In this document: piece by piece, positions 1-32,072 of the stretch
How the letters are laid out: each line of letters starts with the position of its first letter
How positions within the stretch are numbered: position 1 is the stretch's first letter
The notes under the pieces: generated by a model
Databases searched by the model: none
What the model was told of the DNA's origin: nothing
What the model saw: only the letters and a program-made list of their open reading frames with translations
Translations under genes and position numbers: made by a program
Source: a virus
DNA length: 32,072 nucleotides
Strand: one strand, 5' to 3'
Virus record (IMG/VR): IMGVR_UViG_3300042868_005847
Span: 1 to 32,072 of that record

Positions 1-147
1 TTGTTGGTTAAAAATACACTATTGTAATTATGACTAATCCAACCGGTTAATTCATCTTGTGTTATTTTATATTTCTTATCTAAATCAGGAATGTGGATTA
101 ATAATCTTTCAAAATAATCTGGTTTTCCTGTAAAGTTTAACTCTGTG
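1..147. repeat. Terminal direct repeat, left copy (circular join)
   Basis: The first 147 bases match 31926-32072 at 146 of 147 positions; the only difference I see is C at 127 against A at 32052. A minus-strand reading frame continues without interruption from this copy into 31925-31886. The simplest reading is a circular or circularly permuted genome whose assembly ends overlap, with one variant base. A true short direct terminal repeat is possible but less likely, because a gene crosses it. Confidence 0.9.
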
Positions 148-176
148 TCTGTTGGATAAGGTAATTTAAAGTCCAT
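1..176 (-). CDS. Junction gene, N-terminal part (small hypothetical protein)
   Basis: This is the 5' part of a gene split by the linearisation point. ATG lies at 176-174 and the frame stays open to base 1; on the circle it continues from 31925 to a TGA at 31886-31888, giving about 71 residues. The product starts MDFKLPYPTDTEL and ends EYKKLSK. It is a soluble, charged protein with no motif I recognise. The start overlaps the end of the upstream gene by 11 bases, and the stop overlaps the next start as ATGA, so it is translationally coupled on both sides. The variant base in the repeat changes Gly to Val in the segment TGKPD without breaking the frame. Confidence 0.75.
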   Translation of the reverse strand, partial: MDFKLPYPTDTELNFTGKPDYFERLLIHIPDLDKKYKITQDELTGWISHNYNSVFLTN

Positions 177-426
177 TCGTATGTTTTAATTTTCTATTTT
201 CATCCATTAATAATTCAACTTTCTTTTCAAGTTCTTGAATCTTAATGTTTAATTCGTGAATTTCTTCTTTCAAATCATCAATGATATTTTTGTATAACCC
301 GATACTAAGTTCTAAATTTCTTAAAACTTGATTATCGGTCTCAGCATCACTACGTCTTTTACCAACGAAGAATCCTGCTACACCTGTTAATATATTTGAT
401 ATAAGTAATAGTATTTCTGTGCTCAT
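166..426 (-). CDS. Small membrane-anchored coiled-coil protein
   Basis: An 86-residue protein. I chose ATG at 426 over the longer frame from 459 because it starts one base after the stop of the upstream gene (TAATATG). Residues 5-22 (ILLLISNILTGVAGFFVG) form one hydrophobic segment that could span the membrane. From about residue 30 the protein is a charged heptad-like helix (DLKEEIHELNIKIQELEKK), so it looks like a short N-terminal anchor with a coiled-coil stalk. Such a shape fits a spanin- or holin-accessory-like role, and no other lysis candidate is visible in this genome, but there is no direct evidence. It could equally be a small virion or host-membrane protein. Confidence 0.7.
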   Translation of the reverse strand: MSTEILLLISNILTGVAGFFVGKRRSDAETDNQVLRNLELSIGLYKNIIDDLKEEIHELNIKIQELEKKVELLMDENRKLKHTNGL

Positions 427-427
427 A

Positions 428-1048
428 TTAATAACAATCTTGACATGGAGGGTTCTCATGTTCTAATTCAGAATATGTACTAATCCCCTTTTTATTTAAG
501 TAGTCCATACTATAACCTTTACGAGAAGTATGTCCTAAGAATATACCATTATTATATTTTTGTGAACGGTCAGGTATCATACCATCAATTGTAGATTGCG
601 TTAAATAATCTGGGAAACGATTTTGTCCATAACCAATTAATAAATAATCTTGAAGACGAGTCATATAAAAGTCTGCTCTCTGTTTCTGTACTGAACGAAG
701 ATATTTCAATGTATCAATATCAACAGATGTTGCGTTTTCCATTTCACCTGTTACCACACCTCTATTCATTTGTCTGAATGCGATGGAGTTAAGAGATTGA
801 TAAAAAGCCTGCTGAATTAAATATGGTTGAATATAATCATTTACCAATGTAGTTTCATCTGCATTAAATGTATTACCAGTAGAACTTACTTGTGACAATA
901 AATGGTTATAAAACTTTGTACCCAATATTGTTTGAAGATCAATATCTTGTGCAATTTGTATTTCTGCTTTAAGAACATCCATATCAACGTTCTTGTTAAT
1001 TGAAGTATAACTCTTAAGTTTACCCTCCGATATTAATAAAACTCCCAT
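428..1048 (-). CDS. DUF6712-like head-tail connector protein
   Basis: A 206-residue protein directly after the portal gene, two bases from its stop. The N-terminus (LLISEGKLKSYTSINKNVD, then LKAEIQIAQDIDLQTILGT) is the signature I associate with the DUF6712 family of Bacteroidetes phages. That family is thought to correspond to the gp6-like adaptor ring that docks under the portal and joins head to tail. The middle is helical (IQPYLIQQAFYQSLNSIAFRQ). The C-terminus has a Cys pair (CQDC). Position beside the portal supports a neck role. Family assignment is by pattern recognition and the exact role is inferred. Confidence 0.72.
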   Translation of the reverse strand: MGVLLISEGKLKSYTSINKNVDMDVLKAEIQIAQDIDLQTILGTKFYNHLLSQVSSTGNTFNADETTLVNDYIQPYLIQQAFYQSLNSIAFRQMNRGVVTGEMENATSVDIDTLKYLRSVQKQRADFYMTRLQDYLLIGYGQNRFPDYLTQSTIDGMIPDRSQKYNNGIFLGHTSRKGYSMDYLNKKGISTYSELEHENPPCQDCY

Positions 1049-1050
1049 CT

Positions 1051-2400
1051 TTAATTATAATTTAATTCTTCTTCTCCTAACCAAACATTACATTCTTCTT
1101 CTGTTAACCCGTATCCACTCATTAACATATGTACTGCTTGTCCTCTTGTTATTTTTTCTTTGTTATATTCTCTAACAATTCTCATTAGATTTTGATATTC
1201 TCTACCTTTTAATCCTTTAATATTTTCATTAATGATTTGTGATTCCGCTTCAACTGGTGTAACTGGTTTATCAATAACTGCAGGATTGTCTTTAACATCA
1301 CCTGTTAAGAATAATGATAAAGGTTTAATTTCAAAAATTGTTGGAACACCAAACTTAAGACTTATCAATTTATTGAATGTTGGTAACATTGCGTTTTGAT
1401 AAGGTTGAATAACCATCTTACGGAAATATTCTGAATGTTCTACAATCTCAGTACCACCACCTAATTTACCCGCTGTTGCAATACCAAATAACTCAGCAGA
1501 AGAAACTCTGTGTGCAGATAGTATTGAACGAGTAATATCGTCATTTAAAGTTGAATAATAAGTATCATTATCGTTACGAGGAATTTGTGTAATAACGGGT
1601 GCAGTTTCAGCACTTTCATTAAATGAAATAACTGCCATACCAGCATTGTCTGTTCCACCATATTGATTTTCTAACGCTCTTGTAATTGTTCTTTGTTCTT
1701 CTTCACCAGGGATTCCATTATTCATAGATATGAAAAGTGATGGAACCATTCCTTTACGAAGGTTATTCATATGGAAGTTCTTAGCTTCAATATCAGTTTC
1801 AATACTTCTTTGTCCACCTGACCAATCAGGAATAGGATAATAAGTTAAAGATGGTTGATATGATTTGTAATAATAGATTTGTGATGGGTCACCTTTTTCT
1901 TGATTAAATGCAGAATATTCTTCAGGTGGAAACTTCTTAAGGAATCTCCAATCCGCCGAATAGAAATAAGATTCTACCTCATCATCATCATTTAATTTAC
2001 CACTACGTACTCTACTAAAGTCTAAGTGATAAATCTCAGCAATAGATTTTCTATCTTTGGACCATATTACATTAAGGGAAAATCCCCCAAATAACATAAA
2101 GTCCAATGAACATTTTCTCATTACTTCAGCAACTGTTTCTTTACCATTAACAAGGTTTACAGATGCCATTGGATTGTTTAATGATACGATACCATCACCC
2201 ATTATTTGATTTACCTTTGAGGTAACCACAGCTTTGTGGATACTACAATTGTCATAAAGTTCAATAAAGTATTGTGGTAATAAATTATTCTCACCATAAT
2301 AAACCCAGGGACTACGTTGTAGTACTTCTGAATAAACTGGTACTGATGCCTTATCAAACTTAATATTGGCAAATTGTATTTTCTTTATTTCTTCACTCAT
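1051..2400 (-). CDS. Portal protein
   Basis: A 449-residue protein with portal-family features. The N-terminal region has YGENNLLPQYFIELYDNCSIHKAVV, a stretch close to residues 30-60 that recurs in Bacteroidetes phage portals. It is followed by KCSLDFMLFGGFSLNVIWSK and a central RSILSAHRVSSAELFGI segment typical of the wing and clip regions. Portals form the dodecameric vertex through which DNA is packaged and which carries the neck. Unusually, it lies downstream of capsid, scaffold and protease, far from the terminase. The C-terminal 70 residues (from about ESQIINENIKG) are helical and may form the crown. The start at 2400 lies two bases after the previous stop. Confidence 0.88.
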   Translation of the reverse strand: MSEEIKKIQFANIKFDKASVPVYSEVLQRSPWVYYGENNLLPQYFIELYDNCSIHKAVVTSKVNQIMGDGIVSLNNPMASVNLVNGKETVAEVMRKCSLDFMLFGGFSLNVIWSKDRKSIAEIYHLDFSRVRSGKLNDDDEVESYFYSADWRFLKKFPPEEYSAFNQEKGDPSQIYYYKSYQPSLTYYPIPDWSGGQRSIETDIEAKNFHMNNLRKGMVPSLFISMNNGIPGEEEQRTITRALENQYGGTDNAGMAVISFNESAETAPVITQIPRNDNDTYYSTLNDDITRSILSAHRVSSAELFGIATAGKLGGGTEIVEHSEYFRKMVIQPYQNAMLPTFNKLISLKFGVPTIFEIKPLSLFLTGDVKDNPAVIDKPVTPVEAESQIINENIKGLKGREYQNLMRIVREYNKEKITRGQAVHMLMSGYGLTEEECNVWLGEEELNYN

Positions 2401-2402
2401 AA

Positions 2403-2777
2403 TTAATCTTGTATGTATATATAATTTTCATTAACTTCATTAGGAGAAATATACTCAGTAAATGCTGGACTTTCTTGTGTTCCTTCAAGTATAACAATAC
2501 CTGTGAAAACCAATTGCGTTCCATTACCATAAATGTTTAATTGATATTCACCCAAGTAATTCAAATCTTGACCTGAATTTTGAAGGTTTAATATAATCTC
2601 ACAATAACGAATATTCTGTGCATAGACCTGTGTGTCTGAAGTGTTAATCAAATAAGTCTTAACTTCCTTTGACATGATATGTGTAAACTCCAACGTATAA
2701 CCACTAAACACAGTGTTTGAGTTATTGTTGATGTTCATTATCAATTCGTTTTGTTGTCCTTTTTGTAAGTATAACAT
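2403..2777 (-). CDS. Beta-rich hypothetical virion protein
   Basis: A 124-residue protein beginning MLYLQKGQQNELIMNINNNS. Alternating polar and hydrophobic residues (GYTLEFTHIM, LGEYQLNIYG, TQLVFTGIVIL) suggest an all-beta, immunoglobulin-like fold. No catalytic motif is visible. I recall similar small proteins beside portals in Bacteroidetes phages but cannot name a family. It stands alone between a strong terminator (2833-2859) and the portal gene, so it may begin a separately controlled portal-connector transcript. A TATATTTA box lies at 2795-2802 in its leader, but no convincing -33 element accompanies it. Possible roles are head decoration or neck accessory; function unknown. Confidence 0.65.
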   Translation of the reverse strand: MLYLQKGQQNELIMNINNNSNTVFSGYTLEFTHIMSKEVKTYLINTSDTQVYAQNIRYCEIILNLQNSGQDLNYLGEYQLNIYGNGTQLVFTGIVILEGTQESPAFTEYISPNEVNENYIYIQD

Positions 2778-2802
2778 AATTTATCTCTATATAACTAAAT
2801 AT

Positions 2803-2825
2803 AAAAAAAACCAAGTTGAATTGGT
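2803..2825 (-). terminator. Weak second intrinsic terminator
   Basis: On the minus strand a 5-bp stem (ACCAA with TTGGT) closes a 6-base loop and is followed by eight T. It lies directly behind the stronger terminator at 2833-2859, as in tandem terminators. The short stem makes it uncertain by itself. Confidence 0.45.
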
Positions 2826-2832
2826 AGAGCAC

Positions 2833-2859
2833 AAAAAAAGAGGGACATAGGTCCCCCTT
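2833..2859 (-). terminator. Intrinsic terminator after the tube-like structural gene
   Basis: On the minus strand AAGGGGGAC pairs with GTCCCTCTT (9 bp, one G-U) around a CTAT loop and runs into a T tract. It lies 45 bases behind the stop of the 2905-3468 gene. It would end or thin out the head-gene transcript before the portal gene, which may set high capsid and tube expression against low portal expression. Confidence 0.8.
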
Positions 2860-2904
2860 AATTTATAGATATTCAAATTCGGTCTTACGACCTACGTTCA
2901 ACAA

Positions 2905-3468
2905 TTAGAAATTGTCTCCAAATCCACCTGTAGTCAATAATGAAGATAATGCTGTTGCAGAACTTACATTAATAACATTTGCTGGTGCTGGTTCTTGACC
3001 GGTGAAGATTAATTCCGTGCCGTTGCGATCACCAAATGCAGTACCTGTAGCAGCAGAACCACCACTTAAATACATACCGTTGATTTGACCTAAATAATAG
3101 AAAACATCATTTTGATCCTGTGCGATTATTTGAATTTGGTCATTTTGACCTAAAACCTTAAGTTGGTTTCTCTTATCTTGGTCGTATTTGTATAACACTG
3201 CTGTTAATACTTGCTCCCAATAAACAGTACCGTTCTCAAAAGATTTTGTTGTATTTTGTGCTAAAGAAGAAGTATTACGTTTCAATTGAAATTCATACCA
3301 AACACCACTACCAGTGATACCTGTGATTGGACCAGTTGAACCTGTAATACTTACTGTTGCCACTGAAGGTGCTGTAGCTCCTGACGCTCCTAATACATAG
3401 ATAGATTTAATACCACCTATACCATCTGAACATCCTAACTCAACTCCTGAAGATATATAACAAGACAT
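2905..3468 (-). CDS. Virion structural protein, candidate major tail tube
   Basis: A 187-residue protein starting MSCYISSGVELGCSDGIGG. The sequence pattern VYWEQVLTAVLYKYDQDKRNQ followed by a short strand pair (IQIIAQDQNDVFYYLGQ) and GTAFGDRNGTELIFTGQEP resembles a structural protein I know from Bacteroidetes and marine phages, often suspected to be the tail tube. A tube protein would polymerise around the tape measure. The location right after the major capsid gene, before a strong terminator, fits an abundant virion protein. The region at residues 30-55 is Gly, Ser and Thr rich and likely a flexible loop. A decoration or head-completion protein is the main alternative. Confidence 0.6.
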   Translation of the reverse strand: MSCYISSGVELGCSDGIGGIKSIYVLGASGATAPSVATVSITGSTGPITGITGSGVWYEFQLKRNTSSLAQNTTKSFENGTVYWEQVLTAVLYKYDQDKRNQLKVLGQNDQIQIIAQDQNDVFYYLGQINGMYLSGGSAATGTAFGDRNGTELIFTGQEPAPANVINVSSATALSSLLTTGGFGDNF

Positions 3469-3501
3469 ATTTTTATAATTTAATTATTTTTATATTTTTA
3501 T

Positions 3502-3522
3502 AAAGGGGACTTTCACCCCTTT
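3502..3522. other. Intergenic hairpin behind the capsid gene
   Basis: AAAGGGG and CCCCTTT form a 7-bp stem with a 7-base loop. The T-rich tail (TGTTTTTTT) lies on the plus strand, so by form it is a plus-strand terminator, facing away from the capsid gene. On the minus strand no T tract follows, so capsid transcripts probably read through. It might block antisense transcription or protect the 3' end of the capsid message. Confidence 0.5.
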
Positions 3523-3535
3523 TGTTTTTTTAATA

Positions 3536-4501
3536 TTATGCTAAACCGTTAGTTGCGAAGTAAGCAGTTGAACCAAACTTAGCGATTGTTACACCGTAGT
3601 TGTAGTTTGCTCTCAAACGTAACTCATCAAAATCTTTTGAGTACCAGATAACTAATTTCTCGTGGTCAGACAATAAGTCAAAACCAATTACGATATACTC
3701 ACGTGGTCCAATTACTACAGCGTTAGAACTGTTCAAACCGATAGTTGGAACAACCTTTACGTTAGTAGAAGGATGAGTTGCTTCCATCATTGAAGTTACA
3801 TCAGTCGATCCAATGTAGTTCATGAAAAAATTGGCTCTTACCAATGCTTGTACATATAAACGGAAGTTACTGTAAGACATAAACACAACTAAGTCTTCAC
3901 GAGACATTGCGTTGTCATCTAATGCGTTGATTAATTTATCAACTTCAGTGATTGGGTTACCATTTACACCGTAAGCTGCACTTGGTGAGAAAGTTGTACC
4001 TGAAGCAGATACCGCAACACCTGTTTGACCTGATGCAATCAAAGTCTTTAAACCATTGAAACAAGAAGTTCCAGTAGTCGCTTGCCATAATTGTTGCTCA
4101 ATTCTTTGTTGAATTTGTTTAACTTTTAAGTCAGCAATTTGTTGTTCAAACGGAACAGTCTCAGAAGTTTGACCTGGAGCCATTAACATAGACTGGTATG
4201 TATCATACAAATCTTTGTAACATAATGCTTCATTGTACTTCTCAGGACAAGTTGTAATGTTTGATTGAGTAAAGGTAGTTGTACCAGATGGGTCCCATCC
4301 GCAAGTACCGTCATTGAAATACGCAGTAGAGTTTAAAAGGTTCAATGCTTGAGTACCTTTAACACCTAATCTTACGTTTGCGTATTTAGCAGTAGTACCA
4401 CCGATTAACGCCTTTGAAAGTAATTCACCACCAACTTGGTCAACGTAAGATCCGATTGATGCTACGTCATAAGCGAATTGTTCTTTTGATAAAATTTTCA
4501 T
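3536..4501 (-). CDS. Major capsid protein, HK97-fold type
   Basis: A 321-residue protein between scaffold and tube-like genes. Features match Bacteroidetes phage major capsid proteins. An internal helix (KVKQIQQRIEQQLWQAT) is followed by a P-domain-like segment (EDLVVFMSYSNFRLYVQALVRANFFMNY), then VKVVPTIGLN and a closing stretch (KLVIWYSKDFDELRLRANY, then AKFGSTAYFATN). Capsid proteins of this fold build the icosahedral shell. The N-terminus is short (about 30 residues before the fold appears to begin), consistent with a separate scaffold gene rather than a fused delta domain. The next gene in transcription encodes the tube-like protein. Four Cys residues at about 60-170 are unusual for a capsid and may reflect disulfides or nothing. 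Confidence 0.85.
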   Translation of the reverse strand: MKILSKEQFAYDVASIGSYVDQVGGELLSKALIGGTTAKYANVRLGVKGTQALNLLNSTAYFNDGTCGWDPSGTTTFTQSNITTCPEKYNEALCYKDLYDTYQSMLMAPGQTSETVPFEQQIADLKVKQIQQRIEQQLWQATTGTSCFNGLKTLIASGQTGVAVSASGTTFSPSAAYGVNGNPITEVDKLINALDDNAMSREDLVVFMSYSNFRLYVQALVRANFFMNYIGSTDVTSMMEATHPSTNVKVVPTIGLNSSNAVVIGPREYIVIGFDLLSDHEKLVIWYSKDFDELRLRANYNYGVTIAKFGSTAYFATNGLA

Positions 4502-4519
4502 AATTCTTTTATTTTGTTT

Positions 4520-5278
4520 TTATTTATTATTTTTTCTTAATTCAGCAATCATAGCCAATTTAGACTCCATTGCATCATCATTATTTATTGATTTATTAAA
4601 ATCTGTCTTACCATTTGCAATTGGTTTTGCTGCTGGTTCTTTTTTGAATGCTGAAAATTGAGATTCAACCTCAGACATTTTTTGTTCCATATTAGACATT
4701 TTCTCAGACATTTTCTTTACAAAGTCTTTTAACATTTCTAACATTTCAATTTCAATACTTGGTTCACCTGATTTTACTTCTGCTTTTGGTTCTCCTTCTG
4801 GCATTGGTTCACCTTCACCATTTTCTTGTAATGCTTCTTCAACAGATACTATTACTCCATCTTTAGTTTCAACTTTAGTTCCGTCCTCAAGTTCGTGTTT
4901 ACCATCTGGTGCAGGAATTTCTGCGTCAGGGGTAACAACTACAACTTTAGCACCTTCTACTAAACCTTCACCTTCAACTTTAATCTCAGTTCCGTCTACT
5001 AACTTAGCCGATACGAAAATCTCTTTTACTGATTTAATTTCACCGCCTTCTACTTCAATGTTGAAATTCTCAACAAGTCTGTAAGAACCATCTTCTAAAG
5101 CAACTTGTTCAAACTCCTCGTTGATTTTAACAATCTTCTCACCAGCCTCTAATTTAGATGCTTGTAAAATTGTATTATCCTCAAGTTTGAATGAAGCCAT
5201 AGGTGATTCGTCAGCCATAAAACCAAATTGTACCATCAATTTTTTAATCTCAGCAATTGCTGTTTTTGATTTTGACAT
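4520..5278 (-). CDS. Scaffold-like head assembly protein
   Basis: A 252-residue acidic protein between the maturation protease and the capsid gene, the usual site of a scaffold. The middle consists of short degenerate repeats of the type LEDGTKVETKDGVI and LVDGTEIKVEGEGLV, which predict a beta-rich repeat. A Pro/Glu-rich linker (GEGEPMPEGEPKAE) follows, then a coiled coil at about 175-215 (MLKDFVKKMSEKMSNMEQKM). The C-terminus is basic and ends LAMIAELRKNNK, like the capsid-binding helix-turn-helix of many scaffolds. It should occupy the procapsid interior and be removed by the neighbouring protease. No catalytic residues are visible. The role is inferred from composition and position. Confidence 0.75.
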   Translation of the reverse strand: MSKSKTAIAEIKKLMVQFGFMADESPMASFKLEDNTILQASKLEAGEKIVKINEEFEQVALEDGSYRLVENFNIEVEGGEIKSVKEIFVSAKLVDGTEIKVEGEGLVEGAKVVVVTPDAEIPAPDGKHELEDGTKVETKDGVIVSVEEALQENGEGEPMPEGEPKAEVKSGEPSIEIEMLEMLKDFVKKMSEKMSNMEQKMSEVESQFSAFKKEPAAKPIANGKTDFNKSINNDDAMESKLAMIAELRKNNK

Positions 5279-5315
5279 ATTTGTTTTTGTTTTAATTTAT
5301 TATTATCTCTACTCT

Positions 5316-5345
5316 TAAATATAAGTTTGTATATATATTACCAAA
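5316..5345 (-). promoter_or_regulatory. Candidate promoter before the scaffold gene
   Basis: On the minus strand TTTG (5345-5342) and TATATTTA (5323-5316) are separated by 18 bases, close to the 20-base spacing of the stronger promoters in this genome. It lies in a 74-base gap and would give a leader of about 30 bases, allowing separate expression of scaffold and capsid. The shorter spacer makes it tentative. Confidence 0.4.
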
Positions 5346-5352
5346 TTATATT

Positions 5353-7338
5353 TTAATCTTCAATGTTCTTTAATATTTGTGCTACTTTTTGAAGGAACAT
5401 TTCTTCTCTACAGAATGATGCAACCTCCTCAAAATATCCACTGACCGAAAATCCGTTGAGGGTTTTATTTTTAATTTTTTCCCAAACTTTATCACCTGTT
5501 GGTGTCTTTGCTACTTTCATGCGGATGAACCATGAACCGATAGGGACCGATTCATATCCATAAGCGGTTGATTTATCTTCTTCAGTTTCCTTAATCCAAC
5601 TCTCAACAACATATACATCATTCACTGCTTTACCATCATGCATCAAATCATTATTGTCAGTATATTTGTTTCTCATATACTTCTCAGCAATCATTTTAAT
5701 CGTATCAGCATAAAACACAACCCAGTATGGGTTTCCCTTGGCATCCTTACGGAAGATTTTTTGACCAGCAATCATCGCGGGACCAATAACGGTTCTTTGT
5801 TCTTCATCTGTTGCAAAGTATTGTTTTGACATATTATTTCTAATACTTTCTAATTTATTTGATGCCCATTCAATACCTGATGTTCCACCCCAACCTAACC
5901 AAGCAACATATCCTTTATCTTTCCACGGCGTTGATTTAAATTCTTCAGCAACTTCTGCATTCTGTCTGTGTCTTGCAAATGAAGCCATACGAGCAATAGT
6001 TTCTTCCGATATATTTTCTTTATTACAAAGTTGATTGGCTCTTGTCCATCCAATTTGAGTCATCCCTTTTACTTCATCACCGTGTTCTTCTCTCCATCTT
6101 AAAACCTTACAAGCGTTATTTGACGCACTTTCAGGATAGTCATTTGTACTCTCAAACATAGTTGGAGGTGTTAATGACTTTGAGATGGTATTACCTGTTT
6201 GACCTGTCTTAACGCCAGGATCAACATAACCACCAATACCACCAACATCATAACCCATATCCTCTTGAGTTATTGGACCACCAACAACCCATGCATCACA
6301 AGTTCTTGCTCCAGCACATTTAAAATCAAATGCTTCACAATAACCTATGTTTGCTACCTGTATAGTATCTAATTCATTAACATCATTTATACCGTCCGCA
6401 ATACACTGTAACATACTTGGTGTCTTAACAAAGAACGCACAGTTTCCACATAATGCTTTCTTTGCTGATTCAACATCACCATCAAACATATCCGCCTTCT
6501 TCTTCCAATAATCTTCATTTGGTTCATTTGGGTTTAATGGACCATAGTGTGCCTCATCAATTGCTCTCTGTCTATTTTTTAAATTTGTTTCAACATCTTG
6601 TGTAGCAATTGGACAACCCTCCTCAAATTTCTCTTTTGATAATCCCAAGTTTCTTACTGTTGAAGGTGATGGGTTTGCTGCTGTTTTAGATGTAACCGTT
6701 GAAGGTTGAGTATATCCTAATACTCTTGTATCTGGTGCTAAACCTGATGGGAATCCACCAACATCTACCTTACCTCTATTAACTGACGCCTTGTTTACAA
6801 TTGTAGCATCTTTCTTATATAATATTCTACTCCACACGTGACGACAATTATACCCACCTCTCCAAACCATTGCACTATCCCCAAAATCGTTTGTAGTGCT
6901 TTCCATATCTTCAACTCTCCATACATAGTTTCTATTAATTAAAGTTTTACAAAAATCTCTTGTTGTAGAAATAATTGCACTTTCAGATATATTAGGATTT
7001 AGAATATACTTGTATCTAACATTATATTCTTCTTCATCTTCAATTGATGGTCCATTAGGGTCTGTTGATACAAATCCCTGTTTACCTAAAATTTGAACAT
7101 CATGAACCACCCAACCTTCGTTAAATAGTTCCTGTTCGTCTTGTGCTTTCTCAACTAATTTTTGAATATATTTCTCATCTTCTCCATCAGGGATGTGAAA
7201 CTCGTGTTCTTTCTCTTTGTTAAAATACATCCAATTAACCTCAATTGCTGGTTCATCAACAAGGGAAATACTATCAATACCTGATAATTCATCTTCATCA
7301 TCTATTCTTAATTCAAATACTTTATCGTTCTTAATCAT
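5353..7338 (-). CDS. Multidomain XkdF/S78-like prohead protease
   Basis: A 661-residue protein with several modules. Residues 5-40 (FELRIDDEDELSGIDSISL) are the usual N-terminus of XkdF-type proteases. Residues 109-172 contain GGYNCRHVWSRI, resembling the CRH motif found at the end of Mu gpF-like head proteins. Residues 297-347 hold six Cys (297, 300, 312, 334, 341, 347) that could bind a metal. Residues 400-497 hold a module ending VAWLGWGGTSGIEWA seen in other phage head proteins. Residues 505-645 are the protease: His567 in LMHDG, Glu579 in VESWIKE and Ser631 or Ser633 in NGFSVSGYF are likely catalytic. It should cleave scaffold during capsid maturation. At this length it is far larger than a simple HK97-type protease. 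The scaffold gene follows. Confidence 0.82.
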   Translation of the reverse strand: MIKNDKVFELRIDDEDELSGIDSISLVDEPAIEVNWMYFNKEKEHEFHIPDGEDEKYIQKLVEKAQDEQELFNEGWVVHDVQILGKQGFVSTDPNGPSIEDEEEYNVRYKYILNPNISESAIISTTRDFCKTLINRNYVWRVEDMESTTNDFGDSAMVWRGGYNCRHVWSRILYKKDATIVNKASVNRGKVDVGGFPSGLAPDTRVLGYTQPSTVTSKTAANPSPSTVRNLGLSKEKFEEGCPIATQDVETNLKNRQRAIDEAHYGPLNPNEPNEDYWKKKADMFDGDVESAKKALCGNCAFFVKTPSMLQCIADGINDVNELDTIQVANIGYCEAFDFKCAGARTCDAWVVGGPITQEDMGYDVGGIGGYVDPGVKTGQTGNTISKSLTPPTMFESTNDYPESASNNACKVLRWREEHGDEVKGMTQIGWTRANQLCNKENISEETIARMASFARHRQNAEVAEEFKSTPWKDKGYVAWLGWGGTSGIEWASNKLESIRNNMSKQYFATDEEQRTVIGPAMIAGQKIFRKDAKGNPYWVVFYADTIKMIAEKYMRNKYTDNNDLMHDGKAVNDVYVVESWIKETEEDKSTAYGYESVPIGSWFIRMKVAKTPTGDKVWEKIKNKTLNGFSVSGYFEEVASFCREEMFLQKVAQILKNIED

Positions 7339-7368
7339 ATTATTAAATATAAATTTATTCTTTTTAGT

Positions 7369-10278
7369 TTATAAAGTGGATAGATTTTTCAATCTTGCTT
7401 GTTTTTGTTGTTCGTTTGTTAAATCATTTGATACAACATATGTCTTAACAATCATTGGATTTTGTTCAGTATTGGTATTAATATTTTTTGGATTGTCAAA
7501 GTTTGCTTGACCTGACGCACCTTTACTGAATGATGTTCCACCACCCGCCATATTCATTGCTGATAATAACGGTGCAAACATTGTAACCGCTCCTCTTGTC
7601 ATTACAGCTTCACCACCCTCAGCATTAATCATTACACCACCACCAGCGTGTCTTGGTCCTTCAATCATACCACCATCACCATAGTTCTTACCATAGTTTG
7701 GTAATGGAGGTTTTGCACCTGCTCCGCCACTATCACCTATTGAACTTGTATATGTTTGTGCATCTATCTTTCTAACGTTTGCAAGACCAGCCACAATTGC
7801 TGCCGCCGCTGCGATGGCTCCCAAAACGGGACCAACTACAGGAATTGCAGCCATTGCCGCATATGCTGATACTGCCGCTTGGAATGTATTAATATACGCT
7901 TGTGCCTTCTGTGCCGCCTTGTTTTTGTAGAAATACTTTTCCTTTATCTTATCTTCTTCCTTCGCTAACTCATCCTTGTTTTTAATTGATTTTTTGGCGT
8001 CCTCTAATTCTTCTGTTTGATTAGCATCATTAATTGCAAGTGCGGCATCAGCCACACCTTTAAATGCGTCAAGACCTTTGGAAACTAATTGTACATAATT
8101 TAAAAATTCTTGATTATCAATATCCTGTCTTAACTTAGCATATTTTTTCTTAATTTGAGTCTTTTGATCTTCAGTTAAGTTTAATTCAGCAAGTTCTCTT
8201 TCTTGTGCCTTTGTCAATATCTCTCTTTGAACATCATAATACTCAGGGAGACCCTCAATCATTGCTGATTTTTTAACCTCAAGGAATTTAAGTTCATCAT
8301 CCAACTTCTTAATCATTGCATCATAATCCGCCTTCGTCTTATCATCGTCAATCTTCTGAAGGTCTCTAGCAAGGATTATTGCTAAGTTTTTAATTGCTGC
8401 ATCATATTGTTCTTGAGTCAAATATTTCTTTTCTAATGCAGATTTTAAATCCTTTTCATCCTCATCATATTTCTTTTTCTTTTCCGTCTTCTCCCTTTCA
8501 GTTGTGTCAGCAATTGCTTGAACCTCAAGGTCATAAGATTTTTTAATATACTCTAATCTTTTATCAGCGTTTTCCTTAACCTTTTCCTCATCTTCTTTGT
8601 TAAACTTATCGGCAAGTTCAATCATCTTAGCACCATACTTCTTATAAATTTGGAGTCTAATTTCTTCTTTTCTTGCCTCAGATATTTCTAACTTATTGAT
8701 TTTTGCAGCCTCATTTTCCGCTTGAATTTTTAATTCTAAGTATTGTCTATCTCTTAAATCTTTTGTATATAATACCTTATTCTCTTGTTGTAACCTTAAT
8801 AATTCAGCGTCTGCTGTTTCATTATCTTGTCTAATTTTATCAAGGTGTCTTCTGTTTTCTTCTTCTAACTTCCTATTTTCTTCATCAATCTTCCTTTGTT
8901 TCTCGTCCGCCTTCTTTTGTCTTAGTGCTTCTGCTTTATCGTTTGCAGTTTGTATTTCTTTATTTCTTTCGGTTATATTGTTATATTCCTTAATCCTAAT
9001 TGCAGAAGATTGATCTTTATATTTTTCTTCAAGTTCAGTTTTTTTCTTTAATGCTCTTTCAATTTGTTTATTATTTTCCTCATCATTCTTTCCTCTATTC
9101 TTATATAAATCTTTAAGAACTTGAACAGTTGCACCTAATTGTTTTGATGTTTCATCTCTTTCTTTTGCTAAAACTTGTACACCCGCGGCTCTAATTTCTT
9201 CTTCACTTTTACCTTGTGCCCTTAATAATGCTAGTCTTTCATCATTTGAACGTTTTAAAGCTTTATTTGATTTTTCATAACTTGAATCCAAATCATCTAA
9301 TGCTTTGGTTAATCTTTTAGTAGAATCCACTGCGTCATCCACACCCGTTACCATATTATAAAAACCTACCGTTACTTTTTTTAATATTTCAAATAACGCA
9401 ACAAAACCTGCAATTATTAAACCAATACCTATGGCCATAAGTGCGGTCTCCAATAGACCAACGGCAACCGTTGCCGCAGTCGCCGATACTCCAACTCCAA
9501 CCAATGCTTGACCAAATAATCTACCAGCAAGTGTTGCGGCACCAAATGTTTGTGCTGTTGTTTTAGTAACTGTAATAAGTCCTTCCTCTGATACAGTTAA
9601 TTGTTGACCTGATTTAACTAAAGATATTTCAGCATCAGTTAATTTTCTTATTTCTTGACCTTTAAGTTGTATGTAAGGTACACCCTTTTTAATAGATGTA
9701 TTAACCTTTTCATTAGTATTTTCTAATTGGTCTAAACCTTTAATTAAACTTGTTGTTTCTTCACTAAATCTATTAAAATTATTTGTTGCTACTGCCGCAT
9801 TTCTTGCGACATTATTAGTAGATTGTGATGCTTCATTTGATGTTTGACTTAATTTACTATTACTATCAGCCAATTCATCTGTGGCCTCCTTAGCACCGAA
9901 TAAATTTCTATATATGTCCTTTAAATCATTTCCAAACTCTTTGAATTGGTTTCCAATATCTTTTATACTAAAACTTGTAAAGGTCTTCATGAGACCAATA
10001 ACACCATTCAATTGACCAAAGAATTGACCAACAGGACCTGGTAGTAAACTAAACGCAGCAAATAAATCTCTTGACTTGGCACTAACCCTATCTAAACCAT
10101 CTTTGGTATCATTTAATCTTGACGCCAATAGTTTAAACTCATCACTACCTTCTTTGGTCTTATTAAGTTCTTTTGTAAGTTCTCTGGCAGCCTGTTTAAG
10201 GTTGAGAGTTTTGTCAATAGCAACATCAATGGCCTTACCATTAATGTCATATATAATTTCAATTTTTTTAACCGCCAT
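7369..10278 (-). CDS. Tail tape measure protein
   Basis: A 969-residue protein, the second longest here. The N-terminus (about 1-200) is helical and dotted with Asn, Ser and Lys. Hydrophobic stretches at about 245-300 (TAATVAVGLLETALMAIGIG) match the membrane-active segment of tape measures. About 320-760 is a long Lys/Glu-rich coiled coil. A second hydrophobic, Ala-rich stretch follows near 800-840 (AAIPVVGPVLGAIAAAAAIV). The C-terminus has GGMIEGPRHAGGGVMINAEGGE, a Gly-rich closing motif I know from Bacteroidetes phage tape measures. The protein sets tail length and passes into the host envelope. The length would suggest a tail of very roughly 145 nm if all of it spans the tube (0.15 nm per residue), so a siphovirus or myovirus. 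It is separated from the chaperone gene by about 12 kb, unlike in lambda. Confidence 0.88.
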   Translation of the reverse strand: MAVKKIEIIYDINGKAIDVAIDKTLNLKQAARELTKELNKTKEGSDEFKLLASRLNDTKDGLDRVSAKSRDLFAAFSLLPGPVGQFFGQLNGVIGLMKTFTSFSIKDIGNQFKEFGNDLKDIYRNLFGAKEATDELADSNSKLSQTSNEASQSTNNVARNAAVATNNFNRFSEETTSLIKGLDQLENTNEKVNTSIKKGVPYIQLKGQEIRKLTDAEISLVKSGQQLTVSEEGLITVTKTTAQTFGAATLAGRLFGQALVGVGVSATAATVAVGLLETALMAIGIGLIIAGFVALFEILKKVTVGFYNMVTGVDDAVDSTKRLTKALDDLDSSYEKSNKALKRSNDERLALLRAQGKSEEEIRAAGVQVLAKERDETSKQLGATVQVLKDLYKNRGKNDEENNKQIERALKKKTELEEKYKDQSSAIRIKEYNNITERNKEIQTANDKAEALRQKKADEKQRKIDEENRKLEEENRRHLDKIRQDNETADAELLRLQQENKVLYTKDLRDRQYLELKIQAENEAAKINKLEISEARKEEIRLQIYKKYGAKMIELADKFNKEDEEKVKENADKRLEYIKKSYDLEVQAIADTTEREKTEKKKKYDEDEKDLKSALEKKYLTQEQYDAAIKNLAIILARDLQKIDDDKTKADYDAMIKKLDDELKFLEVKKSAMIEGLPEYYDVQREILTKAQERELAELNLTEDQKTQIKKKYAKLRQDIDNQEFLNYVQLVSKGLDAFKGVADAALAINDANQTEELEDAKKSIKNKDELAKEEDKIKEKYFYKNKAAQKAQAYINTFQAAVSAYAAMAAIPVVGPVLGAIAAAAAIVAGLANVRKIDAQTYTSSIGDSGGAGAKPPLPNYGKNYGDGGMIEGPRHAGGGVMINAEGGEAVMTRGAVTMFAPLLSAMNMAGGGTSFSKGASGQANFDNPKNINTNTEQNPMIVKTYVVSNDLTNEQQKQARLKNLSTL

Positions 10279-10284
10279 ATTATG

Positions 10285-10485
10285 TTAGTTTAAACTTTCT
10301 TGTTTTTGTTGTTGGAACGCCATATCCAATAATATTTTATCCCCATTTAATAATTTGACATAACTGAAGTTAAGGTCAAAATTTAATAATAAATTTTTTC
10401 TATGTTGGGTTTCTTCAGTAAAATCTTTATACTTTACGTTCTCAATCTCAATCTTATTTTCGTCATTGAATATCTCTATTTTCAT
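10285..10485 (-). CDS. Small hypothetical protein before the tape measure
   Basis: A 66-residue protein beginning MKIEIFNDENKIEIENVKYK. It ends six bases before the tape measure start and is probably co-translated with it. It is a mix of short beta segments and charged helix (GDKILLDMAFQQQKQ). No motif recognised. A minor tail assembly role is suggested only by position. Confidence 0.6.
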   Translation of the reverse strand: MKIEIFNDENKIEIENVKYKDFTEETQHRKNLLLNFDLNFSYVKLLNGDKILLDMAFQQQKQESLN

Positions 10486-10498
10486 ATATATAAATTTT

Positions 10499-10975
10499 TT
10501 AAAGTGTTGAAACTACGTATGTTTGACATACAGGATAAATTGCTCGTTTTCCTATAAATCTTATTTCAAAGTAATATGTACCATTTACAAAGGTTGTTAA
10601 ACCAACCATAGATGGTGTTACGGTGATGGTATTTGACCCCGATACTGTTGTTTGATTAGAATATACAGGACTGACATTATCTACCAATCTCCACGGCTTA
10701 TAATACGTTTGACCACCTGCCATCATATGAACAGATAATACCATTAAATTTCCAGCATCGTTTATGTATCTTTCACCACCATTTGACGCCCAAGTATAAT
10801 TGTGTGTAAAGGTCATACCTGTACTTGTGATACTTGTACCTGTAAAATTGGTTACCGTTCCACTTATACTTATGTCATTTATCTCATGAACAATATAATC
10901 ACCATATTCCGCTAATTCGTTATTTGGAAAAACGAAGTTCTGATTATCAACTTGTCCTATATATCTTATTCCCAT
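10499..10975 (-). CDS. Beta-rich tail-associated hypothetical protein
   Basis: A 158-residue protein starting MGIRYIGQVDNQNFVFPNNE. It is rich in Thr, Ser, Tyr and Val with strand-like runs (SISGTVTNFTGTSITSTG, GTYYFEIRFIGKRAIYP) and has no catalytic motif, so it looks like a small beta-sandwich. It lies between the delta-60 protein and the tape measure, in the tail module. It could be a minor tail, decoration or fibre-tip protein. Its leader carries an element also found before the gene at 22555 (see 10981-11015), so it may start a transcript. Function unknown. Confidence 0.62.
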   Translation of the reverse strand: MGIRYIGQVDNQNFVFPNNELAEYGDYIVHEINDISISGTVTNFTGTSITSTGMTFTHNYTWASNGGERYINDAGNLMVLSVHMMAGGQTYYKPWRLVDNVSPVYSNQTTVSGSNTITVTPSMVGLTTFVNGTYYFEIRFIGKRAIYPVCQTYVVSTL

Positions 10976-10980
10976 ATTAT

Positions 10981-11015
10981 TAAATATAAATTATTATCTA
11001 TCGTTATTTGAAATT
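10981..11015 (-). promoter_or_regulatory. Candidate late promoter, copy 2
   Basis: On the minus strand AATTTCAAATAACG (11015-11002), 13 bases, then TATATTTA (10988-10981), five bases before the ATG at 10975. The same 14-mer, the same 13-base spacing and the same octamer occur before the gene at 22555. The octamer resembles the -7 box of the other promoters here. The very short distance to ATG would make the transcript nearly leaderless, so a translational enhancer is the alternative. Confidence 0.45.
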
Positions 11016-11016
11016 G

Positions 11017-13077
11017 TTATGGTATTGTACCACTATCTATTGTTATAGCAACTTGTTGTGTTGATGGTGCATCCATTACATATGTGTAAGTTGTTGCACT
11101 TCCTGAAGAAGATGGACAAGTTGATGATGGTCCATTTCCATTCATTACACAAGCAATACTTGTTCCAAATTCTATACTATCTCCAGTATTTAAACCTGTA
11201 ATTGTATAGATTGAAGAACAACTTGATGGTAATGTTGTTGATGTTGCACCAGGTACGTTTATATTACTTCCACCATTCTTACTATAGAATAACGTTAATG
11301 TTGATGGTGTTCCATCTATATCTCTACCAAATATTTCTAAACTCTTTGTCGCTGCTGTTGGAGTTGGAGTAACTGCAGTAGGGGTTGGAGTAACTGCAGT
11401 AGGGGTTGGAGTAACAGGTGTTGGAGTCGGAGTTGGTGCAGGACATAAATCCTCAGCACCTGTCATAGTTGTTCTAAGAATATGACTTGCAAATAATCCG
11501 TTATAACTATTAAATTGACCACCAAAATATGGTTTACCCAATAAAGTGTCATATTTAACAAATAAAACATTTTCATTAGGTCCTGTTCCTGTTGAAGTAA
11601 ATGAAGTATTTGTACTACCGTCAGTGTTTAATAATACTATTTTATTTGCAGTTGAACCATTCCATTGACTGAATGGACCTACAACTAATAACTTTCCATC
11701 AGGTAATATATCAAACCACTCAACCCATGCGTTACTACCTGTACCAATATTGAATGATGTATCTATACTACCATCAGTATTTAATCTAATTAAGTCGTTT
11801 ACGGATACACCACTATAATTTGAAAACGTTCCACCGACAATTATCTTATCATCTGATTGAACTTTAACAACATAGTTTGATGAATCACCTGTGAAACCTG
11901 AACCTGGATTAAATGTGTTATCAATAGTTGTATCCGCATTTATTCTACATATATCCCTTCTTGCCACACCTCTATAAGTTGTGAAATTACCTACAATAAC
12001 TATTCTGTTTAAACTATCTACATCAACTCCCCAAATATTTCCATCAGTACCACCAGTAGTTCCACCAAAGTCATATACTAATCCACCTGCAGTAGTTAAT
12101 TGTGCAATCCTATTAGTGCTACTTCCATTATAACCTGTAAATTCACCAACTACAATTGCTTGGCCATTTGATTTTAATTTAATTTGATATACACCACCAC
12201 CACTAAATCCTGAACCAATACTATAAGAATTATCTATAGTACCATTACTATTTAATCTAACTATCCTATTTTTACTTACACCACTATAAGTTGTAAAAAA
12301 ACCACCTACTAATAATTTACCATCTGCTTGTAATGCTAAAGCATCAACTATACCATCCATATCTGTGGTTGTTGCAAATGATGTTTCTTTTTGACCCCAT
12401 TGGTCTAATTTAATTAAGTTCGTTACATTTGTTCCATTATAACCTGTGTAGTTACCACCAATGTAAACATTTGAACTACTATCAGTTACAATTTCAGTTA
12501 CATAATATGTACTACCAGATGGTGCAAAACCTGTACCAATTTCAAAACAAGTAAACGCCGGTGTTGCGGTTGGAGTTGGAGTAGGTGTTGGTGTTACTGT
12601 TGGAGTAGGTGTAGGAGTTGGGGTTGGTGGAGTTGGTGTTGGACTTGGTGTCACACCAGCATAACCGGCAACAATATATTCAAAATTATAACTATCTGAA
12701 GTTGTACTTGCAGTAAATGTTACACTTAATGGATTTGATGTTGTTGCTGTATCTGAAATAAAAGAATCATAAATTCCATTATCTCCACCTCTATCATCTG
12801 TTGTATAATTTCTTCTTAAAACTTGTATTGTCTTTAATAGATTTGATGGGTCTGAATATACTTTTATTGTAACTACATCACCTGAATATATATAAGTTGA
12901 ATATAGATTTTGAATATCTGTATATCTTATTACTCTTGGATTTGTTACGTCATTAACATAAAGTTCAACATAATCAATACCATAATCATTTACTAATTCA
13001 TCAAATGATAAAAGTATTGCTCCTCTATTTATTTGGGTTGTTGAACCTGTTAAAACTGTTATATTATGTATTGGCAT
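11017..13077 (-). CDS. Tail protein with delta-60 repeats and Pro-Thr linkers
   Basis: A 686-residue protein. The N-terminal domain (1-140) is beta-rich. A first Pro-Thr linker (TPTPTPTPTVTPTPTPTPT) lies at about 144-173. Residues 180-545 hold repeats of the form GKLLVGGFFTTYSGVSKNRI followed by RLNSNGTIDNSY, which match the delta-60 repeat family (DUF5122) and predict a beta-propeller. A second linker with VTPTPTA repeats lies near 550-583, and a small C-terminal beta domain with Cys follows. Such proteins suit surface binding; here the context of tail genes suggests a receptor- or glycan-binding appendage. The linkers probably act as flexible spacers. The DNA coding the second linker is a tandem repeat (11363-11419), so its length may vary. 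Confidence 0.75.
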   Translation of the reverse strand: MPIHNITVLTGSTTQINRGAILLSFDELVNDYGIDYVELYVNDVTNPRVIRYTDIQNLYSTYIYSGDVVTIKVYSDPSNLLKTIQVLRRNYTTDDRGGDNGIYDSFISDTATTSNPLSVTFTASTTSDSYNFEYIVAGYAGVTPSPTPTPPTPTPTPTPTVTPTPTPTPTATPAFTCFEIGTGFAPSGSTYYVTEIVTDSSSNVYIGGNYTGYNGTNVTNLIKLDQWGQKETSFATTTDMDGIVDALALQADGKLLVGGFFTTYSGVSKNRIVRLNSNGTIDNSYSIGSGFSGGGVYQIKLKSNGQAIVVGEFTGYNGSSTNRIAQLTTAGGLVYDFGGTTGGTDGNIWGVDVDSLNRIVIVGNFTTYRGVARRDICRINADTTIDNTFNPGSGFTGDSSNYVVKVQSDDKIIVGGTFSNYSGVSVNDLIRLNTDGSIDTSFNIGTGSNAWVEWFDILPDGKLLVVGPFSQWNGSTANKIVLLNTDGSTNTSFTSTGTGPNENVLFVKYDTLLGKPYFGGQFNSYNGLFASHILRTTMTGAEDLCPAPTPTPTPVTPTPTAVTPTPTAVTPTPTAATKSLEIFGRDIDGTPSTLTLFYSKNGGSNINVPGATSTTLPSSCSSIYTITGLNTGDSIEFGTSIACVMNGNGPSSTCPSSSGSATTYTYVMDAPSTQQVAITIDSGTIP
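11363..11419. repeat. 21-bp tandem repeat coding for VTPTPTA units
   Basis: Two copies of a 21-bp unit (GTTGGAGTAACTGCAGTAGG plus G; 11363-11383 and 11384-11404) and a third partial copy up to 11419. It encodes the second Pro-Thr linker of the delta-60 tail protein. As the unit is a multiple of three, copy number can change without a frameshift. Confidence 0.85.
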
Positions 13078-13080
13078 CTT

Positions 13081-16000
13081 TTATTGATTTACTTGTAAAT
13101 TAGTATATAAGCTTGATGTTGTTGGTCCATATCCACTTGTAAATGAGGCACCATAATTAGACGACCTATAAAATGAAGATCCATATGATATATAAACATA
13201 TTCCCCATCTTGTGACATTCTTAATATTTGTGTACCATCTTCATATGATAAAGTTGTTATAAGTGTCCAATTTGCTCCATAATCAGTTGACCTATAAACT
13301 TTTGGACCTGTAAAACCTAATACTTTTGTCATACCTATAAGATATTGTCCACTACTTGATTGTACAACTTGAACATCATCTGCAGTAGTTGCACCGCCAT
13401 CATTAGCAGGATTAGAAAATGTAACACCTGAATTACTTGATATTATAAATGGATTAGTACTTCCTTCAATTCCTAAGACCGCATATTGTCCTGTTTCTGA
13501 ACATGAAACAGAGTCAATATTAGATAATGATGTTCCTGACCAAGTTAATCCAAAATCATTTGATATTGTATAATATTGACTACCTCCACTTCCTCTTGTT
13601 CCAATCCAAAATCTATTATTTGCAGAAATTTTCATATTTGTAAAATCTTTATACCCCACAGATAATCCAATACTTGTAAAATTTCTACCAAAATTTCTTG
13701 ATACAAACACTTCGGTAAATCCGCCAGATACTAACATACTAGCCCATACAAATTGTCCGTTTGGAGAAACACCAACATTATTTGTAGCATATGCGGATGG
13801 TAATGATGTAATTTCTATAGTAGAACCAGATGTTCTTGAAAAACCAATAGAACCACCACCTAAATTATATGTTATATATTTACCTGAACTTGAAATTGAC
13901 GATACTGTATATGTATCTAAAATTGTAGTAGGTCCCCACGATGTGGCATTATTTGAAGATGTATAACCACTATTAGATTTTGTATATATATATTTACCTG
14001 TTGCATCACAACCTATACACGGTGCAATTTCATTTGAAAATCCAACTCTAATTCCATACGTTGTTGCATCAGCATAAAACGCATCACAACTTTCCCATAC
14101 GTTTGCTCCTGTTGTTGTTCCTGATTGGTTTACCCAAAATGTTGCTAAACTATATATTAAACCATTTGGATTTGTATATATATAATTTATAAATGCATCA
14201 TATACCCAATCTATACCACTTGAATTATATGTGTCTTCACTAACCTCATACATTGTATATGGTGTATAATCAATCCAAAAATCATCTGTTTTAAATATTC
14301 TAAATGAAGATGTAAATCCTGATGTACTTCCTGTTAATGAACCCACCTGTTGGTCATAATAAATTGACCATATAAAATTTGTATCTATTAAATTTGGTTC
14401 TGTAAAATTAGTTTTAAATTTATAAACAATATCAGGTGTATCACAATAATAATAGAAGAAATATCTTTCAGGATATGTTTGTGGATTAACATTGAATTGA
14501 ACTAATTCAACCTTTGTTAATTCTCTATTTGTTAAGTTAAATTCATTAATCTTATTAACTAAAAAATATTGTTCATTAAGTTTAATAACATCATTATAAT
14601 TTAGATTCTGAATATCTGAATATTTTAAATCAAAATAACCATTAACAAATCTTGTATTTGGGTCGTATAAATTAGTAATTCTATTCTTATAGAAAGTATT
14701 ATATACATCATTTTCTGTGTATGTGTTATAGGTCTGTACACCAATATCTACTGGCAATTCTGAATTGAATAAAATAGATAAACTATCATTATTAATTTTA
14801 TATTGGTCAGCAAGACCTTGTGGCATTGTATGTGAAATATTTGGTATATTTTCATAAGAATTTAAAATACCTGCTCCTGATGGTTGTAATTTAACGGTAT
14901 AAGTATTATAACTGAATGTATAATTAAACACTTCACCAACTGTATCAATAAATGGATTAATACCATTCATCCAAAAGAATAACTTTGGTTTTGATTTTAC
15001 ACCTTTATATAACCATCTAACTTGATTGTCATAAGAACTAATTTCACTTCCTGCTGAATAATTGATACCTAATGGTAAACCAATATTGTCATCCCATCTT
15101 CTAATTAATTCTGTTGAGAATATTGTTTCAATTTTCTTTTCTTCTGATTTAAAAGATGTTGGGTTATATATAATATTCCTTCCGTATATTCTATTATTTC
15201 TAATTTTAAATTCTCTATTACCTTCATCACCATCTTCTTGGTCTGTTAGATGTAAATTACTTTCAATATAGTTTAATGCTGGTTCAACGGTGAATCCTTT
15301 ATCAAATGATAATTTATCGGTCCAATCATATATTTGACCTGTCCCCATATAAAAATCAAATGGTTCTATAATAATATCATTTGGAATTTCAGGATGTGGA
15401 ATAAATACCAAATTGAATTTCTTTGCAATTGATGATAATAAATCTATTTGTTTTATATTTTCATCAATAACCAAACTAAAATCCACAAAATCTCCATCAC
15501 CAAAGTTTACAACTGTACCTACAGGCGATGGAAAATATCTTAATGTACTAATGTCAGCAACAGGTATATCATCATAATAAAATCCAAAATCAAATCCTTC
15601 TACCGCATTGATTGTAACTCCACTTGTTCCTGCTGGTATTAATCCAAATTCACTATACGGAAACATATTGGCAAAACCATATGTAATATCATCTAAACAA
15701 AAACAAGGAATCCCTGTTCCTCTTTTACAAACAAAAATGTTTAAAGTAGATGGTGCAATTGTACTACCACTATAAATTAACTCAACACCTTCTTTTGGTA
15801 ACTCTTGTATGTTATTTAATTTATAACTAAACTTAGTTCCCTCAGAACTAAAATAACCATATAGATATAATGATTTAATCCACGGCGTGTTCATAAAATC
15901 ACCGCTAATGGAATAACCATATGTTTTAAACATTAATTGAATTAAACTCCAAACATTCAATGCTGGTTTTAATTGATTATCTCTTAATCCTGTTGTTGGT

Positions 16001-16869
16001 GAGTTAATATAATATTCTTCTACACCTGCAGCGTATGCTTGTGTTGTACCTGTGTAAGCAGCAATTGGTGATGTTGATGTATAAAGTCTTGTTTGTTCGG
16101 GAGTTGATCCTGAAAGGTTTGGTAATGTTGCGCCACTTGTACTTTCATAATTGTAACCATTGTGAACAATAGGATAAAAAAATGGATAAGGATATTCATC
16201 TTCTTTAAAAAAGTTTGATACATACCATCTTTCTCCAACTCTATCTTTATTAAAATAATGATTAAATGTAAATTCATTTGGTGAATAAAGAACAGTATCT
16301 TCAGTACCATATTCTAAATCTTTTAAAAGATTATTACCCATCTTACCAAACAAATCACCAATTGTTGAATATAATGTTACGTCATATTCTTTCTTTGAAT
16401 CTAATACAGATACTTTATTTAATCTCATATAACCCTTAAAATAGGATTGGTCATTTAATAAAACCTCAACATTAACTCTTTGTGTAGCATTAAAATATAA
16501 TGATTGTGCGTCCACATTAAAAAAATCCTCAAAGAATCTATTGTTCTTTTTTGAACCAGGTAATATTAAACCAACTGAATAGTCTGAATTTTTCTTACCA
16601 ATATCTTGTAACTCAGCAATGGATTTATTTAACCTAATAGGAATGTCACCGTATAAATCTAAAAATTGATATTGAGTTATTGGGTTCCAAAACGATGGGT
16701 TACTTGGAGGTACGTTATTTGTATTACCAGTTACTAAAGAAACATAAGGGTCACCATCATATTGTGCTATTTGATTAACACCATATGTTGTACCCGTTGA
16801 CCACGTACTTCCTGATATAGTATCGGGAATATTTGTTAAAACTCTTAATACTGTTTGTTGTTGACTCAT
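13081..16869 (-). CDS. Large tail/baseplate protein with CBM-like and Asp-box domains
   Basis: A 1262-residue protein, the largest here. Residues 20-62 (W23, then GTTYGVNQIAQYDGDPYVS, ending W61) look like a CBM5/12-type carbohydrate-binding module inserted near the N-terminus. Residues 63-200 and the long middle resemble baseplate or tail-tip hub proteins. The last 300 residues contain repeated Asp-box-like motifs: SRNFGRNFTS, SNDFGLTWSG, SSNSGVTFSN, STDYGANWTL and SSNYGASFTS. These predict a sialidase-type (BNR) beta-propeller. I see no clear catalytic set, so binding is likelier than hydrolysis. The next gene carries delta-60 repeats, making two propellers in a row. Role in host recognition is inferred. 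Confidence 0.75.
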   Translation of the reverse strand: MSQQQTVLRVLTNIPDTISGSTWSTGTTYGVNQIAQYDGDPYVSLVTGNTNNVPPSNPSFWNPITQYQFLDLYGDIPIRLNKSIAELQDIGKKNSDYSVGLILPGSKKNNRFFEDFFNVDAQSLYFNATQRVNVEVLLNDQSYFKGYMRLNKVSVLDSKKEYDVTLYSTIGDLFGKMGNNLLKDLEYGTEDTVLYSPNEFTFNHYFNKDRVGERWYVSNFFKEDEYPYPFFYPIVHNGYNYESTSGATLPNLSGSTPEQTRLYTSTSPIAAYTGTTQAYAAGVEEYYINSPTTGLRDNQLKPALNVWSLIQLMFKTYGYSISGDFMNTPWIKSLYLYGYFSSEGTKFSYKLNNIQELPKEGVELIYSGSTIAPSTLNIFVCKRGTGIPCFCLDDITYGFANMFPYSEFGLIPAGTSGVTINAVEGFDFGFYYDDIPVADISTLRYFPSPVGTVVNFGDGDFVDFSLVIDENIKQIDLLSSIAKKFNLVFIPHPEIPNDIIIEPFDFYMGTGQIYDWTDKLSFDKGFTVEPALNYIESNLHLTDQEDGDEGNREFKIRNNRIYGRNIIYNPTSFKSEEKKIETIFSTELIRRWDDNIGLPLGINYSAGSEISSYDNQVRWLYKGVKSKPKLFFWMNGINPFIDTVGEVFNYTFSYNTYTVKLQPSGAGILNSYENIPNISHTMPQGLADQYKINNDSLSILFNSELPVDIGVQTYNTYTENDVYNTFYKNRITNLYDPNTRFVNGYFDLKYSDIQNLNYNDVIKLNEQYFLVNKINEFNLTNRELTKVELVQFNVNPQTYPERYFFYYYCDTPDIVYKFKTNFTEPNLIDTNFIWSIYYDQQVGSLTGSTSGFTSSFRIFKTDDFWIDYTPYTMYEVSEDTYNSSGIDWVYDAFINYIYTNPNGLIYSLATFWVNQSGTTTGANVWESCDAFYADATTYGIRVGFSNEIAPCIGCDATGKYIYTKSNSGYTSSNNATSWGPTTILDTYTVSSISSSGKYITYNLGGGSIGFSRTSGSTIEITSLPSAYATNNVGVSPNGQFVWASMLVSGGFTEVFVSRNFGRNFTSIGLSVGYKDFTNMKISANNRFWIGTRGSGGSQYYTISNDFGLTWSGTSLSNIDSVSCSETGQYAVLGIEGSTNPFIISSNSGVTFSNPANDGGATTADDVQVVQSSSGQYLIGMTKVLGFTGPKVYRSTDYGANWTLITTLSYEDGTQILRMSQDGEYVYISYGSSFYRSSNYGASFTSGYGPTTSSLYTNLQVNQ

Positions 16870-16872
16870 AAA

Positions 16873-18471
16873 TTAAAATCCTCTGTTTACAAAGAATGTA
16901 TCTGCGTTCTTCAATGTTATTTTGTACTTATTCAATTTTTGATGGTTCTTATTAATTGTTTGTACTTCTGTTGATAAAATTTGAACAGGTCTTAAATCCT
17001 TATAAACTTTATCTTGTCTATCCATCGGTGATATAAAATCATCTTGAACTAAATAAACTTGTGGTGAATAGAATAGTTGTTCTAACCAATTACCAAATGG
17101 AACCGATAGATAATCAGATTCCAATACAATTTCTTTATCTAATGCAACATCAAATGTTTTAACAGTTCTACCAAAATCTCTATCGGGTGCTGCTAAATCT
17201 GTTGAATAATATCTACTATCGTATGTTTGTGTTCTAATCTTTTTTGTATCTTGTCTGTACGCTGTGAATGTGTAATAATCATATCCACCCCTTGTATTTA
17301 AAAACGCAAGTCTTGTATTTTCAGGTTTACAGTTTACATCAATATAGAAATAGAATTGTTCTGATACAGGACCTATTGGACCTATGGATGTTCTACTTGC
17401 ACTATTTGTTGGATAAGCATAAAACAATTGAACCGTATAATATGCTACATTACTCCAATCAATTGAACTTACAAATACATTGTCAATATCCACTGGTCCA
17501 CATGGTAGTGAAAATACTTTTAATGTATCAGTATATCCTGTTGGTGATGCATATGTTGTACCTGAGAAATTTAATTGTTGGTTAAATGAATAACCAGATA
17601 TTTTTACATTATCCTCATCAAAAAATTCAAATACTGCGTAGTCTGCTTCTATTACCATTCTGTCCCCTGATTGTCCGTTTAGGTAATATAATACATAATT
17701 TTCTGAATCTTGTATATACTGAATGCGTGGTGCATCAGTTAAAAATCTTGCTGTCTCACTCATCTCAGGTAGAGATGGATAATCCATAAGATATTGTGAC
17801 ATTGGACTTAATCTTCTATTAATATCAATTGTATTAATAGTTAATCCTGTTCCAACAACAGTTCCAATTTCTTGGTCAAAGTTTGGAAGGATGTATTTGT
17901 CTGTTGCCATCTGAAAGGCACCACCAACATAATCAAAGTACTCACCTGTATTGGTAAATCCTGATGCTGTAAATCCTGTTGATGTTACACAGTTTGGAAT
18001 GTTTGTATAATGGTCATAATCGTTTGATGGAGTATTACCACTATATTCTGTTATTTGAGTTGTGCCTGACAAATAACTATAACCATACTTGTAATTGGCA
18101 TTAATACTATTTGGGTATGGATTGTTGATATTAATTTGATCTGTTGTACTATACCAATTGTTCAACCAATAATATGTGTAATGTTGTGATTGAACATAGT
18201 TAGACATATAATCGTATGGTCTTAAATTAAAATAATACGAATAGGTAGAACCTGATAATGTAATTTCATATGGAACCAAAGACATTCTACCAACCTTTGA
18301 ACCATTACCATACAAATCAACATCTAATTGCATGGAAGAAACATATGTGTCTCCTGTTAGAGTAATACCATAAGTTCCACCCCTTTGATAAACCATATCG
18401 GTTGACCTACGTAATTGTGTATTACTATTTAAACCATTACTGTATAATTGTGTGTATCCAAATGTTGGCAT
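16873..18471 (-). CDS. Tail protein, possible distal tail or baseplate component
   Basis: A 532-residue protein rich in Tyr, Ser, Thr and Asn, starting MPTFGYTQLYSNGLNSNTQ. The last 100 residues are more regular (VKTFDVALDKEIVLESDYL, then VQTINKNHQKLNKYKITLKN) and resemble the end of tail proteins that pack against the tube. It begins one base before the gp10-like stop and ends three bases before the start of the 1262-residue tail protein, so the three are one unit. No enzymatic motif is visible. A distal tail (Dit-like) or baseplate protein is the best guess; a fibre base is possible. Confidence 0.6.
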   Translation of the reverse strand: MPTFGYTQLYSNGLNSNTQLRRSTDMVYQRGGTYGITLTGDTYVSSMQLDVDLYGNGSKVGRMSLVPYEITLSGSTYSYYFNLRPYDYMSNYVQSQHYTYYWLNNWYSTTDQININNPYPNSINANYKYGYSYLSGTTQITEYSGNTPSNDYDHYTNIPNCVTSTGFTASGFTNTGEYFDYVGGAFQMATDKYILPNFDQEIGTVVGTGLTINTIDINRRLSPMSQYLMDYPSLPEMSETARFLTDAPRIQYIQDSENYVLYYLNGQSGDRMVIEADYAVFEFFDEDNVKISGYSFNQQLNFSGTTYASPTGYTDTLKVFSLPCGPVDIDNVFVSSIDWSNVAYYTVQLFYAYPTNSASRTSIGPIGPVSEQFYFYIDVNCKPENTRLAFLNTRGGYDYYTFTAYRQDTKKIRTQTYDSRYYSTDLAAPDRDFGRTVKTFDVALDKEIVLESDYLSVPFGNWLEQLFYSPQVYLVQDDFISPMDRQDKVYKDLRPVQILSTEVQTINKNHQKLNKYKITLKNADTFFVNRGF

Positions 18472-18472
18472 A

Positions 18473-19018
18473 TTATATTCCTTCTATTAAATTGATTAAT
18501 TCTTCGTAAGCCTCATCACCTAAAAGTTCCATTATCTTTGGGTCGTTACCTATCATTTCAAGTGCTACGTCCAAAAAGTTGGATGGTCTTATTCCGAATT
18601 TCTTTATGTTATTTTGTATTGCGAACGCAAAACTTCTTCTTTTTATAAATTGTCCTTTCTTGTCTCTTCCCTGTAATCCTCTACTCTTAATCCATTGTTC
18701 AATAGCACTAATTGGAACACCTTTCTTTCCTGGCAATCTTCCTGATTGTACCCATTGTGCGTATTTTTCCATTATAACCTTAATAGTATCAGGTATTGTA
18801 CTTATACCAGTTTGACCTTTTAAAAATTTTCTTCTACTAATTTTAGAATATGTAGTTCCACCTTTTTGAAATTGTACTTGTATACTATCTCTCAACTTAC
18901 CAGATGCAACCTTATTACCGACACCCTTAAACTTGGCAAACCCAAATGGGTAACGCTTTTGTTCAAGGGTCTTTTTTAATATACTTTCAATAATAGGTGC
19001 AATTTTTTCTACGTCCAT
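18473..19018 (-). CDS. HK97-gp10-like neck/tail completion protein
   Basis: A 181-residue basic protein. The pattern YAQWVQSGRLPGKKGVPISA followed by IEQWIKSRGLQGRDKKGQF and FAFAIQNNIKKFGIRPSNFL fits the HK97 gp10 family as seen in Bacteroidetes phages. The family joins the head connector to the tail during assembly. N-terminal helices (MDVEKIAPIIESILKK) and a charged linker (RKFLKGQTGISTIPD) precede the core. It sits behind the fibre gene instead of beside the portal. The family call rests on motif recall. Confidence 0.72.
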   Translation of the reverse strand: MDVEKIAPIIESILKKTLEQKRYPFGFAKFKGVGNKVASGKLRDSIQVQFQKGGTTYSKISRRKFLKGQTGISTIPDTIKVIMEKYAQWVQSGRLPGKKGVPISAIEQWIKSRGLQGRDKKGQFIKRRSFAFAIQNNIKKFGIRPSNFLDVALEMIGNDPKIMELLGDEAYEELINLIEGI

Positions 19019-19019
19019 G

Positions 19020-21515
19020 TTATGATGGGTTTATAATTAAAAATGCTACAGTATCTGTGTCTCCGTTATGGTTTGATGTTATTGTAAATGTATTTGTTCC
19101 TTTTGATGATACAACAACAGGTCCTGCGTTAGGGTGATTGTTAGTTTGTTTAGTTAAGTATATTAAACTATTTGCTGTAACTAAAGTATTTGATACAGTT
19201 GCTGTACCAGGGTTTCCACCATCTAACGCTACTGTTCCCATAGTCTTATTTGAACCTGATGCGAATAATACGTTACCCGATACATTTAATGAACCTGTAA
19301 CAGTTGTGTTACCATTAACATTTAATGAACCTGTTACTTCAACAGGGAATCCCATTTGTATTGGAACGTTTGCTCCTGAACCACTCTTAAATAAATAAGC
19401 ATTTGATTCTGATTGTGATTTGACAACAAAATGTCTATCAACTTGTGGTCCCAAAGAAGATGGCATTTGACCAATTAAAATATTCTGTGAACCACTTATT
19501 ATGTTTTCTGTATTACCAATAATGATATTGATTGAACCTGATTTAAAGTTTCCACCTGTTGGTAATACCAAGAAGTTTTGTGAACCTGTTGAAAACTGTG
19601 AATTAAATCCACCCAATAATATATTGTTTGTTCCGTCTGCGAACTTGTTTTGTGTTCCACTAAATTCACCAATTGCGGTTGTATATTTATTTGCGTTACG
19701 ATATAATGTAACACCTGCTCCAAATCCTATTCTTGTAATATTATCAGTTCCATCATTGAAACCAAGACTCATTGCTCCTGATACATTTAATGAACCTGTG
19801 ATTGTTGTATTATTACCATTGATGTTTAATGAACCTGTGATTGATTGAGTACTACCTGCTGAACCTGTTGTGATTAATCCATTTCTATTTCCATCACCAA
19901 CTGTAACACCATTCAAACTTAATGAACCTGTTATACTTACTGAACCTGTGATTCTTGTATTGTTTGTATTATCAACGTGTATTGCGTTTCTTCTATTACC
20001 TGCTCCTGTTCCTGTTCCTACAACAAATACAGCGTCTTGTGAACTTTCTTGTAATGAACCTGTTGCGTTGAACCTACCAACTATAACTGTACCACCTGCG
20101 GTTGTTGATGTGTTTGATGCTGATACAATTAAACTATCACCTAATACCGCTGTTGATACTAAGTGTCCACCTGTTGAAGTTGAATAATCTGAATTAACCC
20201 TATTATTTATGCCTAATATTGTATTATCATTGAATTGTCTTCTATTAGCACTATTACTACCTGAAACTGTAATAAAGTTTCCAGTACCACCAAATATATT
20301 ACGTTGAACGTTTATGTTATTTACTGCTGCTGAAACTGATGATGAATAGTTATTTTGTACTGTTATACCACCACCAATGTTTTGTTGTAATATTCCTACT
20401 GATGAACTTGCTTGGTTTAATGTTACACCAGCACCACCAATTATATTATTAAAATATTGTGAGTTTGAACTTAATGTTGTTGTATTTGCGTTTGATGTTA
20501 AAGTACCACCAATAATATTATTGTTTAAACTAAGACTACCTGATTGATGGTTTATTACTGTACCACCAATAATTTGGTTGTTTTGAATATTTGGTACTCC
20601 TAATACTGAACTTGTTGTAAATGTTAATGATAATGATCCGTTTAAATTGTTATTTATCATTGTAGGACTTACTAATGATGCGGTGCTTAATGTTGGTATT
20701 GTTGCAACTAAATTATTACCACCAATATAACCATATGAACCTTGTGTGAGTATTGTATTATTTCTTGTTGGGTTCATTATAATATTATTAGAACCACTAA
20801 TAACAATTGAACCTGTTTGGTTTGGTACTGGTCCACCACCATTTAATAAAAAGTTAGATTGTGAAACTGGTGCTGATGATGATATAAGAAATAGTTGCGA
20901 ACCACTTGACCTTGCTTCACTTGTAAAGTTTAATAAACCATTATTAACTGTATTACCAATTAATGAACCTGATATAACTGTATTACCAAGTATTAAACTA
21001 CCTGTAATTACTTGTGTTGTTGATATTGAACCTGTGGTTATAACACCAACTAATGATGGACTAACACCACTTGTTCCTGATGTACCATCTGTTCCTGATG
21101 TACCGCTACTTCCGTCTTGTCCGCTAGTACCTGATGTTCCTGACGTACCATTAGAACCAACCAATCCATCCGAACCACTAGTTCCTGATGTTCCTGAAGT
21201 ACCACCACTTCCACTTACACCTGATGTTCCACTGGTTCCTGAAGAACCAGCAAGACCAGATGTTCCTGATGTACCTGAACTTCCTGCCACACCACTTGTA
21301 CCTGAAGTACCTGATGTTCCGTTTGTAATTGGAACATTGTTTATTGAAAAAGAACCTGAGATGTTTACCTCAGTTAAACTCATCTGTAAAGGTGAATTAT
21401 CTCCATCACCTGTTTGAACGGTTTGTAATGTACCTGTTAATCCATTGGTACTATCGGTCATCTTTAAAAGACCTTGATAGGATTGTGATACGTATAAATT
21501 AGTTAATTGACCCAT
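19020..21515 (-). CDS. Collagen-like tail fibre protein
   Basis: An 831-residue protein. Residues 1-65 form a short head. Residues 66-155 are Gly-X-Y triplets, mostly GTS with GVA, GLA, GSD and GQD variants, typical of phage collagen-like stalks. The rest is built from short beta repeats with NNIIGGT and ITGSLNVNG patterns, which suggests a trimeric beta-helix or YadA-like roll, ending in a compact C-terminal domain (TFTITSNHNGDTDTVAFLII). It is likely a trimeric fibre used in host adsorption. The triplet region produces a long open frame on the other strand (20746-21417), which is a composition artefact. It lies between tail-completion genes, an odd place for a fibre. Confidence 0.85.
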   Translation of the reverse strand: MGQLTNLYVSQSYQGLLKMTDSTNGLTGTLQTVQTGDGDNSPLQMSLTEVNISGSFSINNVPITNGTSGTSGTSGVAGSSGTSGTSGLAGSSGTSGTSGVSGSGGTSGTSGTSGSDGLVGSNGTSGTSGTSGQDGSSGTSGTDGTSGTSGVSPSLVGVITTGSISTTQVITGSLILGNTVISGSLIGNTVNNGLLNFTSEARSSGSQLFLISSSAPVSQSNFLLNGGGPVPNQTGSIVISGSNNIIMNPTRNNTILTQGSYGYIGGNNLVATIPTLSTASLVSPTMINNNLNGSLSLTFTTSSVLGVPNIQNNQIIGGTVINHQSGSLSLNNNIIGGTLTSNANTTTLSSNSQYFNNIIGGAGVTLNQASSSVGILQQNIGGGITVQNNYSSSVSAAVNNINVQRNIFGGTGNFITVSGSNSANRRQFNDNTILGINNRVNSDYSTSTGGHLVSTAVLGDSLIVSASNTSTTAGGTVIVGRFNATGSLQESSQDAVFVVGTGTGAGNRRNAIHVDNTNNTRITGSVSITGSLSLNGVTVGDGNRNGLITTGSAGSTQSITGSLNINGNNTTITGSLNVSGAMSLGFNDGTDNITRIGFGAGVTLYRNANKYTTAIGEFSGTQNKFADGTNNILLGGFNSQFSTGSQNFLVLPTGGNFKSGSINIIIGNTENIISGSQNILIGQMPSSLGPQVDRHFVVKSQSESNAYLFKSGSGANVPIQMGFPVEVTGSLNVNGNTTVTGSLNVSGNVLFASGSNKTMGTVALDGGNPGTATVSNTLVTANSLIYLTKQTNNHPNAGPVVVSSKGTNTFTITSNHNGDTDTVAFLIINPS

Positions 21516-21535
21516 TTTATATTATATTTTGTGTT

Positions 21536-22555
21536 TTAAGTGTTTTCCCAATCTGTATTAACGTTCTTCCAAAGTTCAGCAAGTTCACTCCATGTACTAC
21601 CAGGTATAAATGGTAATATAGGAAGTACACATCTATCGTACGCAAATTTCTGTACAAAGTGAAAGTCTAATATCCATCCTGAAAGAATTGTTTCTGTCTT
21701 CTCATAGAATGGTTGTGCTGTTGCGTCCCATCCTGCTTCAAAGTCTGACAAATACAACTTAGCAAAAAAGTCTTTTACTATTTCTAATTGGTCAGACAAT
21801 ACATCCTGTTGATTTGAAATATCGTTATTTAGTTTATCTACAAAGAACACTTTCCATCCTACGTGTATTAAACCTGTTTCAAAATGTGTTGATTCAGGCA
21901 TTACATACATACGAGGATATTCAGGTTCCTGTTTTGTTATTATATCGTTTGTTAATTGTTCTACGTCACCAAATCCATAAGAATTAATTTGTTGATGTGC
22001 ATCTGCAAACTCTTCAAATTTATTTAAAATGAATTGGTAACTTGTGAATTGTTCATCTTCAGGGAATTGGAAGTTACCAACTACTGGTGGTGTACAACTG
22101 TTATAATCAAACCCTACTTCAAATGATAAGTTTAATGTCCATCCACCCAAAGTTGTCTCAAACCTTTCAAGGAATGGAATAACATCAGGTCTTTGTTCTA
22201 CAACCAAATCCCAACTAAAGTCTCCTTGTGCTGCTGTGAATGATTGTAATATAACTGTCCAAATATCTTTAACAATCTCCAAAGTATCAGACATTACCTC
22301 ACTTTGGTTTGATTGGTCATCTTCAACTCTATCCATAATAATAATGGATAAACGATAGATTAAACGATTCTCGTCTAATTTAACTTCACCAGGTACAATA
22401 TACATTCTTGTATATTTGGGTTCCTGTTTGGTTGTTAGGTCATTTGTACACTGCGCAAGGTCACCAAACCCGAAAGATTTAATCTGTTCGTGATTGTATG
22501 CTATTGAACTGAAGTACGTTAATAACTGTTTATAATTAATTGAACTTGTATTCAT
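21536..22555 (-). CDS. Tail-completion-like protein, internal tandem duplication
   Basis: A 339-residue protein made of two related halves. Half one (about 1-157) has SFGFGDLAQCTNDLTTKQEP and VMSDTLEIVKDIW; half two (about 165-318) has SYGFGDVEQLTNDIITKQEP and VLSDQLEIVKDFF in the same order and spacing. Each half resembles a single-domain protein I recall from Bacteroidetes phages, with the size expected for a tail terminator or tail-completion protein. The gp10-like neck gene nearby supports that role, but the family has no firm name to me. Both halves keep the motifs, so neither looks decayed. A fused dimer could halve the subunit number in a ring. Confidence 0.7.
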   Translation of the reverse strand: MNTSSINYKQLLTYFSSIAYNHEQIKSFGFGDLAQCTNDLTTKQEPKYTRMYIVPGEVKLDENRLIYRLSIIIMDRVEDDQSNQSEVMSDTLEIVKDIWTVILQSFTAAQGDFSWDLVVEQRPDVIPFLERFETTLGGWTLNLSFEVGFDYNSCTPPVVGNFQFPEDEQFTSYQFILNKFEEFADAHQQINSYGFGDVEQLTNDIITKQEPEYPRMYVMPESTHFETGLIHVGWKVFFVDKLNNDISNQQDVLSDQLEIVKDFFAKLYLSDFEAGWDATAQPFYEKTETILSGWILDFHFVQKFAYDRCVLPILPFIPGSTWSELAELWKNVNTDWENT

Positions 22556-22562
22556 CTACTTT

Positions 22563-22597
22563 TAAATATAAAATAATCTAAAACGTTATTTGAAATT
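22563..22597 (-). promoter_or_regulatory. Candidate late promoter, copy 1
   Basis: On the minus strand AATTTCAAATAACG (22597-22584), 13 bases, then TATATTTA (22570-22563), seven bases before the ATG at 22555. It matches 10981-11015 exactly in the two elements and the spacing. See that entry for the alternative reading. Confidence 0.45.
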
Positions 22598-22892
22598 ATA
22601 CCATCTCCCCATTGGCCTTCTTCATTAATCTCTGTTGTTCTTCGTCATATTGAATTAAGAAGGATAATTGGTTGAGAACTTCCATTATTTTTTTATTGAA
22701 GATGTACTCATGCTTTGTAAAGTCATTTCCAGCAATTCTGTTGACGACAAGGAACCAACCGTAGACTTTCTGAAAACTATTGCCCATATCAGTTTCCTCA
22801 TCTTCCATGTGAGTTTGATTTTGGTCCACATCGAAATTTTCGGGATCGAAGACAGCCGGGAATAACTTAAAAATTTGTTTGCGTAGTTGATA
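22596..22892 (-). CDS. Tail assembly chaperone, -1 frame extension (T-like)
   Basis: This frame lies at -1 to the 22685-23416 gene and is open from upstream of the U9 run to a TAA at 22596. A slip at 22892-22900 would join residue 175 of that gene to 98 more residues (YQLRKQIFKLFPAVFDPENF and onward), giving a 273-residue fusion. The extension is acidic then helical, with GWFLVVNRIAGNDFTKHEYI and LSFLIQYDEEQQRL, a pattern I recall from the C-terminal part of related phage proteins. That similarity argues that this frame is the conserved one. Initiation at the GTG at 22829 (77 residues) is possible but less attractive. Whether the shift is programmed or a homopolymer error cannot be settled here. 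Confidence 0.7.
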   Translation of the reverse strand, partial: YQLRKQIFKLFPAVFDPENFDVDQNQTHMEDEETDMGNSFQKVYGWFLVVNRIAGNDFTKHEYIFNKKIMEVLNQLSFLIQYDEEQQRLMKKANGEMV

Positions 22893-23416
22893 AAAAAAAA
22901 CTGTGCTCCAAGTATATACTTCACATCTAATTTGGTTTTGAACAATTCGGCTCGTTCTTCCATCTTCTTTAAATCATATTTTTCAATGTCAAAGTCGTGT
23001 TTGGACCTTTCGTGAATAATTGGTCTATACATAATTGATGCTAGTATGTGTAACATATTCAATAGGTCATCCGCCTTCTTCGTTGAGATGGTATCCATAT
23101 CCACAAATTCAGCAAAGGTTAAATCCTTCCAATTTGGAAAGAACCCATAATGAACCCCATCAATTTCAAACCTATCTTTAAATTCAGGTTTATCAACAGG
23201 TATTAATGACATTACATATGCTGCCAAATAACTTACTTCCTGATAATCAGATTCTAATAAATCCTCAACCTTTGCTCCACTTACTATGTTTAATAGTTTT
23301 GCTGCAAAATAATCCTCAGAGAATAAATCTCTAATCTTAAATATCTTAGTGTAATTCTCAATTGATATAAAGTCAGGGACATTATATTCTACTTCATCTA
23401 TTTTAAATTTAATCAT
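22685..23416 (-). CDS. Tail assembly chaperone-like protein, zero frame (G-like)
   Basis: A 243-residue protein. Residues 1-175 (MIKFKIDEVEYNVPDFISIE, WKDLTFAEFVDMDTISTKK, MLHILASIMYRPI) look like a conserved phage protein I recall from Bacteroidetes phages. After the UUU UUU UUU codons at residues 173-175 the zero frame continues for 68 residues that are basic, Ser-rich and unlike the first part. The -1 frame is open across the same region. This is the arrangement of the lambda G/GT tail chaperones, which bind the tape measure before tube assembly. Here it follows large terminase rather than lying next to the tape measure. The function is inferred from architecture. Confidence 0.72.
   Translation of the reverse strand: MIKFKIDEVEYNVPDFISIENYTKIFKIRDLFSEDYFAAKLLNIVSGAKVEDLLESDYQEVSYLAAYVMSLIPVDKPEFKDRFEIDGVHYGFFPNWKDLTFAEFVDMDTISTKKADDLLNMLHILASIMYRPIIHERSKHDFDIEKYDLKKMEERAELFKTKLDVKYILGAQFFFINYANKFLSYSRLSSIPKISMWTKIKLTWKMRKLIWAIVFRKSTVGSLSSTELLEMTLQSMSTSSIKK
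22892..22900 (-). promoter_or_regulatory. Probable -1 ribosomal frameshift site (U9)
   Basis: Nine consecutive T on the minus strand are read CAG TTT TTT TTT ATC in the zero frame. They contain the slippery heptamer U UUU UUU in the correct register. A -1 slip continues as TAT CAA CTA in the open -1 frame. A one-base deletion error in the assembled homopolymer would look the same. Confidence 0.65.
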
Positions 23417-23431
23417 ATATGTATATATATT

Positions 23432-24763
23432 TTATCCTACGAATGCAATGGAATATCTTCCTGTTGTTTTCATATTCTTTATTTCAAAGTACATTCTCAT
23501 TGCCACCGCATCACTTAAATCGGGTGACTTACCAAGAACTTTCTTCATTTCATCCTTTGATATTATTGCTACCTTATTATCCTTATCAACATCTTTTAAT
23601 TTAACCGCAAGTAATTCCTGTGTTAATTCATCCACCGTTGATGGTTCCATTATATTAATACTTATTTTCCCTTCTTTAAATAGTTCCGATAGTTTTACAT
23701 AACATTGGGATTTTAAATTACTAAAGTTTTGGTCGTGTAATGGTCTTGCATTGTTCACAAAGTTGGTTCCTCTAATCTGGTCCGCAACTCCGCCTCCAAC
23801 TCCATCACTATCCACAATTACATTATTTGGGTGTACACCGTATTTCTGTATTAGTTCCCTTATTTCGGACGATAAATCTGTGGTTGATAGTTTGGTATAG
23901 ACATACACTTCCAAGACCACCAGTCCACTCCAAACAACCGCAACGGACCTGTCTGAACCAAATCTTGCTACGTCCACTGAGATATACTTCTTATCTGTTG
24001 GTTGTGGTGATAATTTAAACATACTATTGGATATACTATCAAAGTCAAAAATATTATCTGACTCATCCATATAATTCCAATCCCCTTCCAATAATCTCTT
24101 TCTTTGTTGCGGTGGTAATGACTTTAACATCTCAATATAAGATGCTGGTAAGTGTGGGTTGTCAAGGGGTAGCGCAGGAACAAACGCCATATTGTCTGGC
24201 AAGGTTTCCTGAATGTACGGAAGATAGAAAACTTTCTTCAACCAAACTTGGCCAGGATTGCAAGTAAGAAGTAATTTTGGTGCCAGACAATATTGGTCTA
24301 ACTTAAATCTCATACGAGACTTGAGGATATTGTATGCAAGTTGTGATATTTGTGCTGCCTCATCAACAAATACTGCTGTAAGTTCCAAACCCCCTAATGA
24401 ATCAAAGTTTGGGTCCGATGGTTGGTACTGTAAATCTTTTAATACTATCTCAGACTTGTTTGTGAATGTAATTACATTTGATTGTCCGTTATATACATAA
24501 TGTTCCCCTGACTTTAATCCCATCGATTGTAGAGTTTCAAATAATGTATTGAGTGTGGTTAGTTTTAATTGTTGTAATACTGTTCTACCAATCAAACATC
24601 TAATCCCTGCGTATTTTAAACATAATGTACTAATCCAAAGACAACCTATAAAGGATTTACCAGCACCGGCGGATCCTCCGTATAATACTTCGTTAGTTGT
24701 ATCATCCATTAAGAGTTTCCACGCTTGTGATTGTTTCTTAGTTAGATTTATGTTTACCTCCAT
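23432..24763 (-). CDS. terL: Terminase large subunit
   Basis: A 443-residue protein from ATG at 24763; the longer frame from 24796 adds 11 residues of unlikely sequence. Walker A is GGSAGAGKS at residues 29-37, and Walker B is VFVDEA at 131-136 with the catalytic Glu135. The C-terminal nuclease has DVARFGSDRSV, VIVDSDGVGGG and PDLSDAVAMRM, carrying the acidic metal ligands expected of a RNase H-like terminase nuclease. The protein pumps DNA into the procapsid and cuts it. Two copies of a 13-bp motif in opposite orientation lie inside the gene (24189-24201 and 24281-24293). Small terminase precedes it by about 57 bases. Confidence 0.93.
   Translation of the reverse strand: MEVNINLTKKQSQAWKLLMDDTTNEVLYGGSAGAGKSFIGCLWISTLCLKYAGIRCLIGRTVLQQLKLTTLNTLFETLQSMGLKSGEHYVYNGQSNVITFTNKSEIVLKDLQYQPSDPNFDSLGGLELTAVFVDEAAQISQLAYNILKSRMRFKLDQYCLAPKLLLTCNPGQVWLKKVFYLPYIQETLPDNMAFVPALPLDNPHLPASYIEMLKSLPPQQRKRLLEGDWNYMDESDNIFDFDSISNSMFKLSPQPTDKKYISVDVARFGSDRSVAVVWSGLVVLEVYVYTKLSTTDLSSEIRELIQKYGVHPNNVIVDSDGVGGGVADQIRGTNFVNNARPLHDQNFSNLKSQCYVKLSELFKEGKISINIMEPSTVDELTQELLAVKLKDVDKDNKVAIISKDEMKKVLGKSPDLSDAVAMRMYFEIKNMKTTGRYSIAFVG
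24189..24201 (-). repeat. 13-bp motif, inverted copy in terL
   Basis: ATATTGTCTGGCA on the plus strand, the reverse complement of TGCCAGACAATAT at 24281-24293 and 31524-31536. In the protein it covers LPDNM, in a different reading frame from the other terL copy, so shared codons do not explain it. Confidence 0.7.
24281..24293 (+). repeat. 13-bp motif, direct copy in terL
   Basis: TGCCAGACAATAT, identical to the core of the tandem array at 31524-31566 and inverted relative to 24189-24201, with 79 bases between the two terL copies. It covers YCLA in the protein. Confidence 0.7.
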
Positions 24764-24820
24764 ATATATGTATATAAATTCCCAAAAACGAAACATTACT
24801 TTCGTCTATGATAAATTTTT

Positions 24821-25213
24821 TTATTCTGTAATATTAATATTAATAGAAATAGTTTCACCATTTGAAGTTAGGTCAACTTTCTTTGGTGCCTCCATTCCTA
24901 ATATCTTTGTTATGTCTCTGAGAACTTCCGACTCAATCCTTCTATTACCTTGTAGTCTACAACGATTTAAAAGGTCATACAGACGATTTAATTGTTCGGT
25001 TAGTATTTCCTCTTGGTTCTGACTATATCGTTCCTTCAGACGGTTCCTAACATCCTTCCAAACGTTTTCTGCTTGTCTTGTTGTTATATCAAATTCCTGT
25101 GCGAACTGTTTCTTAAATTCATCATATGATTTTTTCTCATATAACATTAACTCAAAGGCACGTTCCATCCTTTGTTCATATTCTAATTCGTTTGCTTTGT
25201 TTTCCTTGCTCAT
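24821..25213 (-). CDS. terS: Terminase small subunit
   Basis: A 130-residue protein immediately before terL. The N-terminal half is helical with a likely DNA-binding helix-turn-helix (FAQEFDITTRQAENVWKDVR). The middle (EQLNRLYDLLNRCRLQGNRR, IESEVLRDITKILGMEAPKK) is the oligomerisation helix pattern I know from Bacteroidetes phage small terminases, and the end (GETISININITE) is a short strand as in that group. Small terminase recognises the packaging start and recruits TerL. Its start overlaps the stop of the upstream gene by four bases (ATGA). Confidence 0.82.
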   Translation of the reverse strand: MSKENKANELEYEQRMERAFELMLYEKKSYDEFKKQFAQEFDITTRQAENVWKDVRNRLKERYSQNQEEILTEQLNRLYDLLNRCRLQGNRRIESEVLRDITKILGMEAPKKVDLTSNGETISININITE

Positions 25214-25566
25214 AATAATCCGATGTTTTTTAAGTGAAAGGTAAATCTTCTTGCTTGACCTTTACCACATCCTCCACAGTTAAATATAAATTCTTCACCG
25301 AACAGTGCCTGATATACCTTGTTGATAAACTCCTTTTTGTCTTCCTTCACTCCACCGAATGATGTTAGTTCAGCGTATGCGAGTATAATATCATCCTTTG
25401 TTGGAATATATATTTCTTCTTCCAACTCAAATGGTAGTGGTATATTTTCTACCACAACCTCTTTTGGTTTCTTACAACTCTTACATCCTCTCTTTTGTTT
25501 ACCAGGATTTTCTATTGAGTTTTGTTTTAACTTTTCTAATCTATCCGTACTTCCGAGTTTGTCCAT
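25210..25566 (-). CDS. Small Cys-motif hypothetical protein
   Basis: A 118-residue protein with two Cys pairs, CKSC near residue 28 and CGGC near residue 97, the second followed by GKGQARRFTFHL. The pairs are about 70 residues apart and could form one metal site. The middle (DIILAYAELTSFGGVKEDKK) looks helical. It overlaps the small terminase start. I recall similar short proteins before terminase genes in Bacteroidetes phages, without a known function. A role in packaging or head assembly would be a guess. Confidence 0.65.
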   Translation of the reverse strand: MDKLGSTDRLEKLKQNSIENPGKQKRGCKSCKKPKEVVVENIPLPFELEEEIYIPTKDDIILAYAELTSFGGVKEDKKEFINKVYQALFGEEFIFNCGGCGKGQARRFTFHLKNIGLL

Positions 25567-25569
25567 GTT

Positions 25570-25776
25570 TTAGTTCTTAGTTTGTCCACCATTCCAATTA
25601 TTTAACTCTTGTGCTAATAGTTCATCAGGAGTTTGTGGAATTGGTTCTATTATATCTATGTTATTATACCAATCTTTTGTTTCAGGAACCATTTCAACCT
25701 TTGGTATTTCTATTAATTGTGGTTGAGAATCTGATACTACAACAGGTTCTTTTCGTTTTTTACATCCACATCCCAT
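25570..25776 (-). CDS. Short MGCGCKKR-type hypothetical protein
   Basis: A 68-residue protein starting MGCGCKKRKEP, with the only Cys pair at residues 3-5 and a basic patch next to it. The rest is acidic and Pro-rich (QLIEIPKVEMVPETKDW), probably disordered. It overlaps the upstream gene by 40 bases in another frame and stops three bases before the next start. The N-terminal CxC could bind metal or be modified. Function unknown. Confidence 0.6.
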   Translation of the reverse strand: MGCGCKKRKEPVVVSDSQPQLIEIPKVEMVPETKDWYNNIDIIEPIPQTPDELLAQELNNWNGGQTKN

Positions 25777-25997
25777 GATAATGTATTTTGTTCTTCTCCT
25801 TCGATTATGACAGTATTTTCTCTATTGATTCTTTCTTGTTCTCTTTGTTTTAACATTACATCATATAGTTCAAGTAACTGTTGTCTTTCTTCAGGAGTAT
25901 GTTTATTTATCTGTTCCATCGTTTCTCTTTGAATCTTTAGGAACAACTTCTTTGATTCTCTTTCTTGGAATCTTTTGTTTCTTCTATCTATACCCAT
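25737..25997 (-). CDS. Small charged helical hypothetical protein
   Basis: An 86-residue protein starting MGIDRRNKRFQERESKK. Most of it is one long charged helix (RQQLLELYDVMLKQREQER), followed by an acidic tail. It starts two bases after the sigma-like gene stop and overlaps the next gene by 40 bases. No recognised motif. The basic helix could bind nucleic acid, but that is only an impression. Confidence 0.6.
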   Translation of the reverse strand: MGIDRRNKRFQERESKKLFLKIQRETMEQINKHTPEERQQLLELYDVMLKQREQERINRENTVIIEGEEQNTLSWDVDVKNEKNLL

Positions 25998-25999
25998 AA

Positions 26000-26521
26000 C
26001 TAATCTTCATTTAATCTTTTTAAAACATTTGTTTTTATTTGTTCTTTTCCCTCCTTAATATAACGAGAAATACTTGTTAAGGGAATAGTTGTCTTTTTAC
26101 TTACTGCCTTAAGTGAATTAAGAACAAGGTAATGATTTAGTATGGCTTTACGAAACCAATCCAATTCTGAATATTCTTCCTCTAATATTTGTAATAATAA
26201 TTCAGATTCAAATTCTTCCTGTTCCGCCTCCATATTAAATGCTTCAGATAAATCAGAATAGTTCAATCTTTCCTTTCTAATTCTATAATGGTAAGGGGAT
26301 GTTTTGGAATAATAATTTACTCTCATGATTGAGGTGATATAATACTTTATACAGTCATCACTATATTCTTTTAGAATTATTTCATCCTTCTGATAAAGTT
26401 GAAGTATAACCTCGTGAAATAATTCCCTTGAAGTTTCATTATCCTTTTTAGTTATTTTGGTTGCTATCTCAAGCAACTTATAATAGTTTTTGGTAATAAA
26501 ATCTTCTACTTTTTTATTCAT
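26000..26521 (-). CDS. Sigma-70-family-like transcription factor
   Basis: A 173-residue protein with the layout of a small two-domain sigma factor. Residues 1-90 fit region 2: KVEDFITKNYYKLLEIATKI, then SRELFHEVILQLYQKDEIIL and CIKYYITSIMRVNYY. Residues 110-170 fit region 4: EYSELDWFRKAILNHYLVLN, with an HTH in KAVSKKTTIPLTSISRYIKE. Such phage proteins redirect host RNA polymerase to a subset of promoters. It could drive later genes of this strand, possibly through the element shared by 10981-11015 and 22563-22597. The gene overlaps its upstream neighbour by eight bases. It could also act as a regulator without polymerase binding. Confidence 0.72.
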   Translation of the reverse strand: MNKKVEDFITKNYYKLLEIATKITKKDNETSRELFHEVILQLYQKDEIILKEYSDDCIKYYITSIMRVNYYSKTSPYHYRIRKERLNYSDLSEAFNMEAEQEEFESELLLQILEEEYSELDWFRKAILNHYLVLNSLKAVSKKTTIPLTSISRYIKEGKEQIKTNVLKRLNED

Positions 26522-26771
26522 TAATCATTGTTCTAATTTTAGTTAGTAAGTCAACAATCTCATATTGTTCATTTTCTATATTGGTAATAATTGAGGAATC
26601 AATTAATTTATCCAACGCTCTAACTTTATTTATGTGGGAATCTAAATGTTCATTTAATAATGTTGTAAAACAATCCAATATTAAAAACGATAGTTCAATC
26701 TTTTCTTCTTCACTTAATAACCAATAATTAACTGGTACTTCTATTTCACCAACCTTAACATGATTTTCCAT
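26514..26771 (-). CDS. Small acidic helical hypothetical protein
   Basis: An 85-residue protein starting MENHVKVGEIEVPVNYWLLS. It is acidic and helical (EEKIELSFLILDCFTTLLNE, YEIVDLLTKIRTMINE) without a recognised motif. It overlaps both neighbours (the zinc-ribbon gene by 17 bases, the sigma-like gene by eight), so the three are probably coupled in translation. An acidic partner of the sigma-like protein is conceivable from position alone. Confidence 0.6.
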   Translation of the reverse strand: MENHVKVGEIEVPVNYWLLSEEEKIELSFLILDCFTTLLNEHLDSHINKVRALDKLIDSSIITNIENEQYEIVDLLTKIRTMINE

Positions 26772-27495
26772 TCTTAATACGATTTATATACTTATTTATC
26801 GTTGCCGTTGATACCCCATATTTCTTTGATAATTGTTTTTGACTACAATTACCTAACATATATAAATTATATATTTCTGTCCATTCAGGTGTATTATAAT
26901 CTATCTTTTGACCAACTCGGAATTTTTGTTTATTTACCTTATAGAACTTTAATTTACCATCAACATATTCCTTAACACCAGGTTTTAAGAAATGACCACA
27001 CTCCTCACTATAAGTATATCCCAATACCTCCATTACCATATAAGTCTGTTCCTTTTGATAATCATCTTCAAAAACCCCTATCTCATTTCTTATACGGTCA
27101 GAACCTCCGGTATTTTCCTTCCACTCTTGTCTTTCCTCTTTTCTTTTATCTGACTCTTTTTTATTACAACACTTTCTACAATCAAGATATTCTTTGAATA
27201 TAATACCTCTTGCTTTGTATTTGTAAAAACCATCTATGTGTACATATTCCTGACAGGTTCTACATAATCTATAATCGGGATTGGTTGATAACGGATTAAT
27301 TACCTCTATTTCTAATTCTAAGACTACTGGTTCAATTATTTCTTTCATCTTGATACTTTCCTTGTATTTTCTTTTTCCTTCATTCATGCAAGAATTACAA
27401 ATTTTTCGTGTGCGCCATTTTTGTTGACTAGAATGATAATAGGTATAATACTCATTATCTAATTTTTCTATTGAACACTTATTACACTTAACCAT
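26755..27495 (-). CDS. Double zinc-ribbon and helix-turn-helix protein
   Basis: A 246-residue protein. Two CxxC...CxxC ribbons are visible: C4, C7, C33, C36 and C78, C81, C106, C109. The second is followed by a very basic stretch (CNKKESDKRKEERQ). The C-terminus (about 210-245) has CSQKQLSKKYGVSTATINKY, a resolvase-type helix-turn-helix. The ribbons resemble those at the start of the HNH endonuclease (29484) and the end of the 30923 protein. A DNA-binding regulator is most likely; an HNH-derived protein that lost its nuclease is another reading. Its start lies just behind the terminator at 27511-27548. Confidence 0.68.
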   Translation of the reverse strand: MVKCNKCSIEKLDNEYYTYYHSSQQKWRTRKICNSCMNEGKRKYKESIKMKEIIEPVVLELEIEVINPLSTNPDYRLCRTCQEYVHIDGFYKYKARGIIFKEYLDCRKCCNKKESDKRKEERQEWKENTGGSDRIRNEIGVFEDDYQKEQTYMVMEVLGYTYSEECGHFLKPGVKEYVDGKLKFYKVNKQKFRVGQKIDYNTPEWTEIYNLYMLGNCSQKQLSKKYGVSTATINKYINRIKNGKSC

Positions 27496-27510
27496 AAATA
27501 CTTGTATTTA

Positions 27511-27548
27511 AACGAAAAACCCCCACCTAACAAAATATTAGGTAGGGG
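27511..27548 (-). terminator. Intrinsic terminator inside the late leader
   Basis: On the minus strand CCCC-ACCTAA type arms pair over 10 bp (plus-strand arms 521-530 and 538-548 of the 27 kb block, one bulged base at 27544), followed by TTTTTCGTTT. It lies behind the short gene at 27620-27838 and 16 bases before the start of the zinc-ribbon gene. Late transcription from 27860 must pass it, so it may act as an attenuator. Confidence 0.78.
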
Positions 27549-27619
27549 AAGAAAATTCTTAATGTTTGGGAACATACTAGAATAATAAAATATAATATCA
27601 AATCAGGTTGAAGTAAAGA

Positions 27620-27838
27620 CTAATATAGTTCTTCTTCAAATGAAAAGAAGTTTCGTTGCTGCTTTAATTCAGGATTGTAGAAACGAAGAATAAAAGTATC
27701 AATATCTCCTCTTTCTTCTTCCGGTATTAATACTAGTCTTTCAATATGTACTTGTTTCTCTGTTGAGGATAGTTTATAAAATTCTTTCACTGATAGTGCA
27801 CCAGTTCTAAACTTAGGTGCGTTGCTAGTAGTTTTCAT
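27620..27838 (-). CDS. Small hypothetical protein at the head of the late block
   Basis: A 72-residue protein starting MKTTSNAPKFRTGALSVKEF. The rest is charged and helical (YKLSSTEKQVHIERLVLIPE, then ELKQQRNFFSFEEELY) with no recognised motif. It is the first gene behind the divergent promoter on this strand, with a leader of about 16 bases, and is followed by a strong terminator, so it may be made alone early in infection. A small regulator or host takeover protein is possible. Function unknown. Confidence 0.62.
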   Translation of the reverse strand: MKTTSNAPKFRTGALSVKEFYKLSSTEKQVHIERLVLIPEEERGDIDTFILRFYNPELKQQRNFFSFEEELY

Positions 27839-27859
27839 ATCTAGTTTATTTATTTTATA

Positions 27860-27891
27860 TAAATATATATAATCTTTTCTACTTAAACAAA
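27860..27891 (-). promoter_or_regulatory. Promoter of the late/leader transcript
   Basis: On the minus strand TTTG (27891-27888), 20 bases, TATATTTA (27867-27860). This is the Bacteroidetes -33/-7 arrangement and the same octamer and spacing as 28115-28146 and 29213-29244. The start would fall about 16 bases before the ATG at 27838. Confidence 0.72.
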
Positions 27892-27893
27892 TA

Positions 27894-27967
27894 CTGGTGC
27901 TCTAGTGCCGGATGTTTCTTTTTTATTTATATCTTTGTTGCTGGATGCTGGTGCTCTAATGCTGGGT
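27894..27967. repeat. Two 20-bp direct repeats in the divergent region
   Basis: CTGGTGCTCTAGTGCCGGAT at 27894-27913 and CTGGTGCTCTAATGCTGGGT at 27948-27967 agree at 17 of 20 positions, 54 bp apart (about five helical turns). The first lies two bases upstream of the -33 box of the minus-strand promoter. Position and spacing suit operator or activator sites. Confidence 0.7.
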
Positions 27968-28114
27968 AAAAAAATATGTACACGATCCAACAGGAGTTTA
28001 CCTGAAGTATAGTAGTTTAGATTAACCAGGTTTTCTACCACCACCTGTAATTAATAAATACATATTTTTTTCTGTAAATCCAAATTCCAAAGAAAAAAAG
28101 TTTTTTTAATAAAA

Positions 28115-28146
28115 TTTGGAACTTCCAAGATTATTCTGTATATTTA
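28115..28146 (+). promoter_or_regulatory. Promoter of the plus-strand block
   Basis: TTTG (28115-28118), 20 bases, TATATTTA (28139-28146). The start would fall near 28152, giving a leader of about 26 bases before the ATG at 28178. The -33 box lies in one arm of an inverted repeat. Confidence 0.7.
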
Positions 28147-28177
28147 CTATTATAAACTATTTTAAAATTTAAAAACT

Positions 28178-28633
28178 ATGCCGGTAATTAGAAGTTACTA
28201 CAAGACTACCCCAATTGACGATGAGACATTGGGTAAAGCAATTGCGTCTGCTAGAGACCAAGAAAACAAAATCTTTCAAATCTTTAAGAAGTATGGATGT
28301 ATGACAACGTGGGATGTGTACGATATGTACAACGAATTAGTTGCACCAATTATTCCTTCATCAGTTGGTAGAAGTATCAACACATTATTGAAGTTAAAGG
28401 TTATATCCTCAATTGGAACAATAACAGGTGAGCAAGGTAGACCAGTTAACTTGTATGAGTTGAATGAAAATATCCCTGACGTAATTGAAAGAAGACACAA
28501 CCAACAAATTCCTAACTCAGTTAAATTAGATTTACTATTCAAAGAAGATGGTGAGATTGATGTTGAACAAATGGTTTCCAACTTAGATTTGGTATTATCA
28601 AGAATTTCTCGTAAATTTAACTTAAACTATTAA
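28178..28633 (+). CDS. Winged-helix DNA-binding protein
   Basis: A 151-residue protein, the first gene of the plus-strand block. Residues 30-95 fit a winged helix: IFQIFKKYGCMTTWDVYDMY as first helices, SSVGRSINTLLKLKVISSIG as the recognition helix and start of the wing, and GEQGRPVNLYELN as the wing strand. The pattern is like MarR-type or replication-initiator-type winged helices. The C-terminal 50 residues are acidic and helical and may oligomerise. As the first gene it may regulate the divergent promoters. A role in replication initiation is an alternative, since no other candidate exists. Confidence 0.7.
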   Translation: MPVIRSYYKTTPIDDETLGKAIASARDQENKIFQIFKKYGCMTTWDVYDMYNELVAPIIPSSVGRSINTLLKLKVISSIGTITGEQGRPVNLYELNENIPDVIERRHNQQIPNSVKLDLLFKEDGEIDVEQMVSNLDLVLSRISRKFNLNY

Positions 28634-28645
28634 ACAATAAACAAA

Positions 28646-28882
28646 ATGGCAAACTGTCCCGAATTTTACAGCACAGATATTAAAATCTTGCAACAATCTC
28701 AAAGTAAGATGGCATTAGAGTATTTGAACCTAATGGGTCTTAAACCTACCGTAGAACAACTTTGGAGAGTAACTGAAGTATTTGTTCAATGTTGTCTTCA
28801 TAAACAAGACGATGACCTTAAAAAGAGAATTAAAGATTTAGATAAATGGATTGTAGAACAACAATCTAAAAATAAAGTATAA
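28646..28882 (+). CDS. Small helical hypothetical protein
   Basis: A 78-residue protein in the same transcript as the winged-helix gene, 12 bases behind it. It is helical throughout (KMALEYLNLMGLKPTVEQLW, EVFVQCCLHKQDDDLKKRIK). I recall similar short proteins in Bacteroidetes phages but cannot name a family. The gene is followed by a strong terminator, so it ends the first early transcript. Function unknown. Confidence 0.65.
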   Translation: MANCPEFYSTDIKILQQSQSKMALEYLNLMGLKPTVEQLWRVTEVFVQCCLHKQDDDLKKRIKDLDKWIVEQQSKNKV

Positions 28883-28900
28883 TACTTTTTTGTTTATACT

Positions 28901-28936
28901 AAGGGGTGAAGTTTGGTGTACTTCCCCCTTTTTTTT
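28901..28936 (+). terminator. Intrinsic terminator of the first early transcript
   Basis: AAGGGGTGAAG (28901-28911) pairs with CTTCCCCCTT (28921-28930), 10 bp with one bulged T, followed by T8 (28929-28936). It lies 18 bases behind the stop at 28882 and 13 bases before the next ATG at 28950. Confidence 0.82.
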
Positions 28937-28949
28937 AATACTTATAGTT

Positions 28950-29210
28950 ATGAGAGATTTTAAGTTTTTTAATACAATTGATGATGATGATGCAATAGAA
29001 CCATATCAATCAGAACCACCCCAAATTTACACCCAAATCATAAGAGTGGAACTTCCTATCAATGAGATGACAGAAGACCATTTAAACCACCTTAAAATAA
29101 GTAATGAGAATATGATATTTAATCAAATCTCAGATACATTAGATTTTCGTCATGAGATAATTCATCAAGACGAATTTGGATTTACACTTAGAACAGAATT
29201 ATATATTTAA
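28950..29210 (+). CDS. Small acidic hypothetical protein
   Basis: An 86-residue protein. I chose ATG at 28950 over the longer frame from 28890, because the longer form would run through the terminator at 28901-28936 and because AGTTATG is the start context of the neighbouring genes. It starts MRDFKFFNTIDDDDAIEPYQ and has alternating strands and acidic loops (IIRVELPINEM, FGFTLRTELYI). No family recognised. It has no clear promoter of its own and may depend on read-through. Function unknown. Confidence 0.6.
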   Translation: MRDFKFFNTIDDDDAIEPYQSEPPQIYTQIIRVELPINEMTEDHLNHLKISNENMIFNQISDTLDFRHEIIHQDEFGFTLRTELYI

Positions 29211-29212
29211 TA

Positions 29213-29244
29213 TTTGTTTTTTAAAATATTTTGTTATATATTTA
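29213..29244 (+). promoter_or_regulatory. Promoter of the candidate small RNA
   Basis: TTTG (29213-29216), 20 bases, TATATTTA (29237-29244), identical in form to 28115-28146. The expected start is close to 29250, the first base of a 12-bp hairpin stem. Confidence 0.65.
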
Positions 29245-29249
29245 TACTT

Positions 29250-29374
29250 GGAGGGGCGGATACAGTTTTCATTCTAAATTTGATATTGCCATTTCATGTA
29301 GTACATTCGTCCCTCCTTTATAATATATAGATAGTTGATTTTACTTAAGACCCTGACTTTGTCGGGGTTTTTTG
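29250..29374 (+). ncRNA. Candidate phage small RNA, about 125 nt
   Basis: A region with no credible reading frame, framed by its own promoter and an intrinsic terminator. G250-T261 pairs with A305-C316 of the 29 kb block over 12 bp (two G-U pairs: GGAGGGGCGGAT with ATTCGTCCCTCC), enclosing a 43-base loop. An AU-rich linker leads to the terminator hairpin. I do not recognise the family. A 3' untranslated region of the 28950 gene, processed or not, is the main alternative. Confidence 0.5.
29347..29374 (+). terminator. Intrinsic terminator of the candidate small RNA
   Basis: CCCTGAC (29351-29357) pairs with GTCGGGG (29361-29367) around a TTT loop, extended by AAGA against T pairs, then T6. It also separates the preceding genes from the HNH gene. 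Confidence 0.85.
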
Positions 29375-29426
29375 TTTATTGATAATCAATGAGTTATAAC
29401 TTTTTTAAAAAATAATTAAAAAAATA

Positions 29427-29458
29427 TTTGGTATATAATTTAGAATGTACTAAATTTG
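29427..29458 (+). promoter_or_regulatory. Promoter of the HNH gene
   Basis: TTTG (29427-29430), 20 bases, TAAATTTG (29451-29458): an exact match to the Bacteroidetes form. Its -33 flank (AATATTTGGTA) and downstream leader (TCCTATCAAATTAAAAC) are repeated behind the HNH gene. Confidence 0.78.
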
Positions 29459-29483
29459 TCCTATCAAATTAAAACAAATAGAT

Positions 29484-30170
29484 ATGAAAAATTGTAACCG
29501 TTGTAAACAAAATTTACCATTTGAATCTTTTACAACAAATAAAAAAAACGCAGATGGATATGGTCAATATTGTAAATCTTGTCATAGTAAAAACGCAAAA
29601 GAATATTATTTAAGAAAAAAAGGTATTGTAATTGATATGGATTTAAATCCACCAACTAAAGATATTTTAGAAATAAATAATATAAAAGAAGAATGGAAAG
29701 ATATTGAAGGTTATTTGGGTGAATATGAAATTAGTTCATTTGGTAGAATATGGAATAGTAAACATGGTAGATATATTAAAACTTCTTTAAGCGGTAATAA
29801 AAGATGGGGTCAATATAAAATGGTTAGACTTAATAAAAAAAATTATTATATACATAGATTAATTGCTATTCATTTTATCCAAAATGCAGATAATCATTCT
29901 GATGTACATCATATTAATGAAAACAAATTAGATAATAGAATTGAAAATTTAATGTGGATTGATCAAACTGAACATTGTCAAATATCCCCAAAAGGTTATG
30001 GTTTAAAAAATGGAAATGGTAAATTAACCGAGGAACAAGTTTTGGATATAAGAAAAAATTATATCCCATATAAAACTCCTTTTGAATTTTTTGCCAAAAA
30101 ATATAATGTCTCAAGAGGATCTATTGAAAATATTATTTCAAGAAAAACATTTAAATATTTGGTAGATTAG
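29484..30170 (+). CDS. HNH homing endonuclease with zinc ribbon and NUMOD4
   Basis: A 228-residue protein. Residues 4-33 form a zinc ribbon (C4, C7, C30, C33). Residues 70-112 fit NUMOD4 (EWKDIEGYLGEYEISSFGRI). Residues 120-165 are an HNH nuclease: IHRLIAIHF, then VHHINENKLDNRIENLMW with His142, His143 and Asn155. Residues 181-222 form a DNA-binding helix-turn-helix (FFAKKYNVSRGSIENIISRK). Free-standing HNH proteins of this type cut DNA of related phages lacking the gene and spread it by repair. All key residues are present. It has its own promoter, and its last codons contain the -33 box of the next promoter. Base composition is more AT-rich than its neighbours, consistent with recent arrival. 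Confidence 0.9.
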   Translation: MKNCNRCKQNLPFESFTTNKKNADGYGQYCKSCHSKNAKEYYLRKKGIVIDMDLNPPTKDILEINNIKEEWKDIEGYLGEYEISSFGRIWNSKHGRYIKTSLSGNKRWGQYKMVRLNKKNYYIHRLIAIHFIQNADNHSDVHHINENKLDNRIENLMWIDQTEHCQISPKGYGLKNGNGKLTEEQVLDIRKNYIPYKTPFEFFAKKYNVSRGSIENIISRKTFKYLVD

Positions 30171-30189
30171 AATATTATAAATAATTTTG
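30158..30189 (+). promoter_or_regulatory. Promoter of the four-gene early operon
   Basis: TTTG (30158-30161), 20 bases, TAATTTTG (30182-30189): an exact match to the Bacteroidetes form. The -33 box lies in the last codons of the HNH gene. The flank AATATTTGGTA and the leader (TTCTATCAAATCAAAAC) nearly repeat those before the HNH gene at the same distances. Confidence 0.78.
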
Positions 30190-30234
30190 TTCTATCAAAT
30201 CAAAACGGGGACAGGTTTCTGAACACAAAAAGTT

Positions 30235-30453
30235 ATGACAAGTTTAAAATTAGACATTAGACAAGTAGGTAAAAAACAACAAATCGTTGAGGTAACAAAT
30301 GGTTCAGTGTTCATCAAGATGGGTGAGTGGACTTACTACCTTGACAACTCAACAGGAGAAGAAATTGTAGAAAGATTTAATACTGACGATAATTTCCGTT
30401 CAGTTGATGATTATTCACAAGCACCTGTTTGGAAAAGAAAAACAGAATTTTAA
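30235..30453 (+). CDS. Small hypothetical protein, first of the early operon
   Basis: A 72-residue protein starting MTSLKLDIRQVGKKQQIVEV. Strands and a helix alternate (GSVFIKMGEWTYYLDNSTGE). No motif recognised. Its leader is about 40 bases from the promoter at 30158-30189, and the start context AAAAGTTATG is shared with the following genes. It probably belongs to the early functions of the phage; function unknown. Confidence 0.65.
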   Translation: MTSLKLDIRQVGKKQQIVEVTNGSVFIKMGEWTYYLDNSTGEEIVERFNTDDNFRSVDDYSQAPVWKRKTEF

Positions 30454-30470
30454 AATTAAAAAAAACAGTT

Positions 30471-30674
30471 ATGGAAAAGAAATTAGAAATTACGGTTGAA
30501 GATAAGAACACAGGACTATTAGTTATTGATATTCTTATGTGGGAAACTCTTGATGAGTTAAGAGAAGAAGTTAAAACATTACAGGATAAATGTATGTTGA
30601 TTATGGAAAAAGGTTATTGGCATTGTGATGAACAAACTTTAACCGAAGAAGAACATCAAATTATTTACTACTAA
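30471..30674 (+). CDS. Small hypothetical protein, second of the early operon
   Basis: A 67-residue protein. I chose ATG at 30471 rather than 30429, which lies inside the previous gene, because the former has the AACAGTTATG context. It starts MEKKLEITVEDKNTGLLVID and is acidic, with a helix (TLDELREEVKTLQDKCMLIM). No motif recognised. It lies 17 bases behind its neighbour and is co-transcribed. Function unknown. Confidence 0.62.
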   Translation: MEKKLEITVEDKNTGLLVIDILMWETLDELREEVKTLQDKCMLIMEKGYWHCDEQTLTEEEHQIIYY

Positions 30675-30686
30675 AACAAAACAGTT

Positions 30687-30920
30687 ATGGCTATTAAAGT
30701 AGATATATTCAACGACCTAAACAAATTGGTTAAAACGGTTCATATGGTTGATAAGTTATTAACAGAGAAACCTAAACGTACAAGAACGTTGTATATTACC
30801 AAAAGATTCACAGAAGAAGAATTGGAATATCTATTAGACCAATTATATAGAACTGAGGATTTTGAAATGGATAAAAGTGAACGTACAATACACAATAAAT
30901 TAATTAATAAATTAAAATAG
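30687..30920 (+). CDS. Small basic hypothetical protein, third of the early operon
   Basis: A 77-residue protein starting MAIKVDIFNDLNKLVKTVHM, with a basic centre (TEKPKRTRTLYITKRF) and helical ends. It could bind nucleic acid, but no fold is recognised. It lies 12 bases behind its neighbour, with the start context ACAGTTATG, and ends two bases before the next start. Function unknown. Confidence 0.62.
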   Translation: MAIKVDIFNDLNKLVKTVHMVDKLLTEKPKRTRTLYITKRFTEEELEYLLDQLYRTEDFEMDKSERTIHNKLINKLK

Positions 30921-30922
30921 TT

Positions 30923-31414
30923 ATGAAATATCTTAAATGGAATCATGACTTGGTTACAGAAATTGTTAAACAATATCCCAATCAAAAAGAATTTAGAATA
31001 GGTAACATCAGGGCGTTTGAGTATGCTAAACGTAATGATTTATTAGATACATTCTTTCCCGATAGGAAGAAGAACGAAACCGAATGGACCGTCGACAAGG
31101 TAAAAGAAATTGCATCCAAGTATCGTAGACGTAAGGACTTTTGTCAGATTGAAAAGTCTGCTGCTGGTATGGCGTACCGATTTGGTATCATGGATGAACT
31201 ATATCCATACAAAGAGTTTAAGGTACATACCCCAACTGAAGATGAAATGAAAGGACCTTTAAAGAGATGTTGTCACTGTAAAGAAGAATTACCCATAAAG
31301 TATTTCCACAAGAATAAAGTATTTTTTGATGGTCTTGCTCACAACTGTAAGAACTGTACAAACAACTTCAACAGAGAAAGAATGAGATTAGTTAAAAATA
31401 AAAATACTGTTTAA
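30923..31414 (+). CDS. Two-repeat protein with C-terminal zinc ribbon
   Basis: A 163-residue protein. Residues 6-46 and 55-95 are two related repeats (WNHDLVTEIVKQYPNQKEF and WTVDKVKEIASKYRRRKDF), like the DNA-binding modules often joined to phage nucleases. Residues 116-145 form a zinc ribbon (C116, C119, C142, C145; LPIKYFHKNKVFFDG) close in pattern to that of the HNH protein. No HNH or GIY-YIG nuclease motif is visible, so it may be a regulator built from nuclease parts. It is the last gene of the operon, followed by a hairpin over its stop codon and an intrinsic terminator. Confidence 0.7.
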   Translation: MKYLKWNHDLVTEIVKQYPNQKEFRIGNIRAFEYAKRNDLLDTFFPDRKKNETEWTVDKVKEIASKYRRRKDFCQIEKSAAGMAYRFGIMDELYPYKEFKVHTPTEDEMKGPLKRCCHCKEELPIKYFHKNKVFFDGLAHNCKNCTNNFNRERMRLVKNKNTV

Positions 31415-31437
31415 GGTTTCTCATAACTTCCTTAAAC
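31409..31437 (+). other. Hairpin over the last stop codon
   Basis: GTTTAAGG (31409-31416) pairs with CCTTAAAC (31430-31437), 8 bp with a 13-base loop. The stem includes the TAA stop of the preceding gene. It lies just before the terminator and may help release or message stability. Perfect pairing makes chance less likely, though the role is unknown. Confidence 0.5.
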
Positions 31438-31440
31438 ACG

Positions 31441-31474
31441 AAACCCCGACCATTAATTTGGAAGGGGTTTTTGT
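31441..31474 (+). terminator. Intrinsic terminator of the early operon
   Basis: AAACCCC (31441-31447) pairs with GGGGTTT (31464-31470), with an inner CCA/TGG stem, followed by T5 and TGTTTTG. The opposite strand has only a broken T tract, so it may also stop late transcripts weakly. Confidence 0.82.
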
Positions 31475-31511
31475 TTTGTATTATATGAGATAGAGGTGAT
31501 CTTAACAGATG

Positions 31512-31566
31512 TTGTGTGGCAAGTGCCAGACAATATCTTTGCCAGACAATATCTTTGCCAGACAAT
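31512..31566. repeat. Tandem array of the 13-bp motif
   Basis: TGCCAGACAATATCTT occurs at 31524-31539 and 31540-31555, and its first 11 bases again at 31556-31566. An inverted half-copy (TTGTGTGGCA, one mismatch) lies at 31512-31521, making a near palindrome with the first unit. The core is also in terL at 24189 and 24281. It fills the gap between the converging transcripts. Confidence 0.8.
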
Positions 31567-31889
31567 TATTCACGCCATTTAGCGTAACAAATTGCTGCCG
31601 CTTGTTCTTGACCATATTCATCTATAATTTCACTGATACATCTACTGATGTATTTTTGTTCATCCTCATCACTTGATGGTGATGGGATAGGGAAACCTTC
31701 TTTAACTGTTCTTTGTTCTTCTTTAATAGGAACACAATTAGGGACCATTTTACCGTCTTTCTCTTTCATCCCAATAGGTTCGTAACCTTCCCAACAAGCA
31801 CCTTCTAAACCCTCATCTTCCGCCATCTTCTTTGGTACTTTAATCTCAAAGTTATTTAACTTTAATTTAATAATTTGTTCTAATGTCAT
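31566..31889 (-). CDS. Small protein with phage head-protein Cys motifs
   Basis: A 107-residue protein, the last gene of the late strand on the circle. It holds two motifs I know from the ends of large phage head proteins, including prohead proteases: CWEGYEPIGMKEKDGKMVPN (with C at both ends of the loop) and YISRCISEIIDEYGQEQAAA followed by ICYAKWRE. Here they stand alone in a short gene, while the protease at 5353-7338 lacks them. It may be a detached accessory domain of the capsid machinery. Its ATG overlaps the stop of the junction gene (ATGA). Its stop lies at the edge of the tandem array. Function unknown. Confidence 0.68.
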   Translation of the reverse strand: MTLEQIIKLKLNNFEIKVPKKMAEDEGLEGACWEGYEPIGMKEKDGKMVPNCVPIKEEQRTVKEGFPIPSPSSDEDEQKYISRCISEIIDEYGQEQAAAICYAKWRE

Positions 31890-32072
31890 TTTGATAGTTT
31901 TTTATATTCTTTAAATGTTAATTCCTTGTTGGTTAAAAATACACTATTGTAATTATGACTAATCCAACCGGTTAATTCATCTTGTGTTATTTTATATTTC
32001 TTATCTAAATCAGGAATGTGGATTAATAATCTTTCAAAATAATCTGGTTTTACTGTAAAGTTTAACTCTGTG
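31886..32072 (-). CDS. Junction gene, C-terminal part
   Basis: The 3' part of the gene that continues from base 1 on the circle, ending with TGA at 31888-31886. The frame agrees with that at 1-176, including through the repeat copy 31926-32072. In this copy the variant base gives Val where the left copy gives Gly. See the entry at 1-176 for the product. Confidence 0.75.
   Translation of the reverse strand, partial: TELNFTVKPDYFERLLIHIPDLDKKYKITQDELTGWISHNYNSVFLTNKELTFKEYKKLSK
31926..32072. repeat. Terminal direct repeat, right copy (circular join)
   Basis: Matches bases 1-147 except at 32052 (A instead of C). See the entry at 1-147. Confidence 0.9.

Follow-up and report, generated by a model that had tools for sequence, protein, structure and literature searches.

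The window analysed here, a virus record of 32 kb in IMG/VR, contains a gene that carries a T run, lies next to terL and apparently gives two products, its translation being apparently meant to slip back by one base. The frameshift gene and its parts, terL, the phrog_30964-like gene and the tape measure gene are all on the minus strand. The zero-frame ORF (22685..23416) encodes a short product of 243 aa, composed of an N domain (codons 1-175, 22892..23416; alpha/beta model, pLDDT 89) that is common to both products, followed by a basic tail of 68 codons past the T run. The run itself is a T9 (U9 in the mRNA) at 22892..22900, where codons 173-175 read TTT TTT TTT. Within it, the third base of codon 173 and codons 174-175 form the slippery heptamer U_UUU_UUU (22892..22898), in the phase of ribosomal -1 slippage. 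Upstream of a point some 24-27 codons ahead of the site the -1 frame is closed and, further up, full of stops; through the site it is open. Beyond it, the -1 C-terminal tail (22596..22892, 98 codons and a stop at 22598-22596) opens with a TAT that shares the last T of the run, reads YQLRKQIFKLFP...GWFLVVNRIAGND... and has a homologous tail in phage P12024L. The resulting fusion product comprises 273 aa, and the zero-frame tail overlies the -1 tail in a doubly read region (22685..22891) that is probably dual-coding. A preliminary description of the locus had placed the zero frame at 22685-23416 with TTT TTT TTT at 22900-22892, and the -1 frame as open across the run to 22596 with a 273-residue fusion, all of which proved exact.

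The frameshift gene holds a strict place in the structural gene cluster. Directly upstream lies the gene for the terminase large subunit, terL (23432..24796), which precedes it in 155 of 156 testable relatives, while a phrog_30964-like gene (21536..22555), the counterpart of P12024L gp42, follows it in all 140 testable relatives. The latter apparently contains an internal duplication: its 339-aa product appears to be a phrog_30964-like unit duplicated in tandem, gp42 of P12024L being a single unit of 138 aa. The tape measure protein gene (7369..10278; phrog_9483, E 9.7e-10) is located 12 kb downstream, bearing out the earlier statement that the T-run gene follows terL and sits 12 kb from the tape measure. 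Elsewhere in the window, two small genes upstream of terL (25210-25566 and 25737-25997) each carry A_AAA_AAC in phase close to the 3' end, the -1 frame of each extending into the following gene, an overlap that may be due to chance. Furthermore, 19020-21515 encodes a tail-fibre-like protein whose final 87 residues match a PHROG called polysaccharide deacetylase at its end. This phage probably infects a Flavobacteriia host, given that its terL is nearest to that of Flavobacterium phage 11b (47%) and that its gene set matches that of the Nonlabens phages P12024L/S.

Relatives were collected by scanning IMG/VR with the fusion protein, which yielded 72 relatives, and by profile searches that widened this first set to 111 distinct loci. 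Further searches, started from the cultured P12024L and from L068, the member that diverges most, gave 58 distinct loci, down to 25-30% identity; a search of genome contigs gave no match. The N and C parts stand in the -1 relation at all 111 distinct loci of the first set and at all 58 of the more distant ones, and after removal of duplicates the in-phase U_UUU_UUU is present at every one of 148 distinct sites. Among these sites the run is T9 at 128, T7 at 17 and T10 at three, T8 being absent. It is clear that the frameshift arrangement is far beyond chance. Homologues with a 10-T run joining both parts into one uninterrupted frame had been named beforehand as what would overturn programmed recoding; the three T10 sites still keep the -1 relation. 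The alignment of homologues proposed in the preliminary description revealed the same relation and both frames retained around the run in relatives, and this conservation strongly backs its claim that the U run is a site of programmed -1 recoding. U9 itself, named there as the site, is indeed the run in the window, but the essential element is U_UUU_UUU.

Homopolymers are in general error-prone, and the two frames could in principle be the product of a sequencing or assembly error in the run. This explanation was rejected as having a negligible probability, as the frame relation is shared by eight near-identical contigs of other records and by all divergent relatives, including those with T7 sites, which are short runs. 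It is also highly improbable, if less extremely so, that the -1 tail is a separate gene with an internal start, as the annotation of P12024L gp41 has it. Start codons do exist in the -1 frame (ATG in P12024L, GTG at 22829 in the window); however, the first start falls at approximately codon 21 of the tail in most relatives, and a separate gene would leave the heptamer without reason to be invariant. The invariant residues of the -1 tail are R4, P12, F15, G45, W46, N51, D57, H61, E71, N74 and Q75, some of which come after the site but before any possible -1 start, implying that the tail is made as part of a fusion.

The conservation of the two tails was compared in the overlap, where mean identity is 0.56 for the -1 product and 0.49 for the zero-frame tail. 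The earlier impression that the -1 product looks the more conserved therefore holds, but the zero-frame tail is not junk, as it is open in every relative examined. From codon 173 the zero frame remains open for 65-75 codons with a near-constant stop in all 47 distinct relatives of the window clade, and past the site it is open for 55-97 codons in most clades. The tail ranges from 16 to 97 codons between clades and is nearly fixed within each; in P12024L it has 25 codons, a length at which openness is unremarkable. When the -1 frame was randomly recoded with synonymous codons, the zero frame was kept open with a mean probability of 0.0024 per sequence in the window clade, and of 7e-4, 5e-4 and 3e-5 in three further sets, figures that are not to be multiplied since the sequences are related. 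Synonymous codon identity in the overlap was 1.12 times the expectation from the N region (bootstrap 1.08-1.16), falling to 0.86 (0.81-0.91) just past the zero-frame stop. The open zero frame, together with reduced synonymous change that ends at its stop, indicates that the overlap is probably dual-coding. Alternatively, selection may act on the openness of the zero frame rather than on the sequence of its tail, so that ribosomes remain on the mRNA until shortly before the next gene. Regarding charge, the mean net value is +10.6 for zero-frame tails, which are basic, and -4.8 for the acidic -1 tails, a contrast that follows in part from the frame relation.

The proposed process is as follows. 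Most ribosomes would read straight through U9 and produce the 243-aa protein, while a minority would slip by -1 on U_UUU_UUU, with tRNA-Phe re-pairing in the P and A sites, to produce the 273-aa protein, whose N domain would be that of the shorter form and whose C-terminal domain would differ. The sequence of the site in relatives fits such a slip. Codon 173 occurs as TTT, ACT, TCT, AGT, CGT, CAT or CTT, so that bases 1 and 2 vary and base 3 is always T, even though NNT codons are rare for some of the residues concerned (Thr 17%, Arg 5%, Leu 8%). Codon 173 drifted in this way in several lineages: over a tree built from 94 proteins, seven changes of the T9 label were counted, at least five of them forced. 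Codons 174-175 are never TTC, although TTC makes up 29% of the Phe codons of the N region. The P12024L clade has its run in a different codon phase (NTT TTT TTT TAT), with the same heptamer in phase. The retained T at base 3, the absence of TTC from codons 174-175 and the heptamer kept in phase despite the shifted run together favour slippage of tRNA-Phe on the ribosome.

The same fusion would arise by normal translation if RNA polymerase slipped on the T run and added one U to a fraction of transcripts. T9 is found at the great majority of sites and in both main clades despite their differing codon phase (TTT TTT TTT A versus NTT TTT TTT TAT). In many bacteria, selection against A/T slippage becomes visible at a run length of nine (PMC1088944). 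Long runs are otherwise avoided in the genome: the frameshift site is the single run of nine T or A in the window, where dinucleotide shuffles predict 5.8. However, polymerase slippage would call for a run of at least about nine A/T at every site where the alternative frame is read, and T7 occurs at 17 of 148 sites, although slippage on shorter runs is possible in some bacteria (PMC1088944). The T7 sites arose independently in several lineages with the -1 frame conserved, always as NNT TTT TTT, the one phase that the ribosome requires, which favours ribosomal -1 frameshifting. Moreover, T8 is missing although it should slip better than T7, and the third-base T is maintained against codon usage. 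Polymerase slippage is accordingly considered unlikely, and the share of probability left to it reflects the predominance of T9 and the usual threshold of nine. We infer that the slip is made by the ribosome rather than by RNA polymerase. Against this reading, U_UUU_UUU is far less shift-prone than A_AAA_AAG in E. coli (PMC5009743).

Elements that might stimulate ribosomal frameshifting were searched for on both sides of the site. An SD-like sequence was observed upstream at 74 of 109 sites, in comparison with 8.6% elsewhere, but this candidate was rejected, as conserved Gly-Ala-Gln residues and codon usage predict 73.9. Downstream, hairpin z-scores resembled those of an upstream control, and RNAalifold returned no conserved pairs in models without explicit pseudoknots. 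Thus, a stimulator, which is usual but not obligatory in -1 frameshift genes, was seen neither as an SD excess nor as a conserved fold, while two other features of such genes are present, namely an X_XXY_YYZ heptamer in zero-frame phase and a -1 frame that is open and conserved as protein. It should be noted that Bacteroidia ribosomes do not recognise SD (PMC9976891) and that in E. coli many heptamers shift at a low level without stimulators (PMC4066793). The further proposal of a long, conserved dual-coding overlap of 55-97 codons, with both tails selected and of opposite charge, made by stimulator-free -1 frameshifting on ribosomes that ignore SD, is put forward tentatively, and we hold it to be rather doubtful in its full extent.

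As for function, the products are fairly probably tail-assembly chaperones, the analogue of G/GT in a displaced position. This best guess is based on the G/GT-like architecture and the presence of a tape measure gene. In a long-tailed phage of Flavobacteriia, the short form would coat the tape measure, as lambda gpG does, and the rarer long form would recruit the tail tube, as does lambda gpGT; the gene would have moved from its customary position ahead of the tape measure gene to one beside terL. The arrangement of two products with a frameshift in the 3' part is present at the level of the genes, as distinct from expression, but the gene is not directly upstream of the tape measure gene. A second frameshift gene was looked for right before the tape measure and none was seen, and scanning the window and P12024L revealed no other sizeable structural gene that has an in-phase slippery site and its own long extension in the -1 frame. 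No named family emerged from searches of Pfam, NCBIfam, PHROGs and PDB: Pfam Phage_TAC_19 matched one of 41 members weakly (E 0.12), and tail-chaperone matches in BFVD were likewise weak (E 0.18). The N and C domains were folded separately as models; that of the N domain is confident (pLDDT 89) and resembles many uncharacterised phage proteins, such as P12024S I6R9M9, while Foldseek found no match in PDB. The label "tail-chaperone-like" given at the outset is therefore apt as to architecture, whereas the position beside terL and the searches by sequence and fold do not establish membership.

The recoding may also be real in a protein of another kind, whose two forms would serve as a head-tail connector, as a neck factor or in association with packaging. 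The gene always lies between terL and a gene whose neighbour in P12024L, gp43, weakly resembles neck or tail-completion proteins, and six of 41 members weakly match the head-tail adaptor phrog_187 (best E 0.0061). These matches are marginal, however; two-form frameshift genes of long-tailed phages are classically tail chaperones, and a distant relative of the N domain in Duneviridae is separated by no more than a few genes from the tape measure gene that follows it. This role is possible, if somewhat unlikely. Taken as a whole, a two-product gene that works by a ribosomal -1 slip and encodes displaced tail-assembly chaperones is regarded as moderately probable.

No recoding gene of such a kind has been described in Bacteroidota phages in the literature searched. 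The gene would constitute a family-wide case in these phages, and the cultured members P12024L/S make testing possible. If the slip is ribosomal, -1 frameshifting occurs where ribosomes ignore SD and no structure is seen, so that the minimum signal can be asked about directly. The two-gene calls of the P12024L/S type are corrected to one frameshift gene. The constraint seen on the zero-frame tail suggests that in such pairs the "short" product, too, can carry a C-terminal part of its own.

Comparison with known systems places these features in context. The transcriptional slippage genes with 9A/9T (IS elements, Thermus dnaX) likewise combine a nine-base run with an alternative frame; unlike them, the window family uses T7 in several lineages with the codon phase fixed. 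In Duneviridae (23T, FPSV-F7, laban6-1, Ingeline), a protein of 293-301 aa encoded near the tape measure gene has a weak profile match to the N domain (hhalign E 8e-4, L-AIMYR region), but it is read in a single unbroken frame and comparison of the C domain gave no match (E 0.48). The fold of the N domain matches that of Flavobacterium phage 6H at a TM of only 0.35; 6H was dropped as a frameshift relative because its orthologues have one frame. Its 191-aa ORF (6H 10352-10927) is truncated relative to the intact 293-aa orthologues in 23T and FPSV-F7, which may be a genuine disruption or stem from a sequencing difference. In lambda G/GT, a 3'-proximal -1 shift gives two C-termini, and tails need the G and GT products at a ratio of 30:1 (PMC5009743). 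The window gene resembles gpG/gpGT as one gene with a common N domain and a -1 shift leading to a longer product that ends in a C domain of its own, in a phage with a tape measure gene. It differs in the slip site U_UUU_UUU and in lying next to terL, at a distance of 12 kb from the tape measure, and no link to the lambda proteins was found in sequence or fold. The preliminary view that the locus copies the G/GT layout is thus right as to the -1 shift in the 3' part and the two C-termini, but not as to the zero-frame tail, which in most clades continues for 55-97 codons beyond the site and is under constraint, unlike lambda G. The Nonlabens phages (Inhavirus) P12024L (gp40 and gp41) and P12024S (gp38 and gp39) possess homologous N and C domains. 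They are annotated with two hypothetical genes, and their zero-frame tail has just 25 codons, unlike the window. In P12024L (JQ823123, 23946-24640), gp40 and gp41 represent a single frameshift gene, read in two frames and containing a T9 site, likewise gp38 and gp39 of P12024S, and both phages share with the window the T9, the in-phase heptamer, the -1 relation, terL before the gene and phrog_30964 after it.
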